From Phormidesmis priestleyi ULC007 (GTDB lineage Bacteria; Cyanobacteriota; Cyanobacteriia; Leptolyngbyales; Leptolyngbyaceae): a DNA stretch of 64,000 bases. The stretch is taken from positions 1 through 64,000 of the forward strand of contig NZ_MPPI01000021.1 in the NCBI RefSeq assembly GCF_001895925.1, written 5' to 3'. The position numbers and the translations under genes are program-made. This document shows, in pieces, positions 1 to 64,000 of this stretch; position 1 is the stretch's first letter; every line of letters starts with the position of its first letter. The notes under the pieces were generated by a model. The model made no database searches. It had not been told where the DNA came from and worked only from the letters and a program-made list of their open reading frames with translations.

Positions 1-36
1 CTGCAATGTCTGCCGCAATTGGGTAATCTGATGCAT

Positions 37-76
37 AGGGTTTCATATTGTGAACTCACTATTTGCATGAAACCCT
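37..76. repeat. short inverted repeat upstream of the broken rfbB
   Basis: AGGGTTTCAT (37-46) and ATGAAACCCT (67-76) are perfect 10-base inverted repeats with a 20-base spacer. The first ~115 bases of the window contain no recognisable gene. The repeat could be a hairpin belonging to the sequence that displaced the 5' half of the next gene, but nothing identifies it further. Confidence 0.35.
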
Positions 77-115
77 TTCCTAACCCCCTTTTGCAAGCTT
101 TTGTCCTGTACTTAG

Positions 116-676
116 CGTGCCTACTACCATACCTATGGATTGCCCACTATCATTACCAATTGCTCCAATAATTACGGCCCTTACCACTTTCTAGAGAAGC
201 TGATTCCCTTGATGTGCGTCAATATTCTCATGGGGAAGCCTCTACCAATCTATGGAGATGGGCAAAACATTCGAGATTGGCTCTATGTGTCCGATCACTG
301 CCAAGCGCTAGATACTGTGATTCACCAAGGCAAGCTGGGCGAAACCTACAACATTGGCGGCAACAACGAAGTCAAAAATATTGATCTGGTTTACATGCTG
401 TGCGATTTGATGGAAGAACTTGCGATCGACCTACCTGTGCGCCCTTGTCGTCAGTTGGCGACTTTCGTCAAAGACCGACCAGGGCACGATCGCCGCTACG
501 CCATCGATGCTACCAAGATCAAAACTGAACTGAACTGGACTCCCCGTGAGACGATCGCGAGTGGGTTACGACAGACGGTTCAGTGGTATCTAGCTCACCC
601 TGACTGGTGGCAATCGCTCCTCTCCCCGCAGTACCAAACGTACTATCAGCAGGTTTATATGAGTTTTAAGGCATGA
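116..676 (+). pseudogene. rfbB: dTDP-glucose 4,6-dehydratase, C-terminal half only (5'-truncated)
   Basis: Homology to RfbB/RmlB (dTDP-D-glucose to dTDP-4-keto-6-deoxyglucose, rhamnose pathway) begins at about base 116 with [11 protein letters not shown] and continues through [27 protein letters not shown] and [12 protein letters not shown] to a normal C-terminus. The family is about 350 residues; only about 185 remain. The NAD-binding GxxGxxG segment and the YxxxK catalytic motif are missing, and a TAG lies at 113-115 in the same frame. The break is internal, not caused by the window edge, since 115 bases of unrelated sequence precede it. The nearest start codon is TTG at 140. The stop overlaps the next ATG (ATGA), which suggests an original operon. 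Function is very probably lost. Confidence 0.85.
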
Positions 677-1526
677 TTCAGTTCACGTTGCCTCGCCCAC
701 AAAAAGCGGTCTGGATTGTTTTTCTAATGTTGATTGCTCTGATCACAATTGGAGTGATCCGGGTAAACTCATTCAACAATCCACCCGTTCACCCAGAGTC
801 CTCACGAGTTTTGGTGATTGCGAACCGCAATAGTCCCGTTTCTTTGCGAGTCGCTCAATACTACATGCAGCGTCGAGGGATTCCCACGACGAACTTTCTC
901 ACCCTAGAACTGTTTGACAGTAGCCAACAGCCAGTTTTTGAGTCGATCGAGTACCCGATCTATCAAAAACAGGTAGAGCGGCCCCTGCGGGAATTCTTGA
1001 ACCGCAGGCACCTTAGCGATCAGATCCGCTATGTCGTGCTCACGAAAGGGGTTCCCCTGCGGGTTAAGAATGTCCCCCCCATCCATTTATGAATGGGGAA
1101 ACGTTCATCCAACATCAGTCGCTCGATTCCACGATCGCGGCTCTTGACTACAAGACCTCAGCGATTGCCTTTAGAGACCTCGACTATAAAAAGATTTCTG
1201 GCAAGGAAGTCTTTGGGTTGCTGACCCCGAACCTTTACTGGCGGCAGACCTACCCTTTTGAGCATCGTCTGACGGGGGGCTATCTAGTGACTCGTTTGGA
1301 TAGCTATCACGAGGCAGATGCTCGATCTTTGGTCGATCGGGCCCTGACTCCGCGCCCCTCACTCTCAGGAACTGTTCTGCTTGATGCTTTCCACGAGAAT
1401 GAAAGTAGCGGTGAGCCGCAACTGGTGGATATTTTTGATCCTAAAGCTTGTACTCCGCAAATCGTCCCCAACTGCACTCCCCAAACGAGAGGGATGTGGG
1501 AGGCTTCTGGGCAAGATGTGATGTAG
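673..1526 (+). pseudogene. TIGR03790-family protein, frameshifted and 3'-truncated
   Basis: Two frames together give one protein. Frame 1 (673-1092) has a membrane anchor at about residues 12-32, then RVLVIANRNSPVSLRVAQYY and IRYVVLTKGVPLRV, which match the cyanobacterial TIGR03790 family of unknown function. Frame 2 continues from the C7 run at 1074-1080 with LDSTIAALDY and ends with LVDIFDPKACTPQ. One extra C in the run would rejoin the frames. The coding sequence then stops at 1526 where antisense GH31 sequence begins, so the C-terminal part is missing as well. It overlaps the rfbB remnant by ATGA. The frameshift alone could be a homopolymer sequencing error; the truncation could not. Confidence 0.75.
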
Positions 1527-1994
1527 TAGCGCAAAGCACCGCCTTCAAAGCTGGCAGTGGCAACCTCGTCAAAGGTGAAGTGCGTGATGGTGCAGTCTCC
1601 AGTAAAGCGGAATGCAGATATACATGGGGTCAGCCCCGGCATCATACTTGCCCGCCGCGTCGTAATTCCACACGCGAAAGGTCTTCGGCGTTTGGGTAAC
1701 TTCCTGCTTTTCGATCACTTCTCTGGCAAGACGGAGATTCAGCGGCACCGATCGCTCTCCCAACCCATAGACCGCTTCTTCAGCACGAAGCCGCGATCGA
1801 TGCGTCCACCCGTCTCCTGGCTTCTCTGGCGGCAACTCTTCCCGCACCACGTTTCCTAAAGCATCCCGGACTGTGATCCGACCGTCAATCGCGATCGCAA
1901 TCTTGAGTACTGGAGCGTCCTTCAAAAGACTCGTGACTGTCCAGCCCTCTGCCGTTTCTTTTAGGTGAGTTGCGACAGGTTCCCACTCTTGACG

Positions 1995-2035
1995 GGCGGT
2001 TCCTTCGGAGTTGCGCTTTGCGCTAAGCGCGTAAG
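1995..2035. repeat. small palindromic repeat, copy A
   Basis: Shares GTTCCTTCGGAGTTGCGCT with copy B at 2136-2174 and contains GCGCTT-tgcgct-AAGCGC, a 6-bp hairpin. Read on the minus strand it encodes SAKRNSEGTA inside the GH31 remnant, at a place where the family has no such segment. It behaves like a small coding-compatible repeat inserted in frame. Confidence 0.6.
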
Positions 2036-2135
2036 GTACTGGCGGCAGCCCTGGCTTCCAATCCATCCGCACGAGATCGGGAGTCAGAAAGCAAAGATTG
2101 AGTTCTGCTTGTTCAAAGTAAAAGTGGGCACCATT

Positions 2136-2174
2136 GGCAGTTCCTTCGGAGTTGCGCTCTGCACTAATCGCTTC
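2136..2174. repeat. small palindromic repeat, copy B
   Basis: Near-identical to copy A over about 38 bases in the same orientation, encoding SAERNSEGTA on the minus strand within the GH31 remnant. Its hairpin is weaker than that of copy A (GCG...CGC only), consistent with an older, drifted copy. Confidence 0.6.
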
Positions 2175-2269
2175 CGATTTCAGTAATTTTCCAGGGTGAC
2201 TGAATGTTTCTGAAGGGGGTGGAACGTTGATCTGCCGCTCTACTTTTTCCTTCCAACGAGAGTAGCGAA

Positions 2270-2413
2270 ATGCTTTGGGCGCATAGCTTAGTCAAAAAAA
2301 CCTGGGCACTCGTAACCCTGACTCCAGAAATTGATCAGCAGCTAAAGCAGTATGAATGCGAAAATAACATCTTTATGCTTGGTAAAAAAATTACAGTGGA
2401 GGGTGGATTTTAG
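2270..2413 (+). pseudogene. 47-codon ORF, possible C-terminal gene fragment
   Basis: An open frame, in frame from 2231 with an ATG at 2270, reads MLWAHSLVKKTWALVTLTPE and ends KKITVEGGF at TAG 2411-2413. It has protein-like composition but no visible ribosome site, and it begins inside the antisense GH31 remnant. I do not recognise the family. The most likely reading is the tail of another gene cut by the same rearrangements; chance is possible. Confidence 0.3.
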
Positions 2414-2505
2414 TAGAGTCAATCTTTTCCGTTCTGGCGTAGATAGCGATTAAGGCTCCTTTTCTAAAACCTCATACGTAGGATTAGATAACTCAGGAGG
2501 CGTTC

Positions 2506-2625
2506 ATGATTGTACACCGTCAGCTTTGCTATGGGATCTTGAAAGGCTGGAATCAAGATCCTGCATATGTTTTTCATCCCAATAGAATCTCTGAGAAATC
2601 AGCATTCTTGTCCTCTTTGAATTAA
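2506..2625 (+). CDS. 39-aa leader-type small ORF upstream of an unknown gene
   Basis: ATG at 2506 is preceded by a full AGGAGG (2495-2500) at five bases spacing, one of the best ribosome sites in the window. It encodes 39 residues from MIVHRQLCYGILKGW to FLSSLN, ending with TAA at 2623-2625. No domain or membrane segment is visible. Its last codons form the 5' arm of a 10-bp hairpin whose 3' arm holds the likely ribosome site of the gene starting at 2644, so its translation could open that site. It could be a leader peptide, a small cofunctional protein, or the remnant of a larger gene. Confidence 0.5.
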   Translation: MIVHRQLCYGILKGWNQDPAYVFHPNRISEKSAFLSSLN

Positions 2626-2637
2626 CCAAGAGGACAA
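2608..2637 (+). promoter_or_regulatory. hairpin that masks the ribosome site of the 2644 gene
   Basis: TTGTCCTCTT (2608-2617) pairs perfectly with AAGAGGACAA (2628-2637) across a 10-base loop. The right arm contains AGAGGA, placed about nine bases before ATG 2644, and the left arm is the end of the small ORF 2506-2625. There is no T-tract, so it does not look like a terminator. The inferred role is translational coupling. Confidence 0.5.
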
Positions 2638-2643
2638 AATATT

Positions 2644-3015
2644 ATGGGAGTTAGGACGATCGTTCCTGGCTCGATTTCGTTCACCGTTGAGTTGCGCTGC
2701 TCAACCGAAAAACGGTATCGAGTCAGTGTCACTTTAGATTTGCAAGAGCGTTACATCTTTCTCTCGTCTGGCATTCTCCCGAATGTGAGCGATGAGATTG
2801 AAGAGTTTGTGTCACAACTGAGTGAGATTGCGTCCAATCAACTGGCATTGTTCAAATGGGATGGCACGAGTGATTTGACGACTGAATATCAAATTGTTCG
2901 AGTGTTGCTGGGATATCAAGTTGAACATTCTTTAGTGAAGTTCAACATTGCGATCGGGAATGGTTCACTGATTCAAGTGGAGGAATTGCACAACAAAATC
3001 ACCATTCAACTGTAG
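2644..3015 (+). CDS. hypothetical protein, 123 aa
   Basis: No family recognised. The protein is soluble, with no signal peptide, membrane helix or cysteine motif. The first half (VELRCSTEKRYRVSVTLDLQ) is probably beta-rich; an acidic stretch (SDEIEEFVSQLSEIASNQ, about residues 50-67) could be a helix; the C-terminus returns to beta-like sequence ending LHNKITIQL. Codon use resembles neighbouring chromosomal genes. The ATG at 2644 follows AGAGGA inside a stable hairpin, and a 39-codon ORF ends 18 bases upstream, so the two are probably cotranscribed and coupled. It lies between a patch of broken genes and mtnP. Confidence 0.65.
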   Translation: MGVRTIVPGSISFTVELRCSTEKRYRVSVTLDLQERYIFLSSGILPNVSDEIEEFVSQLSEIASNQLALFKWDGTSDLTTEYQIVRVLLGYQVEHSLVKFNIAIGNGSLIQVEELHNKITIQL

Positions 3016-3215
3016 GAAGTTGGACGTTAGGGAGCTGTCGCTAGATCTGGGTAGCGCCTCCCCTAATGACCCCTGTTTATTTAGGTTCAGGAACTGAGCA
3101 GCATTTCCGGTAGACGTTTCAGCACCCGCTTGAAGATTACGGTGTTCTAGATAGACCACTAGCAGCGAAACACAGTAGAATAAGCTCCGATCGACTCACT
3201 TCACCTTTCTCACTC

Positions 3216-4091
3216 ATGTCTCAAGCAAAAATTGGCATTATCGGCGGCAGCGGACTCTATAAAATGGAGGCGCTGAAAGACGTAGAAGAGGTGCAGATTG
3301 AAACCCCATTTGGCTCACCATCAGACGCGCTGATTGTCGGAACGCTAGACAGAACGCGAGTCGCATTTTTAGCACGACACGGGCGAAATCACCATTTGCT
3401 ACCGTCTGAGTTGCCATTTCGGGCAAATATTTATGCGATGAAAAGTTTGGGCGTAGAGTATCTGATTTCAGCCTCTGCGGTGGGTTCGCTTCAAGAAGAG
3501 GCGAAACCGTTAGATATGGTCGTGCCCGATCAGTTTATCGATCGCACTAAAAATCGCATCTCCACGTTTTTTGGCGATGGCATTGTGGCGCACGTTGCCT
3601 TTGGCGATCCGATTTGTCTCAATTTGGCGAAGGTGTTAGGCGATTCGGTTGAGAGTCTCAATCTCATAGATGTCGCCCTTCATCGAGGCGGCACTTATGT
3701 TTGCATGGAAGGCCCGGCATTTTCGACGAAGGCAGAATCACATTTGCATCGCAGTTGGGGCGCAACGATCATCGGCATGACCAATCTTCCAGAAGCAAAA
3801 CTAGCGCGGGAAGCTGAAATTGCTTATGCGACTTTGGCGTTAGTCACAGATTATGATTGCTGGCATTGTGACCACGATAACGTAACAGTGGAGATGGTAA
3901 TCGCGAATCTGCAACGCAATGCAGTCAACGCACAGAAAGTGATTCAGGAAACGGTGCGGCGGTTGAGTGAAAATCCGCCGACTTCTGAAGCTCATTCTGC
4001 ACTGAAGTATGCAATTTTAACTCCAATGGATAAAGTTTCTGTTGCCGCTAAAGAACGGTTAGGTCTGTTGCTGAAGAAATATTTATACTAA
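3216..4091 (+). CDS. mtnP: S-methyl-5'-thioadenosine phosphorylase
   Basis: Cytosolic phosphorolysis of methylthioadenosine to adenine and methylthioribose-1-phosphate, the first step of methionine salvage after polyamine and related synthesis. The 291-residue length is normal for [14 protein letters not shown] at the N-terminus is the phosphate-binding glycine loop, ARHGRNH follows at about 53, [15 protein letters not shown] near 165 and [20 protein letters not shown] near 187 form the nucleoside site. ATG at 3216 places the glycine loop at the usual position; no clear ribosome site precedes it. It appears monocistronic. Confidence 0.95.
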
Positions 4092-4124
4092 CCCGGCAAC
4101 CATTGTGATTACCTTTGACCCTTA

Positions 4125-4203
4125 CCCTAAATCCCTCTCCCAGAACGGGCGAGGGACTTTGAATCTGGCTCCCCTTCTTCTATTTTGGGAGCAGGGTGGT
4201 TTC
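4125..4203. repeat. degenerate copy of a dispersed intergenic repeat
   Basis: CCCTAAATCCCTCTCCCAG, then GAGGGACTTTGAATCTGG, then CTCCCC and TTTTGGGAGCAGGG, is the layout of a palindromic intergenic repeat common in filamentous cyanobacteria. It shares the CCCTAAATCCC and GGGACTTTGAA blocks with the element at 53492-53600. Inner pairings (CCCTCTCCC with CGAGGGA; CTCCC with GGGAG) allow hairpins. It lies between the convergent genes ending at 4091 and 4273 and may double as a termination region. Confidence 0.5.
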
Positions 4204-4272
4204 ATACAAGAAAAGAGTAGTACATTGGGGCAGAAACATTAAATATTTCTGCCCCAAAATAGATGGAAAGTT

Positions 4273-6045
4273 TCAAGGGTTGACGACTACCACGTAGGGC
4301 GAAGGCAGTGCTTGGGCTTTTCCAGCGTTGACCAACGCTTGATAGACAAACGCCGCGACTTCTGCTCGTGTGGCCTCCCGATTAGGATTCAATGCCCCGA
4401 CAGTTGGGTAGTTGACGACTACTTTTCGGGTGGTTGCCGAGGCGATCGAGCCACTCGCATACGACGGAATCGCAGTTGCATCTTGATATCTCGACAGAAC
4501 CGAAACATCTCCGTTGCCAAACTCTAAGCCATTTGCGATCGCCACCAGTGCCTGAACTCTGGGAATCTTTTGTTCTGGCTTAAAGGTGCCGCCAGGATAG
4601 CCCGCCATGAACCCACCCTGCGAGGCAGTTTGAATTGCGTCGAACCCCCAAAAGCTCTTGGCAACATCGGCAAAAGTCGTCCCCGCTCGGCGAGGTGTTG
4701 GGCTAAAAGCTTTGCTCACAATCACCGCAAACTGAGCACGAGTCACCGGATCGTTGGGCTTAAAGCTGCCATCTGGGAAGCCTGTAATTACCTTCTGGGC
4801 AGCCAAAGCTTGAATATAAGCCTGTGCCCAATGTCCCTGAACGTCAGCAAAGGTGCCGCTGCTGGCAACAAAGTCTACTTTTCCAAAAATGCGTTTAGGG
4901 TCGATGCTGTTGCCGATCGCAACCAGCGTGTTGTTACCCGTTGAGTTGTTGAGATCGAATTGTTTGTTATTGCGAATCGTGTTGTTTCCGGGAGTTTCAG
5001 CCGTGCCTAAGTCAGGTTGGGCCCCGATCGTGGCAACAACTCCATCGCGTTTGTTATCAGTAATCGAGTTGTTGCGAAGAATAGGACGAGCATTGTCATT
5101 GATGTAAATGCCATCCTGGTTTTGGCTGATTTGGTTGCCATCGACAAGGGGTGCAGAGGTGCCGCTGATCGCTAAACCAAACCCAGTGTCTATAAAGACG
5201 TTGCCTCGAATTTCACCCCGCGCTGCTTTTGCAACTGAGATGCCATCGCCTTCGTTTTTGGTGAAGAGGTTGTCGAGAATTTTAGGATTCGCGGTGCCTG
5301 TGACAAACACGCCTTCTCTGAGGCTCTTGGTAAAGGTGCTGTTGGCGATCGTCGGGTTGGTATCTTCAACCCAAATTCCCGTGCCGCGAGAGTTAGAATT
5401 TGTCACCGTCACGCCTCGAATCTCGCTGCTCTGAGCTGCCAAGATCGTCACATTTTGGGTGGCAAACGTCTTACTGTTATAGCCGCCGCTGCCCGTGATC
5501 TGAATGTTTTGCCCCTTGCCCACTTCGTCTCCGCGCAGCACCACACCCGCCTTCATTTTGACCGGAAACGTTTCGCCAGTTTCCTTACTATAGGTTCCGG
5601 GAGCGAGTTGCACGATCGTGCCTGCCGTCGCTTGTTGAAGGGCAAAAGCGATCGTCCGATAAGGGGCATCGGCTCGTCCGGCATCTGAGCGATCGTTCCC
5701 CGACGTTGGATTCACGTAAACAATGCCGCTGGCAGTCGGCACTTGCGGAATCTGCCCTGGAATAACATTCGGCTGAGTTGGCAATGGAATAACGCTAGGG
5801 TTCGGTACCGGAGTGACAACGTTTGGGTCTGGCACCGGAGTGACAACACTTGGCTGCCTGGGCCCAGACTGAGGAGTCTCAGGAGTCACCACGGGAACCA
5901 CTACATCATTATTTGGCTGAGTCGGAACCGACTGAGCAAGCAGGATTCCACTCCCGCTCATCAACATGAGAGTGGCTAACCCTGAAGAGGCAAAACGAGT
6001 TTTGAAATGAGAAACCGAGTTCTTTTGAATACCGTGGCGTGACAT
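4273..6045 (-). CDS. DUF1565 beta-helix protein with C-terminal SLH domains
   Basis: Envelope protein. A signal peptide (FASSGLATLMLMSGSGILLAQS) is followed by a Pro/Val/Thr-rich linker with repeats of the type VVTPVPDPN, then a DUF1565 segment (YVNPTSGNDRSDAG, YRTIAFALQQATAGTIVQLAPGTY) and parallel beta-helix turns of the kind LDNLFTKNEGDGI to about residue 385. The C-terminal ~190 residues hold three S-layer-homology repeats (FADVQGHWAQAYIQALAAQ, FADVAKSFWGFDAIQTASQG, and a diverged third) that would bind cell-wall polymer. Start taken at MSRHGIQK (6045), giving a standard signal peptide; an in-frame TTG at 6111 would add 22 residues. Monocistronic. The ligand of the helix is unknown. Confidence 0.85.
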   Translation of the reverse strand: MSRHGIQKNSVSHFKTRFASSGLATLMLMSGSGILLAQSVPTQPNNDVVVPVVTPETPQSGPRQPSVVTPVPDPNVVTPVPNPSVIPLPTQPNVIPGQIPQVPTASGIVYVNPTSGNDRSDAGRADAPYRTIAFALQQATAGTIVQLAPGTYSKETGETFPVKMKAGVVLRGDEVGKGQNIQITGSGGYNSKTFATQNVTILAAQSSEIRGVTVTNSNSRGTGIWVEDTNPTIANSTFTKSLREGVFVTGTANPKILDNLFTKNEGDGISVAKAARGEIRGNVFIDTGFGLAISGTSAPLVDGNQISQNQDGIYINDNARPILRNNSITDNKRDGVVATIGAQPDLGTAETPGNNTIRNNKQFDLNNSTGNNTLVAIGNSIDPKRIFGKVDFVASSGTFADVQGHWAQAYIQALAAQKVITGFPDGSFKPNDPVTRAQFAVIVSKAFSPTPRRAGTTFADVAKSFWGFDAIQTASQGGFMAGYPGGTFKPEQKIPRVQALVAIANGLEFGNGDVSVLSRYQDATAIPSYASGSIASATTRKVVVNYPTVGALNPNREATRAEVAAFVYQALVNAGKAQALPSPYVVVVNP

Positions 6046-6260
6046 ATTGGTGTGGTGTGTAAGAGTTAATTGATAAATCGGGACGCTTAATCGGTCAGAA
6101 TTCTGACTCAATCTCAGATATCAGCAATGACGATAGCATCTAAATCTCGATTTACAACTGAAGGAAATGACAAACCTAGATGAGTCTAAGTTCCCTGTAG
6201 CGCGGTTTAATGAAGTAAGACTCCTCAACCCAGCTAATTTTCATAGAGGCGACAAGAGCC

Positions 6261-6584
6261 ATGACAGATTTTCAGGATTTTCTCATTCACAAATGTGCCC
6301 AGGTCGCGATCGGAGAGTTTAAACCGGGCACGTTTGAAGCAGCGCAGCAACTTTATCAAGAAGCCGTTGCCATGTATGCAGAAGGTTTTCTAGGTGCTTA
6401 TCTGCTGCGGGAGAAAGACACCGATCGCGGCATTTCTGTGATTTTTTGGGAGAGCGAGGCACTGATGGAAGCCAACAGCAGCGAGGCCCATCAAGCTATT
6501 CTCAAGAAGATGACTCCGTTGTTTTCGGCAGTGCCAATGATCAACGCCTATGAGATTGTGAGCGAAATTCTGCCTAAAGAATGA
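6261..6584 (+). CDS. dimeric alpha/beta-barrel (ABM-like) small protein
   Basis: A 107-residue cytosolic protein with the layout of antibiotic-biosynthesis-monooxygenase-like ferredoxin folds: KPGTFEAAQQLYQEAVAMYAEGF as helix one, GAYLLREKDTDRGISVIFWES as strands two and three, SSEAHQAILKKMTPLFSA as helix two, and a final strand. It lacks a diagnostic catalytic residue, so activity is open (monooxygenase, stress sensor or EthD-like role). AGAGG precedes ATG 6261 at a somewhat long spacing. It is divergent from the SLH gene and lies 64 bases upstream of the DUF1400 gene, with which it may be cotranscribed. Confidence 0.6.
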   Translation: MTDFQDFLIHKCAQVAIGEFKPGTFEAAQQLYQEAVAMYAEGFLGAYLLREKDTDRGISVIFWESEALMEANSSEAHQAILKKMTPLFSAVPMINAYEIVSEILPKE

Positions 6585-6648
6585 TAAAATGGGAGAACCT
6601 ATTGCAGTGCGCTAACGTCGAGGAAGTCATCCTCATTTAACTAAGCGT

Positions 6649-7200
6649 ATGAAATTACAAGGTTTATCTTTTCGTCTTTTGCTGGCTTTAGGAGTGGCAA
6701 CAGGTGCTATTGTCGTGAGTCCCTCTGCTTTTGCGGCTCAACAAGTGATTTTGAAATATGGCATTTTGCGAGAATCTGTTTCAGTCAGCGACTTGACAAC
6801 CTTTGCTGAAACGGGAAACACATCGCCTGCCCTGCAAGCTCATTTGAAACTCTCCCGTCAAAAACCAGAAGCGGTGCGGCAAACGCTCACGAAAGAGATC
6901 CGCATTAATCCGATCGTGCTTGATCGAGTGATGAACAGTCCGATCGGAAATGTCCTCCTCGATCCGCTCAGTCAAGCCATCCGAACCCCAACCGGAGGTG
7001 CTGATCGTCAAGCGCTTCGAGGTGCTCTTGCGCTTTCTGCTAGCGGAGATGGCAAACTTTCGGTTTTAGAAATCGTGCAGAAATATCCGACTCAAGAGGT
7101 TTTAGTTGATGGCGATCGCATTGTGGATGCCTATCGTCGCTTGAGTGATCTCGTCGATCGCATCAAAGGCCCTCTCGGCAGCATTCTTCTTAAAAGATAA
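6649..7200 (+). CDS. DUF1400 domain secreted protein
   Basis: A signal peptide (LLLALGVATGAIVVSPSAFA, cleaved near residue 30) is followed by the cyanobacterial DUF1400 module: QVILKYGILRESVSVSDLTT, FAETGNTSPALQAHL, PIVLDRVMNSPIGNVLLDPL and a C-terminal IVDAYRRLSDLVDRI. In many cyanobacteria this module is fused in front of an alpha/beta-hydrolase. Here it stands alone at 183 residues and no hydrolase catalytic triad exists in it. It is probably periplasmic; function unknown. A hairpin directly after the stop (7201-7216) may end the transcript. Confidence 0.8.
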   Translation: MKLQGLSFRLLLALGVATGAIVVSPSAFAAQQVILKYGILRESVSVSDLTTFAETGNTSPALQAHLKLSRQKPEAVRQTLTKEIRINPIVLDRVMNSPIGNVLLDPLSQAIRTPTGGADRQALRGALALSASGDGKLSVLEIVQKYPTQEVLVDGDRIVDAYRRLSDLVDRIKGPLGSILLKR

Positions 7201-7216
7201 CCCCCTAAAAAGGGGG
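7201..7216 (+). terminator. hairpin at the end of the DUF1400 gene
   Basis: CCCCCT-aaaa-AGGGGG begins immediately after the TAA at 7200, a 6-bp GC-rich stem. No T-run follows, so it may protect the 3' end or act as an inefficient terminator rather than a classical intrinsic one. Confidence 0.45.
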
Positions 7217-7248
7217 CACTACCGAGAGGAGGATTTGAGCCTTGACTT

Positions 7249-7467
7249 TTAGTAAGCCAGGGTTTCTAGCGTCTCGCGCAAGTAGGTATGAACCAGCGTA
7301 TCAAGACTGATATCTGCCAGGCGCTTGTCTACTTCTCGCTCAATCTTCCAGCCTTTAAAGCCTGAACTCTCGGCGATCGCTCGCTTGAGACTATCCCAAA
7401 CTTGAGTCTCGTAAGCTAGAGGGTGAGCATTATCTTCAGAGGGTGAAGACGCGTTGAAGTTAGACAT
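7249..7467 (-). CDS. conserved small cyanobacterial protein, 72 aa
   Basis: A soluble 72-residue protein. Its central block, VWDSLKRAIAESSGFKGWKIER, continues into DKRLADISLDTLVHTYLRETLETLAY, predicted mostly helical. The sequence has the look of a conserved cyanobacterial hypothetical, but I cannot name a family. ATG at 7467 lies on its own between the DUF1400 gene (convergent) and a 207-base non-coding stretch (7468-7674) in which I see no gene or clear structure. Confidence 0.6.
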   Translation of the reverse strand: MSNFNASSPSEDNAHPLAYETQVWDSLKRAIAESSGFKGWKIEREVDKRLADISLDTLVHTYLRETLETLAY

Positions 7468-7674
7468 GGCAGACCTTTGTGAGAGAGCATCAAAAATTTG
7501 TAGCGTTGAAGCGGTTTCGCTTTAGGAAAAACTTAATTTTGGGAAGCCAAATTCTTATCAGAGCCTATCTACAAGATAGCTTAATGAGCATTGTTGTCTG
7601 TAATTTTGACAACATTTCTACTCGGTTGAGATATAAAAAATTCTATCGTAATAACAGAAAGCGCTCACGATCGT

Positions 7675-8364
7675 TCATAAAATATCCGCCGAATCATCTG
7701 CATCGGGAGTCGAGAAGTCAGTGACCGAATTTAAGGGGTCTGCCCCGATCGACGCTGTCGGTGCCGCCGCTATTTCATCAGGCAGCAGGGGCAGCACAAT
7801 TTGGTTAACTTTCAACCCCAAGACTGAGAAAGCTGGCAGAATTTGCTCAACGGCAAACGGTTGGGCAACCGCAAACTCTTGATCACTTGCCAGAAGCACT
7901 CGACCCACACTCAGCGGAACTTGTAGAAACAGATTGCTGGCAAGAAATGCGATCGCTGCCACTCCTAACCCCAGCCCTCGCACTGGAAATGGTGTGACAT
8001 CAGCCGCGATCGGCGCAATCAAATAAATCTGCCATAAAAGCACCCACATCACTAACGCTCCTAGCCCAATCCAGACTGGGCTGCGGCGAGACTTAAAGAG
8101 CGTCAAAATTCGGCGCTGATCGTCGGTCAACCGCTCAGGTTTGACCGCAACAGCAACTAGACTAAAAATATAGAAAGGTTTCTGCCACTGCATCCAAACA
8201 ATCGGGGCGATGCCGACGATCGCAATTAGCCCTAACTCTAACCAGACGGGCAACAGTGGGTCACCCACCGCCAACCCCAATAGGCAAACCACCAACCCCA
8301 AGGGAACGGCTGCCACACCCGCCGCATGAATCCAAAGATAGGGATCAGACCAGAAAGTCCGCAT
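7675..8364 (-). CDS. low-complexity-tail membrane protein
   Basis: A 229-residue inner- or thylakoid-membrane protein. Hydrophobic segments lie at about 10-33 (LWIHAAGVAAVPLGLVVCLL), 40-58, 95-118 (PVWIGLGALVMWVLLWQIYL) and 130-150, followed by a soluble region (VGRVLLASDQEFAVAQPF) and an Asp/Ser-rich tail. This arrangement matches a cyanobacterial family named for its variable low-complexity C-terminus. Function unknown. ATG at 8364. The next minus-strand gene upstream ends 84 bases away, so the two could share a transcript. Confidence 0.7.
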   Translation of the reverse strand: MRTFWSDPYLWIHAAGVAAVPLGLVVCLLGLAVGDPLLPVWLELGLIAIVGIAPIVWMQWQKPFYIFSLVAVAVKPERLTDDQRRILTLFKSRRSPVWIGLGALVMWVLLWQIYLIAPIAADVTPFPVRGLGLGVAAIAFLASNLFLQVPLSVGRVLLASDQEFAVAQPFAVEQILPAFSVLGLKVNQIVLPLLPDEIAAAPTASIGADPLNSVTDFSTPDADDSADIL

Positions 8365-8448
8365 AACTCACACCTACTTAAACGCATCCCTCATTTTAGA
8401 AGGTGTGGGGGCATGAGGCGTGAGTTATCGAGAGAAAAGGCTGATGGA

Positions 8449-8676
8449 CTAGCCGATTTCCTGTTCTCGCTGTTGCTTAAGAGTCTGTAGCTGATGCAGT
8501 AAGGACTCAGTTTCAGCGTGAAGATTGAGAAACTTTGCTTGCTGATCGGCTTGATAGAGTGCCTTCATCTTTTCGAGCGATCGGGCCCACTCTTGATCTG
8601 AGAGCGCAGAAGGCTCTTGGCGCTGCTCACACACTGCTGTATTGCTAAACTGATGATTTGAATTCGTCGTTGTCAT
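8449..8676 (-). CDS. small coiled-coil protein, 75 aa
   Basis: The C-terminal half (WARSLEKMKALYQADQQAKF, then LLHQLQTLKQQREQEIG) is charged and heptad-like, so a short coiled coil is likely. The N-terminus is Ser/Thr/Asn-rich and probably disordered. Start taken at the ATG at 8676; an in-frame GTG at 8703 would add nine residues. No family recognised. It lies just upstream of the low-complexity-tail membrane protein gene on the same strand and divergent from thrC. Confidence 0.5.
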   Translation of the reverse strand: MTTTNSNHQFSNTAVCEQRQEPSALSDQEWARSLEKMKALYQADQQAKFLNLHAETESLLHQLQTLKQQREQEIG

Positions 8677-8817
8677 AGGTCTTAGGAATTTGTACTTACT
8701 CACACCGAAAATTATCTTAACCTAAACTTTACACGACTTTGTATCGAAGTGTTCTGTTTTATGACTGGCAGAAAGTTCTCTAAGTTCCTTTAAGAGACAG
8801 GGCACTCTGACCCTCTG

Positions 8818-8837
8818 TAGTAGACTAGGATCTACTA
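8818..8837 (+). promoter_or_regulatory. inverted repeat before thrC
   Basis: TAGTAGA (8818-8824) and TCTACTA (8831-8837) form a 7-bp stem with a 6-base loop, 22 bases before the GTG start of threonine synthase. It could be an operator or a 5'-leader hairpin. Nothing else supports a specific regulator. Confidence 0.3.
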
Positions 8838-8859
8838 TTGCATTCAACGATTCAACCCT

Positions 8860-9972
8860 GTGACTTTAAGTCTGTCTGTTCAAGATGACTCGCTTCACGA
8901 GGCTATGCCCAAAGTTCAAAACTGGCGCGGCTTGATTGAGGGCTATCGGCGCTATCTTCCCGTCACCGATAAAACGCCCGTGATCACGCTGCACGAGGGC
9001 AATACGCCCTTGATTCCGGCACCTGCGATCGCGGCTCAGATCGGTCGGCAGGTGAAAGTGTTTGTGAAATACGACGGTCTGAATCCGACAGGCAGCTTTA
9101 AAGATCGCGGCATGACAATGGCGATTTCTAAAGCCAAAGAAGCCGGGGCAGAAGCTGTGATTTGTGCCAGTACGGGCAACACGTCTGCCGCCGCTGCTGC
9201 CTATGCGCGTCGTGGAGGAATGCGGGCGTTTGTGCTGATCCCCGATGGCTACGTAGCACTCGGAAAGCTGGCTCAAGCGTTGCTCTATGGGGCGGAAGTC
9301 TTGGCAATTCATGGAAACTTCGATCGTGCTCTAGAAATCGTGCGTGAGATGTCACAAAATTACCCGGTGACGTTGGTCAATTCGCTCAATCCCTATCGGC
9401 TTGAAGGTCAAAAAACGGCTGCTTTTGAAGTGGTTGACGTGTTGGGCGACGCGCCTGATTGGCTGTGCATTCCAGTTGGCAATGCTGGAAACATTAGTGC
9501 TTATTGGATGGGCTTTTGCCAATATCATCAAGAAGGACGCTGCACCCGGCTTCCGAAGATGATGGGTTTTCAGGCAGCAGGCTCGGCTCCTTTGATCAGT
9601 GGTCATATCATCAGTCACCCCGAAACGATCGCCACCGCTATTCGCATCGGCAACCCCGCCAATTGGCAAAAAGCTCTAGCGGTTCAGGAGTCGAGCCAGG
9701 GCGAATTTAATGCCGTCACCGATGAAGAGATTTTAGACGCATATCGTCTGCTGGCTTCTGGAGAAGGAATCTTTTGCGAACCTGCTAGCGCTGCCTCCGT
9801 CGCTGGGCTGCTTAAGGTCAAGGATCGAGTGCCGACTGGGGCAACGGTGGTCTGTGTCTTAACGGGTAATGGACTGAAAGATCCTGACACTGCGATCAAA
9901 CACAGTCAAAATCAATTTAAACAAGGCATTTCACCAGACTTAGAAGCCGTTGCGAAAGCGATGGGATTTTAA
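8860..9972 (+). CDS. thrC: threonine synthase (short form)
   Basis: PLP enzyme converting O-phosphohomoserine to threonine in the cytosol. The 370-residue length fits the short form lacking the N-terminal zinc ribbon. [15 protein letters not shown] precedes the PLP lysine in [11 protein letters not shown] (K81); [14 protein letters not shown] binds PLP phosphate side chains; [13 protein letters not shown] and [13 protein letters not shown] complete the site. The start is GTG at 8860 without an obvious ribosome site; an internal ATG at residue 16 (MPKVQNWRG) is a workable alternative. A second, zinc-ribbon threonine synthase sits at 54069-55373, so one copy may serve another substrate or condition. 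Confidence 0.9.
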
Positions 9973-10424
9973 CTTTCGCCCTTTTGTTCTCTGACTTTAG
10001 TCAGTAAATCCACCGTATCGCCTAGTGCAGTGGTCAGGTTTTTGCGGGTTTGCGCGTGGTCGGCTTGCTCGGCTTTGAGATCTTGAGCGAGGCGATCGTG
10101 TTCTGTCCAAAGTTCAAACAGTCTGGCTTTGAGTTCGTCAACGGTGGTCAGATTCTCGATCGAGCGCTCGATCGTGGATTGCGTGTTCGATCGGTCTGAT
10201 GAAGCTTGAGGAAGAATTTGAAGTTGGGCAATTTCGGACTTGAGATCGGCGATCGTTTGTCGGGTCAACATTGCTTCTGTGCGTCGCTGCTGGGCTTCTG
10301 TCTCATAGAGCTTTCGCCAATTGTCAGCGCTAGCGTTTGCGGCTTCCTGCGCTTCTTGCGCTGCTTGTAACGTTTGTTTGAGGTCTTTAATCTCGTTGAG
10401 CCACTGCACAACCTGGTCAGCCAT
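9969..10424 (-). CDS. coiled-coil hypothetical protein, 151 aa
   Basis: Almost entirely helical and charged: [39 protein letters not shown] and [20 protein letters not shown] suggest two long coiled coils separated by a Ser/Asn-rich hinge (about residues 70-90). No catalytic or DNA-binding motif. Its 3' end overlaps the 3' end of thrC by four bases (convergent). Similar proteins are common in cyanobacteria as conserved hypotheticals. A 269-base gap upstream (10425-10693) shows no further gene. Confidence 0.6.
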
Positions 10425-10693
10425 TTTTCTACGCCTCTGTTGAATTTAAATGAGGTTCGCTGCAAAGATCGTACTTCACACTCTATGCGACGCTCACCCC
10501 TAAAACTCATATCGTGTATCTTTTACCAAGTAAAGCTTTCAGCGCTAAATATTTGAATGTGACCCTTAAAGGAGAGGCGCGGGGTTTAGGAAAGTATTTA
10601 AAGCTTGTGAGAAGACCCGTAGAATCACTGGACTAAAGCTGAAGCGGTTTTGTATTCTCTTGGAGAAATTACTTATCCTATGAGAGCTTCAGT

Positions 10694-13087
10694 ATGCGAT
10701 CGCTCCGGTTTATTTTTATTACTCTCATTACTTTTCTATTTATCACCAGTGCTGTTTTTTGGCGGAAGGCGATCGCGATTCTTCTCAGTGGCATTAATAA
10801 AGTGGGCAGATTCATGTGCGGAGTTAGATTTTGGTTGCTAGGTATTGTTAGCTTCATCATTGCTACAACTGCAACTGTCTTTGTTTCAGGCTCATTTTTA
10901 AATCGTCTCCTCTTAGCTGCGTCGTGTACAGTTTTCAGCTTTAACTCTACTTTCTGCACTCCAAATTTAGGGGTGGAGTCCGATCGTGCAACAGCGACGA
11001 TTACTTCTACTCTCAAGGAAGTACGAGATATTGACAGTAATTTATCGACGCACAAACCAGTCAAAATCGAAGAATCAAGAGGGTTTACTGGTTCTACTTT
11101 GGCTTTCAAACCTGATAAAGACAATGAGGGACATCGTGAAATAACGAAACTTGCAACTAATGGAATATGGGTTTCTCCGAGAGATAAAAAGGTGCTGGTT
11201 GACGAGGATGGAACAGATCTCCAGTTTACTGAAGATGCCCAAAAGGAAATTTACCAAGCTAATAGGGGTGTAGATTTAGATCCAGGTATGTTTGGTTTGA
11301 ATCCTTCTGAAGATTTTGGTATACCTGAAAATCATTTTGATAACGACCTATTTCCAGCAGCATCAGCGCGGCTTAAAACTTTAAAGTCTGAAGTTGTTGA
11401 AGCATTAAAGCCAATTAGGAAGGACTCCACTGAAGAAGATAAAAAAGCCATAGGAAAAGAAGCTCGTAGAAATCTTGGACAAGCTTTACATACTTTGCAG
11501 GATTTTTACGCTCACAGCAATTGGGTAGAGTTGGGCAAGACTGAAATCAATGAGGATTTAGGTAGAGAAGTTATTTGTGATGGAGCAGATAAGCACACTC
11601 CTCCTTGTAGTAAACCCGCCGATCCAAACAAAAAAGATGATGGTAAGCCTAATGGCGATCCAACTGCTACTATTAAAAAAAAGATATGCATCTTTCGTGT
11701 TTGCAGACAAGAATACGATCCGGGAACCCTCGATCCCAATCTTAAAAAACTTACATCTGGGTACTTCGATAGCATTATCAGTCCTTGCGTCGCGCCGCCA
11801 GGTAAAGTACGACACGGGTTCTCTTTGGCAGATTCTGTTAACCCTTTCGACTGTCCTAACGGCCTTAACAAAGATGAAAAAGATCGCCCTGGATACAAGA
11901 TGGCAGCTTCTCTCGCAGAAAAAGCTAGCAGAGACTATATAAACCAGATTATTTTTGAGGATCAAGATTATCCAAATAGCCCAAACATCAGCGGAAATAT
12001 ACCCGCAATCAAAGCTCTAATGGGCATTTATGAAGACCCGTGTAAATCTGAAAGCAATCAAAACCGTGAAGAGTGCAAACTGAAAGAGGGAAAAACTTAC
12101 GGCGACCCGCATATCGCTACCTTCGATGGGATGAGATACAGCTTTCAAACAGTGGGAGAATTTATCCTGTCAAAGTCTAGCAATGGTTCCTTTGAAGTTC
12201 AAACACGTCAAGCACCTGTCAAGCCTTCGCTTTCACTCAACAGCGCTGTAGCAATGAAAGTGGGGAATAGCCGAGTTGCCTTATATTCAAAAGATTTTCC
12301 TGATGCAGATACCAGCACTCCGCTGCGAATTAATGGCAAGCCAACGACCATTGAAGGCGACAAACTAGCTCTGCCAAACGGTAGCGAGATTTTGAAACAA
12401 GGCAATAATTATGTGGTTAACTTTTCCACAGGTGAGAAGGTTGTCGTTAGCTCAATTAGTACTGGGGGCAATTCATACTTCAACGTTTCACCCTTCGTTT
12501 ACAACCGTGCAGGAAAATATAGTGGCTTGCTCGGAAACGTCAATGGTAATCCTAACGATGACCAAAGGGTTCGCGGCAAAGAAAACTCTTTGGACTCCAA
12601 GTCAACTTATGGTGATGTGAAGCAAGTCTTAAGCTTCGCTGGTTTGAGAATTCCAGGGGCGCTGAGTGGAGCCGAAAAGCTTTACTTCGACCAACTTTAT
12701 AAGGAGTTTGGCAATAGCTGGCGCGTTAAACAAGAAGAATCCTTGTTTGATTACCCGGCAGGCAAAACCACCAAGAATTATGTTGATCCTGCTTTTCCAG
12801 ACAAGTACTTGACGCTCAATATGTTGTCTGCCGACCAGATCCAGAAGGCGCAGAATGCTTGCACAGAGGCAAATGTCACTCAAGATTTGATGGAAGGCTG
12901 CATTTTTGATGTCGGCTTCTCCGGCTTCTCTGAGTTTGCTCGTGCTACAGCAGAAATCAACGGCTATGTCGGTATCGTCAATCAACTGTTCCCTCGTTTA
13001 AACATCCCGACACCAGAACAGGCTGTCGATCGCGTCATCGAAAAGATTAAACCCAAAGTTTGCTTACCGTTTGTCGGTTGCCTTTAG
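10694..13087 (+). CDS. Het-C-like / von Willebrand factor type D protein
   Basis: A 797-residue exported or membrane-anchored protein. Hydrophobic stretches at about 1-23 and 47-67 make the N-terminus either a long signal or two membrane helices. Residues ~130-430 resemble the Het-C / zinc phospholipase-like fold, with LGQALHTLQDFYAHSNWVELG (H266, D270, H274 as likely metal ligands). A type D module starts at TYGDPHIATFDGMRYSF; GDPH is residues 470-473, the motif at which some vWD proteins self-cleave. SGLLGNVNGNPNDD closes it. The tail (ESLFDYPAGKTTKNY, then ACTEANVTQDLMEGCIFDV) is the region usually found after bacterial vWD modules. Start ATG 10694 is uncertain; ATG 10814 is possible. It stands alone. 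Role may be surface adhesion or lipid-directed hydrolysis. Confidence 0.75.
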   Translation: MRSLRFIFITLITFLFITSAVFWRKAIAILLSGINKVGRFMCGVRFWLLGIVSFIIATTATVFVSGSFLNRLLLAASCTVFSFNSTFCTPNLGVESDRATATITSTLKEVRDIDSNLSTHKPVKIEESRGFTGSTLAFKPDKDNEGHREITKLATNGIWVSPRDKKVLVDEDGTDLQFTEDAQKEIYQANRGVDLDPGMFGLNPSEDFGIPENHFDNDLFPAASARLKTLKSEVVEALKPIRKDSTEEDKKAIGKEARRNLGQALHTLQDFYAHSNWVELGKTEINEDLGREVICDGADKHTPPCSKPADPNKKDDGKPNGDPTATIKKKICIFRVCRQEYDPGTLDPNLKKLTSGYFDSIISPCVAPPGKVRHGFSLADSVNPFDCPNGLNKDEKDRPGYKMAASLAEKASRDYINQIIFEDQDYPNSPNISGNIPAIKALMGIYEDPCKSESNQNREECKLKEGKTYGDPHIATFDGMRYSFQTVGEFILSKSSNGSFEVQTRQAPVKPSLSLNSAVAMKVGNSRVALYSKDFPDADTSTPLRINGKPTTIEGDKLALPNGSEILKQGNNYVVNFSTGEKVVVSSISTGGNSYFNVSPFVYNRAGKYSGLLGNVNGNPNDDQRVRGKENSLDSKSTYGDVKQVLSFAGLRIPGALSGAEKLYFDQLYKEFGNSWRVKQEESLFDYPAGKTTKNYVDPAFPDKYLTLNMLSADQIQKAQNACTEANVTQDLMEGCIFDVGFSGFSEFARATAEINGYVGIVNQLFPRLNIPTPEQAVDRVIEKIKPKVCLPFVGCL

Positions 13088-13134
13088 TGCGATCGCCTCC
13101 ATCTTGTAGATGAGCATTTACTGCAAGACAAAGC

Positions 13135-13473
13135 CTACTTCCATCCTTTCTTTGCCCGATCGAGTACATAAGCTGACACGTCTTGAATCTGAGCCTGGTT
13201 GAGACGGTCTTTGTAAGGAGACATATTATTTTTGCCGTTGGTGACAATGCCAGCGATCGCCGCCTCGGTTGCATAGCCGTTTTGCTGGAGTGCTTTCAGC
13301 TTCAGGGTTTTGCCGCGTCGCACAATGTTACCGCCGTTAGCATGGCATCCCGCACACTGCACCTCAAATAGTTTGGCACCACTCGTCAAGTCTGCGGCAA
13401 GAGCCGGGAGGGTTAATGAACTGATCAAAAAGACGATCGCGCTCCATCCAATTATCAATAATCGCTGAATCAT
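13135..13473 (-). CDS. petJ: cytochrome c6-like protein
   Basis: Small periplasmic/lumenal class I cytochrome c. The signal peptide (IIGWSAIVFLISSLTLPALA) ends before ADLTSGAKLF; haem attaches at CAGCH, and the Met ligand is in NGKNNMSPYKDRL. AYVLDRAKKGW is the typical C-terminal helix. Mature length of about 88 residues is normal. The segment GGNIVRRGKTLKLKAL resembles the c6B/c6C side branch more than classical PetJ, which carries electrons from cytochrome b6f to photosystem I, so the exact electron partner is uncertain. Start taken at ATG 13473; an upstream in-frame start at 13515 would spoil the signal peptide. Monocistronic. Confidence 0.85.
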   Translation of the reverse strand: MIQRLLIIGWSAIVFLISSLTLPALAADLTSGAKLFEVQCAGCHANGGNIVRRGKTLKLKALQQNGYATEAAIAGIVTNGKNNMSPYKDRLNQAQIQDVSAYVLDRAKKGWK

Positions 13474-13594
13474 TTTCGTTTGAATTAAAAGTGTCTGTGG
13501 TCTCGATCGTGGCATCTTTTTCTCGCCTTGTGCCCTATTGCCCTGATTAAAGACAATGGCACAATACTAAGAAGATCTTCAAGGAGCGAGTGCG

Positions 13595-14092
13595 GTGCTA
13601 GTAAATGTAGGAGTGGGTATCGTTTGTTTTACGATCGCGTTTGTGTTGGCAAGCTTAGTCGAATATTGGCTGCATCGCTTGATGCACGTCTCGCCCAAAA
13701 TTGGTGAACGACACCGCGATCACCATCGTCGCAATGAAGCACAGGGCGTGCTGTGGGAGTTCCGCGACTATGTGAGAGGGACGTTTATCGTCCTATGTTT
13801 GATGTTTTTTCACTCGCGGTCAGCAGGGATAGGCTGGTTTTTGGGCGGTTTTATCTACGCGGCTTTTTCGTCTTATGCTCACCAGCTACAGCACGAAAAT
13901 CCGACCAAGTGCTTTTGGATGAAGATGCCCGTCCACTATGTTCACCACAAATATGGCATGTGGCATCACAATTTTGGACTCGCCGTAGACTGGTGGGATC
14001 ATGCGTTTGGCACCTATAAGCAGGTTGACTGGCTAACTGACGAAGAGTTAAGTCAACCTGAAAAAAGCTATTGGCAACTGCGCTGGTTTTGA
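13595..14092 (+). CDS. sterol desaturase / fatty acid hydroxylase family protein
   Basis: Membrane di-iron oxygenase superfamily. Three to four hydrophobic segments enclose histidine clusters: YWLHRLMH (~28), GERHRDHHRR (~40), YAHQLQHE (~95), HYVHHKYGMWHHNFG (~115). Length is 165 residues, shorter than typical desaturases but normal for this bacterial group. Likely substrate is a lipid or carotenoid-type molecule; the sequence does not show which. GTG start at 13595 is supported by AAGGAG nine bases upstream. The DUF962 gene follows 136 bases downstream on the same strand. Confidence 0.8.
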   Translation: MLVNVGVGIVCFTIAFVLASLVEYWLHRLMHVSPKIGERHRDHHRRNEAQGVLWEFRDYVRGTFIVLCLMFFHSRSAGIGWFLGGFIYAAFSSYAHQLQHENPTKCFWMKMPVHYVHHKYGMWHHNFGLAVDWWDHAFGTYKQVDWLTDEELSQPEKSYWQLRWF

Positions 14093-14228
14093 GTCAAAAA
14101 CTCTGAACTTCAGGCAATTCTCAAAAAAATCGTTACCAATTCCAAAAACTTTCGATCGCTCCCCCGTCTCCTGAATTTCTCTGTGCTATCGTTCCAAAAT
14201 CCCATTAGAAAGAACGGGGAGAAGCGCT

Positions 14229-14546
14229 ATGAGCTACCTCCAAGATGCAAAGGCGCACTTTGTCGCCTCTCATCAAAACCCAATCAACCAGGCGTTACAC
14301 CACTTAACAAATCTGTTGGCGATCGCTGCGGTCATTTACTTGTTTTATGACTGGCGCATGACACTCGTTTGTCTATTGCTGACTCAAGTGTTTGCCCTGG
14401 GTGGACACGCTGTTTTCGAGAAAAACGAACCTGCTTTCGTCAAATATCCCGGCATTACCATTTTGGTTTCTCTCGCCTGGTCGTTTGAGCATTGGTTTGG
14501 TCTACGCCAGCTTTGGCAGCATTTCAAACCCAAAGCAACCGCCTAA
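14229..14546 (+). CDS. DUF962 / Mpo1-like membrane protein
   Basis: A 105-residue protein with the Mpo1/DUF962 signature: HQNPINQALHHLTN near the N-terminus, two hydrophobic segments (LLAIAAVIYLFYDWRM, LVCLLLTQVFALGGH), then HAVFEKNEPAFVKYP. Yeast Mpo1 is an iron dioxygenase acting on 2-hydroxy fatty acids; His residues here could fill the same role, and the neighbouring desaturase-family gene makes a lipid theme plausible (inference). GGGGAG lies at a good spacing before ATG 14229. Confidence 0.8.
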   Translation: MSYLQDAKAHFVASHQNPINQALHHLTNLLAIAAVIYLFYDWRMTLVCLLLTQVFALGGHAVFEKNEPAFVKYPGITILVSLAWSFEHWFGLRQLWQHFKPKATA

Positions 14547-14579
14547 CTCGTTACAAAAATCTACACTACGGGGAACTTC

Positions 14580-15983
14580 ATGTATCAAGATTTGCTAGTT
14601 ATCGACGCAGATGCTCACAAGATCGAGAATCCGCTCGTGATTCGAGACTACATCGAGCCACAATATCGCGATCGCCTCAGTCTAATCGTCGATAGCTTGG
14701 GTGATCAACGAATGCGAGTCATCGACTTTAACCCCGCAACTGGCAAGAATGACTTAGAAAGACTCTATCCTCAACCTCAAGGTTTAGGCAAAGGTGGCTT
14801 TCGCAGCCTTCACCCAGAAACCACGCTGGGAGCCATGTTTAACCAGGTGCGGATCGAACACATGGATCGGGAGGGCATCGACGTGCAGGTGATTTACGGC
14901 ACTTGGACTTTGAGCTATTCGTCTTATTTAGACAAAGACATGGCGATCGCCCTCTGTCGCGCCTACAACAATTATATGGCTGACGATTGCCGGGGCTATG
15001 ACAACCGCCTCAAGCCGATCGGCGTTTTGCCCATGCAAGATGTCAACGAAGCCATCAAAGAGATGCGTCGCTGCGTCAATGAGCTGGGCATGATCGGCGT
15101 TTCGATCGCACCCAACATTGCGATTCCGCACCCCAAAGCGCCTGACGCATTCCCCGAAATTCGCACTTGCAAAACTCTTAGCCATCCTGATTTTGAGCCA
15201 CTTCTGCAAGCGGCTGTTGATTTGGATGTCTCGATCGGCATTCATGGCGGGCCGGGTTCTTACATGATTGGCGGCATCGCTGACCACATGGAGACGTTTG
15301 TCCTCAGCCATATTTTTGTACAGCGTAATCAACAGCAGATGGCACTGGCTCGGATGGTGTTTGATGGTGTGTTTGAGCGCTTCCCCACTTTGCGAGTCGG
15401 CTTTCTAGAAGGGGGTTGTGGCTGGTTGCCTGACCTCGCCCACGCCTTCCACGAACATTGGGAAAAGCGCATTCGTGACTTTGATCCCAAGAATCCCTAT
15501 CGCCCTTCGCTAATGGAATTCACGAAGCTGATGATTCAAGAGCGAGGCGTTCACAACAACAGCAACATCATCAGCCAAGCAAAAAATTTGTTCGATCTGC
15601 TGTGGACAAAGCAGCATGACCCAACGCAAATCGACGACTCTAGCCTATACGAACACTACGATCTGCGTCACCGTGACCCAATGGAATATTTTGGACGCGG
15701 GCAGATTTTCACCTCCTTTGAATCGGATGATCCCGCCCCGGCTTACCTGCCGATCGCGATGGGTGAAATGGGCAAACACCTGACCTGCTTCTCTGGTGAC
15801 TACGGTCATTGGGATGGTGTTTTGAAGGATTGTGTCAAGTCTGCCGCCGAAGTCGCCGACTACGATCGTGAGCATCTCAACCTACTGCTCAACGGCAATG
15901 CGTTGGCGCTGTATGGCGATCGCTTAAGTCGATCGTTGCCCGAAAACCTGTCAGCTTCAACGCTGGTTGGAACACGAGGTTAG
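14580..15983 (+). CDS. amidohydrolase family (TIM-barrel) protein
   Basis: A 467-residue metal-dependent hydrolase of the amidohydrolase-2 group. VIDADAHKIE gives the D-x-H metal motif at strand 1, GIHGGPG the mid-barrel His, LRVGFLEGGCGWLPDL the glutamate strand, and FSGDYGHWDG the late-strand Asp and His. Related enzymes act as decarboxylases or hydrolases on aromatic or cyclic substrates; the substrate is not evident. ATG 14580 lies 33 bases after the DUF962 stop, so the two are probably cotranscribed. The last codons (GGAACACGAGG) reappear as part of a 12-bp direct repeat about 450 bases downstream. Confidence 0.85.
   Translation: MYQDLLVIDADAHKIENPLVIRDYIEPQYRDRLSLIVDSLGDQRMRVIDFNPATGKNDLERLYPQPQGLGKGGFRSLHPETTLGAMFNQVRIEHMDREGIDVQVIYGTWTLSYSSYLDKDMAIALCRAYNNYMADDCRGYDNRLKPIGVLPMQDVNEAIKEMRRCVNELGMIGVSIAPNIAIPHPKAPDAFPEIRTCKTLSHPDFEPLLQAAVDLDVSIGIHGGPGSYMIGGIADHMETFVLSHIFVQRNQQQMALARMVFDGVFERFPTLRVGFLEGGCGWLPDLAHAFHEHWEKRIRDFDPKNPYRPSLMEFTKLMIQERGVHNNSNIISQAKNLFDLLWTKQHDPTQIDDSSLYEHYDLRHRDPMEYFGRGQIFTSFESDDPAPAYLPIAMGEMGKHLTCFSGDYGHWDGVLKDCVKSAAEVADYDREHLNLLLNGNALALYGDRLSRSLPENLSASTLVGTRG
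15968..15979 (+). repeat. 12-bp direct repeat, left copy
   Basis: TGGAACACGAGG in the last codons of the amidohydrolase gene. An identical copy lies at 16417-16428, beyond the antitoxin remnant. The pair may be footprints of an insertion. Confidence 0.45.
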
Positions 15984-16143
15984 AATTTGTCGAGTGAAAT
16001 CTGGCAGATTCTGTAGGGGCGCACCACTGTACTCTTACGGGATCTGCCCAGCCACGGGTCGATTTCAAAAGGGTAGTTTGAAGAGTGAGGGCAAAAAGTT
16101 GCCGTACAATTGGTATGCCTACCTAAACAAGTTGTGGTTTGCA

Positions 16144-16329
16144 ATGAGTGATAAAGAAGCAGTGCTTGAACTTGTAAAGCGGTTACCTGCGACAGTCTTT
16201 TTGCACGAAATGCTGAGAGAGATTGAGTTTATTGCGGCGGTTAAAGAGGACTTGGATGAAATCGATTAGGGTCAGGGCATCTCTATTGAGTCCGTCGAGC
16301 AAATGATGGCAACATGGACTACCCCGTAA
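16144..16329 (+). pseudogene. antitoxin-like gene interrupted by TAG
   Basis: ATG at 16144 opens MSDKEAVLELVKRLPATVFL, REIEFIAAVKEDLDEID, then TAG at 16267-16269, then in the same frame GQGISIESVEQMMATWTTP before TAA. Small cyanobacterial antitoxins of this type normally read continuously through such a segment (EIDQGxGI...EVEQM...W), so the TAG most simply replaces a CAG codon. Without it the protein would be 61 residues. No intact toxin gene follows: the next 140 bases hold only short frames. Probably a decayed addiction module, although the 41-residue product could still be made. Confidence 0.6.
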
Positions 16330-16416
16330 CATCGTCTCCCAAGATGGTTGGAGATTTAGAGACAATATTGATCGCTACAGCAGACAGTTCAGATAGTGTC
16401 CTTGGTTAGGAACGGA

Positions 16417-16428
16417 TGGAACACGAGG
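16417..16428 (+). repeat. 12-bp direct repeat, right copy
   Basis: TGGAACACGAGG identical to 15968-15979, 449 bases downstream. The interval holds the antitoxin remnant and an inverted repeat (GGCAGAT 16003-16009 with ATCTGCC 16042-16048). Confidence 0.45.
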
Positions 16429-16508
16429 GCGGTCATTCTGCATAGACTAGAGAAATGTAACGTGTAAGTGTGACTAGAACTACCCTCCCGCGTCCCCCCC
16501 TTCTGCCG

Positions 16509-17759
16509 ATGGCCTCGATCGCCCGCAAAAACCTCTTTGAAGACATTCCTCGCTTTCTCGTCGCGCAAGCTGGCATCATGTTTGCCGTCAGCCTGGTGAC
16601 GATTCAAGTCGGCATTCTTAAAGGGTTCACTCGATCGACGGCGCTTTTAATTGATCAATCTACCGCCGATCTGTGGGTTGCCTCTAAAGACATGGTGCAT
16701 CTAGAGTTGACAAGCCCGATCGCGGCTGAAAAAGTCGTCCAGGCTCAACAAGTCTCAGGGGTGGAGCGGGCAGAAGCGCTGATGATTCGATCGAGCATTT
16801 GGCGCAGCGATTCTGGACTGATTACCCCAGTCAGAATTTTTGGCTTTGACCCTAACAGTCGCCTTTTTGCAGGTTGGGATGTTAGCCAGGGCAAACTCAA
16901 TGCCGTTAAACAACCCTTTAAAGTCGTCGTCGATCGCTCTAGCTTAAAAAATTTAGGGCAGACGCAAATCGGTGAGCAAGGCAAAATCGGGACGCTCCCG
17001 GCGCAAATTGTGGGGTTGTCTCAAGATACGCAGTCGATCGTGTCTAGCTTGTTTATCTTCACGTCGCTAGAAAACGCTAACGCCTATGCCACTGCCGGGT
17101 TAAACACCTCAGTCAACTGCACCCGGAAAACCCAAGGCAATCTCGTTTGCACCAACAATTTTGACAATGCTCCCTTAGATGGCAAACCTGCTTCTCTCAC
17201 CCCTCCTCGCAGTCTCAGCATTTCTGACCCCATATCCTATGTGTTAATCCGGGCAAAGCCGGGGCAAGACTTGCAGCAATTAAAACAGCGCTTAGAGGCG
17301 GCTCTGCCTGACACTCGCGCCTACACTCAAGCCGAACTTGCCGAGCAAACTCAGGTCTATTGGTCAGAGCGAACCGGAGTCGGCTTTATTCTCAGCTTGG
17401 GAGCAACCGTGGGATTTGTGGTTGGCATGGTGATTGTGGGTCAAATTCTCTACTCTTCAGTGGCCGACCACCTGCGCGAGTTTGGAACTCTTAAAGCGAT
17501 GGGTGCGTCAAATTGGGTTATCTACAGCGTCATTTTAGAGCAAGCGATGTGGATGGCAGTTTTAGGATATATTCCCAGCATGGCCTTTTGTCTCGGACTT
17601 GGAGCCTGGACACAGACCGCCAAGGGCATCATGATCCTAATTACTCCCGCCACGGCAGGGGGGGTTTTGATTTTAACGGTGGTGATGTGCGTAGGGTCTG
17701 CCCTCTTTGCAGTGCAGAAAGTTACACGCGTCGATCCGGCTATCGTTTTCAAAGCTTAG
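16509..17759 (+). CDS. devC: DevC-family ABC exporter permease (FtsX-like)
   Basis: Membrane subunit of a MacB/DevBCA-type exporter. One helix at the N-terminus (FLVAQAGIMFAVSLVTIQVG), a large extracytoplasmic domain of about 220 residues, then three C-terminal helices (GFILSLGATVGFVVGMVIVG; VILEQAMWMAVLGYIPSMAF; ATAGGVLILTVVMCVG) with the FtsX-like signature LREFGTLKAMGASNW. Family relatives export glycolipids or act in envelope biogenesis. Start taken at ATG 16509 (MASIARKN); GTG 16470 adds 13 proline-rich residues and is less likely. The ATPase gene follows 234 bases downstream; no DevB membrane-fusion gene is adjacent. Confidence 0.8.
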   Translation: MASIARKNLFEDIPRFLVAQAGIMFAVSLVTIQVGILKGFTRSTALLIDQSTADLWVASKDMVHLELTSPIAAEKVVQAQQVSGVERAEALMIRSSIWRSDSGLITPVRIFGFDPNSRLFAGWDVSQGKLNAVKQPFKVVVDRSSLKNLGQTQIGEQGKIGTLPAQIVGLSQDTQSIVSSLFIFTSLENANAYATAGLNTSVNCTRKTQGNLVCTNNFDNAPLDGKPASLTPPRSLSISDPISYVLIRAKPGQDLQQLKQRLEAALPDTRAYTQAELAEQTQVYWSERTGVGFILSLGATVGFVVGMVIVGQILYSSVADHLREFGTLKAMGASNWVIYSVILEQAMWMAVLGYIPSMAFCLGLGAWTQTAKGIMILITPATAGGVLILTVVMCVGSALFAVQKVTRVDPAIVFKA

Positions 17760-17993
17760 GGTAAGCTGTAAAATCTCGTAATCCTTGCGAGGCGAGACGT
17801 TAGCGATCGTTAAAGTTCAATCCTTTTGCTGATGGGAACTCAGGGAGTCTAGGTAGACTAGATATATAAAGTGAAGTTTCTACCTAAACCCGGATCTAGC
17901 CTCTCAGAGGGTGTATTTACCTTTCAGAATGAAAGCTTGTGAGCTGCTCCCCACACGCCGTCTAAAAATCCCTTCATTTCAATAGATTAAAGA

Positions 17994-18764
17994 ATGACTG
18001 CCACCCAAATCGATTTACTGCAAAGTGCCGGGAGTGCTTCTCAAGCTAATCTCTCTATCCGTCTTGAGAGAACAGAGGTTAACGCGATCGCCGCTCGTGG
18101 CGTAGAGATGGTCTATCAGTCAGGAACCGAGCGGTTTCAAGCACTAAAAAATATCGATTTAGAGGTCAAGTCTGGTGATATCCAGCTTTTAATGGGGCCA
18201 TCGGGTTCTGGCAAAACGACGCTACTCTCAATTTTGGCAGGCATTCTCACCCCTACATCTGGAAGTGTAAGCCTGCTCGGAGAAGAAATCTCTAAGCTAT
18301 CTAGCTCAAAATTGGCGAAGTTTCGGCTTGAAAACATCGGCTTCATCTTTCAGGGGTTTAATTTATTTCCAGCGTTGACTGCCCTAGAAAATGTTGAGGT
18401 TGCCCTTAACCTTAAAGGCATTCGTCGCGCGGCTGCTCATCGTCAAGCTTTAGACTTGTTAGATCAGGTGGGGCTGTCTCAGCAAGCAAAACGGCACCCT
18501 CAAGATCTCTCAGGCGGCCAAAAGCAGCGCGTCGCGATCGCCCGTGCCCTGGCAGGAAATCCGCGTTTGATTATGGCAGATGAACCGACTGCCGCCCTCG
18601 ACTCTCATAATGGTCACGCCGTGATCGAGCTATTGCGAAACTTAGCGAAAGAGAAAGGACGCACCGTTTTGATCGTCACCCACGATCCCCGAATCATTGA
18701 TGTTGCAGATAGTGTTGCTTATCTAGAAGATGGAGTCTTAAAGTCAGGTGTGAGAACTCGATAA
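17994..18764 (+). CDS. devA: DevA-family ABC transporter ATP-binding protein
   Basis: A 256-residue cytosolic ATPase pairing with the DevC-like permease upstream. Walker [11 protein letters not shown]-loop [16 protein letters not shown], signature [15 protein letters not shown], Walker [14 protein letters not shown] and H-switch VTHDPR are all intact. An N-terminal extension of ~30 residues precedes the usual [16 protein letters not shown] start of the domain. The 234-base gap before it contains a small hairpin (CCTCTCAGAGG) and AT-rich sequence that could hold its own promoter. ATG 17994. Confidence 0.85.
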
Positions 18765-18835
18765 GTAAGGTAAAAAGTGGGAGATGTCGTTTCTTCTGGC
18801 TGAAAACCCGATCCCCTGATTTTCGTTTAGCAGAA

Positions 18836-18902
18836 AGGGGCACTCTGATGAAGAAGACGTGAACGGTTAATCTTTTCAAGTCTTCTTCACCAGCCAGCCC
18901 CT
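18836..18902 (+). terminator. large imperfect inverted repeat between devA and a kinase gene
   Basis: AGGGGC (18836-18841) pairs with GCCCCT (18897-18902), and inside it TGAAGAAGAC (18849-18858) pairs with GTCTTCTTCA (18880-18889), separated by a symmetric 7-base internal loop. It ends four bases before the assigned GTG of the kinase gene. It could terminate devA transcripts or restrict translation of the kinase. No T-run follows. Confidence 0.45.
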
Positions 18903-18905
18903 CTT

Positions 18906-21713
18906 GTGAAACTATCGCGCCTCGTTCCTCCGTTAAAATTTGTGCGATCGCTAACGGTTTCTCTCAACGGGATTCTCGTAGCATCTTTTGTATTGCAAAT
19001 TTCTGCGATCGCAGGTTTAGTGGGGTGGCTATCGGTTCGTAACGATCACCAAGCGATCGCAGGCTTGGCGATGCGATTGCACAGTGAAACAAATTTGCAG
19101 GTCACTCAGCATTTAAATGAGTATTTGGGTCGAGTGCATTTGGTCGATCAGACAAACCGCGATGCGCTGCAAATCGGGCTGATTACGCCGTCTAACTTAG
19201 AAGAGATGCAGCGCCTTTTTCTCAAAGAAGTTCAAACGTTTAAGGTGAGCTATGTCAACTTTGTTAGCCCGTTAGGAGAATATGCGGGGGCAGGCTATGC
19301 CTCAAGCGAAACAATTACAACCAGCGAGATTAACAAAGCAGCCCTCAAAAAATCTTACGATTACGAAGTCGATCAGTTCGCTAGACGAACAAAGGTACAC
19401 AGCATCACCCAATACGATCCTCAAGCTGAGAGTTGGTATATCGAAGCGGTGAAGGCAGGTCGTCCGGTTTGGAGCCAAATCTATCAGTGGGATGACATGC
19501 CAGAAGTGACTTCGATTAGCTCTGGCTATCCTCTCTATGATTCAAAAAAGAAGCTGATTGGCGTGTTAGGCGTTGATCTCGTCCTTTCAGATATTTCTAA
19601 ATCGCTGCGAAAACTGCCTGTAAGTCGATCGGGCGCAGTGTTTATTGTCGAACGATCGGGGTTACTCGTCGCGAGTTCTTCCTCTGAGCCAGTGACGATG
19701 ATTGTCAATAAAAAAGCCGAGCGACTATCGGCATTTAATAGTGGAGATGTGCAGATTCGCTCAACGATGAAGCAGTTAGTGCAGAAGTTTGGCAGTCTTG
19801 AGCAGATTCACAGCAAGCAGAGTTTAGAAGTCTCGATCTCATCCCAAAATTCTTTAGAAACCAAGGCAGTCGATGATCACTATGTGCAAGTCACCCCTTG
19901 GCAAGATCAAAAAGGACTGGATTGGCTGCTGATCTCGATCGCACCAGAGTCGGAATTTACTGGGAAAGTCGATGCCCAAAAGCAAGTCGGAGTTCTCTTG
20001 TGTGTGATTGCAGTGATGGTTGCGATTACGATCGCTATGCTAATTGCCCGGTGGCTGACAGCACCCATTTTGCGGTTTAGTCAAGCCTCAAAAGCGCTGG
20101 CTTCGCTGCTTGCTTCTGGCAAAACTGCGACCGAAGAACTTAGTCAAGGGGTCAATGTCAATATTGGCATTCCGATTCGCATCAGAGAGTTAGATCGGTT
20201 GGCAACGTCATTTAATCAAATGACAAAGCAGCTTCAAACGTCGTTTCAAACCTTGGCGACTGCTAACGAAAATTTAGAAGTGCGAGTGGAAGAACGCACC
20301 GCAGAACTTAGATTGAGAAGCAATATCACCAGTCAAATTCGCAAGTCTTTGGATTTAGATACAATTTTGCAAACGGCTGTGATTGAGATTCGCGCCTTGA
20401 TGCACATCGATCGCTGCACCTTTGTTTGGTATAACCCTCATACCCAGCCCGCTATCTGGGAAGCCGTCACAGAATCTAAGCTACCGACGATTAGAAGTGC
20501 CCTGGGTTCCTATTCTAAAAAGTTTGCAGGCGTGTTAGGAGAAGAATTTCTCAAGTTTCAAACCATTCAATTAGATGATGTGTCTCAATTACCTGCACCA
20601 TTGTCGCGGCGGTTGCTGCGATCGCTTGACTGCACCTCGTTTTTAGGGTTGCCCATGCAAAAAGACCGTGAAGTGGTGGGCGTGGTCATTTGTACCCATA
20701 CGCGAGGGAGCCGCCCCTGGAAGCCAGAAGAGGTAAAACTGCTTAGAGGTGTGATCGATCAGTTAGCGATCGCCATGAGTCAAGCAGAACTTTATGCCGA
20801 AGCCCAAAACAATGCCCAAGTCGCCCAAACTCAGGCAATGCGACTCGCGGCTGCCATCAAAGAATTGCAGCAAACTCAGGCACAACTGATTCAAACCGAG
20901 AAGATGTCTAGTTTGGGGCAGATGGTCGCTGGCATTGCTCATGAGATCAACAATCCGGTCAGCTTTATCTATGGAAATTTGATTCATGCCGAAGAGTATG
21001 CTCAAAGTCTGCTGCGGCTCGTGAGCCTTTATCAACAGCACTGTCCTGATCCGTCTCGTGAAATCGAAGCTGAAATAGAGGCGATCGACCTGGAGTTTTT
21101 GACCGACGATCTACCCAAGATGTTTCAATCGATGCAGATTGGGGCAGAGCGCATTCAACAAATTGTGCAATCTTTGCGGACGTTTTCTCGATTAGACGAG
21201 TCAGACTTTAAGACCGTCAACCTGCACGAAGGCATCGACAGCACCTTGATGATTTTAGAAAGTCGCCTGAAGGCAATCTCGACCCGTCCAGCGATTCAAG
21301 TCATTAAACACTATGGTCAACTGCCGTCAGTCCAGTGTTACGCCGGGGATTTAAATCAGGTGTTTTTGAATATTTTGATGAATGCGATCGAGGCGTTAGA
21401 ACCTCATTCTCAGGCTCAAGATTTGCCCGCGATCGCGATCAAGACAGAAGTTGTGGATCACGATCGCGTGACGATTACAATCAGCGACAACGGCATGGGC
21501 ATGAGCGAGACGGTGCGATCTAAGATTTTTGATCCGTTTTTTACGACTAAACCGATCGGCAAAGGCACCGGGCTGGGGCTTTCGGTCAGCTATCAAATTG
21601 TGACTGAACGCCATCAAGGCCAGCTTAATTGTATCTCTGAGCCAGGTGCAGGTGCCCAGCTTGTGATTACGATTCCGATCAGGCAAGCGCAAAGCGCCCA
21701 TCCTACGATTTAG
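18906..21713 (+). CDS. membrane sensor histidine kinase (Cache-HAMP-GAF-HisKA)
   Basis: A 935-residue two-component sensor. A membrane helix at ~22-45, an extracytoplasmic Cache-type sensor (YEVDQFARRTKVHS, AESWYIEAVKAGRPVWSQIY, VLGVDLVLSDISK), and a second helix at ~358-382 (VGVLLCVIAVMVAITIAMLI). HAMP follows, then a coiled coil, a GAF domain (~470-625), HisKA with H679 in MVAGIAHEINNPVSF, and HATPase with ISDNGMGMSETV and KGTGLGLSVSYQIV. It lacks a receiver, so the partner regulator lies elsewhere. GTG 18906 has no ribosome site and sits just after a large hairpin, so either the start or the expression is unusual. The ligand is unknown. Confidence 0.85.
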   Translation: MKLSRLVPPLKFVRSLTVSLNGILVASFVLQISAIAGLVGWLSVRNDHQAIAGLAMRLHSETNLQVTQHLNEYLGRVHLVDQTNRDALQIGLITPSNLEEMQRLFLKEVQTFKVSYVNFVSPLGEYAGAGYASSETITTSEINKAALKKSYDYEVDQFARRTKVHSITQYDPQAESWYIEAVKAGRPVWSQIYQWDDMPEVTSISSGYPLYDSKKKLIGVLGVDLVLSDISKSLRKLPVSRSGAVFIVERSGLLVASSSSEPVTMIVNKKAERLSAFNSGDVQIRSTMKQLVQKFGSLEQIHSKQSLEVSISSQNSLETKAVDDHYVQVTPWQDQKGLDWLLISIAPESEFTGKVDAQKQVGVLLCVIAVMVAITIAMLIARWLTAPILRFSQASKALASLLASGKTATEELSQGVNVNIGIPIRIRELDRLATSFNQMTKQLQTSFQTLATANENLEVRVEERTAELRLRSNITSQIRKSLDLDTILQTAVIEIRALMHIDRCTFVWYNPHTQPAIWEAVTESKLPTIRSALGSYSKKFAGVLGEEFLKFQTIQLDDVSQLPAPLSRRLLRSLDCTSFLGLPMQKDREVVGVVICTHTRGSRPWKPEEVKLLRGVIDQLAIAMSQAELYAEAQNNAQVAQTQAMRLAAAIKELQQTQAQLIQTEKMSSLGQMVAGIAHEINNPVSFIYGNLIHAEEYAQSLLRLVSLYQQHCPDPSREIEAEIEAIDLEFLTDDLPKMFQSMQIGAERIQQIVQSLRTFSRLDESDFKTVNLHEGIDSTLMILESRLKAISTRPAIQVIKHYGQLPSVQCYAGDLNQVFLNILMNAIEALEPHSQAQDLPAIAIKTEVVDHDRVTITISDNGMGMSETVRSKIFDPFFTTKPIGKGTGLGLSVSYQIVTERHQGQLNCISEPGAGAQLVITIPIRQAQSAHPTI

Positions 21714-21791
21714 CGATATCCCACTTGTGGAAGACGTTCTATGCCGTCTCAGTTCCTACTGTTGATGAGAAATTAGAAGTTCCTCTTAATA

Positions 21792-22367
21792 ATGCAAAAT
21801 CGACTTCTGGCAAACCACACAAGACTGATGAGCGTGCTGCTCACGAGTTTGCTGATGCTGCCGATCGCAACTTCTTGCGCGCCTCAACCAGCACAAGCAC
21901 CCACTGCTTCAGTGATGACTTCTCCAACTTCTTCGCCAACGCCGCAAGCGAGAGGAACGATCGTGGAGGTTGCGGCTGCCAATCCTGCGCTGAGAAACCT
22001 GACTGCCGCAATTCAGGCAGGAGGGTTAACCGCGACTCTTAAAGGTCAGGGGCCGTTCACGGTATTTGCCCCCACCGATCAAGCATTCTCAGCAGTGCCT
22101 GCGGCGACACGACAACAGCTATTGCAGCCTCAAAATCGCAAAACCCTGACTCGAATTTTGTCTTATCATGTCGTGCCTGGTGAGTTGTCTTCAAGTCAGC
22201 TTCAACCTGGAGCCATTAAGACCCTTGAAGGGCAAACTCTAGCGGTTCAAACTGGAAGTCAAGTGACCGTTAACGACGCTAGAGTTACTCAGCCTGATAT
22301 TCAAGCGAGCAATGGCGTAATTCATGTCATCGATCGCATCATTGTGCCGCCTGACGTGAAGCTTTAG
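21792..22367 (+). CDS. fasciclin (FAS1) domain lipoprotein
   Basis: A 191-residue exported lipoprotein. The signal peptide ends at the lipobox MLPIATSC, a Pro/Ser/Thr/Ala-rich linker follows to about residue 50, then one complete FAS1 domain: AANPALRNLTAAIQAGGLTA, GPFTVFAPTDQAFSAV, LSYHVVPGELSSSQL and GVIHVIDRIIVPP. FAS1 modules mediate adhesion or binding at the cell surface. ATG 21792 is the natural start. The gene converges on the rhodopsin gene with only two bases between the stops, and no separate terminator is seen. Confidence 0.9.
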   Translation: MQNRLLANHTRLMSVLLTSLLMLPIATSCAPQPAQAPTASVMTSPTSSPTPQARGTIVEVAAANPALRNLTAAIQAGGLTATLKGQGPFTVFAPTDQAFSAVPAATRQQLLQPQNRKTLTRILSYHVVPGELSSSQLQPGAIKTLEGQTLAVQTGSQVTVNDARVTQPDIQASNGVIHVIDRIIVPPDVKL

Positions 22368-22369
22368 GG

Positions 22370-23074
22370 CTATCTTAAAACTCTCTCCTGAACATGCTGC
22401 GGAACTTCGCTCGTTTGCTCTAGCTGACGCAAAGAATTCAGTGAGAGAAACCCAAACCCAACCTTAGCCGCCAAATCTAGCAGGGTGTAAGACATCGTTT
22501 CTGCACTGCTATCAATCACGCTATAGCCAGTCTTTGCCAGCATCCACACGATCGGATAAGCAGTCCACAGCACCAGATGCACGGTGAGCAGTTTGCCAAA
22601 CACCTTCTTGCCTCTAGGATGTTGCTGGGCTGCTTCTTTGCGATAGTGGTGCAGCAACAGGTAAACCAGCCCTAAATATGCACCACAGCTTACAAAATAC
22701 CAAATGTAGCTGGTGGGTTTGGGCGAGATTGTGGCGACAAACCCCGTTGCGATCATATAAATATCTGCACCTACCATGCCGGCCGCGATCGGCAAGCTAG
22801 TGCCTCCGAGAAAACTGAGCAGCACGAGAGTTAATGGTGTAGACAAAGACCAGGTGACATAGCGAACCCAATAAGTCGGACGGCTATAAATGACATTAAA
22901 ACCTTGACCCAAGACCATCGCCAGATAAAGCCCTGCTGCGATCGCGGCGATAAAAAAGTTAATCGTGTAGACAATCCGCCAAGCCTCGTTTTTGGCATTA
23001 TTTGCGCCAAAGCCAAACGCGATCGCTCCTAAAGTCATGCCCACACATCCGATCAAGAGCCAATTTTGAGTCAT
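22370..23074 (-). CDS. microbial rhodopsin, halorhodopsin-like
   Basis: A 234-residue seven-helix retinal protein. Schiff-base lysine K204 in LLDLAAKVGFGFLSL with D200 four residues earlier matches bacteriorhodopsin K216/D212. Helix C reads RYVTWSLSTPLTLVLL: positions equivalent to bacteriorhodopsin D85, T89 and D96 are T74, S78 and L85. Loss of the proton-acceptor Asp with T and S in its place is the hallmark of chloride-pumping halorhodopsins, so an inward light-driven anion pump is the best guess; Leu at the third position is notable because a reported cyanobacterial halorhodopsin has Asp there. No retinal-forming oxygenase gene lies nearby. ATG 23074. Divergent from the histidine kinase at 23442. 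Confidence 0.9.
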   Translation of the reverse strand: MTQNWLLIGCVGMTLGAIAFGFGANNAKNEAWRIVYTINFFIAAIAAGLYLAMVLGQGFNVIYSRPTYWVRYVTWSLSTPLTLVLLSFLGGTSLPIAAGMVGADIYMIATGFVATISPKPTSYIWYFVSCGAYLGLVYLLLHHYRKEAAQQHPRGKKVFGKLLTVHLVLWTAYPIVWMLAKTGYSVIDSSAETMSYTLLDLAAKVGFGFLSLNSLRQLEQTSEVPQHVQERVLR

Positions 23075-23441
23075 TGGTGGTTCCTATCCAGTTCGTTCTT
23101 ATAAAAACAAAAACCTTCGATATAGTTTAAGGAACAAATAATAGAAATCCGTCTGACCAATGGAATAACTTGACTGCCTCAGATAGAATTTCTGGCGAAC
23201 ACATATTAATAAAGAAAGATTTTGTTCCCTCAGTGAAAGCACTGAATCCAACGCCAGTTTTTTTAGGCTACGTTAGTGTTGGCGTTAAGTTTCTCAGAAT
23301 TCTCCGTACAAACTCTTAGACGGTCTTAACTTAACAAATAAATGTAGTATTTACTACTTGAATTTTTTCTAACATTACAGTATTTCTAGTTAAACATTGA
23401 TATAAAACTTTTGGAGATACTCAGGGAACTGTCACGACGAG
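23075..23441. other. AT-rich divergent intergenic region (rhodopsin / kinase)
   Basis: This 367-base stretch has no credible gene. It holds AACGCCA (23250-23256) and TGGCGTT (23280-23286) as a 7-bp inverted repeat, and the palindrome GTAGTATTTACTAC (23344-23357), which fits GTA-N8-TAC, the NtcA consensus. TATTTC lies 23 bases after it as a weak -10. A chance match is quite possible, since GTA-N8-TAC is expected every ~4 kb. Both divergent genes probably have promoters here. Confidence 0.35.
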
Positions 23442-25388
23442 ATGAGTCAACCGATTGGTAGAGCTTCAGTAGATATGGATATTACCGATCGTAAACACAC
23501 CAAAGCCGCTCTGCACACGCTCAACACTCACCTAGAGCAACAGGTGCAAGAACGCACGGCCGAACTTCTTCGCGCCAACCAAGAACTGGCAAACGAAGTT
23601 CTACAGCATCAGTTACAGATTCAGCGCAGCAAAGCCCTGAATCGGGTGATTCAGACTATTCGTAACTCGCTTGATTTAGAGACTGTGTTTGCGACCGCAA
23701 CCACAGAATTTGTCGAGTTACTGCAAGCCGATCGCGTTGGCATTATGCAATTTTTGCCAGACCAACAGATTTGGCAAAATGTGTCTGACTATGATATCGA
23801 TGTCAACTCACCCAGCTTGTTGGGGATGACGGTTCCTGATCAGGGAAATGCGATCGCAACTCGCCTAAAGCAATTAGAGATTATTCGCATCAGCCATCAC
23901 AAACAGGATGCAAACTCGCTCGATCGATTAGCTGACACGACGGCTGGGTCGTGGCTAATTGTGCCCCTTCAGGTGGATGGTGCGCTGTGGGGTAGCTTAA
24001 ATTTACTGCGAAAGGCTTCTTTACCCTGGCAAGAGTCAGACGTTGAACTGGTGTGTGATGTGGTGGATCAATTAGCGATCGCCATTCAACAAGCCGAACT
24101 GCATCGCCAAGTTCAGCAATTGAATATCAATTTAGAACGACAGGTGCAAACGCGAACGGCTCAACTTCAACTCGCCTACGATTTTGAGGCGACGCTGAAA
24201 CAAATTACTGATCAGGTCAGAGACTCTCTTGATGAAGATCAGATTCTTGAAAGTGCGGTCAAAGCATTAGCAAAACGGCTCGGTGTCGGCTGCTGTAATG
24301 CGGCAATTTTTGATATCGAACAGGGCACCTCAACCATTCGTTATGAATATGCAGCCGGAATTCCGCCTTCGATGGGCAAAGTCTCTCAACTGGCAGATTT
24401 TCCAGAGATTTATGAGCAACTTTTGCAGGGTCATCACTTCCAATTTTGCTCTCTGTTAGCTCACCCAGAGCGGGGCACCGTATCGATGTTTGCTTGCCCA
24501 ATCTTGGACGACAATGGGGTTTTGGGCGATTTGTGGCTGGTTAATCAGTCTTTTTATGAGTTTAACGATCAAGACATTCGCTTAGTGCAGCAAGTTGCCA
24601 ATCAGTGCGCGATCGCGATTCGTCAAGCGCGTCTCTTTCAGGCGGCTCAGGCACAGGTGAAAGAACTAGAGCGGCTAAATCGTCTCAAAGACGACTTTCT
24701 CAGCACGGTGTCTCACGAATTGCGGACTCCGATGGCAAACATCAAAATGGCAATTCACATGTTAGACATTATTCTGCGCGATTTGGGGATGTTTAAGACG
24801 CGGGAAAATCCGCTCGATCGCTATTTTCGAGTGCTCAAAGATGAGTGTCAGCGTGAAATTAACTTGATTGATGATTTGCTAGATCTCGCCCAGTTAGATT
24901 CGCAGCAAACGTCTTTAACTCTGAGCGAAGTGTCTCTACAGTCTTGGCTTCCTAAAGCTGTGGAGCCATTTTTAGCTCGTGCCCACAATCAGCAGCAAGG
25001 GTTAGAAATAGAGATTGCTGCCAGCCTGCCAACCGTGAAAACTGACCTATCTTATTTGGAGCGAACGTTAGCAGAGTTGCTCAATAATGCTTGCAAATAT
25101 ACGCCCGTAGGTGAGCAGATCTCAATTTCTGCATCTGTGGATGATCAAAGTGAATCGGAGGCTGTTGTGGTTCGCGTTTGCAATTCGGGGGTTGAGATTC
25201 CGATCAGTGAGCACGATCGGATTTTTGACAAGTTTTATCGCATTCCCAATAGTGACCCGTGGAAGCATGGCGGAACCGGGTTGGGATTGGCGCTGGTGAA
25301 AAAGCTAGTTGAGCGATTAGAAGGCGCGATTCACGTCGAAAGCTGTCCGGGAAAAACCACGTTTGTAGTGCAATTACCGATCGCGTAG
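23442..25388 (+). CDS. GAF-domain sensor histidine kinase
   Basis: A 648-residue soluble kinase. The first residues (VDMDITDRKHTKAALHTL) are the tail of a PAC motif normally preceded by a PAS domain, absent here. A coiled coil (LEQQVQERTAELLRANQEL), GAF 1 (~70-215, NSLDLETVFATATTEF, ADRVGIMQF), a second coiled coil, GAF 2 (~245-395), HisKA with H425 in STVSHELRTPMANIK, and HATPase with HGGTGLGLALVKKLVERLEG follow. Neither GAF shows a clear chromophore cysteine motif. It may be an originally longer protein that lost its sensor, or a natural PAS-less form. ATG 23442. Divergent from the rhodopsin gene. Confidence 0.85.
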   Translation: MSQPIGRASVDMDITDRKHTKAALHTLNTHLEQQVQERTAELLRANQELANEVLQHQLQIQRSKALNRVIQTIRNSLDLETVFATATTEFVELLQADRVGIMQFLPDQQIWQNVSDYDIDVNSPSLLGMTVPDQGNAIATRLKQLEIIRISHHKQDANSLDRLADTTAGSWLIVPLQVDGALWGSLNLLRKASLPWQESDVELVCDVVDQLAIAIQQAELHRQVQQLNINLERQVQTRTAQLQLAYDFEATLKQITDQVRDSLDEDQILESAVKALAKRLGVGCCNAAIFDIEQGTSTIRYEYAAGIPPSMGKVSQLADFPEIYEQLLQGHHFQFCSLLAHPERGTVSMFACPILDDNGVLGDLWLVNQSFYEFNDQDIRLVQQVANQCAIAIRQARLFQAAQAQVKELERLNRLKDDFLSTVSHELRTPMANIKMAIHMLDIILRDLGMFKTRENPLDRYFRVLKDECQREINLIDDLLDLAQLDSQQTSLTLSEVSLQSWLPKAVEPFLARAHNQQQGLEIEIAASLPTVKTDLSYLERTLAELLNNACKYTPVGEQISISASVDDQSESEAVVVRVCNSGVEIPISEHDRIFDKFYRIPNSDPWKHGGTGLGLALVKKLVERLEGAIHVESCPGKTTFVVQLPIA

Positions 25389-25402
25389 GAACACGGCACG
25401 AT

Positions 25403-25424
25403 GGGACACGGCATGCCATGTCCC
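25403..25424. terminator. hairpin between convergent kinase and protease genes
   Basis: GGGACA-c-GGCATGCC-a-TGTCCC is a near-perfect palindrome with one mismatch pair. It overlaps the first base of the minus-strand gene's stop codon (25424-25426) and lies 15 bases after the kinase stop. It is well placed to act as a bidirectional terminator, although no strong T-run is present. Confidence 0.5.
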
Positions 25425-27265
25425 TATATTGCGATCAACGGCACCCCTAACCAACCCTGAAAATTGCGCTGCTGAATTGTAGACGGTTGCTCGATCGCCA
25501 AAACTTGATAATGATTGGGTTGAGGAGCCGCCAGCGTCACCGATCGCACTCGCAGCTCGTCTTGATGAAAAACGGCAACCTCGATCGTATCGCCCGGTTG
25601 ATAGTCTTTTAGTCGACCGTTGATCTGATCTGCGCCGATTCGCCAGCCGTCGATCGCTAACAATTCATCTCCAGCAACCATTCCTGCTCGCTGCGCTGGA
25701 GAACTAAACTCCACAGATTTGATCATCTCGCGCCCGTGTTCTGTTTTGATAGTTACGCCGAGATGAGGCGGACGATCGTCATTTTCGCCATTTGACTGCA
25801 AGCGCAACCCAAACCCAGCCAAATACTCATCAAACGGAAGTTCTTCGGTTCCACCCTCGATATAGCGATTAAAGAAATCGGTCAGATCAAACCCCGCAAC
25901 TAACTCGATCGTGGCTTTAAGTTGTTCAGGCGTAAAGCCAATTTCATCTTTTCCAAATTGCTTCCACATCTGGCGCATCACGTCGTCAAACGATCGCTCA
26001 TTGCCATGCTTGATCCGAATTCCTAAATCAAGCAACAGAGTCACCATTTCCCCTTTCAAGTAATAGGAAATCTGAGAATTGGCACTATTGGCATCGGGTC
26101 GATAAAGCTTAATCCAGGCATCAAAGCTAGATTCGCTCAACGGTTGCACGAGTCGCCCCGGAGTCATTAGATAGCGCGTAATTTCTTGACTTAAGGATTT
26201 TAGATAAGTCTTCGCATCGTAGATTCCCGCTCGATAAGGAAGAATCAGATCATAAAAGCTCGTCGTTCCTTCACTAAACCAGAGAGATGGTGTGTAATTT
26301 TCTCGCTCATAATCAAATACTTCTAACCCTTTGGGACGAATTCGCTTCACGTTCCACAGGTGAAAAAATTCGTGGGCGACGAGTTGCATAAAGCGATCGT
26401 ATTTATCCTTCGCCCGAAATCCCATCCGCGAATAAATCAGCGAACAACTATCTTTATGCTCTAACCCACCAAAGCCGCTAGAGGTGAGATGCAGTAAGAA
26501 GAGATAGCGATCGTAGGGCAATCCCCCAAACAACTCAGCTTCGACTTGAATAATCTTTTGGGTATCGTGAATGATGCGATCGGGGTCAACATTTCCCTGT
26601 CCCCAAATCGCTAATTCATGGGGCTTTCCCATCGCCTCAAATGGGTAGATTTGGTGATGCCCAATCTCAAAGGGACTGTCTACTAATGTGTCGAAATCTT
26701 TTGCTTCAAAAGTGTTGAGGTGTCCCGGCACTGCTGGAAGTGGCGTGACGATGTGCCAGTCCGATCGCGGCAAAACAATCTCGACTTGAATCGATTGTTT
26801 CTCAAAACCTGGCACATAGAGAAAGAGCGCTGCCCCATTAAAATAGCCGTGAGTTTCGTCTAGATGATTAGTTCGCACGGTTAATTCATTGGCAAAGATG
26901 CGATAGTGCACCACGATTTCACTTGTGCCTTGAGTGTCAATCTGCCAGTGATTTTTTTGCACCTTACGCCACGAAAGTGCCGCTTCTCCACGAGCCGCAA
27001 AATCTTGCAAATGTCTAGAATATTCCCGCACTAGGTACGAGCCGGGAGTCCAGACGGACATTCTCAACTCTAACGTTGGCTGCTCCCAGCCTCGCACATA
27101 GAGCGTGATCTCAAACAGATGCGACTCTGGCTGAGACATCGACACCTGATAAGAAAGGCTGAAGGGGCGAGGCTTAGGTAAATTCACTTCCGACCAATCA
27201 AGCTCATTAACTGCTTTAAGTTTATTAGATGAATGACCTGCTGACTGGGATTTATCTTGATCCAT
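25424..27265 (-). CDS. M61-family peptidase with PDZ domain
   Basis: A 613-residue glycyl-aminopeptidase-like metalloprotease. The N-terminal beta-rich M61 domain (EITLYVRGWEQPTLELRMSV, TPGSYLVREYSRHL) precedes the catalytic zinc motif HEFFHLWNVKRIRP (H298, E299, H302) and WFSEGTTSFYDL, which supplies the third ligand. A PDZ domain near the C-terminus (HLGVTIKTEH, VEFSSPAQRAGMVAGDELLAI) may recognise substrate ends. No signal peptide is seen. The assigned ATG overlaps the upstream Crp-type gene by 82 bases; a start further in, for example near residue 43, cannot be excluded. The overlap suggests cotranscription with the regulator. Confidence 0.85.
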   Translation of the reverse strand: MDQDKSQSAGHSSNKLKAVNELDWSEVNLPKPRPFSLSYQVSMSQPESHLFEITLYVRGWEQPTLELRMSVWTPGSYLVREYSRHLQDFAARGEAALSWRKVQKNHWQIDTQGTSEIVVHYRIFANELTVRTNHLDETHGYFNGAALFLYVPGFEKQSIQVEIVLPRSDWHIVTPLPAVPGHLNTFEAKDFDTLVDSPFEIGHHQIYPFEAMGKPHELAIWGQGNVDPDRIIHDTQKIIQVEAELFGGLPYDRYLFLLHLTSSGFGGLEHKDSCSLIYSRMGFRAKDKYDRFMQLVAHEFFHLWNVKRIRPKGLEVFDYERENYTPSLWFSEGTTSFYDLILPYRAGIYDAKTYLKSLSQEITRYLMTPGRLVQPLSESSFDAWIKLYRPDANSANSQISYYLKGEMVTLLLDLGIRIKHGNERSFDDVMRQMWKQFGKDEIGFTPEQLKATIELVAGFDLTDFFNRYIEGGTEELPFDEYLAGFGLRLQSNGENDDRPPHLGVTIKTEHGREMIKSVEFSSPAQRAGMVAGDELLAIDGWRIGADQINGRLKDYQPGDTIEVAVFHQDELRVRSVTLAAPQPNHYQVLAIEQPSTIQQRNFQGWLGVPLIAI

Positions 27266-27873
27266 CCTTTGCTATCTAGCTTCTCCAAAATCTTCGTGGT
27301 GTCCTCAACACTAATATCCGCCACATCCGAAAAATCTTTAGGCGGGATGTTAAAAATATCAGTGCTGTTTCTCGACTCTTGACCGTAATTTTCAGCCAAA
27401 GACACCAACGTATTCACAAGTTTGATCGCAGGCGGCTGATTGCGGAGTTGAAACCGAATATTTGTTTGGCGAAGTCTTTTGACCATAAGTTGCAGCATTC
27501 GATGGTGCAACTGAGGATCTTTGAATAGGGTTTGAATGAATCGTTGAGCCGAGATGCTCATCAGACGAACGTTTGAGAGGGCGATCACATCGGTCGATCG
27601 GGGCGATTCATCTAAAATTGCCATTTCGCCAAAGAAGTCACCCCGACCCAAAATCGCCAGAGTCGAGACATTTTCACCCGTTCCTGAGTGACGACGTACT
27701 TTTACCCAGCCAGAAACCACGAAATAAACGGCATTACCCCAAGCGTCTTCCATTAAGACGGCTCTGTCACTGGGGTATTCATGCTCGGTGGCGACAGACA
27801 ACAGCCAGTCAAGCGTTTCTGGGTTTGCCGCCGCGAGTAAGGGAAAAAGCTCACTGAAAACTTCGGTCTGCAT
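27184..27873 (-). CDS. Crp/Fnr-family transcriptional regulator
   Basis: A 229-residue protein. Residues ~15-125 form a cyclic-nucleotide-binding-type beta roll (VYFVVSGWVKVRRHS, LGRGDFFGEMAILDESPRST), including the FGEMA...PRS/T loop that contacts cNMP phosphate. A long dimer helix follows (FIQTLFKDPQLHHRMLQLMV), then a winged helix (IPPKDFSDVADISVEDTTKI, LDSKGWIKI). The helix-turn-helix is weaker than in classical Crp, which leaves DNA target and effector open. It overlaps the start of the M61 protease gene, so it may control or be coexpressed with it. Confidence 0.8.
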   Translation of the reverse strand: MQTEVFSELFPLLAAANPETLDWLLSVATEHEYPSDRAVLMEDAWGNAVYFVVSGWVKVRRHSGTGENVSTLAILGRGDFFGEMAILDESPRSTDVIALSNVRLMSISAQRFIQTLFKDPQLHHRMLQLMVKRLRQTNIRFQLRNQPPAIKLVNTLVSLAENYGQESRNSTDIFNIPPKDFSDVADISVEDTTKILEKLDSKGWIKINPSQQVIHLINLKQLMSLIGRK

Positions 27874-27933
27874 GAAAAGATCTTCAGGATAGAACGGTGT
27901 TGAGAAATTAAAAAACGCCTTAGGGCTCCCTCT

Positions 27934-28806
27934 CTACAATCGTGATTGCTCAGATTGGAGGATCTGGGCGATCGCAGCCCTCATTCTAGGCAACAGCGAC
28001 TCTATATAGGATGCCCAACCAATGACGATAGATTGCTGGTGTGCCAAACTTTCTAAATCCATCGCATCAGGGGCATAGCTGATCGGATTTCCATCTAAGT
28101 CACAGCAGACCAATCCTGCGGTCTTCGCTAACGCCAATGGCCCGACAGTATCCCAAATCTTCACTCGCCCATTCAGATAAAGATACATTCCAGCGTGACC
28201 GAGAATCACATTCATCACCTTCAACCCAAAGCTTCCTTGAGAAAAGCCAAATTTGATCTCTGGGACTTTATCCGCGATCGCATCTCCAAAATGGTGCCGA
28301 TCCTTAACGCCAATGACCACGGTTTGAGCGCCCGAAGATTTGGGTTCACCGATCGAGATCGGCTCAGGAGCCATGTCTCCGATCGCTTGCCATAAGCCCA
28401 GATCCTTGCCCCCAAAATAGCTCATGTCGGATTCTGGTGCATAGATCCAACCTGCGATCGGATATTCATTTTCCAGCAGTCCGACCATGACCGCATAGTC
28501 TTTCTGCCTGTGAATGAAATCATCCGTGCCATCGAGCGGATCGATACACCATAGCCGCGAATAACGTTCTTGAAAGCGCTGTCTCGATGCTGCATTCTCT
28601 TCAGTGATCACGCCGTCTTGAGGAAACAGAGCAGAAAATTCAGCCGTGAGTTGGCGATCGAGCATCTGATCGACATTCGTGACAAAATCACCCGGCCCCT
28701 TTTGAAAGACTTGCAGCCCTTCTGTTGCCATTTGTTTTGCTTGCTGTCCACACGATCGTAGCAGCGATCGAATCTTAATATCTAAGTCTTTGTCCAAGGG
28801 CTTCAT
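27934..28806 (-). CDS. inositol monophosphatase-family / CysQ-like phosphatase
   Basis: A 290-residue metal-dependent phosphatase. GPGDFVTNVDQMLD supplies the first Asp ligand, GVITEEN the Glu, DPLDGTDDFIHRQKDYAVMVGL the DPLDGT metal loop, and IWDTVGPLALAKTAG the WD.xGP motif near the C-terminus. The family includes 3'(2'),5'-bisphosphate nucleotidase (PAP hydrolysis in sulfate assimilation) and inositol or fructose-bisphosphate phosphatases; CysQ-like is favoured because of the DDFI loop but is not certain. ATG 28806. Located between the Ycf35 terminator and the Crp-type regulator gene. Confidence 0.85.
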   Translation of the reverse strand: MKPLDKDLDIKIRSLLRSCGQQAKQMATEGLQVFQKGPGDFVTNVDQMLDRQLTAEFSALFPQDGVITEENAASRQRFQERYSRLWCIDPLDGTDDFIHRQKDYAVMVGLLENEYPIAGWIYAPESDMSYFGGKDLGLWQAIGDMAPEPISIGEPKSSGAQTVVIGVKDRHHFGDAIADKVPEIKFGFSQGSFGLKVMNVILGHAGMYLYLNGRVKIWDTVGPLALAKTAGLVCCDLDGNPISYAPDAMDLESLAHQQSIVIGWASYIESLLPRMRAAIAQILQSEQSRL

Positions 28807-28842
28807 GGCAGATCAGTGACGGCAGCAGTGCTATTTTGGCAC

Positions 28843-28874
28843 AAAAAAACGGGCTAACCTCATGGTTAACCCGT
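28843..28874 (-). terminator. intrinsic terminator after ycf35
   Basis: Read on the minus strand: ACGGGTTAACC, a 4-base loop, GGTTAGCCCGT, then seven T. An 11-position stem with one wobble followed by a T-run makes this the clearest terminator in the window. It closes the ycf46/ycf35 unit. Confidence 0.85.
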
Positions 28875-28897
28875 CAGCTTGGGAACGCGCAGAGAGA

Positions 28898-29251
28898 CTA
28901 GTTTTGCAGAACTACTTGAACGTTCGCGTTTTGAAGACCAGGACGACTGACTTGAGACAAGGTTTTGTTAACTGCGTACTTCTGGTTGATGGAGTTGATC
29001 AACTCGGTCTGGTTGTGCTTCTTAGCAACACCCCAGAGGTCAGCAATCAAGTCGAAAGAACCATCAGCATTGCGAGACCAGCCCAAATCATATTCGCCGT
29101 CGAGAATGGCAACGATGTCAGAGCGAACGCGCTGACCGTTATAGCCACGAACGTCAGCTTCGGTCTTGACGTTGATGCCCAGGTCACGCAGAGAGGACTT
29201 GAGGATTTCAGCGTCGGTAATCTTGGTGCGCAGAGTGCTAAAGTGAGACAT
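28898..29251 (-). CDS. ycf35: Ycf35 family protein (DUF1257)
   Basis: A 117-residue soluble protein conserved in cyanobacteria and red-algal plastids. MSHFSTLRTKITDAEILKSS, LGINVKTEADVRGYNGQ, VAILDGEYDLGWSRNADG and LIADLWGVAKKHNQTELI are typical of the family; its biochemical role is unknown. The start at 29251 is supported by GGAGGA eight bases upstream, rather than the in-frame upstream start at 29287. It follows ycf46 on the same strand across tandem hairpins and is closed by a strong terminator at 28843-28874. Confidence 0.9.
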   Translation of the reverse strand: MSHFSTLRTKITDAEILKSSLRDLGINVKTEADVRGYNGQRVRSDIVAILDGEYDLGWSRNADGSFDLIADLWGVAKKHNQTELINSINQKYAVNKTLSQVSRPGLQNANVQVVLQN

Positions 29252-29352
29252 TGGGTTTCCTCCGTGGAAATTTGAAAACAACAACAACGTTTAGTTAGCT
29301 ATTCGCTCTTAGCGCTCAGAGATGACTGATGGCTAATTGCTCTTTTGAAACC

Positions 29353-29402
29353 ACTAGCAGAGATTTGCTGCTAGTCTTTCCTCCTGTGGGAGCAGGAGAA
29401 AG
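29353..29402 (-). promoter_or_regulatory. tandem hairpins between ycf46 and ycf35
   Basis: On the minus strand, after the ycf46 stop, CTTTCTCCTG pairs with CAGGAGGAAAG (one bulge), followed directly by ACTAGCAG-caaatct-CTGCTAGT, a perfect 8-bp stem. Neither is followed by a long T-run. They may attenuate read-through or mark mRNA processing between the genes. Confidence 0.45.
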
Positions 29403-29405
29403 CTT

Positions 29406-30914
29406 CTAGAACTCAAGTCGCTGATATTCGGCGACTGAGGACGCAGCAGGTCGCGCTCGCTGCCTAGCCCAATCCCGTAGGGCTGTTACCTGCTCGGTCA
29501 TGGTCTTGGATAGCGGCATGGTGGCTCGACTTGCCGCAATGATATCCAACTGGGTAAACTCTCTGTCTTGCGCGAATGCTTCATACATCGCGGCGACTAA
29601 TGCTTGCTCGATCTCGGCACCAGAGAAGCCGTCGCAGACATTGGCTAGCTGATCTAAGTCAAATCGCTCGATTTCTCGACGACGCTTAGATAAGTGAATT
29701 CTGAAAATGTCTTTCCGCTCTTCGGCGTTGGGCAGATCGACAAAGAAGAGTTCGTCGAAACGTCCTTTTCTGAGAAACTCTCCGGGAAGACGCTCTACAC
29801 GGTTGGCGGTTGCCATCACAAACACAGGAGAGGTTTTTTCCTGCATCCAAGTGAGGAACGATCCGAAGATCCGGCTTGAGGTGCCACCGTCTGAGTCAGC
29901 CGACCCAGTGCTGCCCGCAAAGGCTTTGTCCATCTCGTCGATGAAGAGAATGGCTGGAGAAATTGATTCGGCAGTTTTTAGAGCGTTGCGGAGATTGGCT
30001 TCCGATCGACCCACCATTGAGCCGTCATAAACCCGTCCCATATCTAGGCGCAGCAGGGGTAAACCCCAAAGTCTAGACGTGGTTTTGGCAATCAGTGACT
30101 TACCACAACCCGGCACACCTAGAATCAGCATTCCTTTAGGTTGAGGCAGACCATATTCTCTAGCCCGCTCGGTAAATGCGTCAGAGCGTTGCTTTAACCA
30201 GCGCTTTAGCTCTTCAAGCCCACCGACAGACTCGATCGTCTCGTCTTCTTCGATATACTCCAGGATGCCGTTTCGACGAATCAGTTGCTTCTTCTCAGAG
30301 AGAACAATATCAACTTCTTCCTCTGTGAGGCGACCTGCTGTGACTTGAGCTTTACGATAAACCTTTTCCGCTTCGTCTCGCGTCAGCCCTAAGGCAGCCT
30401 TTAAAAGTTTTTCGCGAGTCTCGGTTGTGATGCGACGGGTTTTATTTTGATCTAACTGCTGCGTGAGAACTTGATTTAGCTCTCCCATGCTGGGCATTGC
30501 AAAATCAATGACCGCGACTTCTTTCTCAAGCTCGATCGGCACTGTTTGCACCGGAGACATCAGCAAAATAGTTTTCTGAGTGCCTTTGAAACTAGCAACC
30601 GCATCTCGCAGCCACCGATTTACGGCAGGTGAGTCAATGAACGGGTGCAGGTCTTTGAAGACGAAGATGCCTGGCTCTTTCTGCCTCATCACCCACTCGA
30701 TCGCAGCTTCCGGGGAAACCGTATTGTGTTGAGTGACGTTGCGGGGCTGACCATACTCAACGATTCCGTGAGTGACCGTCCAGAGAAAGACTCGACGGAG
30801 AGGCTTGGCTTGGGCGATCGTCGCGATTGTCTGTTCAGCCCGTTCCTCTTCTGAGGTCACCAGGTAGATTAGAGGATATTGAGCTTGTATGAGAATGTTT
30901 AGCTCTTCTTGCAT
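29406..30914 (-). CDS. ycf46: Ycf46-type AAA ATPase
   Basis: A 502-residue AAA+ protein conserved in cyanobacteria and plastids. The N-terminal region (ELNILIQAQYPLIYLVTSEE, FVFKDLHPFID) is the family's regulatory domain; the C-terminal AAA module has GVPGCGKS (Walker A), AILFIDEMDKAF (Walker B), MATANRVERLPGEFLRKGRFDE (sensor/Arg finger) and a C-terminal lid. In Synechocystis the relative Slr0374 is stress-responsive and linked to inorganic carbon use. Start taken at ATG 30914 (MQEELN); another ATG lies 15 bases upstream at 30929. Same strand as, and upstream of, ycf35. Confidence 0.9.
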   Translation of the reverse strand: MQEELNILIQAQYPLIYLVTSEEERAEQTIATIAQAKPLRRVFLWTVTHGIVEYGQPRNVTQHNTVSPEAAIEWVMRQKEPGIFVFKDLHPFIDSPAVNRWLRDAVASFKGTQKTILLMSPVQTVPIELEKEVAVIDFAMPSMGELNQVLTQQLDQNKTRRITTETREKLLKAALGLTRDEAEKVYRKAQVTAGRLTEEEVDIVLSEKKQLIRRNGILEYIEEDETIESVGGLEELKRWLKQRSDAFTERAREYGLPQPKGMLILGVPGCGKSLIAKTTSRLWGLPLLRLDMGRVYDGSMVGRSEANLRNALKTAESISPAILFIDEMDKAFAGSTGSADSDGGTSSRIFGSFLTWMQEKTSPVFVMATANRVERLPGEFLRKGRFDELFFVDLPNAEERKDIFRIHLSKRRREIERFDLDQLANVCDGFSGAEIEQALVAAMYEAFAQDREFTQLDIIAASRATMPLSKTMTEQVTALRDWARQRARPAASSVAEYQRLEF

Positions 30915-31035
30915 AACCACCGAACCCATAAGAAACGGCTCAGACCGATCGAATAAGATTTTCTCAAACTTTAGTTAAGCGCACTACAGAGCAGTGAATA
31001 TAACGAGAGCAGTGAGAACCTTTAAATTAAAAACA

Positions 31036-31386
31036 TTAGCAGGGGACGAGTTCGCCCTCTCCTTGATTACCCGCAGCAGAACCGACTTTCTGAGGCTTAC
31101 CAACTGGAAGCTCGTCATCGACAGTTACACCAGATTGCTTGCCTAAAGCAACAATTTCACCATCCTTAAGAGTGACGGGAGACGTACACTCAGGACAGTT
31201 GTAAATCCGGTGAGCTTGCCCGTGAACTCCTTCTAGTTGCTCAACCATTTCAGGGTGAGTCAAGTAGAAAATAAGGGCTTTTTCTGCTAGGGCTGACATT
31301 GCCTCGGCAGCGACAGCCGCTCTAATTTTTAGCTGACGGTGCAGTTCTGGCGGAAGATACAACGTGACTTTTTGCTTGTCTTGCAT
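31036..31386 (-). CDS. ribbon-helix-helix (CopG-like) protein with Cys-pair tail
   Basis: A 116-residue protein. The N-terminus KVTLYLPPELHRQLKIRAAV followed by AMSALAEKALIFYL is a ribbon-helix-helix DNA-binding unit (beta strand plus two helices). The tail has IYNCPECTSPVTLKDGEI, a CxxC knuckle, and ends in a lone Cys. No toxin gene is adjacent, so it is more likely a repressor than an antitoxin. Its 5' region contains the palindrome TACCCGGGTA 18 bases before the ATG and a second dyad further out, plausible autoregulatory sites. Located just upstream of ycf46 on the same strand. Confidence 0.7.
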   Translation of the reverse strand: MQDKQKVTLYLPPELHRQLKIRAAVAAEAMSALAEKALIFYLTHPEMVEQLEGVHGQAHRIYNCPECTSPVTLKDGEIVALGKQSGVTVDDELPVGKPQKVGSAAGNQGEGELVPC

Positions 31387-31403
31387 AGGACTCTCGGTCG
31401 TTT

Positions 31404-31413
31404 TACCCGGGTA
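31404..31413. promoter_or_regulatory. palindrome TACCCGGGTA before the RHH gene
   Basis: A perfect 10-base palindrome, 18 bases upstream of the ATG of the ribbon-helix-helix gene (31386, minus). RHH repressors often bind short palindromes at their own promoters; that link is inference. Confidence 0.35.
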
Positions 31414-31442
31414 TATCAGTAAAGATATGGGTTATATCTGAA

Positions 31443-31472
31443 GCTGTCAAGATGCTAAGCCAGCATGACAGC
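31443..31472. promoter_or_regulatory. interrupted dyad between divergent genes
   Basis: GCTGTCA-aga-TGCT-aagcc-AGCA-TGACAGC: seven-base outer and four-base inner arms, almost symmetric. It lies between the RHH gene (minus) and the lipoprotein gene (plus, ATG 31496), so it could be an operator for either, or a hairpin in the lipoprotein leader. Confidence 0.35.
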
Positions 31473-31495
31473 ATTATTGTTACATTCGTTTACAA

Positions 31496-32011
31496 ATGAG
31501 TATTAATCTCTCGCCTTTAATTCGCAAATCCCATATCGTACAGTTCTCGCTAGGACTGGTTTTGACGGTTTTTCTGATGAGCTGTGGCTCAAATGACTCG
31601 ACCTCAAGCACAACTTGGAAAATTTATAAAAATGAGCGGTTTGGGTTTGAGTTTCCTTATCCCGATCGCTGGGTGATGTCGATTCCACCAGAAAACCGAG
31701 ATGGAATTGCGTTTGGTGATCCCCAAAATCCAGACGTAGAGATTCGCGGCTGGGCAGCTTATGAGCGATCGTTTATGCGCGATCGTAAAAAGCAGCCGTC
31801 CATCCCGGCTCCTCTCAATTTCAAAACACTACAGGGTGTGCCGGGAAACCTGGATGCAAAGATTGGCGCAGAATCAAGTTCGTTAACGCTGACTCTGGTG
31901 CACGAAGGAACCCGCTATTATTGGCGCGGCAGTACCCCAAACCAAAAATTTGCTGATTACTTCCGATTTTTTAACTACATTGCCAGCCATTATCGAGTCT
32001 CTGCAAAATAG
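31496..32011 (+). CDS. PsbP-like hypothetical lipoprotein
   Basis: A 171-residue exported lipoprotein. Signal helix VQFSLGLVLTVFLMSCGS ends in a lipobox (LMSC). The mature part begins WKIYKNERFGFEFPYPDRW, the aromatic pattern seen in PsbP/MOG1-type folds, and continues VHEGTRYYWRGSTPNQKFAD with a final ASHYRV strand. The fold assignment is tentative; I cannot name a function. ATG 31496 gives the standard signal peptide. Its end lies about 100 bases before the best start of the dehydrogenase gene, so cotranscription is possible. Confidence 0.6.
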   Translation: MSINLSPLIRKSHIVQFSLGLVLTVFLMSCGSNDSTSSTTWKIYKNERFGFEFPYPDRWVMSIPPENRDGIAFGDPQNPDVEIRGWAAYERSFMRDRKKQPSIPAPLNFKTLQGVPGNLDAKIGAESSSLTLTLVHEGTRYYWRGSTPNQKFADYFRFFNYIASHYRVSAK

Positions 32012-32114
32012 AACGATCACGAGAGGGCCCAGCAGTGCGATGCTCCTACAAATCGGTTGCGTAAATCAAATTGGGATAAGATTTTGGAGCAATCAGTTCA
32101 GAGAGTCGATCGCT

Positions 32115-33140
32115 TTGTTAGCAGCCCTCCTCTATGGTCAAGAAGACCTCCGTTTAGAAACCGTTCCTGACCCAACTCCGGCTGACGGGGAGGTTGTCAT
32201 CGAAGTTGGAGCCGCCACCACCTGTGGCACCGATTTAAAGGTTTGGCGACGAGGCGGACATGCCAAGATGCTGAAGCCGCCGACTCTGTTTGGGCACGAA
32301 GCCGCCGGGCAAATTGTGGCACTTGGAGCAGGCGTGATTGGTTGGAACGTCGGTGATCGTGTCGTTGCCAATAATTCTGCCCCGTGCATGACCTGTTTTT
32401 TTTGTCAGCGTCAAGAATTTTCTCTCTGCACTAATCTGACCTTTAATAACGGCACTTTCGCAAAGTATCTCAAGGTTCCTGCGCTGATCGTGCAACACAA
32501 TCTCCTCTCAGTCCCGGCGGGTTTATCAGATGCGATGGCAGCGATGACTGAGCCATTAGCCTGTGTGCTGCACGGTGTAGCACGATCAAATGTCAAACCG
32601 GGCGATCGGGTCGTGCTGTTAGGGGATGGTGCGATCGGGCTAATGTTTGTGGCCGCTTTGGCAAAACAATCTGCCGAGGTGTTTTTGTTTGGCGGCAGTG
32701 ATTCTCGGTTGGATATTGGCAAAAAATTTGGCGCGGCTAAAACATTTAACTATCGGCAAGTGCCCGATTTGCCGAACTTAGTTCGTGACTTAACCGATGG
32801 CTGGGGCGCAGATATCGCGATCGAGGCGACGGGCGTTCCATCTGCTTGGGAAACGGCGATCGCCTGTGTCCGCCCAGGTGCCACCGTCAATTTGTTTGGC
32901 GGCTGCCCGCGTGACACAACAATTACCGTCAACACCGAACAACTCCACTACAATGAACTGACTCTAAAAGGGGTGTTCCACAATACGCCTGAGTTTGTTA
33001 GGGCTGCGCTTGCCCTCATTGCGAGTCACACTGTTCCGTTTGAGTTGCTGATCAGCGATCACCAACCTTTAAAGAACTTAGAGCAGGTGTTTCAAGATAT
33101 GAAGCAGCGCAAAGTCGTAAAAGTGGCGATCGTGCCCTAG
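32115..33140 (+). CDS. zinc-dependent alcohol dehydrogenase family protein
   Basis: Medium-chain dehydrogenase/reductase, about 341 residues. Domain starts at ALLYGQEDLRLETVPDP; CGTDLKVW and GHEAAGQI carry the catalytic-zinc Cys and His/Glu, the four-cysteine structural-zinc loop is CMTCFFCQRQEFSLC, and the Rossmann segment is VVLLGDGAIGLMF. Similar to threonine/sorbitol dehydrogenase-like enzymes; the substrate is unclear. The reading frame is open far upstream (ATGs at 31950 and 32040), but homology begins at residue ~57 of that frame, so I take TTG 32115; the true start is uncertain. A TTG start is also used by glnB in this window. Confidence 0.8.
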   Translation: MLAALLYGQEDLRLETVPDPTPADGEVVIEVGAATTCGTDLKVWRRGGHAKMLKPPTLFGHEAAGQIVALGAGVIGWNVGDRVVANNSAPCMTCFFCQRQEFSLCTNLTFNNGTFAKYLKVPALIVQHNLLSVPAGLSDAMAAMTEPLACVLHGVARSNVKPGDRVVLLGDGAIGLMFVAALAKQSAEVFLFGGSDSRLDIGKKFGAAKTFNYRQVPDLPNLVRDLTDGWGADIAIEATGVPSAWETAIACVRPGATVNLFGGCPRDTTITVNTEQLHYNELTLKGVFHNTPEFVRAALALIASHTVPFELLISDHQPLKNLEQVFQDMKQRKVVKVAIVP

Positions 33141-33202
33141 ATTATCAAGGCTGAATTGCTAGCGATCGAGAAGACTATCTGTTTGTAGCGGTGGAGTGTG
33201 AG

Positions 33203-33808
33203 ATGAACGGAATTCGATTTGGCTCACTGTTAGGACTTGGAGGATTTGGACTTCTGCTTCTGCTAATTTTAGGAGCCAACCCAGCCAGGGCACTACCTGG
33301 ACAAACCACCAAAGAAGTGGCGGCATGGATGCAGGCGAACTCAACCTTGCGCCCTAGTCGAGGTGAGAAGTTTTTGGTCACGAAAAGTAATACGGCTGCT
33401 CAACGATTCACCTTTGAAGCCTCACTGCTGTCCCCAAGTCGGATCAAACAGTCTCCCAACGCGGGGATCATCCGCAGCGAACGCCTGACATTATTTGATA
33501 TGCGAAACGGTGTCACCCAAGAACGCCTTAAAGAATCCCTAAGAGCAATTTATGGCTTAGAGGTTGCTCAAGACTTCGATCGCGCCCAAATTATCTACAC
33601 TTATCCCAGTCAAGTCACCATTCAGCAGGCGATCGCCCAAAACAATCCTCTGTTGGCATCGCTGCAAGGAGAACTCCGTCGAGGTAGCCGATACGCCTAC
33701 TGGTTAGAAATTGCCCAAACACCCGAAGGTCTAGCTTACGCAGGGCGACTAACCCTACTTCTCAGAGACGATGTAGACCCTTTAGAAGCAGAAATCAGAA
33801 ATCGATAG
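33203..33808 (+). CDS. hypothetical secreted protein, 201 aa
   Basis: The signal peptide (GLGGFGLLLLLILGANPARA) ends near residue 30. The mature domain (TTKEVAAWMQANSTLRPSRG, FTFEASLLSPS, ERLTLFDMRNGV, AIYGLEVAQDFDRAQIIYTYP) is mixed alpha/beta and ends in LTLLLRDDVDPLEAEIRNR. I do not recognise the family; it has the feel of a conserved cyanobacterial periplasmic protein. ATG 33203 is preceded by GGAG at six bases; an ATG twelve bases upstream is less well placed. It lies upstream of ftsW/rodA on the same strand. Confidence 0.6.
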   Translation: MNGIRFGSLLGLGGFGLLLLLILGANPARALPGQTTKEVAAWMQANSTLRPSRGEKFLVTKSNTAAQRFTFEASLLSPSRIKQSPNAGIIRSERLTLFDMRNGVTQERLKESLRAIYGLEVAQDFDRAQIIYTYPSQVTIQQAIAQNNPLLASLQGELRRGSRYAYWLEIAQTPEGLAYAGRLTLLLRDDVDPLEAEIRNR

Positions 33809-33937
33809 ACCTGAAGTATCGATTAGTCAGGGTCGAATTTTCTAACTAAGGGTTAACTCGGATGCCAATTGCCATTAACGCCTGTAACCTGACACCTTCA
33901 CCTTTGAGGTGCCGCCTGTGACTGGAGAGCGATCGCT

Positions 33938-35227
33938 GTGAAGTTGCGCCAATTAATTCCTTTTTTCGATACGACGGCTCAAGATTGGGCCGCAGAAGCT
34001 CGCATTTTGCGGTGGCTGACCTTTCTCTGGCTCTTCGTCGGACTCGTGGTGATGTTTTCAGCCTCTTACCCCGTCGGAGATGCCGACTTTGGCGACGGGC
34101 TATATTACATCAAGCGGCAAGCTTTGGCTGTTTTGATTGGCATGGTGGGGTTTAACCTTCTCGTTCATGCACCCCTGCGCTATGTTTTAGGGATCGCTGA
34201 TTGGTTTCTGCTGATCTTCTTGGGTGTGATTTTGATCACTCTGCTGCCAGGAGTTGGCACCTCGATCGGAGGCGGTGCGCGATGGATTGCGATCGGTCCC
34301 TTTCTTCTGCAACCCTCAGAGCTAATCAAACCCTTTCTGGTTTTGCAGTCGGCGCGCATCTTTGGGCAGTGGGAGCGGCTTTCTTGGACAACCCGTATCA
34401 CCTGGGTGAGCATCTTTTGCGTCATGCTGGTCAGCATTTTGCTTCAGCCAAACCTCAGCACCGCTGCCCTGTGTGGGATTACGCTCTGGCTGATTGCCCT
34501 AGCTGCGGGGTTGCCCTACATCTATCTGTGGTGTACTGCCGGGGGTGGGTTGCTGCTGGCAACATTGAGCATCAGCCTGCGAGAATATCAGCGCAAGCGG
34601 ATCATGTCCTTCATCAATCCGTGGGCTGACCCGTCACAAGATGGCTATCAGTTAATTCAAAGTTTATTGGCGATCGGGTCAGGCGGAACCTTTGGCACAG
34701 GGTTCGGACTCTCGCAGCAAAAGATGGGCTATTTACCCATCCAATACACTGACTTTATTTTTGCCATTTTTGCCGAAGAATTTGGCTTGGTTGGCAGCAT
34801 CTTGCTGCTGATGTTGCTGCTAATTTATGGCACGCTGGCGTTCCTAGTTGCCCGCAAAGCTCGAACCACCGTGCAGCGACTAGTGGCGATCGGCATCATG
34901 ATTTTAATGGTGGGTCAATCGCTATTGAATATTGGCGTGGCGACTGGGGCGCTTCCCACTACAGGATTACCTCTGCCGTTTTTTAGCTATGGCGGCAGTT
35001 CGATGATTTCTAGCTTGATCTCGGCGGCACTTTTGATTCGAGTGGCACGAGAAAGCAGCGAAGCAGAAGTAGTTTCGTTGCCTGAGCGACGTTTAGCCAA
35101 ACCTGTCTCGACCTCTCAGCCGACTCCCAACTCTGTGAATCGGCGATCGCGACGCAAGCCTTCTTCAGAACCGCAGCCTAAAGCCTCTTCTGAGCCGAAA
35201 CGATTGAGACCTCGCAACGCGCCTTAA
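33938..35227 (+). CDS. ftsW: FtsW/RodA/SpoVE-family cell-wall polymerase
   Basis: A 429-residue polytopic SEDS glycosyltransferase that polymerises peptidoglycan from lipid II with a partner class B PBP. About ten membrane helices; VMFSASYPVGDADFGDGLYY in the first loop, GGGARWIAIGPFLLQPSELIK, the long loop with RIMSFINPWADPSQDGYQLIQSL, and the family hallmark GLPLPFFSYGGSSMISSL near the end. FtsW (division) is favoured over RodA (elongation), but the sequence alone does not settle it. A basic, proline-rich cytosolic tail of ~55 residues follows. GTG 33938. Confidence 0.85.
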   Translation: MKLRQLIPFFDTTAQDWAAEARILRWLTFLWLFVGLVVMFSASYPVGDADFGDGLYYIKRQALAVLIGMVGFNLLVHAPLRYVLGIADWFLLIFLGVILITLLPGVGTSIGGGARWIAIGPFLLQPSELIKPFLVLQSARIFGQWERLSWTTRITWVSIFCVMLVSILLQPNLSTAALCGITLWLIALAAGLPYIYLWCTAGGGLLLATLSISLREYQRKRIMSFINPWADPSQDGYQLIQSLLAIGSGGTFGTGFGLSQQKMGYLPIQYTDFIFAIFAEEFGLVGSILLLMLLLIYGTLAFLVARKARTTVQRLVAIGIMILMVGQSLLNIGVATGALPTTGLPLPFFSYGGSSMISSLISAALLIRVARESSEAEVVSLPERRLAKPVSTSQPTPNSVNRRSRRKPSSEPQPKASSEPKRLRPRNAP

Positions 35228-35343
35228 ATGGGGTGGGCAGAAGATCGGTAGAATATGAGAGCGCTTGAAATAGCGTAACAATCAAGTCGATGCCCTCAGT
35301 CTAAATTCAGAGTGGTCAAGCAAGCCCTGCTCCCCAATTCCTT

Positions 35344-36081
35344 ATGCTAGAAGCCCTTCAAACTCATCTGTATGAGCTAGAGCAGTTTGCCAATCATCTA
35401 GTCTCAAACCAGCTCACCCATTTATCTCTGACTAGCGTCGGCGTGATTTTTGCTGCCGGGTTGCTCACGAGTCTGACACCCTGCACGTTATCGATGTTGC
35501 CGATCACGATCGGATACATTGGCGGCTATGAAACTAAGAGCCGAATGCAAGCGGCTGCACAATCCATCTGGTTTTCATTAGGGCTGGCAACGACGCTCGC
35601 AGGGTTGGGAATTTTTGCAACCGTAGTCGGTCAAGTCTATGGGCAGATTGGAATTGGGCTGCCGATCGTGGTCAGTTTCGTCGCCATCATCATGGGCTTA
35701 AATCTCTTAGAAGCCTTGCCCTTAAAGTTGCCTGCGTGGGGCGGCACAGATTGGATTTCGCAAGATTTGCCTGCTGGGGTTCGCTCTTATCTGATCGGGC
35801 TAACCTTTGGATTGGTTGCGTCTCCGTGTAGCACTCCCGTTTTAGCGACTTTACTAACGTGGATTTCGACCACTAAAGATCCATTGGTGGGAGGAACTTT
35901 GCTGCTGTGCTATACCGCCGGATATGTGGCTCCTCTAGTGTTAGCTGGAACGTTCACCGCTTCAATTAAAAAACTGTTAGAACTGCGGCGCTGGTCGGGT
36001 TGGATTAATCCCGTTAGCGGTAGTTTGCTCGTGGGATTCGGTGTATTTTCTTTGCTCTCCAGAATTAACTTTTTTAATTAA
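35344..36081 (+). CDS. ccdA: cytochrome c biogenesis protein CcdA
   Basis: A 245-residue six-helix membrane protein that carries reducing equivalents across the membrane for apocytochrome c haem ligation (system II). The paired cysteines lie in [13 protein letters not shown] and [14 protein letters not shown], in helices 1 and 4 as expected. It is followed after two bases by ccs1, the haem-delivery partner, and the two form a classic operon. Their clients would include the c6-like cytochrome at 13135 and thylakoid c-type cytochromes. ATG 35344. Confidence 0.92.
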
Positions 36082-36083
36082 AC

Positions 36084-37484
36084 ATGACGACAGATCGTGC
36101 GTTTTTGACGAAACTATCCGGTTTGGGATCGGCTCCCAAACGCTATTTTAAAAAAGAACTATTGCCGCTGTTGGCAGACTTGCGATTGGCGATCGTGTTG
36201 CTGTTAGCGATCGCCGTGTTTAGCATCACGGGCACCGTCATCGAGCAAGGGCAACCGTTAGCGTTTTATCAGGCAAACTACCCCGAACATCCCGCCCTGT
36301 TTGGGTTTCTCACCTGGAAGGTTTTGCTGACGGCTGGATTTGATCATGTCTATCGCACCTGGTGGTATTTGGCGCTGCTGATTTTATTTGGCTCTAGTCT
36401 AACCGCGTGTACATTTGTGCGACAGTTGCCTGCGCTGCGATGGTTTACGCGCAACACTAGCAAGTTTTACACGCAGCCGCGACAATTTCAGAAATTTGCA
36501 TTGAGCGCTGAGTTTGATTCTGCCTCACTAGAGAAAGCCGTTTCTCTATTAGAAAAACGCCGATATCGGGTGTTTCGCAGTGGTGATACGATCTACGCTC
36601 GTAAAGGCATTATTGGACGGATTGGCCCGATCGTCGTTCACGTCAGCATGATGCTAATTTTGATCGGTGGCATGGTGGGTGCAATGACTGGTTTCATTGC
36701 TCAAGAAGTCGCTCCGAGTGGGTCAACTTTTCTGATTAACAATATTGTCGATGCCGGCCCGTGGGCAGAACCCCAATTCCCGAAAGATTGGGCAGTCAAA
36801 GTCAATCGCTTTTGGATTGATTATTTGCCAACGGGCGAAATTGACCAGTTTTATTCTGACTTATCAGTCTTAGATAACGACGGTAAAGAGGTCGATCGTA
36901 AGACCATTCACGTCAACGAACCTCTTAAACACAAGGGCGTGACGCTCTATCAGGCAGATTGGTCGATCGCGGCGGTGCAAGTCAAACTCAACAAAAGCCC
37001 AGTCTTGCAGTTTCCGATGGCAAAACTAGATGCAGTCGGCAGTCGAGTTTGGGGCACCTGGGTTCCGCTCAAGCCTGATTTGAGTGATGGGGTATCTCTG
37101 ATTGCGAGAGACTTACAAGGACTGCTGCTCATCTATGACACCGATGGCAAGCTGATTTCGACCGTTCGTAAAGGAATGTCGGTGCAAGTTAAAGGCGTAA
37201 CGTTGGCGATCGCTGACATCATCGGCAGCACTGGGCTACAAATCAAAGCTGATCCGGGGATTCCGATCGTTTATCTAGGCTTTGGCTTGCTGATGATCAG
37301 CACCATGATGAGCTATGTGTCTCACTCCCAAATTTGGGCATTGCAAAAGGACGGTAAGTTCTACATTGGCGGCAACACAAACCGTGCTCAAGTTACTTTT
37401 GAACGCGAGTTTTTAGAACTGTTAGATCAGATTGGGGAGCGAGAGAATGTCTTAGACACAAGCACTCAGTTAGCTGAAGTTTAG
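36084..37484 (+). CDS. ccs1: cytochrome c biogenesis protein Ccs1/ResB
   Basis: A 466-residue subunit of the system II cytochrome c synthase. Three N-terminal helices ([59 protein letters not shown]), a large lumenal domain containing [13 protein letters not shown], and a last helix ([20 protein letters not shown]) followed by SHSQIWAL. The conserved VVHVS His lies in helix 3. It works with CcsA (not in the window) and CcdA, encoded immediately upstream. ATG 36084. Confidence 0.9.
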
Positions 37485-37530
37485 GCAGATTGTTGGATTG
37501 TTTAGACTACTGGCACGATCGATTATTCCT

Positions 37531-37600
37531 ATTTTTCATAATTCTTTCATTCTTTGCCACTTTATGATAGATTTCAAAAAGTGAAAGAATTATGAAAAAT
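37531..37600 (+). promoter_or_regulatory. perfect 19-bp inverted repeat before mntC
   Basis: ATTTTTCATAATTCTTTCA (37531-37549) and its exact reverse complement (37582-37600) flank a 32-base spacer. The right arm ends four bases before the ATG of mntC, so in RNA the arm would bury the start region, while in DNA the two arms could be paired operator half-sites. Either reading suggests metal-dependent control of the operon. Confidence 0.6.
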
Positions 37601-37604
37601 AACT

Positions 37605-38585
37605 ATGAAGCATAAATTCGGTCTTAATCAAGGCTCAATTTCCTTAAGACGCTTGCAGGCTGGTCTGTTTACTCTTTTGTTGGGGGCGTGGTTAAGTGGG
37701 TGCGCCCAGACTACTCCGTCTCAGACTCAGCAAAATCAAGCCCCTGCTGCCTCTGCTCAAAACGATAAAAAGGTCATTCTCACCACATTTACGGTGCTGG
37801 CAGATATGGCGCAAAACGTGGCAGGTGACAAGGCGATCGTCGAATCCATCACTAAACCGGGGGCTGAAATTCACGGCTATGAAATCACGCCTAGTGACCT
37901 AGAACGAGGGCAAAGGGCTGATCTAATTTTAGAAAACGGCTTGAACCTGGAACGCTGGGCAACCCGGTTCTACAACAGTCTGCCCAACGTTTCTCATGTC
38001 ACCTTGAGTGAAGGATTCCAACCCGTCAACATTGGCGAAGATGCTTATCAAGGCAAGCCCAATCCCCACGCTTGGATGTCGCCTAAAAATGCTTTGATCT
38101 ACGTCGAAAATATTCGCAAAGCACTGGTAAACCTCGATCCGGCTAACGCGACAACCTATGACGCAAATGCCAAAACTTACAGTCAGCAGATTCGGTCGAT
38201 CGACGAAAAACTGAACCAAGCTATCTCAACTATTCCTTCCGATAAACGCTACATCGTCAGTTGTGAAGGTGCATTCTCCTACATTGCTCGCGACTATGGC
38301 TTAAAGGAGGTTTATATTTGGGCAGTCAATGCCGAACAGCTAGCCACGCCGAAAAAGGTGGAAAAGGTAATCAATACGGTGAGGGCAAACCAGATTCCGG
38401 CTGTGTTTTGCGAAAGCACGGTCAGCAATGAGGCACAGCTTCAAGTGGCAAAAGAAACAGGTGCAAAATTTGCAGGCGTGTTCTATGTCGATTCTCTCTC
38501 TCCGACCGACGGTCCTGCAGCAACCTATCTCAAACTTTTGGAATACAACATCAACACCTTGATCAAGGGCTTGCAAAGTAAGTAG
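37605..38585 (+). CDS. mntC: manganese ABC transporter, substrate-binding lipoprotein
   Basis: A 326-residue cluster A-I metal-binding lipoprotein. Lipobox LGAWLSGC, then a Gln/Ala/Pro-rich linker. The metal ligands fit the Mn-type set: His in AEIHGYEITPSD, His in NPHAWMSP, Glu in VSCEGAFSYIARDYG and Asp in FYVDSLSP. Zinc-type relatives have a His in place of that Glu and a His-rich loop, both absent here, so Mn is favoured. ATG 37605 lies directly behind a 19-bp inverted repeat. It starts the mntC-A-B operon: the ATPase follows after nine bases. Confidence 0.9.
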   Translation: MKHKFGLNQGSISLRRLQAGLFTLLLGAWLSGCAQTTPSQTQQNQAPAASAQNDKKVILTTFTVLADMAQNVAGDKAIVESITKPGAEIHGYEITPSDLERGQRADLILENGLNLERWATRFYNSLPNVSHVTLSEGFQPVNIGEDAYQGKPNPHAWMSPKNALIYVENIRKALVNLDPANATTYDANAKTYSQQIRSIDEKLNQAISTIPSDKRYIVSCEGAFSYIARDYGLKEVYIWAVNAEQLATPKKVEKVINTVRANQIPAVFCESTVSNEAQLQVAKETGAKFAGVFYVDSLSPTDGPAATYLKLLEYNINTLIKGLQSK

Positions 38586-38594
38586 AGGAAACCT

Positions 38595-39380
38595 ATGGAG
38601 CAGATTAGCATTGATATCGAAAATGTGACGGTCGCCTATCACGGTAAAGTGGCGTTGCATAGTGCCTCACTGCAACTCAAAGCCGGAACTATTTGCGGAC
38701 TGGTGGGGATGAATGGCGCAGGAAAATCTACGCTGTTTAAAGCAGTGATGGGCTTTGTTAAACCTGCCAGCGGCAGAGTGCTGATTAATGGGCTACCGAT
38801 TCGTCAGGTACAAAAACAAAATCTGGTGGCTTATGTGCCCCAATCGGAAGAAGTGGACTGGAATTTTCCGGTCAGCGTCCACGATGTCGTGATGATGGGA
38901 CGCTACGGCTACATGAATTTGCTGCGAATTCCTCGATCGCCCGACAAGCGTGCCGTGCGAGACAGTTTAGAACGAGTCGAAATGTGGCAGATGCACGATC
39001 GCCAAATTGGTGAGCTATCCGGCGGCCAAAAGAAACGCACCTTTTTTGCCCGAGCATTGGCGCAACAAAGCACCGTTTTGCTGCTAGATGAGCCGTTTGC
39101 AGGAGTTGACATCAAAACCGAGAAGATGATGATTAACCTGCTGATGGAACTGCGACAGGCGGGTTATACAGTTTTAATTTCTACCCATGATCTTGCTTCT
39201 GTCACCACCTTCTGCGATCAGGTTGTGTTGATTAACCGCACGATTCTGGCTTATGGCAAGACTTCAGAGGTGTTTACAGAAGAAAATCTTTCCCGCACCT
39301 TTGGCGGTTCAGTTGGCGATTTCGGATTTGCCAAAAGTCGGTCAACTCAGCGTAGTCAGGAGGAGCAAGAATGGACTTGA
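38595..39380 (+). CDS. mntA: manganese ABC transporter, ATP-binding protein
   Basis: A 261-residue cytosolic ATPase. [17 protein letters not shown] (Walker A), [15 protein letters not shown] (Q-loop), [17 protein letters not shown] (signature), [12 protein letters not shown] (Walker B) and ISTHDLASV (H-switch). The metal-type subgroup is indicated by the [18 protein letters not shown] segment. It lies nine bases after mntC and overlaps mntB by ten bases, so the three are one operon. Confidence 0.92.
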
Positions 39381-40213
39381 TTCAGTGGTTTGCCGCACCC
39401 TTGCAGCACGAGTTTATGGTCAAGGCAATTCTCGTCAGTGCTTTGGTGGGGTTAGTCTGCTCTGCCCTATCTTGCTACATGACCTTGAAGGGATGGGCGC
39501 TGATGGGCGATGCCGTCTCCCACGCGGTGCTGCCAGGAGTGGTGATTGCTTATGTGCTGAATATTCCCTTTGCGATCGGGGCGTTTGTGTTTGGTGTGGG
39601 TTCTGTAATCGCGATCGGGTTTATCAAATCCAAAACTCGCGTTAAAGAAGATACGGTGATTGGATTGGTGTTTACTGGCTTTTTTGCGTTGGGTATTGTG
39701 CTGATTTCCAAAATCACCAGCACAGTCGATTTGAGCCACATTTTGTTTGGCAATGTCTTAGGAATTTCGGATTCTGACATTATCCAAACGATCGTCATTA
39801 GTGTGATCACCCTAGTGACGCTGGCGATTTTACGCAAAGATTTAGTTTTATTTTGCTTTGACTCGACTCATGCCCAATCGATCGGGATCAATATTGTTTT
39901 TCTCTACTATGTTCTGCTGTCTTTGCTGTCGCTGACTGCGGTTGCTGGGCTGCAAACCGTTGGCATTATTTTAGTCGTTGCTATGTTGGTCACGCCGGGG
40001 GCAACCGCGTATTTGTTAAGCGATCGCTTTGACCACATGGTGCTGATTGCGATGGCTTCCGGCGTATTTTCTAGCGTCATGGGCACCTACATCAGCTACC
40101 ACATTGATGGCTCAACAGGCGGATGTATTGTAGTGCTGCAAACGCTGCTGTTTGTGGTTGCGATGATTTTTGCACCTAAACATGGCTTATTGGTTAGAGC
40201 TAAAAATTCATAG
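39371..40213 (+). CDS. mntB: manganese ABC transporter, permease
   Basis: A 280-residue ABC-3 family permease with about eight helices. [37 protein letters not shown] (the family's GDAxSHAxLPG motif), [19 protein letters not shown] and a C-terminal [17 protein letters not shown]. It overlaps the ATPase gene by ten bases and is the last gene of the operon. No obvious terminator precedes the DUF2809 gene 45 bases downstream, so read-through is possible. Confidence 0.92.
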
Positions 40214-40258
40214 GCAGTCAGTGAATAAGTCACAACTCAACGATCGCGTAGTAGATTC

Positions 40259-40645
40259 ATGTCTTATCGAGTTGCTCTTCTCGTCTGCGCGATCGCCCTC
40301 CTGCCAATAGGTTATGCAGTACGATTTTCGCAGGGTGGGGCGGAATGGCTACACGACATCGGCGGCAGTCTCACCTACCAGATCTTTTGGATTTTGCTGG
40401 TGATGGGTTGCTATCCCAAAGCGTCTGTGATGCGGGTGGCGATCGCCGTTTTCCTCACATCCTGCGCGATCGAGTTTCTTCAGCTTTGGAAGCCACCATT
40501 TCTGCAAGCCATTCGCGCCACCCTACCCGGAAGATTGGTTTTGGGCAACACCTTTGGCTGGTCAGACTTCCCCCCTTATTTTGTGGGCAGCTTTTTAGGC
40601 TGGGCTGGGGTGAAAACGTTACGCCGATTGACACGCCGAACTTAA
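40259..40645 (+). CDS. DUF2809 family membrane protein
   Basis: A 128-residue protein with four hydrophobic segments: YRVALLVCAIALLPIGYAV, YQIFWILLVMGCYPKASV, VAIAVFLTSCAIEFLQLW and YFVGSFLGWAGVK. EFLQLWKPPFLQAIRATLPGR and the LVLGNTFGWSD block match the DUF2809 family, whose function is unknown. It follows the mnt operon on the same strand and converges on queF, with one base between the two stops. Confidence 0.8.
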   Translation: MSYRVALLVCAIALLPIGYAVRFSQGGAEWLHDIGGSLTYQIFWILLVMGCYPKASVMRVAIAVFLTSCAIEFLQLWKPPFLQAIRATLPGRLVLGNTFGWSDFPPYFVGSFLGWAGVKTLRRLTRRT

Positions 40646-40646
40646 A

Positions 40647-41063
40647 TTACGCTTCACCCTTTTTGTGGTTCACTTCAACGACTGTATGCACGTTCCCACG
40701 AGGTGTATAGTCGGCTCTGACATTGATTTCTAACGGATCGCAAGCGGCAACCAAATCATCCAAAATCTGGTTAGCAGACTCTTCGTGAGAGATGTAGCGA
40801 TCGCGGTAGCTGTTGATATAGAGCTTAATGGCTTTTAGCTCAACTACCCGCTGATCGGGCACATAGGTGACATAGATCGTCCCAAAGTCAGGGTAGCCAG
40901 AAAACGGACATTTGCAGGTAAATTCTGGCAGCGTAATGGCGATCGTATAGCGCCGTCCGGGTCGCGGATTGGGGAAGGTAATCAGTCCACCTTCTTCGAT
41001 GATGCGTTCGCCATATTTAACGCCTGGAGCCGACGAAGTTTCTTGCGTTTGAGGATGAGTCAT
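40647..41063 (-). CDS. queF: NADPH-dependent 7-cyano-7-deazaguanine reductase
   Basis: Reduces preQ0 to preQ1 in queuosine tRNA modification. The 138-residue length is the unimodular (type I) form. LPEFTCKCPFSGYPDFGTIYV carries the nucleophilic Cys and the nearby Asp; VELKAIKLYINSYRDRYISHE is the QueF NADPH-binding motif; RADYTPRGNVHTVVEVNH closes the T-fold. ATG 41063. Alone on its strand, without other queuosine genes nearby. Confidence 0.95.
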   Translation of the reverse strand: MTHPQTQETSSAPGVKYGERIIEEGGLITFPNPRPGRRYTIAITLPEFTCKCPFSGYPDFGTIYVTYVPDQRVVELKAIKLYINSYRDRYISHEESANQILDDLVAACDPLEINVRADYTPRGNVHTVVEVNHKKGEA

Positions 41064-41249
41064 AGAGGTGGATTGGCGATCGTGGATTCAGTCAGTATTG
41101 ACCATTCTAAAACTGATTGATTGTAGCAATTCTGTTTGCGATCTTGTCGCGATCGAAGCACGAACACACAAGCGGTTTTTGAATTTCTGAGTCATCTTCC
41201 ACCTGATCGAGAGAAATCTGTCGCGATCGGGTGATTTTTGCCAAATTTC

Positions 41250-41279
41250 TTGACTATTTTTGCTTCAATTGCCTAAATT
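41250..41279 (+). promoter_or_regulatory. candidate sigma-70 type promoter
   Basis: TTGACT (41250-41255), an 18-base spacer and TAAATT (41274-41279) make a reasonable group-1 sigma promoter about 65 bases before the ATG at 41344. The surrounding 280-base gap also holds two copies of TGTCGCGATCG and no other gene. Confidence 0.4.
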
Positions 41280-41343
41280 ACAGCTATTCTGTGGCATAGT
41301 TTTCCAGATTCTGCTGACTGTTTGACTGTGGTGATGCAAATTT

Positions 41344-41937
41344 ATGACTTCTAACGTGAACCCTCAACCCTCTGCGCGGACTGCTAAAGCATCCGGGCAA
41401 CCTGTCTCATCTGCAAGTGCTTATTCTCCGTCTGTGCCCATTTCTCTCTACCGCGAGGTGACCGCCGAGCTTCAGGCTTCAAGATCAACTGTAGAAGCAC
41501 TCAAAGCGCAAAACCAGCAGTTAGCCAAGCAAAATAATTATCTGCGGCAAGAGGTTGAGAAGGCCGCCTTGACGACTCTACATCTTCGTCAAGTCGTGAG
41601 CAATTTGCCGCCCGTGAATATGGATTTGCCTCAAATCCCTCGTGTAGAGGTGATGCCCGACCTAGAGGCTAGATTTAGCGCTCCTCCAGCAGTAGCGCGT
41701 CCGCCTGCACCTCCTCTACCCAAGCAATACCTAGTAGAGTCAAACGAGTCGCCCTTGTTGTCAGATCATCTAGTCTTTGAGCAAGAAAGCCAGCCTCGTC
41801 GCAAAATTCAGGCTGACAAACGTCCGACTGAGTTAAACGGTTGGTTGTTAGGGCTAATTATTGTGACGATCGTCATCACAGCTTTTGGTACGGGCTTTTT
41901 AATTGTGCGCCCCCTCTTGCCGTCTGGGAATAAATAG
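41344..41937 (+). CDS. coiled-coil protein with C-terminal membrane anchor
   Basis: A 197-residue protein. A Ser/Ala/Pro-rich N-terminus is followed by a coiled coil at about 37-85 (SRSTVEALKAQNQQLAKQNN), a proline-rich stretch (APPAVARPPAPPLPKQYL), and a single C-terminal helix (GWLLGLIIVTIVITAFGTGF) with a short exposed tail. The layout is that of a tail-anchored cytosolic coiled coil. I recognise no family. A sigma-70-type promoter lies at 41250-41279. The next gene is glnB, 247 bases downstream with its own promoter. Confidence 0.55.
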   Translation: MTSNVNPQPSARTAKASGQPVSSASAYSPSVPISLYREVTAELQASRSTVEALKAQNQQLAKQNNYLRQEVEKAALTTLHLRQVVSNLPPVNMDLPQIPRVEVMPDLEARFSAPPAVARPPAPPLPKQYLVESNESPLLSDHLVFEQESQPRRKIQADKRPTELNGWLLGLIIVTIVITAFGTGFLIVRPLLPSGNK

Positions 41938-42088
41938 GCAAGTCTGAAAGCACGTTACAAGCTGCCACAAATGTTGATAAAACGATAGCTAGACTCAATA
42001 GACGTGCAATAGTTCGTCAAAAAATCGAGTCGCGATCGTGGGAGACTCTAGGGTATATCTGCACAAGGCATGACTTCAACCTCAAAGG

Positions 42089-42131
42089 GTAGTCGTCGTT
42101 ACAAACCGCTTCTGGCTAACGGTGATAGAAG
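42089..42131 (+). promoter_or_regulatory. NtcA-type promoter of glnB
   Basis: GTAGTCGTCGTTAC (42089-42102) fits GTA-N8-TAC exactly. TAGAAG (42126-42131) lies 23 bases after it as a -10-like hexamer, the canonical spacing for NtcA-activated promoters. glnB is a known NtcA target in other cyanobacteria, which raises the likelihood that this match is functional. Confidence 0.65.
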
Positions 42132-42145
42132 AGTCATGCTGATAG

Positions 42146-42523
<378 letters not shown>

Positions 42524-42579
42524 CTTTCCAAAATTCCTTAGAAGTCACTCTTTGAAATTCACCTTTCCAGACTTGATTA

Positions 42580-42612
42580 GGCAACTCCAACATTGGGGTT
42601 GTCTCTTTTTTA
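42580..42612 (+). terminator. intrinsic terminator after glnB
   Basis: GGCAACTCCAA, a short loop and TTGGGGTTGTC form a stem of about ten pairs with wobbles, followed by six T (42606-42611). Placed 57 bases after the glnB stop. Confidence 0.75.
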
Positions 42613-42681
42613 GTGACAGCCATTTCAAAAACAATTGCGGCGAAGGAACTCATCGAACTGACGTTAATTTAATTCACAGTT

Positions 42682-43383
42682 CTAAATGGGTAGTCGATCG
42701 ATGTCCTTATTCGCCCCAATCACCACGATCGCTGAACCCTTGCGAAGAATGGTGATCGGGTCAGGATTGATCACAAACTTGCCATCTTGACTAAACGCCA
42801 GCATATTTAGCCCATAGCGAGCGCGCAGTTTTATTTCGGCGATCGTGCGATTATCAAATTCTTCGGGCACGATCACCTCGACAATGCTGTTTTCGGGGTC
42901 GAGTTCAAAGCGTTCTAGAATGCCGGGTTTGGTCAGCGATCGCGCCAGGTTATAGCCCGCGTCGTGTTCGGGAAACACCACATGATCAGCCCCCACTTTT
43001 TTGAGCAGCTTTTCATGAATCTCTGAAGAGGCTTTGGCAATCACATGACGAACGCCGCCCTCTTTGACATTGAGTGTCGTAATAATGCTTTCTTGAACAT
43101 AGTTTCCGATCGCCACAATCACAGTGTCTTGCTCAAGAATTCCGGCTTCTTTAAGGGCAGCGGGTTGGGTTGAGTCAAGCTGTCGCGAATGGGCAACGAT
43201 GCGATCGCTTAAAGCCTGATCGACTCGCTCCATGTCAGAATCAACCCCTAAAACGTCATATCCCTGACCGTGCAGCGTCGAACAAACCGCGCGACCAAAG
43301 CGCCCCAAGCCAATCACCGCAAATTGCTTGTTTTTATGATCAGCCCGAAGCCCATGAAAGAATTTAAGTGCAGATAGATTCAC
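42682..43383 (-). CDS. ktrA: KtrA-type potassium uptake regulator (TrkA-N/RCK)
   Basis: A 233-residue cytosolic gating ring subunit for KtrB. FAVIGLGRFGRAVCSTLHGQ is the Rossmann nucleotide-binding loop, with VLGVDSDMERVD, and IGNYVQESIITTLNVKE, AKASSEIHEKLLKKVGADHV following; a TrkA-C-like region ends at VIGANKD. Start taken at GTG 43383 (VNLSALKFFHGL), which matches the family's usual N-terminus; an ATG at 43455 would add 24 poorly conserved residues and nearly touch ktrB. Downstream of ktrB on the same strand. Confidence 0.9.
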   Translation of the reverse strand: MNLSALKFFHGLRADHKNKQFAVIGLGRFGRAVCSTLHGQGYDVLGVDSDMERVDQALSDRIVAHSRQLDSTQPAALKEAGILEQDTVIVAIGNYVQESIITTLNVKEGGVRHVIAKASSEIHEKLLKKVGADHVVFPEHDAGYNLARSLTKPGILERFELDPENSIVEVIVPEEFDNRTIAEIKLRARYGLNMLAFSQDGKFVINPDPITILRKGSAIVVIGANKDIDRLPI

Positions 43384-43460
43384 AGTTCTATTAGTAAGGG
43401 ATTTGAAATAAAGAGTGACCCTGTTATCCTTTAAAGTATCTAACGAGTTGAGCATGCAGC

Positions 43461-44795
43461 TTAACCCACCAGCAAATTTTCTTCGGGATAATTGACAAAA
43501 CTGGGCTTTGGGTCGCCTAGAAGCGCACCGACTAGCAGCAAAATTCCCACACGACCGACATACATGGTTCCAATTAAGACAATCTGTCCGAGGGACGAGA
43601 TGTTGGGCGTTCCGACTGCGGATAGACCAACCGTTGCAAAGGCAGACACCACTTCAAACAAGATATTAATAAAATCAAGCTCTGGATCGGTGAGAGTAAT
43701 CAAGATTGTTCCGCCGATCACCGTCATAGCAGAACCTACCAAAACGCCTACCGCCTTTAAAATCAGAGGTACCGGAATCTGGCGGTGATAGCACAGCACT
43801 TCATCTTTGCCTTGCAAGACGGCTTTGGTGCTGCTAATCAAGACCCGGAACGTCGTTGTTTTGATGCCGCCACCCGTTCCCCCCGGATTTGCGCCAATAA
43901 ACATTAGCGCGATCGTAATAAATAACCCTGCGTTGGTCATTTTGCTGATGTCGATCGTATTAAACCCTGCCGTTCGTGGCACCACCGACTGAAACCAGGC
44001 TGCCATGATTTGATCGCCCCAGCCCAAAGCACCCAGCGTTTGCACATTACGAGATTCGGTTGCGAGAAATGCGAGTGTGCCGATCGCTAATAAGACTAGT
44101 GTGGTGCTCAACGCAATCTTAAAGTTGAGTGTGAAAAAAGATCTTTTATCAGAGTTTGAGACGCGATCGCGCCCCCAAAAAAACATCTCCATGATCACTT
44201 GATAGCCAATTCCGCCAAAGATGATCAGCAGCGTAATTACGCCATTCATCAAGGGAGATTTAGCATACTGAATTAAATTATCGGAGAACAAGCTAAATCC
44301 AGCGTTATTAAAGGCATTAACGCTGTGAAAAATTGAGAGCCACAGCCCTTGGTTAAACCCAAATTGAGGCACAAAGATCAGCATTAACAAAAAGACCCCT
44401 GTGAGTTCAAAAATCAGGGTAGTGGCGATAATCGATCGGATCAACATCGCTAACCCCGATAACCCTGGGATGTCTAAAGACTGTTGAATGGCAACTTTAT
44501 CTCTGAGTCCCAACCGCCTGCCGAGCAGCAGCAGCAGCACTGTCGTTGCTGTCATATAGCCGAGTCCGCCAACTTGCACCAGCAGCACGATTAAGAACTG
44601 CCCCCAAAATGAGTAGAATTTGCCGACATCGACGACCGACAGCCCGGTCACACAAACTGCTGAGGTCGAGGTAAACAAAGCAACCACTGGGTTGCTCCAA
44701 GCGCCACTGGCGAGAGAGAACGGCATCATCAATAGCAGCGTTCCCGTGGTAATGACGGCGAGAAATCCGAGGCAAATGGTGCGGGAGACAGTCAT
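43461..44795 (-). CDS. ktrB: KtrB-type potassium (Na+-dependent) transporter
   Basis: A 444-residue TrkH/KtrB membrane protein with four M1-P-M2 repeats. Selectivity-loop segments are visible as TSTSAVCVTGLSVVD, NAFNNAGFSLF, MFIGANPGGTGGGIKT and EVVSAFATVGLSAVG, each carrying the conserved pore glycine. IRSIIATTLIFELTGVF and other hydrophobic stretches make the helices. In Synechocystis Ktr protects against osmotic and salt stress. ATG 44795 starts directly at MTVSRTICLGFLAV; no clear ribosome site. KtrA is encoded 77 bases downstream. Confidence 0.9.
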   Translation of the reverse strand: MTVSRTICLGFLAVITTGTLLLMMPFSLASGAWSNPVVALFTSTSAVCVTGLSVVDVGKFYSFWGQFLIVLLVQVGGLGYMTATTVLLLLLGRRLGLRDKVAIQQSLDIPGLSGLAMLIRSIIATTLIFELTGVFLLMLIFVPQFGFNQGLWLSIFHSVNAFNNAGFSLFSDNLIQYAKSPLMNGVITLLIIFGGIGYQVIMEMFFWGRDRVSNSDKRSFFTLNFKIALSTTLVLLAIGTLAFLATESRNVQTLGALGWGDQIMAAWFQSVVPRTAGFNTIDISKMTNAGLFITIALMFIGANPGGTGGGIKTTTFRVLISSTKAVLQGKDEVLCYHRQIPVPLILKAVGVLVGSAMTVIGGTILITLTDPELDFINILFEVVSAFATVGLSAVGTPNISSLGQIVLIGTMYVGRVGILLLVGALLGDPKPSFVNYPEENLLVG

Positions 44796-44911
44796 GAAGG
44801 AGTTTGGGATGTGGAGGCAAATTTAGTGTACCTTGCGAACCTCCTTCAGAGACTCATCAAATCGTCGTCGATAAGGTAGGCTGTTTTCTAGCCTTTTAAT
44901 GAGTTTCTGGC

Positions 44912-45748
44912 ATGACTTCGACCCTCTATCAACAAATTCAGCAGTTTTATGATGCCTCTTCTAGTCTGTGGGAGCAGGTTTGGGGAGAACACATGCACCA
45001 CGGTTATTATGGGACAGACGGTCGAGACCCCAAAGAACGCAGACAAGCACAGATTGACCTCATTGAAGAACTGTTGCGCTGGGCAAACGTCACCCAGGCT
45101 GACAATATTCTGGATGTTGGTTGTGGCATTGGCGGTAGTTCGCTTTATTTAGCCGAGAAATTTGGTGCTAAAGCAACGGGGATTACGTTGAGTCCTGTTC
45201 AAGCTAATCGAGCGATCGAGCGGGCCCAATCCGCCAGACTCAACGCTCACTTTCAAGTTGCGAATGCGTTAGAAATGCCCTTCGCTGATGATTCTTTTGA
45301 TTTGGTGTGGTCGTTAGAAAGTGGCGAACACATGCCCGACAAGGCGAAGTTTTTGCAAGAGTGTCACCGAGTTCTCAAACCAGGTGGCACCTTTATTTTT
45401 GCAACGTGGTGTCATCGAGAGATCGATCGCCAACCGCTCACCGCCGACGAGCAAAAGCACTTAGAAGACATTTATCGAGTTTATTGCCTGCCTTATGTGA
45501 TTTCGCTGCCAGAGTATGAGCAGATTGCTCGTAAAGTGGGTTTCAAAGATCTGCGATCGGCAGATTGGTCAACCGCCGTTGCACCTTTTTGGAACGTCGT
45601 CATTGACTCAGCCTTTACGCCAGCCGCCTTTTTTGGACTGTTGACATCGGGCTGGACGACTATTCAGGCAGCCCTGTCGTTGGGACTCATGAGTCGAGGC
45701 TACGATCGCGGGCTAATTAAATTTGGGTTAGTCTGTGCTACAAAGTAA
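44912..45748 (+). CDS. gamma-tocopherol methyltransferase-like SAM methyltransferase
   Basis: A 278-residue class I methyltransferase. QFYDASSSLWEQVWGEHMHHGYYG is the typical N-terminus of the tocopherol/MPBQ methyltransferase group; DNILDVGCGIGGSSLYLAEK is SAM motif I; FDLVWSLESGEHMPDK motif II; RVLKPGGTFIFATW motif III. The homogentisate phytyltransferase gene lies two genes downstream, which supports a tocopherol role, though cyanobacteria also carry close paralogues acting on other prenyl lipids or unknown substrates. ATG 44912. Confidence 0.85.
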   Translation: MTSTLYQQIQQFYDASSSLWEQVWGEHMHHGYYGTDGRDPKERRQAQIDLIEELLRWANVTQADNILDVGCGIGGSSLYLAEKFGAKATGITLSPVQANRAIERAQSARLNAHFQVANALEMPFADDSFDLVWSLESGEHMPDKAKFLQECHRVLKPGGTFIFATWCHREIDRQPLTADEQKHLEDIYRVYCLPYVISLPEYEQIARKVGFKDLRSADWSTAVAPFWNVVIDSAFTPAAFFGLLTSGWTTIQAALSLGLMSRGYDRGLIKFGLVCATK

Positions 45749-45766
45749 CCTGAAAGCCGCAGCGAA

Positions 45767-46384
45767 ATGAACAGACTCCTGTTGTTGATCAATCGACTTG
45801 CGCGTCGCGATCGTCGATCTCAAAAACCAAATATCTATCTCAAAATCGTTGACGTTTTACTCGCTCTTGTTGGCGTTTTAGTCAGCATCGCGTTGATTAG
45901 TTCGATTCTGATTGTGCTACTGATAGTGATTTTTCGCTTCGATCTTTCAACTCCAACTGATGCCACTTGGCTTTATCAACATCAAGAGTCTGAGACTAAA
46001 GTGACTGGAGATCAGCAGATTGGAGGCGGATATCTTTTTGTGTTTGACGGTCAAGATGTGTGGTTAAGATTTCGAGTCAAAGAAGACTCAGTGCCAACTA
46101 AACCACGGCTTTTTGAGGTGTGCAAACCAAACCAGTTTGCAAAAATTAGACAATGGTTTCTAGAAAACGTTCGCGAACGTTCTGGTTTTTTATCGTCTTT
46201 AAACCCGTGGACAAGACTATCTGAAGTCGATTTACAAAGCTTGAATGACTTGAATAATTTGCGCTGCTTTGAGCTAGGAAAGATAGACAATAAGTTCGGA
46301 CAAATTCCTTCAAATGCAGGCTGGTGGATGCTCTACAATTCAAAGACAAGGCTGCTTTATCTAAGATATACAGAATATGACTAA
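45767..46384 (+). CDS. hypothetical membrane protein, 205 aa
   Basis: One or two hydrophobic stretches at ~27-55 (IVDVLLALVGVLVSIALISS, ILIVLLIVIFRF), then a soluble C-terminal domain with DATWLYQHQESETKVTGDQQ, GGYLFVFDGQDVWLRFRVKE and GWWMLYNSKTRLLYLRYTEY. No family recognised. Base composition is a little more AT-rich than its neighbours. It starts 18 bases after the methyltransferase stop and lies 59 bases before the phytyltransferase gene, so it is probably in the same transcript; a role in tocopherol or prenyl-lipid metabolism is only a guess from position. Confidence 0.6.
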   Translation: MNRLLLLINRLARRDRRSQKPNIYLKIVDVLLALVGVLVSIALISSILIVLLIVIFRFDLSTPTDATWLYQHQESETKVTGDQQIGGGYLFVFDGQDVWLRFRVKEDSVPTKPRLFEVCKPNQFAKIRQWFLENVRERSGFLSSLNPWTRLSEVDLQSLNDLNNLRCFELGKIDNKFGQIPSNAGWWMLYNSKTRLLYLRYTEYD

Positions 46385-46443
46385 AGGCTGATAATTTAGC
46401 GATCGCTCACTATATAAATCTATTCATAAATTCAAACATTATT

Positions 46444-47382
46444 ATGAGCCGAACTTCTCCAAAATCGTCCGTTTCTTTTGTCTCAAACCCAGTTCAAAGA
46501 TACGCTCCTGGGCTTTATGCTTTCTGGAAATTCTCTCGCCCCCATACGATCATCGGCACTTCTTGCAGCGTTTTGGGCATGTATTTTATCGCTGCCGCTA
46601 ATCAGCCCTTTGTCTTTGAGCCTTTCTCCTGGTTTCTGCCTCTGCTGGCGTGTCTCTGTGGGAATGTTTACATCGTCGGACTTAATCAGCTAGAAGATGT
46701 TGAGATCGATCGCATCAACAAGCCGCATTTACCACTGGCTTCTGGAGAATTTTCTCGCACTCAAGGAGTCGCGATCGTCACCATTACAGGCATTTTGGCG
46801 ATCCTCCTTGCCGCCTTACAAGGGCAGTATCTATTAGGAATGGTGGGGTTGAGTTTGGCGATCGGCACGGCCTATTCACTGCCGCCGATTCGTCTCAAGC
46901 GGTTTCCCTTTTGGGCATCGCTGTGCATTTTTAGCGTTCGGGGCGCGATCGTCAATCTTGGATTATTTTTGCACTTTAATCATGGATTTCCGATTCCGCC
47001 CAAAGTGTGGGCACTGACGCTATTTGTATTGGTGTTTACGTTCGCGATCGCAATCTTTAAAGATATTCCTGACATGGAGGGCGATCGTCAATATAATATC
47101 AGCACTTTTACATTAAGAGTCGGTCAGAAAGCCGTGTTCGATCTCTCTCGGTGGGTCTTGACCGCGTGCTATTTAGGAATGGTGGCGGCTGCATTTTGGT
47201 TGCCGTCAGTGAATGCACCTTTTCTGATCGTGAGTCATCTTTTGTTGGTCAGTGCCCTATGGTTACGGAGTCAAAAAGTTGACCTACACGAGCCGCGAGA
47301 AGTGGCAAAGTTTTATCAATTTATTTGGAAAATGTTCTTTCTGGAATATTTGATTTTTGCGATCGCCTGTCTTTTGCACTGA
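46444..47382 (+). CDS. hpt: homogentisate phytyltransferase
   Basis: A 312-residue UbiA-family membrane prenyltransferase joining homogentisate and phytyl diphosphate, the committed step of tocopherol synthesis. The two Asp-rich motifs are intact: NQLEDVEIDRINKPHLPLAS and KDIPDMEGDRQYNISTF. About eight helices; FWKFSRPHTIIGTSCSVLGM starts the core. The close neighbouring methyltransferase gives a pathway context. ATG 46444. Confidence 0.92.
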   Translation: MSRTSPKSSVSFVSNPVQRYAPGLYAFWKFSRPHTIIGTSCSVLGMYFIAAANQPFVFEPFSWFLPLLACLCGNVYIVGLNQLEDVEIDRINKPHLPLASGEFSRTQGVAIVTITGILAILLAALQGQYLLGMVGLSLAIGTAYSLPPIRLKRFPFWASLCIFSVRGAIVNLGLFLHFNHGFPIPPKVWALTLFVLVFTFAIAIFKDIPDMEGDRQYNISTFTLRVGQKAVFDLSRWVLTACYLGMVAAAFWLPSVNAPFLIVSHLLLVSALWLRSQKVDLHEPREVAKFYQFIWKMFFLEYLIFAIACLLH

Positions 47383-47438
47383 GTCGAACTTAGCGGAAAA
47401 TTCAACGATAGTAGAGTTATCTCTCGTCTCTCAGCGCT

Positions 47439-48188
47439 ATGGTCATCCTAGTAGGCAAAGTTTATCTAGTCGGGTCAGGGCCTGGAACCGTTGATTATCT
47501 AACTGTCAAAGGTTATCGGCTTTTAACTCAGGCAGAAGTGCTCGTTTATGATGCCTTAGTCGATATCGATTTATTAACACTCGCCCCCGATCACTGCTTA
47601 AAGCTCAACGTGGGCAAACGGGGCGGCAAGCCTAGCATGAAGCAAGACCAAATCGATCGCCTCCTGGTCAACCAGTGTCAGCAAGGCAAACAAGTTATTC
47701 GGCTCAAAAGTGGAGATCCGTTTATTTTTGGGCGATCGACCTCCGAGATTCAAGCGCTCAACGCCGCAGGATGTTTATTTGAGGTAGTTCCGGGCATCTC
47801 CTCAGCGCTGGCGGCTCCTCTGCTGGCGGGCATTCCGCTCACGGATCTTGTCCTGAGTCGCTGCTTCACGGTTCTTAGCGCTCACGAACCCGATCGCTTA
47901 GACTGGCAGACTTTAGCCCAAATCGACACGCTGGTGATTTTGATGGGCGGACAGCACCTGCCCGTGATCGTTCAGCAATTGCAGAAACAAGGACGATCGC
48001 CGCAAACTCCGATCGCGGTCATTCGGTGGGCAGGGCACCCTCAGCAGCAGATTTGGGTGAGCACATTGGCACAAATTCTGTCACACACCACAAACCATTC
48101 GCTGTCGCCCTGTGTGATCGTGATTGGCGAGGTTGTGGGGTTACATTCATTTTTGTCGCCCACTTCTAACCCAACTCACGATCGCTAA
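47439..48188 (+). CDS. cobA: uroporphyrinogen-III C-methyltransferase
   Basis: A 249-residue SUMT, methylating uroporphyrinogen III at C2 and C7 towards sirohaem and cobalamin. VYLVGSGPGTVDYLTVKGYR, VYDALVDIDLL, GKRGGKPSMKQDQID, VIRLKSGDPFIFGR and VVPGISSALAAPLLAGIPLT are the standard motifs in order. Single-domain form, without the CysG oxidase/ferrochelatase part. ATG 47439. It lies just upstream of hemD, which makes its substrate. Confidence 0.95.
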   Translation: MVILVGKVYLVGSGPGTVDYLTVKGYRLLTQAEVLVYDALVDIDLLTLAPDHCLKLNVGKRGGKPSMKQDQIDRLLVNQCQQGKQVIRLKSGDPFIFGRSTSEIQALNAAGCLFEVVPGISSALAAPLLAGIPLTDLVLSRCFTVLSAHEPDRLDWQTLAQIDTLVILMGGQHLPVIVQQLQKQGRSPQTPIAVIRWAGHPQQQIWVSTLAQILSHTTNHSLSPCVIVIGEVVGLHSFLSPTSNPTHDR

Positions 48189-48268
48189 CATTGCCCATCT
48201 CCCGCGACCGTTTAACAGAGAGATGCGATCGGTTCCGGTCTATTCTAGTCTTTTACCCGTTATTCGCT

Positions 48269-49069
48269 GTGCTTACCCTTCCTCTCTCTCTCAAAACGAT
48301 TCTCGTCACCCGATCGGCTGGGCAGTCTAGCCAGTTCACCAAACTACTTCAACAGCAAGGCGCAAATGTAGTTGAAATGCCTACTCTAGAGATTACGCCG
48401 CCGTCTGATTGGCAAGAGCTAGACAACGCGATCGCGCGGCTCAACGAGTTTGATTGGCTAATTCTCACGTCTGGCAACGCCGTTGAATATTTCTTTGAGC
48501 GTTTAGCTTCACGGTTGCAAGATGTCAGAGGGCTATCTGCGATTAAAATTGCGGTAGTGGGTGAGAAAACAGCATTTATTCTCAAGCAGCGAGGGTTACA
48601 AGCAGATTTTATTCCACCCGCATTTGTGGCTGACTCAATGGTGGCGAATTTTCCGGAGCCTGTGAGTGGCAAAAAACTGCTGTTTCCCAGAGTGGAGACG
48701 GGGGGGCGAGAAGTGCTGATGAAAGAGTTTAGCGATCAAGGTGCAGAAGTGACTGAAGTTGCCGCTTATCAGTCAGGGTGTCCGGTGACGATCGACCCCG
48801 CAGCCTTAGCCGCTCTACAAAATCGTCAGGTCGATGTGATCACGTTTGCCAGTTCTAAAACAGTCAAATATTTTTGTCAACTCGTCGAAACCTCGCTGGG
48901 TGAAGCTTGGCAGACTTATCTAGAAAACGTTGGCATTGCCTCGATCGGACCTCAAACCTCAAAAACTTGCCAATCTCTACTTGGACGGGTTGACGTAGAA
49001 GCCGAGGAATATACCCTAGAAGGATTGACTCAAGCTGTGGTGAAATTTGCGAGTAGAGAGGTTGTCTAG
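48269..49069 (+). CDS. hemD: uroporphyrinogen-III synthase
   Basis: Closes hydroxymethylbilane to uroporphyrinogen III. About 266 residues in two similar lobes: KTILVTRSAGQSSQFTKLLQ, EMPTLEITPPSDW, DWLILTSGNAVEYFF, AVVGEKTAFILKQRG; then TEVAAYQSG, VDVITFASSKTVKYF and ASIGPQTSKTC. Start taken at GTG 48269 since the family N-terminus begins at that point; an upstream TTG at 48191 is in frame and would add 26 unrelated-looking residues. It follows cobA, whose product uses its product. Confidence 0.88.
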   Translation: MLTLPLSLKTILVTRSAGQSSQFTKLLQQQGANVVEMPTLEITPPSDWQELDNAIARLNEFDWLILTSGNAVEYFFERLASRLQDVRGLSAIKIAVVGEKTAFILKQRGLQADFIPPAFVADSMVANFPEPVSGKKLLFPRVETGGREVLMKEFSDQGAEVTEVAAYQSGCPVTIDPAALAALQNRQVDVITFASSKTVKYFCQLVETSLGEAWQTYLENVGIASIGPQTSKTCQSLLGRVDVEAEEYTLEGLTQAVVKFASREVV

Positions 49070-49168
49070 CGATCGAACCGTACGTCTTTATAAATCTGAA
49101 GGCATTTAGTACTTTTGTACTAAACTATGGTATTCTGTTGGCACCCCAACCTGGTGCGGAGAGAATTT

Positions 49169-49744
49169 ATGAGCGTCGAGCAAACCACACAACTCATTCA
49201 GCTAATTCTCAACTCAGTGCTGATGATTGTCGCCTGTGCTTTTATTTTGGCAGGCTTATTGCTGCGTCGCAGCGCCTTAGAATACCGCTTGCAAACCACC
49301 AGTTTGGAATATTGCCAAGTTTTGCATTTAGCCTATGAGTCTCAGGGCGATCGGCTCTTGCTGCTCAAAAAGCAACTTCGTCACCTTCAGCAGCAAGTCA
49401 AACTAGCGCAAAAGGGCACGATCTCGATTCACTACGCCTTTTTGGTGTTTGTTGCCAGCACGTTCACGTTATCGCTCAGGACGGTAGTTGATGCCACTTG
49501 GCTGATCACCACCGCTCTGGCGCTGTTTGTGGTCGGCATTGGCATTTTGCTGCTGAGTGTGACGCTGCTGTTGCTCGATTTACACAAGTCCGATCGTCCT
49601 TTTTGGCAAGAACTTAAAGGCATGATTGAATTGCGCCACGATCGGGCAGGGCAACGCTCGATACAGATTGCTCGATCGCGCAATCCTAAATTTACCAAAG
49701 ATTTTCACACCCATTTAATTCGTGAACGTGACAGATCTGCATAA
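49169..49744 (+). CDS. hypothetical two-helix membrane protein
   Basis: A 191-residue protein. A first helix at ~5-30 (LIQLILNSVLMIVACAFILA), a coiled-coil region (QGDRLLLLKKQLRHLQQQVK) and a helical hairpin near 90-145 (YAFLVFVASTFTLSLRTVVD; ITTALALFVVGIGILLLSVT), then a basic tail. The arrangement resembles small proteins of the DUF2721 type, but I am unsure. ATG 49169 has GGAGA seven bases upstream. It converges on the minus-strand gene at 49747. Confidence 0.55.
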   Translation: MSVEQTTQLIQLILNSVLMIVACAFILAGLLLRRSALEYRLQTTSLEYCQVLHLAYESQGDRLLLLKKQLRHLQQQVKLAQKGTISIHYAFLVFVASTFTLSLRTVVDATWLITTALALFVVGIGILLLSVTLLLLDLHKSDRPFWQELKGMIELRHDRAGQRSIQIARSRNPKFTKDFHTHLIRERDRSA

Positions 49745-49746
49745 GC

Positions 49747-50022
49747 CTACGTTGGCGCAATCACCGTTGCCTTTTGACCCGATTCGTCTACGACAATCCA
49801 TCCTGTTTTGGGGTCTAGATTCTCAGCACTAGTGTTGACCTTGAAGTAGACTTTTTCGCCTGTATTGGTTTCAACGGCAAAATCTGCGTTTTGAGCGTAA
49901 ACCACTTTAAACCCCCGATCTTGTAAGCAAAACTTTGCCCAACTTTTAAGCGACTGACGATTGGGATCAAAGGGAATTGGCGGACGATCGAAGAGTGTTT
50001 GCATTACATTAACTAGCTGCAT
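49747..50022 (-). CDS. hypothetical protein, 91 aa, downstream of nei
   Basis: A small soluble protein. SLKSWAKFCLQDRGFKVVYA, then alternating strand-like pieces DFAVETNTGEKVYFKVN and TGWIVVDESGQKATVIAP. A restriction-endonuclease-like or NERD-like fold is conceivable but not shown. Two ATGs (50022 and 50004) are possible. It starts 21 bases after the glycosylase gene on the same strand, so they are probably cotranscribed. Confidence 0.6.
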   Translation of the reverse strand: MQLVNVMQTLFDRPPIPFDPNRQSLKSWAKFCLQDRGFKVVYAQNADFAVETNTGEKVYFKVNTSAENLDPKTGWIVVDESGQKATVIAPT

Positions 50023-50043
50023 AGATTCAGTTTTGTAGAAACG

Positions 50044-50865
50044 TTAAAGCGCTTGACACCGAGGACAAAAATAGAGCCGCCGACCTGCATAGATTTCTTT
50101 GACGATCGCCGTACCGCACAAAAAACAAGGTTTCCCTTCACGACCAAAGACATAATGCCGATAGTCACTGCGTTTATATTTTTGCTCTTTAAGTTGGGCA
50201 ACAATTTGCAAATCGTTGGTGATGCCTTTTGTCAGATAAGACTGGTGCGTCACCGATAAAACCGCTTGCGCCAAAGCATGAATCTGTCCAGTATCGCAGT
50301 CTAGGGGACGTAAAGACGGATGCACTTTTGCAACAAATAAGATTTCGCTGCGAAGATAGTTGCCCAATCCGCCTAAGAAATGCTGATCTAACAATAATGA
50401 GGTGAGTTGACGACGGTGAAAGCGTTTGTCAAGAAAGCGATCGACAATTTGCTCAACGGTAACAGCTTGATCCAACACATCCAACTCAACTCGACTGAGA
50501 AACGGATGGGTCGCCAACTCATGCTCATCTAACACCTGAATGTCAGATGCACTGTAGAGCAACGCCGATTTTTTTGAGTTGTGAATCGCTAATCTCAACT
50601 GTCGATTCGTAGTCGGATAAGACTGCAAGTTTCGCACATACCAGCGACCATAAAGCTGATTGTGACTATAAATATAAAGCGGAATCGTAAAGCAAATCAC
50701 CATCGCTTTTCCGCGTGTTTTGACGGCGGTGACTTTCTCCCCAGTTAAAATGTCCTCAAACGATTTGAGCCGATCGAAGGCAAAGAAAATCTCGGTCACG
50801 GGTCGATCGACCAATGCCTTTGCTATCTCGTCAGCCGCTTGTCTAATTTCTGGGCCTTCAGGCAT
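50044..50865 (-). CDS. nei: endonuclease VIII-like DNA glycosylase/AP lyase
   Basis: A 273-residue Fpg/Nei-family enzyme removing oxidised pyrimidines. PEGPEIRQAADEI at the N-terminus gives Pro2 (Schiff-base nucleophile) and Glu3; VKTRGKAMVICF carries the beta-clamp Lys; LGGLGNYLRSEILF is the H2TH region; and a C-terminal zinc finger CFLCG...YFCPRC is intact. IRxA after PEGPE favours Nei over Fpg. ATG 50865 overlaps nothing essential; the PHP gene starts divergently 36 bases away. Confidence 0.88.
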   Translation of the reverse strand: MPEGPEIRQAADEIAKALVDRPVTEIFFAFDRLKSFEDILTGEKVTAVKTRGKAMVICFTIPLYIYSHNQLYGRWYVRNLQSYPTTNRQLRLAIHNSKKSALLYSASDIQVLDEHELATHPFLSRVELDVLDQAVTVEQIVDRFLDKRFHRRQLTSLLLDQHFLGGLGNYLRSEILFVAKVHPSLRPLDCDTGQIHALAQAVLSVTHQSYLTKGITNDLQIVAQLKEQKYKRSDYRHYVFGREGKPCFLCGTAIVKEIYAGRRLYFCPRCQAL

Positions 50866-50901
50866 TGCGACGACCTAAAAAAGAAGTGTTGTAATAGAAG
50901 T

Positions 50902-51738
50902 ATGTTAGAACTTCACTGCCACACAACCTATTCTGATGGCACTCTCACCCCGACTGAGCTAGTCAACGCCGCGATCGCTCGAAAAGTTCAGGCGTTAGCG
51001 ATCACTGACCATGACACGATGGGCGGTTGGGATGAAGCGTTTGCCGCCGCGATCGACCAACTCGAAATTGTCCCTGGACTGGAACTCAGCACTGTTTGCA
51101 ACGATCGATCGCTCCACATTTTGGGCTTTTACCCCGATCGTGATCTACTGTCCGCGCCATTGAATGAACGGCTAGAAGGACGCAAACGGCGATCGCAGAA
51201 GATTGTCGAAAAATTAGCCGATCTAGGCTACCCCGTTGAGTTGCCAGAAATGGGAGAAAGTATGGCTCCGGGTCGTCCTCATATTGCGACGGCAATGGTG
51301 CGGGCGGGCTATGTCGAATCATCGCGCGAGGCGTTCGATCGCTTTCTCGGTGACGATAAACCTGCCTATGTGCATTATGAAAAATTCGACAGCGAGGACG
51401 GCATAGAACTGCTGCGAGCGTGCAAGGCAGTTCCCGTGTGGGCACATCCTTGTCTGTTTCGGGGTGGCTATGTTGAAGAGATTTTGCCTCAACTCGTCGA
51501 GGCTGGGTTGATGGGCATTGAGGTCTTTCACCCTAGTCACACACTCAGACAGGTGGCGCGGCTCGAAGCCCTGTGTGAAGAGTATCAATTACTGATGACA
51601 GGCGGCAGTGACTATCACGGCCCCAATCTTGAAACCAAACGCGCTGATTACTCGTCTCTCAACAGTTTGCATCTTTCGCTAGACTTGCTGGAGCCGATTA
51701 AACAAGCTGCCAGTCAACAGAGAAGCCTAAAAGCCTGA
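50902..51738 (+). CDS. PHP-domain phosphoesterase
   Basis: A 278-residue metal-dependent phosphoesterase of the TrpH/RNase AM group that can remove nucleotides from short RNA ends or hydrolyse 3',5'-bisphosphates. ELHCHTTYSDGTLTPTELV (H-x-H), ALAITDHDTMGGWDE, VPGLELSTVCNDRSLHILGF, WAHPCLF and LMTGGSDYHGPN supply the usual trinuclear-site ligands. Start ATG 50902 puts the HCH motif at residue 5, as in the family. Its TGA overlaps the ATG of a 34-codon ORF (TGATG), and a terminator follows that. Confidence 0.9.
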   Translation: MLELHCHTTYSDGTLTPTELVNAAIARKVQALAITDHDTMGGWDEAFAAAIDQLEIVPGLELSTVCNDRSLHILGFYPDRDLLSAPLNERLEGRKRRSQKIVEKLADLGYPVELPEMGESMAPGRPHIATAMVRAGYVESSREAFDRFLGDDKPAYVHYEKFDSEDGIELLRACKAVPVWAHPCLFRGGYVEEILPQLVEAGLMGIEVFHPSHTLRQVARLEALCEEYQLLMTGGSDYHGPNLETKRADYSSLNSLHLSLDLLEPIKQAASQQRSLKA

Positions 51739-51842
51739 TGACGACTGAGTTTTGTCTTTATGAAAACTTTATGGATGCGATCGAGTTTCCTCCGGAAAGC
51801 TCACTGTTTTGTGAGGATAGAGGAATGGTAGATGCACCCTGA
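51738..51842 (+). CDS. 34-aa small protein, translationally coupled to the PHP gene
   Basis: ATG at 51738 overlaps the PHP stop in TGATG. It encodes MTTEFCLYENFMDAIEFPPE, then SSLFCEDRGMVDAP, and ends with TGA six bases before a good intrinsic terminator. The composition (acidic, two Cys, aromatic residues) is protein-like, and the stop-start overlap plus terminator place it inside the same mRNA. It is too short for most gene finders. Alternatively it is the first part of a decayed longer gene. Confidence 0.45.
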   Translation: MTTEFCLYENFMDAIEFPPESSLFCEDRGMVDAP

Positions 51843-51848
51843 TGATTC

Positions 51849-51875
51849 ACCCCTGGCTTAGGTTGGGGGTTTTTT
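51849..51875 (+). terminator. intrinsic terminator of the PHP operon
   Basis: ACCCCTG...TGGGGGT forms a GC-rich stem with a loop of about eight bases, followed directly by six T (51870-51875). It ends the transcript containing the PHP gene and the 34-codon ORF. Confidence 0.75.
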
Positions 51876-51907
51876 GTAGACAAGCTAAATACCCAACGTT
51901 GAGCTAG

Positions 51908-52150
51908 TTATCTGGGCAGTCTGTCATGTGCTTCTGGCTCAATGTCTGGGACTTGGGCTAAGGCTGCTTCATAGTTTGCCCGACTTCCCCGCTTGGCTCG
52001 CTCTTCTAGATAATCTACACCCATCAGCGCAGCCATTTTTTCTGCAATGGCGATCGCAACCCACTGATCAACCGAAATTCCTTGTCGCTGCGAAACTACT
52101 TGTAAGTCTTTATAAAGCGAATCTGACAATTGCACTTGCAGGCTACTCAT
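51908..52150 (-). CDS. antitoxin-like protein (RHH type)
   Basis: An 80-residue protein. LQVQLSDSLYKDLQVVSQRQ, ISVDQWVAIAIAEKMAALMG is a ribbon-helix-helix/HicB-like DNA-binding unit; the tail (LEERAKRGSRANYEAALAQV) would bind the toxin. Its ATG overlaps the stop of the PIN toxin remnant (ATGA), so the toxin gene comes first, the reverse of the common order. The antitoxin looks intact while the toxin does not. Confidence 0.75.
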   Translation of the reverse strand: MSSLQVQLSDSLYKDLQVVSQRQGISVDQWVAIAIAEKMAALMGVDYLEERAKRGSRANYEAALAQVPDIEPEAHDRLPR

Positions 52151-52572
52151 AGCAAAGCTCCAATGCGGTGTAGAAAGAAAGCAGGTTCGGGAGCTTGTAA
52201 CCCAAACCGCTTCACGTCGACAAAATCACGAAGGTTGTAGGTGATGATGTAATTACATTCTGCCTTAACTGCTAGTTCGAGAACCCTATCATCTTTAGGA
52301 TCGGGAAGGTAAGGTCGCCACAAGAAGAAGATTTGATGGTGTTTAGCCACAGCGCAGTGAAAACCGAGCAGGTCGTTTGCTACCGTTTGATTAATCTGAA
52401 GTCTCTACAATCGATACAGTACCTCTTCGTATTCCAAAACTAATGGGACAGAGAGGTGTATGTCAAAAAGTCCCGTGTCTACAAGCGTAAGTAATCTGAA
52501 GGCACTTCCGCGTTTAGAGCGTAACCCAGAAACGATGACGTTCGTATCAATAACAATTTGCGGATTAGACAT
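52147..52572 (-). pseudogene. PIN-domain toxin interrupted by one TAG
   Basis: VapC-like nuclease of the COG1569 group. NPQIVIDTNVIVSGLRSKRG (first Asp of the PIN site), LSVPLVLEYEEVLYRL, then TAG at 52405-52407, and continuing in the same frame RLQINQTVANDLLGFHCAVA, FFLWRPYLPDPKDDRVLELA (second acidic cluster), NYIITYNLRDFVD and a normal C-terminus. Apart from the TAG the gene is complete, and the TAG is one C-to-T change from CAG. Start taken at ATG 52572. The following antitoxin gene overlaps by four bases. Likely an inactivated toxin, unless the TAG is read through or is a sequencing error. Confidence 0.75.
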
Positions 52573-52632
52573 TAAGCCATAATAGGGGCGTTTAGCTTTT
52601 CGTTCTCTCAACAAAGCTTATACACGGCATCT

Positions 52633-53394
52633 ATGTCTAATCTTTCGCTCTATCAGCTTGACCCATTAAATCGATTCAGCGATCGTGCCGCCAACTATGC
52701 CAACTATCGCCCCAGCTACCCGACTGAAGCGATCGATCAACTGCTTTTAGAATTGGGTGAACCGTCTCAATTAATTGCAGCCGATATCAGTGCGGGAACA
52801 GGCATTTCGTCTCGGTTGTTGGCAGATCGGGGGGTGAATGTGTGGGCGATCGAACCCAACGCCGCGATGAGTGCTGCCGCAGAAACGCATCCCAAAGTCA
52901 AATATCAACAGGCATCAGCAGAACAAACTGGCTTACCCGATCAGTCAGTAGACTTGGTGACGTGTTTTCAGTCGTTTCACTGGTTTGAGCCAGACTCGAC
53001 ACTCGCTGAGTTTCATCGGATTCTTAAGTCATCAGGACGGCTAGCGCTGGTGTGGAACAACCGAGACTTAAACGATTTGTTGACTCAAGAGGTGGGGGAA
53101 ATTATGCGGAAAGCGTCCGATAAGCATCCTGCTCTCGATCGTCCAGAGGTTTTTCCTGAAAATCCCAATTTTATCAACGTGCAGGAATTCCGTTTTTTGT
53201 CTCAACAAGCCCTTGATCAAACAGGATTGATTGGCAACGCCAAGAGCCGATCGTATATTCCGCAAGCAGGAGCGGCTTATGAACAACTGCTCGTCGATCT
53301 CAATGATTTGTATGAGCGCTGGGTAGACGATCGTGGCTTTGTCTATTTGAAGTATCAAACCAAAGTTTTTTTAGCGAGTCCGCAAACTGTTTAA
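52633..53394 (+). CDS. class I SAM-dependent methyltransferase
   Basis: A 253-residue methyltransferase of the methyltransferase-11 type. RFSDRAANYANYRPSYPTEA at the N-terminus, IAADISAGTGISSRLLADRG for SAM motif I, VWAIEPNAAMSAAAETH for motif II, VDLVTCFQSFHWFEPD for motif III and LKSSGRLALVWNNRD. The substrate is unknown. ATG 52633 lies 61 bases from the divergent toxin start. Confidence 0.85.
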   Translation: MSNLSLYQLDPLNRFSDRAANYANYRPSYPTEAIDQLLLELGEPSQLIAADISAGTGISSRLLADRGVNVWAIEPNAAMSAAAETHPKVKYQQASAEQTGLPDQSVDLVTCFQSFHWFEPDSTLAEFHRILKSSGRLALVWNNRDLNDLLTQEVGEIMRKASDKHPALDRPEVFPENPNFINVQEFRFLSQQALDQTGLIGNAKSRSYIPQAGAAYEQLLVDLNDLYERWVDDRGFVYLKYQTKVFLASPQTV

Positions 53395-53491
53395 TGAATA
53401 ACGTCAGTTCGGGTTAATCATTGCCTGCCTAGCGATTGAACCTGGTCTCCTGTGCAGCCTGCGATAGTTTGATCGTCCAATGCCGAGCGTC

Positions 53492-53600
53492 TCGCCCCCT
53501 AAATCCCCCATGCTGGGGGACTTGGAATGGGCACAATTTCTTGAACGCGGTCGATCTTTCTGCTTCAAAGTCCCCCAAGTTTGGGGGATTTAGGGGGCGA
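53492..53600. mobile_element. 109-bp palindromic MITE-like element
   Basis: Terminal inverted repeats of about 36 bases: the left end starts TCGCCCCCTAAATCCCCCA and runs to 53527; the right end is its near-perfect reverse complement (53564-53600, about 34 of 37 positions). Each arm contains its own hairpin (CCCCC...GGGGG). The centre is ~36 bases without a gene. No target duplication is evident. It lies in the 316-base gap between the methyltransferase and the CysO-like gene and shares sequence blocks with the repeat at 4125-4203. Confidence 0.75.
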
Positions 53601-53650
53601 AGGGAACTGAAACGGAGCAGTAACTTATCCCGAACTCAGGTTGAATACTA

Positions 53651-53682
53651 AAAACCGTTAGCAAGAAATTCTTACCAACGGC
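53651..53682 (-). terminator. intrinsic terminator after the CysO-like gene
   Basis: On the minus strand: CCGTTGGTAAGA, a short loop, TCTTGCTAACGG, then five T. A stem of about twelve pairs with two wobbles. It ends the thrC/sulfur-carrier transcript. Confidence 0.8.
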
Positions 53683-53710
53683 TCAATAAATGGGAGAAGG
53701 CTTGATTTGA

Positions 53711-53986
53711 TCAGCCACCCGCGATCGCCGGAATAATGCTAACTTCATCGCCATCGTTAAGTGAAGTATTCACGCCATCTAAAAAGCGAATGTCTTCACT
53801 ATTAACATAGAAATTAACGAATCGCCGTAGTTGTCCTTGTTCGTCACAAAGACGGGCTTTAATGCCGGGGCAACTTAGTTCGAGAGACTCTAGCAACTCT
53901 GCAACGCTAGTGCCACTGCAATCAACGGTTGCTTGATCATTGGTGAGTTTCTGCAATGGGGTGGGAATGAGAACTTTAACAGCCAT
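53711..53986 (-). CDS. MoaD/ThiS-family sulfur carrier, CysO-like
   Basis: A 91-residue ubiquitin-like protein ending in the diagnostic ...[25 protein letters not shown] and [14 protein letters not shown] match actinobacterial CysO, which carries thiocarboxylate sulfur for a cysteine synthase, better than MoaD or ThiS. It lies 82 bases after a PLP-dependent threonine synthase gene on the same strand. A thiocarboxylate-dependent amino-acid synthase partnership is therefore attractive but unproven. An activating E1-like (MoeB) gene is not in the window. Confidence 0.82.
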
Positions 53987-54068
53987 GATGAAGGAAAAAT
54001 GGTGAGTGATTAATGATTAGTGATGAACGATGAGCGGTCTTGAATACAGCCCTCATCATTGATCATTT

Positions 54069-55373
54069 TTAGACGAGAACTTGCTGCCACTCTAGACGAT
54101 CGAGGGTTTTTGACCGCTCTAGGGCCCGCTCAAAGCTGTCGAGTTTTGGCTCGATCGTAAACGGTTCGCCGACGTAGCCTTGTACGGCTTCTTGAGTCTT
54201 GAGACCGTTACCTGTGATGTAGACAACTGTGACTTCTTCGGGATCAATCTTCCCGGCTTCGACCAGCTTTTTGAGAACGGCGATCGTCGTTCCGCCTGCG
54301 GTTTCAGTGAAGATGCCTTCGGTTTCGGCTAAGAGCTTAATGCCCTCAATGATTTCGGCATCGTTGACTGAGGTGATGGTGCCATTAGTCTTGCGGGCAA
54401 TGTCGATCGCATATACGCCATCTGCGGGGTTGCCGATCGCGATCGATTTGGCGATCGTGTTGGGCTTCACGGGTGAGATAAAGTCACGTCCTTCTTCAAA
54501 GGCTTTGGCGATCGGAGAACAGCCTTCGGCTTGAGCACCGCTAAACCGCACAGGCTTCGCATCGACTAACCCAACTTCTACAAATTCTTGGAAGCCTTTA
54601 TAAATCTTGGTGAATAGAGAACCCGACGCTAACGGCGCAACAATGTGATCGGGCAACTGCCATCCTAGTTGTTCCGCCACCTCGTAGCCCAGCGTCTTAG
54701 AGCCTTCTGAATAGTAGGGACGAAGGTTAATATTCACAAAGCCCCAGCCGTGGGTGTTGGCGACCTCAGAGCAAAGCCGATTCACCTGATCGTAATTGCC
54801 GTGAACAGACATCACCGTCGGATTGTAAATCAGAGTGCCCATCACTTTGCCTGCTTCGAGGTCAGAAGGAATGAACACACAGCAGTCTAGACCCGCATGA
54901 GCCGCGATCGCGGCTGTCGAGTTTGCCAAATTTCCAGTGCTGGCACAAGAAACAGTGGTAAAGCCTAGCTCTTGGGCGCGAGTCAATGCAACGGATACGA
55001 CCCGATCCTTAAAGCTCAAAGTCGGCATATTCACCGCGTCGTTCTTGATGTAAAGCTTTTTGAGACCCAAGCGACGGGCTAAACGGTTAGATTGCACCAG
55101 AGGAGTCATGCCCGTGCCGACATCGATCGGGGTGTTAGTGGCAACTGGCAAAAACGGACGATAGCGCCAAATCGAGTTAGGGCCTGCCTGAATCGTTTCG
55201 CGGGTGACAGTGCGGCGCAAGAACTCATAGTCGTATTTCACTTCTAATGGGCCGAAGCAAAACTCACATACGTGACTCGCTTTCAGTTCATACTCTGCGC
55301 CACACTCTTTACACTTCAACGCTTCAAAGGCAGCAGTGGTAGAGTGAGTTTTGGGTTGAGTCGCCTGAGTCAT
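54069..55373 (-). CDS. thrC: threonine synthase with N-terminal zinc ribbon
   Basis: A 434-residue PLP enzyme. The N-terminus carries C21-C24...C36-C39 (LKCKECGAEY, HVCEFCFGP), a rubredoxin-like knuckle seen in cyanobacterial and archaeal threonine synthases. The PLP lysine is K122 in NMPTLSFKDRVV; CASTGNLANSTAAIAAHAG and APLASGSLFTKIYKGF bind the phosphate; YITGNGLKTQEAVQ ends the core. A shorter paralogue lies at 8860-9972. Its downstream gene is a CysO-like sulfur carrier, so a side activity in sulfur metabolism is conceivable. ATG 55373. Confidence 0.9.
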   Translation of the reverse strand: MTQATQPKTHSTTAAFEALKCKECGAEYELKASHVCEFCFGPLEVKYDYEFLRRTVTRETIQAGPNSIWRYRPFLPVATNTPIDVGTGMTPLVQSNRLARRLGLKKLYIKNDAVNMPTLSFKDRVVSVALTRAQELGFTTVSCASTGNLANSTAAIAAHAGLDCCVFIPSDLEAGKVMGTLIYNPTVMSVHGNYDQVNRLCSEVANTHGWGFVNINLRPYYSEGSKTLGYEVAEQLGWQLPDHIVAPLASGSLFTKIYKGFQEFVEVGLVDAKPVRFSGAQAEGCSPIAKAFEEGRDFISPVKPNTIAKSIAIGNPADGVYAIDIARKTNGTITSVNDAEIIEGIKLLAETEGIFTETAGGTTIAVLKKLVEAGKIDPEEVTVVYITGNGLKTQEAVQGYVGEPFTIEPKLDSFERALERSKTLDRLEWQQVLV

Positions 55374-55460
55374 ATCTTGAAATCCTCTCGGTGCAAGCGT
55401 TCTAAAGGTTTAACGGCTGACGTTGCCTGATAGTAACATGGGCAAAAAATCGAGTCAAAC

Positions 55461-55485
55461 AATCCCGACAGAAAAAGTCGGGATT
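55461..55485 (-). terminator. hairpin at the end of the MoaD-like gene
   Basis: AATCCCGAC (55461-55469) and GTCGGGATT (55477-55485) form a perfect 9-bp stem with a 7-base loop. It overlaps the TAA of the MoaD-like gene (minus) and is followed on that strand, after a short gap, by a T-rich stretch. Confidence 0.65.
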
Positions 55486-55744
55486 AAATTCCACCGCTCA
55501 CTGGCGGAATGAAGACCACTTCGTCTCCTGGCTGAAGAACAGTGTCAGGCTCGACAAATTGCAGGTTCACGCCAAATCGAGTCAGATCGCGCCATTGAGT
55601 CAGTTCAGGATGCTTGGCGATCAGCCGATCGCGCACGTCAGCCACAGTTGCCCCAGCCGGGAGTTCTAGCATTAACTCTGGAGTCCCGCAGGCTTCTTGA
55701 TAAACCGCAAACAGTTTGACCACGATCGTGATGGAATCAGGCAT
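55484..55744 (-). CDS. moaD: MoaD-like ubiquitin-fold protein
   Basis: An 86-residue beta-grasp protein. IVVKLFAVYQEACGTPELML, LPAGATVADVRDRLIAKHPE and DEVVFIPPVSGGI follow MoaD, the small subunit of molybdopterin synthase. Functional MoaD ends in GG; here one extra Ile follows, so it would need processing or may be a related non-canonical carrier. No other molybdenum-cofactor gene is adjacent. It lies upstream of the zinc-ribbon threonine synthase gene and is separated from it by a hairpin. Confidence 0.8.
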   Translation of the reverse strand: MPDSITIVVKLFAVYQEACGTPELMLELPAGATVADVRDRLIAKHPELTQWRDLTRFGVNLQFVEPDTVLQPGDEVVFIPPVSGGI

Positions 55745-55884
55745 GATTAAAAGCGTTCAACGATGAGCTATTTGCTCTCAGCTTACTTGCTGATCGTTTG
55801 GGGAGTAAAATCAGAATAAGACCGCTTCACTGCCGATCGTGGAGCTTTGCCCTCGACCGCCCATCCAGTTACTGATGTCTTTTA

Positions 55885-57864
55885 ATGACTTACTGCCTAA
55901 ACCCTGAGTGTAAGCGCCCGCAGAATGTTGATGGGACGGAGTTTTGCCAAAGCTGCGGAGTAAAACTGGTGCCGACACTGCGAGGGCGCTATCGTGTTTT
56001 AAAGCCTTTGGGTCAAGGCGGGTTTGGCAAAACGTTTCTCGCTGTCGATGAAGATCGGCTGAAAACCTATTGTGTGATTAAGCAGTTTTCCCCTCAGTTG
56101 AAAGGCACTAAAGGGTTAGAAAAGGCAGTAAGACTGTTTGAACAAGAAGCGATGCGCCTTCATGAACTGGGTGAGCATCCTCACATTCCGACGCTGCTTG
56201 CCTATTTTGAGCATGATCAGCGACTTTATTTAGTGCAGCAATTTATCGAAGGCCCAACGCTGGCACAAGAACTGCATCGGCAAGGAGCTTTTAGTGAACA
56301 AAAGATTCGAGAAGTGCTGGTGCGACTGCTGCCGATTTTGAAATTTGTGCACGATCATCATGTCATTCATCGCGATATCACACCTTCAAATATTATTCGT
56401 CGCAAACTCGATGGCAGACTCGTATTGATTGATTTTGGGGTTGCCAAGCTCTTAACCGAAAGCCCCTCAACTCAACCCGGAACCAAAATCGGCACCGAAG
56501 GCTATGCGCCGATCGAGCAATTGCGAAACGGTCAAGCCTACCCCGCTAGTGACTTTTATAGCCTGGGCGCAACCTGTGTCTATCTGCTGACTCAAATCAG
56601 ACCTGAAGATCTCTACGATCCGCTGGCAGGGCATTGGCTGTGGCGAGAAAAGCTGGCGCAGCGAGGAGCGGCGGTTAGCGATCGCATCGGGCAAATGCTC
56701 GACAAAATGCTAAAAGATCTGGTCAACGATCGCTATCAAACCGCAGACGAAGCCATGCGTGATCTGCGAGCTGCCTTATCGACTCCTGCGTTTGCCTCTC
56801 CTCAAGGGTCGTCTCGGTCTGCTAGCGCGCCGGGCGTGACTCAACCGCCCACTTCTGGCTCACCGAGAGATTCAGGAGCCAGACCTTCTGGAGAAACACC
56901 TTCGGGTTCACCTCAGCCCCCAATTTCTCAACCCTCGTTTCCGAGAGGCAAAGTTCAGCCATCTTCTAAAAGTCGGCAGGTTCGGAAATGTTTGCATACG
57001 TTAAGCGGGCACTCATCTTGGGTAGTTGCGATCGCCCTCAGTTCAGATGCCAGAACGTTGATTAGCGGTGGCTTAGACGATCGCATCATGCTGTGGGATT
57101 TAACCACTGGCGAACGGCTTGGCATTCTCACAGGGCACAGCAAACCGATCAACTGTTTGGCAACCAGCCCCGATGGCAAGACGTTGATTAGTTGCAGTGA
57201 TGACGACACAATTAAAATTTGGCAGCTTCCGAATGGAGCCATGCTGCGATCGCTAGCGGGTCACAGTCGCGATGTCAACTCGGTTGCCGTTAGCCCCGAT
57301 GGACAGTTTTTTGCCAGTGGCAGCGAAGACCGCACCGTCTGCGTATGGCGCACCAAAACTGGAGAACTCCTACAAAGTTTTACTGACCTAGCGGGAATGG
57401 TGCGATCGGTCGCAATCAGCCCCAACAGCCAGATTCTTGCCAGTGGTGGACTTGATAATCAGATTAAGTTATGGAACCTCCACACGGGTCATCTCGTGCG
57501 AACTCTGAGCGGACACATTAATTCAGTGATGTCGATCGCCATCAGTCCCGATGGGCAAATTTTGGCCAGCAGCAGCAAAGACAAAACGATCAAGCTGTGG
57601 AACCCCAACACTGGCGAAGTGATTCGCACATTGTTGGGTCACACCGAGATTGTTAACTCGATCGCCATTAGCCCCGACGGTAGAACGCTGATTAGTGGCA
57701 GTAATGACAAAACAGTGAAGCTCTGGGTTCTCAACACGGGTGAATTAATCGGCACACTCACCGAGCATACTAACTCTGTAAACGTGGTTGCTGTCAGCGC
57801 TGACGGGCGACGGTTTGCAAGTGGTAGTTCTGATAACACTGTGAAAGTTTGGCAACTGGTTTAA
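55885..57864 (+). CDS. zinc-ribbon Ser/Thr protein kinase with WD40 repeats
   Basis: A 659-residue cytosolic kinase of the cyanobacterial Hanks/WD40 type. CLNPECKR...FCQSCG is an N-terminal zinc ribbon; the kinase domain spans ~34-300 with LGQGGFGKTFLA, YCVIKQF, HVIHRDITPSNIIRRK (catalytic D164) and LIDFGVAKLL. A Ser/Pro-rich linker (~305-365) leads to seven WD40 repeats (about 365-659), each of the form GHxxxVxxxAxSPDGxxLxSGSxDxTIKLW. The repeats are close to one another and make the DNA repetitive at 56990-57860. Substrate unknown. GTG or ATG upstream is not needed: ATG 55885. Confidence 0.92.
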   Translation: MTYCLNPECKRPQNVDGTEFCQSCGVKLVPTLRGRYRVLKPLGQGGFGKTFLAVDEDRLKTYCVIKQFSPQLKGTKGLEKAVRLFEQEAMRLHELGEHPHIPTLLAYFEHDQRLYLVQQFIEGPTLAQELHRQGAFSEQKIREVLVRLLPILKFVHDHHVIHRDITPSNIIRRKLDGRLVLIDFGVAKLLTESPSTQPGTKIGTEGYAPIEQLRNGQAYPASDFYSLGATCVYLLTQIRPEDLYDPLAGHWLWREKLAQRGAAVSDRIGQMLDKMLKDLVNDRYQTADEAMRDLRAALSTPAFASPQGSSRSASAPGVTQPPTSGSPRDSGARPSGETPSGSPQPPISQPSFPRGKVQPSSKSRQVRKCLHTLSGHSSWVVAIALSSDARTLISGGLDDRIMLWDLTTGERLGILTGHSKPINCLATSPDGKTLISCSDDDTIKIWQLPNGAMLRSLAGHSRDVNSVAVSPDGQFFASGSEDRTVCVWRTKTGELLQSFTDLAGMVRSVAISPNSQILASGGLDNQIKLWNLHTGHLVRTLSGHINSVMSIAISPDGQILASSSKDKTIKLWNPNTGEVIRTLLGHTEIVNSIAISPDGRTLISGSNDKTVKLWVLNTGELIGTLTEHTNSVNVVAVSADGRRFASGSSDNTVKVWQLV

Positions 57865-57950
57865 CCTGGTTCAAAGTGGTCTGGAGGTGATGTGGCTCCT
57901 TTGCCTGAGCAAGCCTTGGCGATCGCGCTACTGCAAGGTGAGCAATCGTC

Positions 57951-58340
57951 TCAATTACTGACGCAATGAATAACGCTCTTAGTAGAAAGGGCAAGCTCAA
58001 GTAAAGCCTCTAGATCCTTCATGAGAAACCAGTTTAGATGATGCTTATCTAGATATCGGTCTGCTAGCTCAGAAAGAACTTGTTCACGTAGTTGAAGATC
58101 TTTTGGAAGTTTATTACCTTTCAAGTAATGCTTTCTGGCATCAGATCGGCTCAATTCCATTATGTTATGCAACTCACTGAGCCAGATCTTTTGCATGTCT
58201 TCATGCAATTTCGTATGTTGAAAAACTAGGAAGTTTTTAATAGCAGGGTTCTGAATCTTATTGACAAACCGTAGTAGAAAAATATCATCAATCTGTAAAT
58301 TGATAGAGATTGTATTGTCAGTTCTAATCTGCCATTGCAT
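57951..58340 (-). CDS. hypothetical protein, 129 aa
   Basis: A soluble, mainly helical protein: IDDIFLLRFVNKIQNPAIKN, EDMQKIWLSELHNIMELSRS, REQVLSELADRYLDKHHLNW and LMKDLEALLELALSTKS. I recognise no family. It is AT-richer than neighbouring genes, and it is converged on by the kinase-WD40 gene. It lies on the same strand as dnaE and the 59-codon ORF upstream, 26 bases away. Confidence 0.5.
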   Translation of the reverse strand: MQWQIRTDNTISINLQIDDIFLLRFVNKIQNPAIKNFLVFQHTKLHEDMQKIWLSELHNIMELSRSDARKHYLKGNKLPKDLQLREQVLSELADRYLDKHHLNWFLMKDLEALLELALSTKSVIHCVSN

Positions 58341-58366
58341 TTGTTGTTCTCTGGCTTAGGTTAACC

Positions 58367-58546
58367 CTACTGAGTTTGAGCAGCCACCACATCCAGCGTT
58401 TTCCCCTGCTGAAACACCTCGATCGTATAGCCCGATTCTTGGAGCGCTTGAGAAAACGGCAGCTCATCCACAATCACTCCACGATCGCCCGTCACCGCCG
58501 CACTTTCTGGCACATCTCGCTGCAAAATTGCCCAATGAAACAACAT
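58367..58546 (-). CDS. 59-aa hypothetical protein downstream of dnaE
   Basis: ATG 58546 to TAG 58367 encodes MLFHWAILQRDVPESAAVTG, DRGVIVDELPFSQALQESGY, TIEVFQQGKTLDVVAAQTQ. The composition, HIP1-related codons (GGCGATCGT) and lack of rare codons look genuine, but no family is recognised. It lies 35 bases after the dnaE stop on the same strand and could be cotranscribed. The frame is open a little upstream of the ATG (SRSAD), so it might also be the C-terminus of a formerly longer protein. Confidence 0.5.
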   Translation of the reverse strand: MLFHWAILQRDVPESAAVTGDRGVIVDELPFSQALQESGYTIEVFQQGKTLDVVAAQTQ

Positions 58547-58581
58547 ATCCGCTGAGCGGCTCTTAGTATGTAGTGATCTAT

Positions 58582-61500
58582 TTAAGCACTAACTAACGAA
58601 GACACTCGTGCCCGAAAGCCTTCTTTTCCTAAAGCCGTCACCGTTGCGTGTTCGTCTTGCACCCGAAACTTTTGCCCAAACCGCACAAAATAACGACGAT
58701 CGTGAGCACTGACGATCGCTACCACTGAAATCCTAGCGCTATGGTCTTCGCCTCGCTGCTCTTGCAGGATTTGCCGCAGTCGATATTGTTCTTGACTGTC
58801 GTTTGCTTTACTCGGTTCGAGTTCGACCATCACCATGCGGACGGTTTCGATCGGTTCTGCATCGTCAAGGATGAACTGCACCTGATCATCGCGGCGATCG
58901 ACTTTGCCCCACACCATCAGTCGGGCATCGGGAACGATCAGATGTCCAATTCGCTCGAAAGATTTGGGGAAGACGACGGCTTCTGAGTGCCCGGTCAGGT
59001 CTTCGATCGTGATGATTGCCATCCGATCGCCCTTCTTGGTGGTGACGGCTTTGACGTTGGTGAGCATGACGATCGCGCTGATGCTGTCGCCTTCTTGACG
59101 ATCTCCCAAATCGCTCAAGCTAATCGGCGCAAGAATCTTTGCTGACTCTTGCAACTGTTTAAGTGGATGATCAGAGATATAAAAGCCGAGAACTTCTTTT
59201 TCTAAACGCAGTTTTTCTTGCTGCGGAAAGTCGGGCACTTTTGGCGCTTTGGGTGCCGTCTCAAAGCTGGATTGCTGACTCGCACCGCCGCCCATCAAGT
59301 CGAACAAATTGCCCTGACCGCTGACCCGATCTTTAGCGCGAGATTGTGCCCAATCCATCACCAGTTCTAAGTCTTGGATAAGTTGATTGCGATTTGAATC
59401 AACGTTGTCAAAGGCTCCACAGTAGATTAGAGATTCTAAGGCTCGACGATTAATGGCGCGGGAGTCTACGCGATCGCACAAGTCTGCCAGCGATTTGAAC
59501 TCGCCTTTTTCTTCTCTAGAGACAAGGAGGGCTTCAACTGCACTTTGTCCCACATTTCTGACGGCGTTTAAGCCAAACAAAATGTTTTCTCCAGTCGGCG
59601 TAAAGTCTACGCCAGAGCGATTGATATCAGGCGACTGCACCTGAATATTCATGCTGACGCAAGAGGCAATATATTTCTGAACTTTATCTTGATCGCCACT
59701 GTTAGCGGTAATCAATGCCGCCATATATTCGACGGGATAGTTTGCTTTTAGATAAGCGGTTTGATAAGTGACGTATCCATAAGCTGTTGAGTGAGATTTG
59801 TTAAAGCAATATTCAGCAAATTGCACCATTTGCTCAAACAGCGCATCTGCAACGTTGGGTTTAACGTTGTTCTTCCCGGCACCTTCGACGAACATTTCGC
59901 GGTGCTTTTCCATTTCAGATTTTTTCTTTTTGCCCATCGCCCGACGCAGCAGATCCGCTTGACCGAGCGAATAGCCTGCCATATCTTGAGCAATCTTCAT
60001 GATTTGCTCTTGATAGACCATGATGCCGTAGGTTTCGTTGAGAATCGGTTTGAGAATGTCGTGCGCGTAGTCGATCGCTTCTCGCCCGTGTTTACGATTG
60101 ATAAATTTAGGAATCAGCCCCGCATCCAATGGGCCTGGACGATAAAGGGCAAGCACTGACGAAATATCTTCGATTCCTGACGGTTTGAGATCACGGACAA
60201 TTTGCCGCATCCCTGATGACTCAAGCTGGAAGACACCTTCTAACTCGCCTCGTGCTAGAAGCTTGTAGACTGCGGGATCTTCAAGCGATAGGTTATCAAG
60301 GTCGATCGTCACGTGACGAGTTTGCTCAACTAGCTCCACCGTTTTTTGGATCATCGTCAGGTTTTTGAGTCCCAAAAAGTCCATTTTTAGCAGACCCAGA
60401 GTTTCGATGTCCTCCATGTAATATTGGGTAAAGACTGCCCCATCCGCGTTGCGTTGAAGTGGCACGATCTCGTCGAGCGGATCGGAGGAAATCACAATTC
60501 CGGCAGCGTGAATGCCCACACTTTTGTTGGTGCCTTCAATCCCGATCGCGGTGTCTAGCCAGTGCCGCACTTTGGGATCTTTGTCATATTTCTCTTTGAA
60601 TTCTGGCGCAGGCGTTTTGTCAGAAATCATTACCTCCAGTTTGACGGGTTTGCCTCGAATCACCGGAATCAGTTTCGCCATGCGATCGGCATCGCCATAA
60701 GGCACATCTAATACTCGCGCTGTGTCTTTGAGAACCGCTTTAGAAGTCATGCGGTTGTAAGTGATGATCTGCGCGACTCGTTCAGTGCCATATTTTTGAG
60801 TGACATATTGGATCACTTCATCGCGGCGATCGATGCAAAAATCGGTATCAATATCTGGCATCGATTTCCGTTCGGGGTTGAGAAATCGCTCAAACAGCAA
60901 GCCGTGATGCACCGGATCGATATTGGTGATTCCGAGGGCATAAGCAACCAGCGATCCGGCTGCCGATCCACGTCCCGGCCCGACGGGAATGCCATGATCT
61001 CTAGCGTATTTGATGTAGTCCCACACGACTAGAAAGTAAGTCGCAAACCCCATCTGCTGCATCATTTCGAGTTCGTAGACTAGGCGATCTTGATAGACTT
61101 GGCTGACCTCGACGCGAGACTGGCATTTTAGCCGCTTAAAAAGTCCTTCCCAGGTGATTTGCTCTAGATAGGCATTATGCGTCTGACCCGTCGGAACGGG
61201 ATAATTGGGAATGCGCGGCTCATCCAAGATTTTGTATTCTTCGATTTTGTTGGCAACCTCGACGGTGGTGACGATCGCTTCTTCGATCACATCATCGGGC
61301 AAGTGGTCGCGAAACAACATCCGCATCTCGTCGGCTGATTTGAGATATTCGGTGCCGCTATATCTCAGTCGTTTGTCTTCTGAGATCAGCTTGCCCGTTT
61401 GAATGCACAGCAACGCATCGTGCGCCTCTACGTCATAGCAAGAAATGTAGTGAGAATCGTTGGTGGCAATGATTTTAATGTCTAGCTCACGGGCAATCTT

Positions 61501-62070
61501 GACGACCTCAACGTTGACGATTCGATCTTCGGGTGAGCCGTGATCTTGAATTTCTAAATAATAATCATCGCCAAATAGGTCTTGATACCACCGAGCGACG
61601 CGACGAGCGATGTCAGGCTTGCCTTGCAGAATCGCCTGCGGCACTTCACCACCGAGACAGGCACTTGTGACGATCAAGCCTTCGTGGTATTGCTCTAATA
61701 AATCTTTGCTGATGCACGGGCGTGAGAAAATTCCTTTTCCCTGGACTCCTTTGAGATGGGAAATCGTGGTGATCTTGACTAGGTTTTTATAGCCTTGAGT
61801 ATTTTTTGCGAGAACGACCTGATGGTAGCGAGGTCGGCGTTCTTGCTTAGTGATGTCGCCGTTGATCACATACATTTCATTGCCAATGATCGGCGTAATC
61901 TTGCCTTTGCAGACCTTGATTAGCTCGATCGCGCCGTACATCACCCCGTGATCGGTGAGGGCGATCGCGGGCATTCCCAGTTCCATTGCTCGATCGACCA
62001 GTTTGGGTAACTGACTGGCACCATCTAGCAAGCTATAGTCGCTGTGAATATGTAGACCAACAAAAGACAT
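58582..62070 (-). CDS. dnaE: DNA polymerase III subunit alpha (uninterrupted)
   Basis: The replicative polymerase, 1162 residues in a single frame. PHP domain at ~1-210 ([20 protein letters not shown]), the polymerase active site with MPDIDTDFC (D406, D408) and LLKMDFLGL (D564), a helix-hairpin region and a C-terminal OB-fold ([20 protein letters not shown]). Many cyanobacteria split DnaE with an intein between Y and C of AEY/CFN; here [20 protein letters not shown] (Y754/C755) is continuous, so no intein or split gene is present. ATG 62070. Monocistronic apart from small ORFs downstream. Confidence 0.97.
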
Positions 62071-62299
62071 AACTGCTCAAACCACACAACGGAGTGAGAC
62101 TAGAGTAACCGATCGTAGACGCTAGATCTAATATTTTTTTTGGCCGACCACTCCACATATAGAGTCAGCAAGGTGTAAAGGCACAAATCTCAGATTTGAC
62201 CTTAGCCTCGCGCCTTTTATTGCACAGGTTTAGTACCAATGTATCAAACCTATCAGAAAAAGGGTTATTTTGTACTAGACTTTTATAAAAAGTAGGCGG

Positions 62300-63403
62300 T
62301 CATTCTCGATCGGGCACATTCACCCAGGTTCCTGTCTCATTCGATTCGTGAGCTAAATCCATCAGGAGTTGTGAATAAACGCCTTCTTTGAGCGAGGGCG
62401 GCAGAGACTCGCGGCGATCGATGCCCAACACAAACTGATCGACCACTCGAATGAAGGGCGCAATTCTGCCGTCAGCATAGACTTGAGGAAACGCGAGGCG
62501 CTTAGGAATCTCTAACTCCGCCAACGGCTGCCCATTTTGACTGCCCAACAGCCTGAAGCCGTGAACATAGTCTTTTTGATGGTCACTGCCGAGAATGAGT
62601 GTGCCGCGATCGCCATAGACTTCGACCCAGTGCCCGCGTCCCTGATAAGTGGCAGCACTTAAGCAAATCTGGCAGGGCGTTCCGTCGGCTAATTCGAGCA
62701 TGATTAAACAAGTGTCATCAGCATCCACGAGCTTCAACTGTCCAGAATTGGGATCGGGTCGCTCTGGAATCGAAACTTGCAGACGCGCACACAGACGTTT
62801 TGTCGAGCCAAATAACCAGGCGATATAGTCAAAAGCGTGAGATCCGATCGCGCCCAGTGCACCGCCGCCCTGATCTTTTTGGGCATACCAATTCCAGGGG
62901 CGCGAAGCATCAGCGCGACTCGACACCAGCCAGTCAACTTTAATCAAGCGTTTTTGTCCGACATAGCCTTCTGAAATTAATTCCGCTAATCGCTGCCATG
63001 CTGGGACAAAGCGAAACTCAAAGTTCATCGTCGCGATCGCGTTTCTCTGCGCCGCTAATTCTTGCAATTGCCGCGCTTGTGACACCGATAACGCAGTCGG
63101 TTTTTCTAACAGCAAATGTTTTCCGGCTTCGAGTACTGTCTTTGCCATCTCATAGTGCAAAAACGGCGGCGTTGAAATACTAACCGCTTGAACGTCTGGC
63201 AGCGAGACAATCTCTTCTAACGTTTGGCAGGCATGAGGAATATTGTGAGCTTGAGCGATCGCTCGTGCTTTCTCTAAATCACGATGATAGACCGCCACAA
63301 TCTGGGTGCGCGGATGTTGTTGAAACCCCGGCATGTGAACTTTTTGACCGAAGCCTGTGCCGACGATCGCGACTCCGATCGGAGATTGACTAGAAAAAAC
63401 CAT
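62300..63403 (-). CDS. Gfo/Idh/MocA-family oxidoreductase
   Basis: A 367-residue NAD(P)-dependent oxidoreductase. VAIVGTGFGQKVHMPGFQQH is the Rossmann nucleotide loop; HLLLEKPTALSVSQARQLQE holds the EKP motif whose Lys is catalytic; the C-terminal alpha/beta domain has GGGALGAIGSHAFDYIAWLF with the likely active-site His. The substrate, probably a sugar or its derivative, is not evident. ATG 63403. A 229-base gap to dnaE (62071-62299) shows no gene. Confidence 0.88.
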   Translation of the reverse strand: MVFSSQSPIGVAIVGTGFGQKVHMPGFQQHPRTQIVAVYHRDLEKARAIAQAHNIPHACQTLEEIVSLPDVQAVSISTPPFLHYEMAKTVLEAGKHLLLEKPTALSVSQARQLQELAAQRNAIATMNFEFRFVPAWQRLAELISEGYVGQKRLIKVDWLVSSRADASRPWNWYAQKDQGGGALGAIGSHAFDYIAWLFGSTKRLCARLQVSIPERPDPNSGQLKLVDADDTCLIMLELADGTPCQICLSAATYQGRGHWVEVYGDRGTLILGSDHQKDYVHGFRLLGSQNGQPLAELEIPKRLAFPQVYADGRIAPFIRVVDQFVLGIDRRESLPPSLKEGVYSQLLMDLAHESNETGTWVNVPDRE

Positions 63404-63506
63404 ACTTATCTAGACTCTAAATCGGCAACGATACTATGAGTATCCCACCCTTAATCCGTCCTCGTGCCACCTTTGTGTAAGATCACCATAAACAGCTACG
63501 ATTGTA

Positions 63507-63520
63507 AAGCAAGCTTGCTT
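63507..63520. repeat. 14-base perfect palindrome
   Basis: AAGCAAGCTTGCTT is its own reverse complement and lies 33 bases before the ATG of the Uma2-family gene. It may be an operator; there is no further support. Confidence 0.25.
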
Positions 63521-63553
63521 CAGAATTGCCATTAAAGCCAGAGGGTTTTCTCA

Positions 63554-64000
63554 TGTCGCAAAGTCTCGCCCATGAAGTTGATCTGTCGCCCGACCTGCAA
63601 GACCTGGTGATTGAGGACAACACCCCTTTGGATAATTTAATTACCGAAAAACAACAGCGTCTCTTAACAGAACCGCTTTACAGCAATTCTGCGGTGCTTG
63701 ATTGTCCCTCTCTGCTGGCAGCAAACGTCGGAGTATTTTATGCAGTACGTCAGCCTCCGATCGTGCCTGATGTGTTTCTGAGCCTCAACGTCGAAATTCC
63801 TGAAAACTGGCATGAGAAAAAAAATCGCACGTATCTCGTGTGGGAGTTTGGTAAACCGCCCGATGTCGCGATCGAGATTGTCTCTAACAAAGAAGGTAAT
63901 GAGTTGGGCAGTAAGCTTAGAGACTATCCTCAGATCGGCGTGGCTTACTATGTGGTGTTTGATCCCCTCCAACAGTTGGGAGACACCCTCCTGAGAGTCT
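63554..64000 (+). CDS. Uma2-family endonuclease-like protein (cut by window end)
   Basis: A frame open from ATG 63554 to the last base, 149 codons so far, belongs to the Uma2/DUF820 family, which has a PD-(D/E)XK nuclease-like fold and is often multi-copy in cyanobacteria. LITEKQQRLLTEPLYSNSA, PPIVPDVFLSLNVEIPENW and PPDVAIEIVSNKEGNELGSK (the acidic and E-x-K positions) with LRDYPQIGVAYYVVFDP follow the usual order. AGAGGG lies eight bases upstream. The C-terminus is beyond the window. Its natural role is unknown. Confidence 0.88.

Follow-up and report, generated by a model that had tools for sequence, protein, structure and literature searches.

The 64,000-nucleotide stretch of DNA analysed here (the window) holds a rhodopsin gene that was originally predicted to encode a halorhodopsin-like anion pump with an unusual T-S-L motif in helix C. 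Its leucine was thought to remove a carboxylate from the ion path and perhaps to change the choice of anion, the kinetics or the function. To which rhodopsin family does the protein belong, is the leucine exceptional, and should it matter for transport?

An intact gene of the cyanobacterial halorhodopsin family

The open reading frame is intact: it runs through positions 22370..23074 of the (-) strand, from an ATG start and with the stop included, and its 234 codons specify a protein of 234 amino acids that scores 158.8 bits against Pfam Bac_rhodopsin (cut-off 24.6). Alignment to MrHR of Mastigocladopsis repens and SyHR of Synechocystis sp. PCC 7509 places T74, S78 and L85 in helix C (RYVTWSLSTPLTLVLLSFL), and D200 and K204 in helix G, all as first predicted. 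Counted from the start of the reading frame at 23074, the (-) strand codons lie at 22853..22855 for the chloride-binding T74 (D85 position of bacteriorhodopsin, BR), 22841..22843 for S78 (BR T89), 22820..22822 for L85 (BR D96) and 22463..22465 for the retinal-binding K204. BR numbers derive from the alignment and from equivalences given in papers; the labels BR 115 (D104) and BR 212 (D200) follow from the same offsets and from the usual BR numbering. The published equivalences are SyHR D85 with BR D96 (PMC9617919) and SyHR K205 with BR K216 (PMC11995866).

The copy in P. priestleyi BC1401 is 89% identical, with a dN of 0.071 and a dS of 1.015, the latter so high that their ratio is only rough. 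Compared with BC1401, the gene is under purifying selection, and on the strength of these values the reading frame is a product of neither chance nor decay. A search of the P. priestleyi ULC007 genome for a second rhodopsin found none, the protein itself being the sole match at E ≤ 0.01.

The nearest solved structures are those of MrHR (6k6i, E = 1.8e-94) and SyHR (7zou, E = 2.1e-91), and the next rhodopsin follows at 7.4e-48. An AlphaFold model built from 18 aligned relatives (pLDDT 88.8, pTM 0.84) predicts the fold of both: it superposes on the crystal structures of MrHR (6xl3) with a Z of 36.3 at 0.7 Å and of SyHR (7zou) with a Z of 36.2 at 0.9 Å, whereas CyR-II reaches a Z of 33.7 and the remaining rhodopsins about 31. 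The clade of MrHR and SyHR carries a published name, cyanobacterial halorhodopsin (CyHR). Residues R71, T74, S78, H166, E192, D200 and K204 are invariant in 18/18 aligned CyHRs, so that the window protein has both the chloride-binding Thr and Ser (T74, S78) and the helix-G Asp and Lys (D200, K204) of the family.

A histidine in helix F is said to be characteristic of the CyHR clade only (PMC9617919). Here it is H166 (codon 22577..22579 (-); SyHR H167), in a region assigned to anion release (PMC11995866, PMC9617919). All 54 CyHR rows have His at this position (13 TSL, 2 TST and 39 others); in the 11 DT* rows the position is taken by L (7), V (2), T (1) or I (1). The third motif residue, mostly D in CyHRs with V, L and I as variants, is the listed variant L85. 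Archaeal halorhodopsins have a TSA motif and no helix-F His, and the window protein, with L85 and H166, is not one of them; nor, with T74, does it belong to the proton pumps (BR, CyR), which have a carboxylate at BR 85. In trees of 63 and 67 rows, both built without archaeal TSA rows, it clusters with MrHR and SyHR and not with the proton pumps, and in the 63-row tree the TS*/TTD group separates from the DT* rows with support of 100/99. Judged by its sequence, the window protein is a cyanobacterial halorhodopsin of a published motif variant. The predicted kinship with anion-pumping halorhodopsins is thereby supported, by tree and conserved residues, as membership of the CyHR clade, and function follows by homology.

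Two further rhodopsins, from Truepera (TSV, L077) and Rubrivirga (TTD, L079), fall within the CyHR group on long branches, which may reflect transfer or an artefact of the tree.

Leucine 85 is normal for its sub-branch

Some rhodopsin match is present in 61 of the 388 genomes searched in the class. We took the 28 best CyHR-type matches, one per genome, at least 53% identical and including the window's own, as a sample and not a census: 11 are TSL, 9 TSD, 4 TSI, 2 TST and 2 TSV. Every one of the 11 TSL matches lies within the window's family, which also has two TSD copies (L013, L020). Of the 42 genomes in this family, 14 contain a match at E ≤ 1e-30, in one case solely through a 40% relative. 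Related loci were the best 80 of 226. The 47 named cyanobacterial loci include 44 that are readable (all but L078, L083 and L084), with 28 TSD, 9 TSL, 4 TSI, 1 TST and 2 TSV motifs, one of the two TSV being an artefact of the disrupted L076 frame.

Stop codons interrupt the aligned part of several CyHR copies from other cyanobacteria, with six in L076, six in L083 and one each in L074 and L084, and either the genes have decayed or the assemblies are in error. In L066/L019 the only stop is near the C-terminus and is probably the natural end.

The first tree (63 rows) takes six loci from the 28 of L085-L112, and 8 class matches beside the window, without the broken or partial L074, L076, L078, L083 and L084 and the duplicate L060. 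The 67-row set adds L012, L016, L021 and L023, CyHR matches absent from the 63-row tree, the other class matches of L002-L028 being left out, as their contigs have the same lengths as those of named loci already included. Many TSD rows are near-identical Nostoc sequences. The 13 TSL rows form one clade in both trees, supported at 99/89 (63 rows) and 100/95 (67 rows), and the motif amounts to one change. TSL and TST unite at 97/83 with one TST row (63 rows) and at 92/81, not starred, with two (67 rows). Support for TSL falls once trait columns are removed: by a quick method, without six trait columns and three long rows, and additionally without L090, L092 and L030, TSL still occupies one side of a branch, with an SH-aLRT of 82, not starred.

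The motif is also in print: TSV, TSL and TSI are named as CyHR variants, the third residue being predominantly D (PMC9617919), and TSD, TSV and TSL are named in PMC5877348. Leucine at position 85 is a normal, published residue of a CyHR sub-branch. Given a single clade for all TSL rows, 11 of the 28 class matches and the published variants, the motif can no longer be called unusual; the phylogeny proposed as a check puts the protein in a clade already bearing leucine, the outcome that the original prediction had named as contradicting it. The CyHR family is well described, and in the accessible parts of the papers its TSL branch is merely mentioned. The published BacHR rows accessible to us are TSA, TTD, TSV, TSD and TTV, with no TSL among them. 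A spectrum, transport assay or expression of a TSL protein was not found in the open-licence literature searched, outside which subscription journals mostly lie.

Linked residues beside the retinal

Three other positions distinguish the 13 TSL rows from 39 other cyanobacterial CyHR rows (31 TSD, 6 TSI and 2 TSV). Residue 104 (codon 22763..22765 (-); the BR D115 position by offset, and N in SyHR and MrHR) is D in 13/13 TSL rows and N in 39/39 others. At residue 203 (22466..22468 (-); the BR A215 position), 13/13 TSL rows have A and 38/39 others S. Residue 82 (22829..22831 (-); the BR L93 position), a colour-tuning site adjoining the retinal (PMC7979833, PMC9617919), is T in 13/13 TSL rows and L in 39/39 others. 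Both TST rows have Q82, D104 and A203, and D104 with A203 is common to all 11 outgroup rows. T82, D104 and A203 are inherited together as clade traits; their coincidence with L85 therefore counts as one event and not as a statistical correlation.

What these residues might do can be read from better-studied rhodopsins. BR 93 is an L/Q colour switch, and replacing Ala at BR 215 by Ser or Thr blue-shifts absorption by 9-20 nm (PMC7979833). In the hypothesised K state of SyHR, retinal C20 moves 1.7 Å towards L82 (PMC9617919). SyHR S204 helps to form the intracellular cavity, taken as a transient anion site (PMC11995866); since A203 replaces this residue, anion passage could be slower than supposed. 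By analogy, the colour and the speed of the cycle should depend more on T82 and A203 than on L85. In the published spectra accessible to us, one cyanobacterial TSV protein absorbs at 566 nm and three TSD proteins at 533-546 nm, a difference that may be a lead on colour.

The TST type occurs at 5001-5693 of L037 (the same contig as L007) and at 1501-2181 of L012, with Gln at the BR 93 colour switch beside D104 and A203. The accessible parts of the published descriptions consulted for the clade do not name TST as a CyHR variant.

As to branching order, the trees weakly suggest that TSL and TST form the first branch of CyHR, the remaining CyHRs making one group at 84/84 (63 rows) and 89/90 (67 rows). 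On the 63-row set, neither TST outside all others (p-AU 0.334) nor a single TSD clade (p-AU 0.227) is rejected, and for this reason separate losses of D85 are unproved. The presence of D104 and A203 in outgroup rows agrees with early branching, without proving it, and the long branches of Truepera, Rubrivirga and L073 warn against reading the CyHR root. We can offer only tentatively, as a rather doubtful picture, that TSL and TST represent an early-splitting kind of CyHR, spectrally and kinetically distinct: D104 and A203 would be retained from the ancestor, the carboxylate on the cytoplasmic side would have been lost and residue 82 would have become a polar T or Q, giving a differently coloured anion pump whose cycle involves no proton movement at 85.

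Retinal supply and gene neighbourhood

The window was noted to hold no retinal synthesis gene, and our search for PF03055 (carotenoid-oxygenase family) agrees. The absence carries no weight, because the genome has two PF03055 proteins outside the window, which lies on contig C31; their genes are on C106 and C47. One matches Synechocystis apocarotenoid-15,15'-oxygenase at 2.4e-186, the other at 3e-62.

Convergent with the rhodopsin gene, with two bases between the two stop codons, is the gene of a fasciclin-domain protein (21792-22370); BC1401 (L033) has a 25-residue piece of it in the corresponding position, where that contig ends. On the other side, a GAF-GAF-HisKA-HATPase kinase gene diverges from the rhodopsin (23442-25388 (+)). 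Its N-terminus, DITDRK, resembles the tail of a PAS/PAC domain, so the gene may be shortened. In BC1401 the rhodopsin and M61 genes adjoin without the kinase. When 10 window proteins were compared with the 44 loci L033-L076, the fasciclin piece, the M61 peptidase and the CRP-type genes were common to BC1401 only. Of the other 43 loci, 15 contain matches to the ABC ATPase, the FtsX permease or the kinases of the window, at scattered places and with 27-46% identity; we read them as paralogues of large families and rejected the neighbourhood as a clue to function. As in the window, an ABC-transporter ATPase gene does lie no more than about 4.5 kb from the rhodopsin in L034, L038, L039 and L057 (TSL) and in L053 and L059 (TSD), but these are only 27-46% identical to the window's.

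Upstream of the rhodopsin, a 25-base stretch common to BC1401 was seen by eye and then located at 23144..23168 (-); it is a possible promoter or regulatory element. Its 12-base core recurs in L037 far from the rhodopsin gene there, probably by chance. A plasmid origin was considered and set aside: five plasmid records match, none of them cyanobacterial and all under 60% identity.

Leucine 85 and anion transport

Very probably the window protein, in the TSL subclade of the CyHR family, is an inward anion pump driven by light. This mechanism, with its transport, colour and kinetics, we infer from homology to SyHR and MrHR. All-trans retinal would be bound on K204; light would isomerise it and let the anion pass the Schiff base, pause near H166 and exit to the cytoplasm, and a new anion would enter past R71. 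Leucine cannot carry charge, so no proton would move at position 85, as in archaeal halorhodopsins, which have Ala there (PMC9617919), and L85 is expected to have little effect on the pumping of chloride.

Published results on D85 point the same way. Anion release is placed at SyHR H167 (PMC9617919), the equivalent of the conserved H166, and SyHR H167A lowers chloride transport to 33% and sulfate transport to 30% (PMC11995866). Substitution of D85 in MrHR hardly alters the photocycle (PMC9617919). The proposal that leucine removes a carboxylate from the ion path and changes anion choice is weakened accordingly, although PMC9617919 also describes the role of the cytoplasmic Asp as unclear and refers to a hypothesis in which this residue keeps the anion from flowing back, the best reason to expect an effect. 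TSL rows have lost part of the D85-N39-S212 network of SyHR: N39 stays in 13/13 rows and D85 is gone, and S211 (SyHR S212) is kept in the window protein and BC1401 but is Ala in 10/13 TSL rows. We examined D104 as a general stand-in carboxylate for D85 and rejected it; TSI and TSV rows have neither residue, so D104 is no simple replacement. L85 probably matters little for transport.

A CyHR specialised by L85 in its choice of anion, for example sulfate or nitrate, is unlikely. The residues that favour such a role are T182, equivalent to SyHR T183 at a position that must be neutral before MrHR mutants can pump sulfate (PMC9525653), together with the conserved R71 and E192. As these three match SyHR, some sulfate transport is possible for the pump favoured above; none of them is L85, however, and the preferred path of the anion is drawn away from residue 85 (PMC9617919). 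Nor is T182 a TSL trait, the 31 TSD rows having T (10), E (20) or S (1). L136 also speaks against sulfate transport: it is hydrophobic, as in MrHR, and takes the place of the polar SyHR T137, which is said to account for IC2, a cavity that only SyHR has (PMC9617919).

Still less probable is a weak or slow pump acting mainly as a light sensor, its TSL/TST retinal pocket changed for signalling. Such a role would suit the altered release cavity and the residues T82 and A203 next to the retinal, and the histidine kinase gene starts 367 bases away on the opposite strand; but BC1401 lacks the kinase at that place and the anion-binding residues are conserved. An outward proton pump is hardly credible: the fold allows it, as T74D alone makes MrHR a proton pump (PMC9617919), but the window protein has T74 instead of D at the acceptor and L85 instead of D at the donor.

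Comparison with known systems

The inward anion pump that we favour is closest to MrHR (6k6i, 6xl3), with 64% identity over the aligned model at 0.7 Å and with T74, S78, H166, E192, D200 and K204 in common. It differs in having L85, T82, D104, A203 and T182 for D85, L82, N104, S203 and E182. With SyHR (7zou) it shares 61-62% identity over the aligned model, the neutral T at the entrance (182/183), R71 and E192; L85, T82, D104, L136 and A203 replace D85, L82, N104, T137 and S204.

Within the TSL subclade, the motif and T82, D104 and A203 are the same in 13/13 rows. The named members are Phormidesmis priestleyi BC1401, Leptolyngbya sp. FACHB-321 and Prado105, Lyngbya sp. HA4199-MV5, Hydrococcus sp. 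Prado102, Cyanosarcina radialis, Phormidium tanganyikae, FACHB-63 and LEGE 13415; the window protein is 89% identical to the first and 62-66% to the other eight, and with BC1401 it keeps S211 where most of the subclade has Ala. Such a natural clade without the cytoplasmic Asp, together with the apparently separate TSI and TSV lineages, provides a ready-made test set for the role of this residue. With their linked changes at two positions known from print to tune colour, the TSL and TST proteins are also a sensible choice for measurements of absorption and sulfate transport.

Archaeal halorhodopsins (TSA) are described as having the same T-S pair followed by a neutral third residue; unlike the window protein, they are without the helix-F His and form a separate clade in print (PMC9617919).
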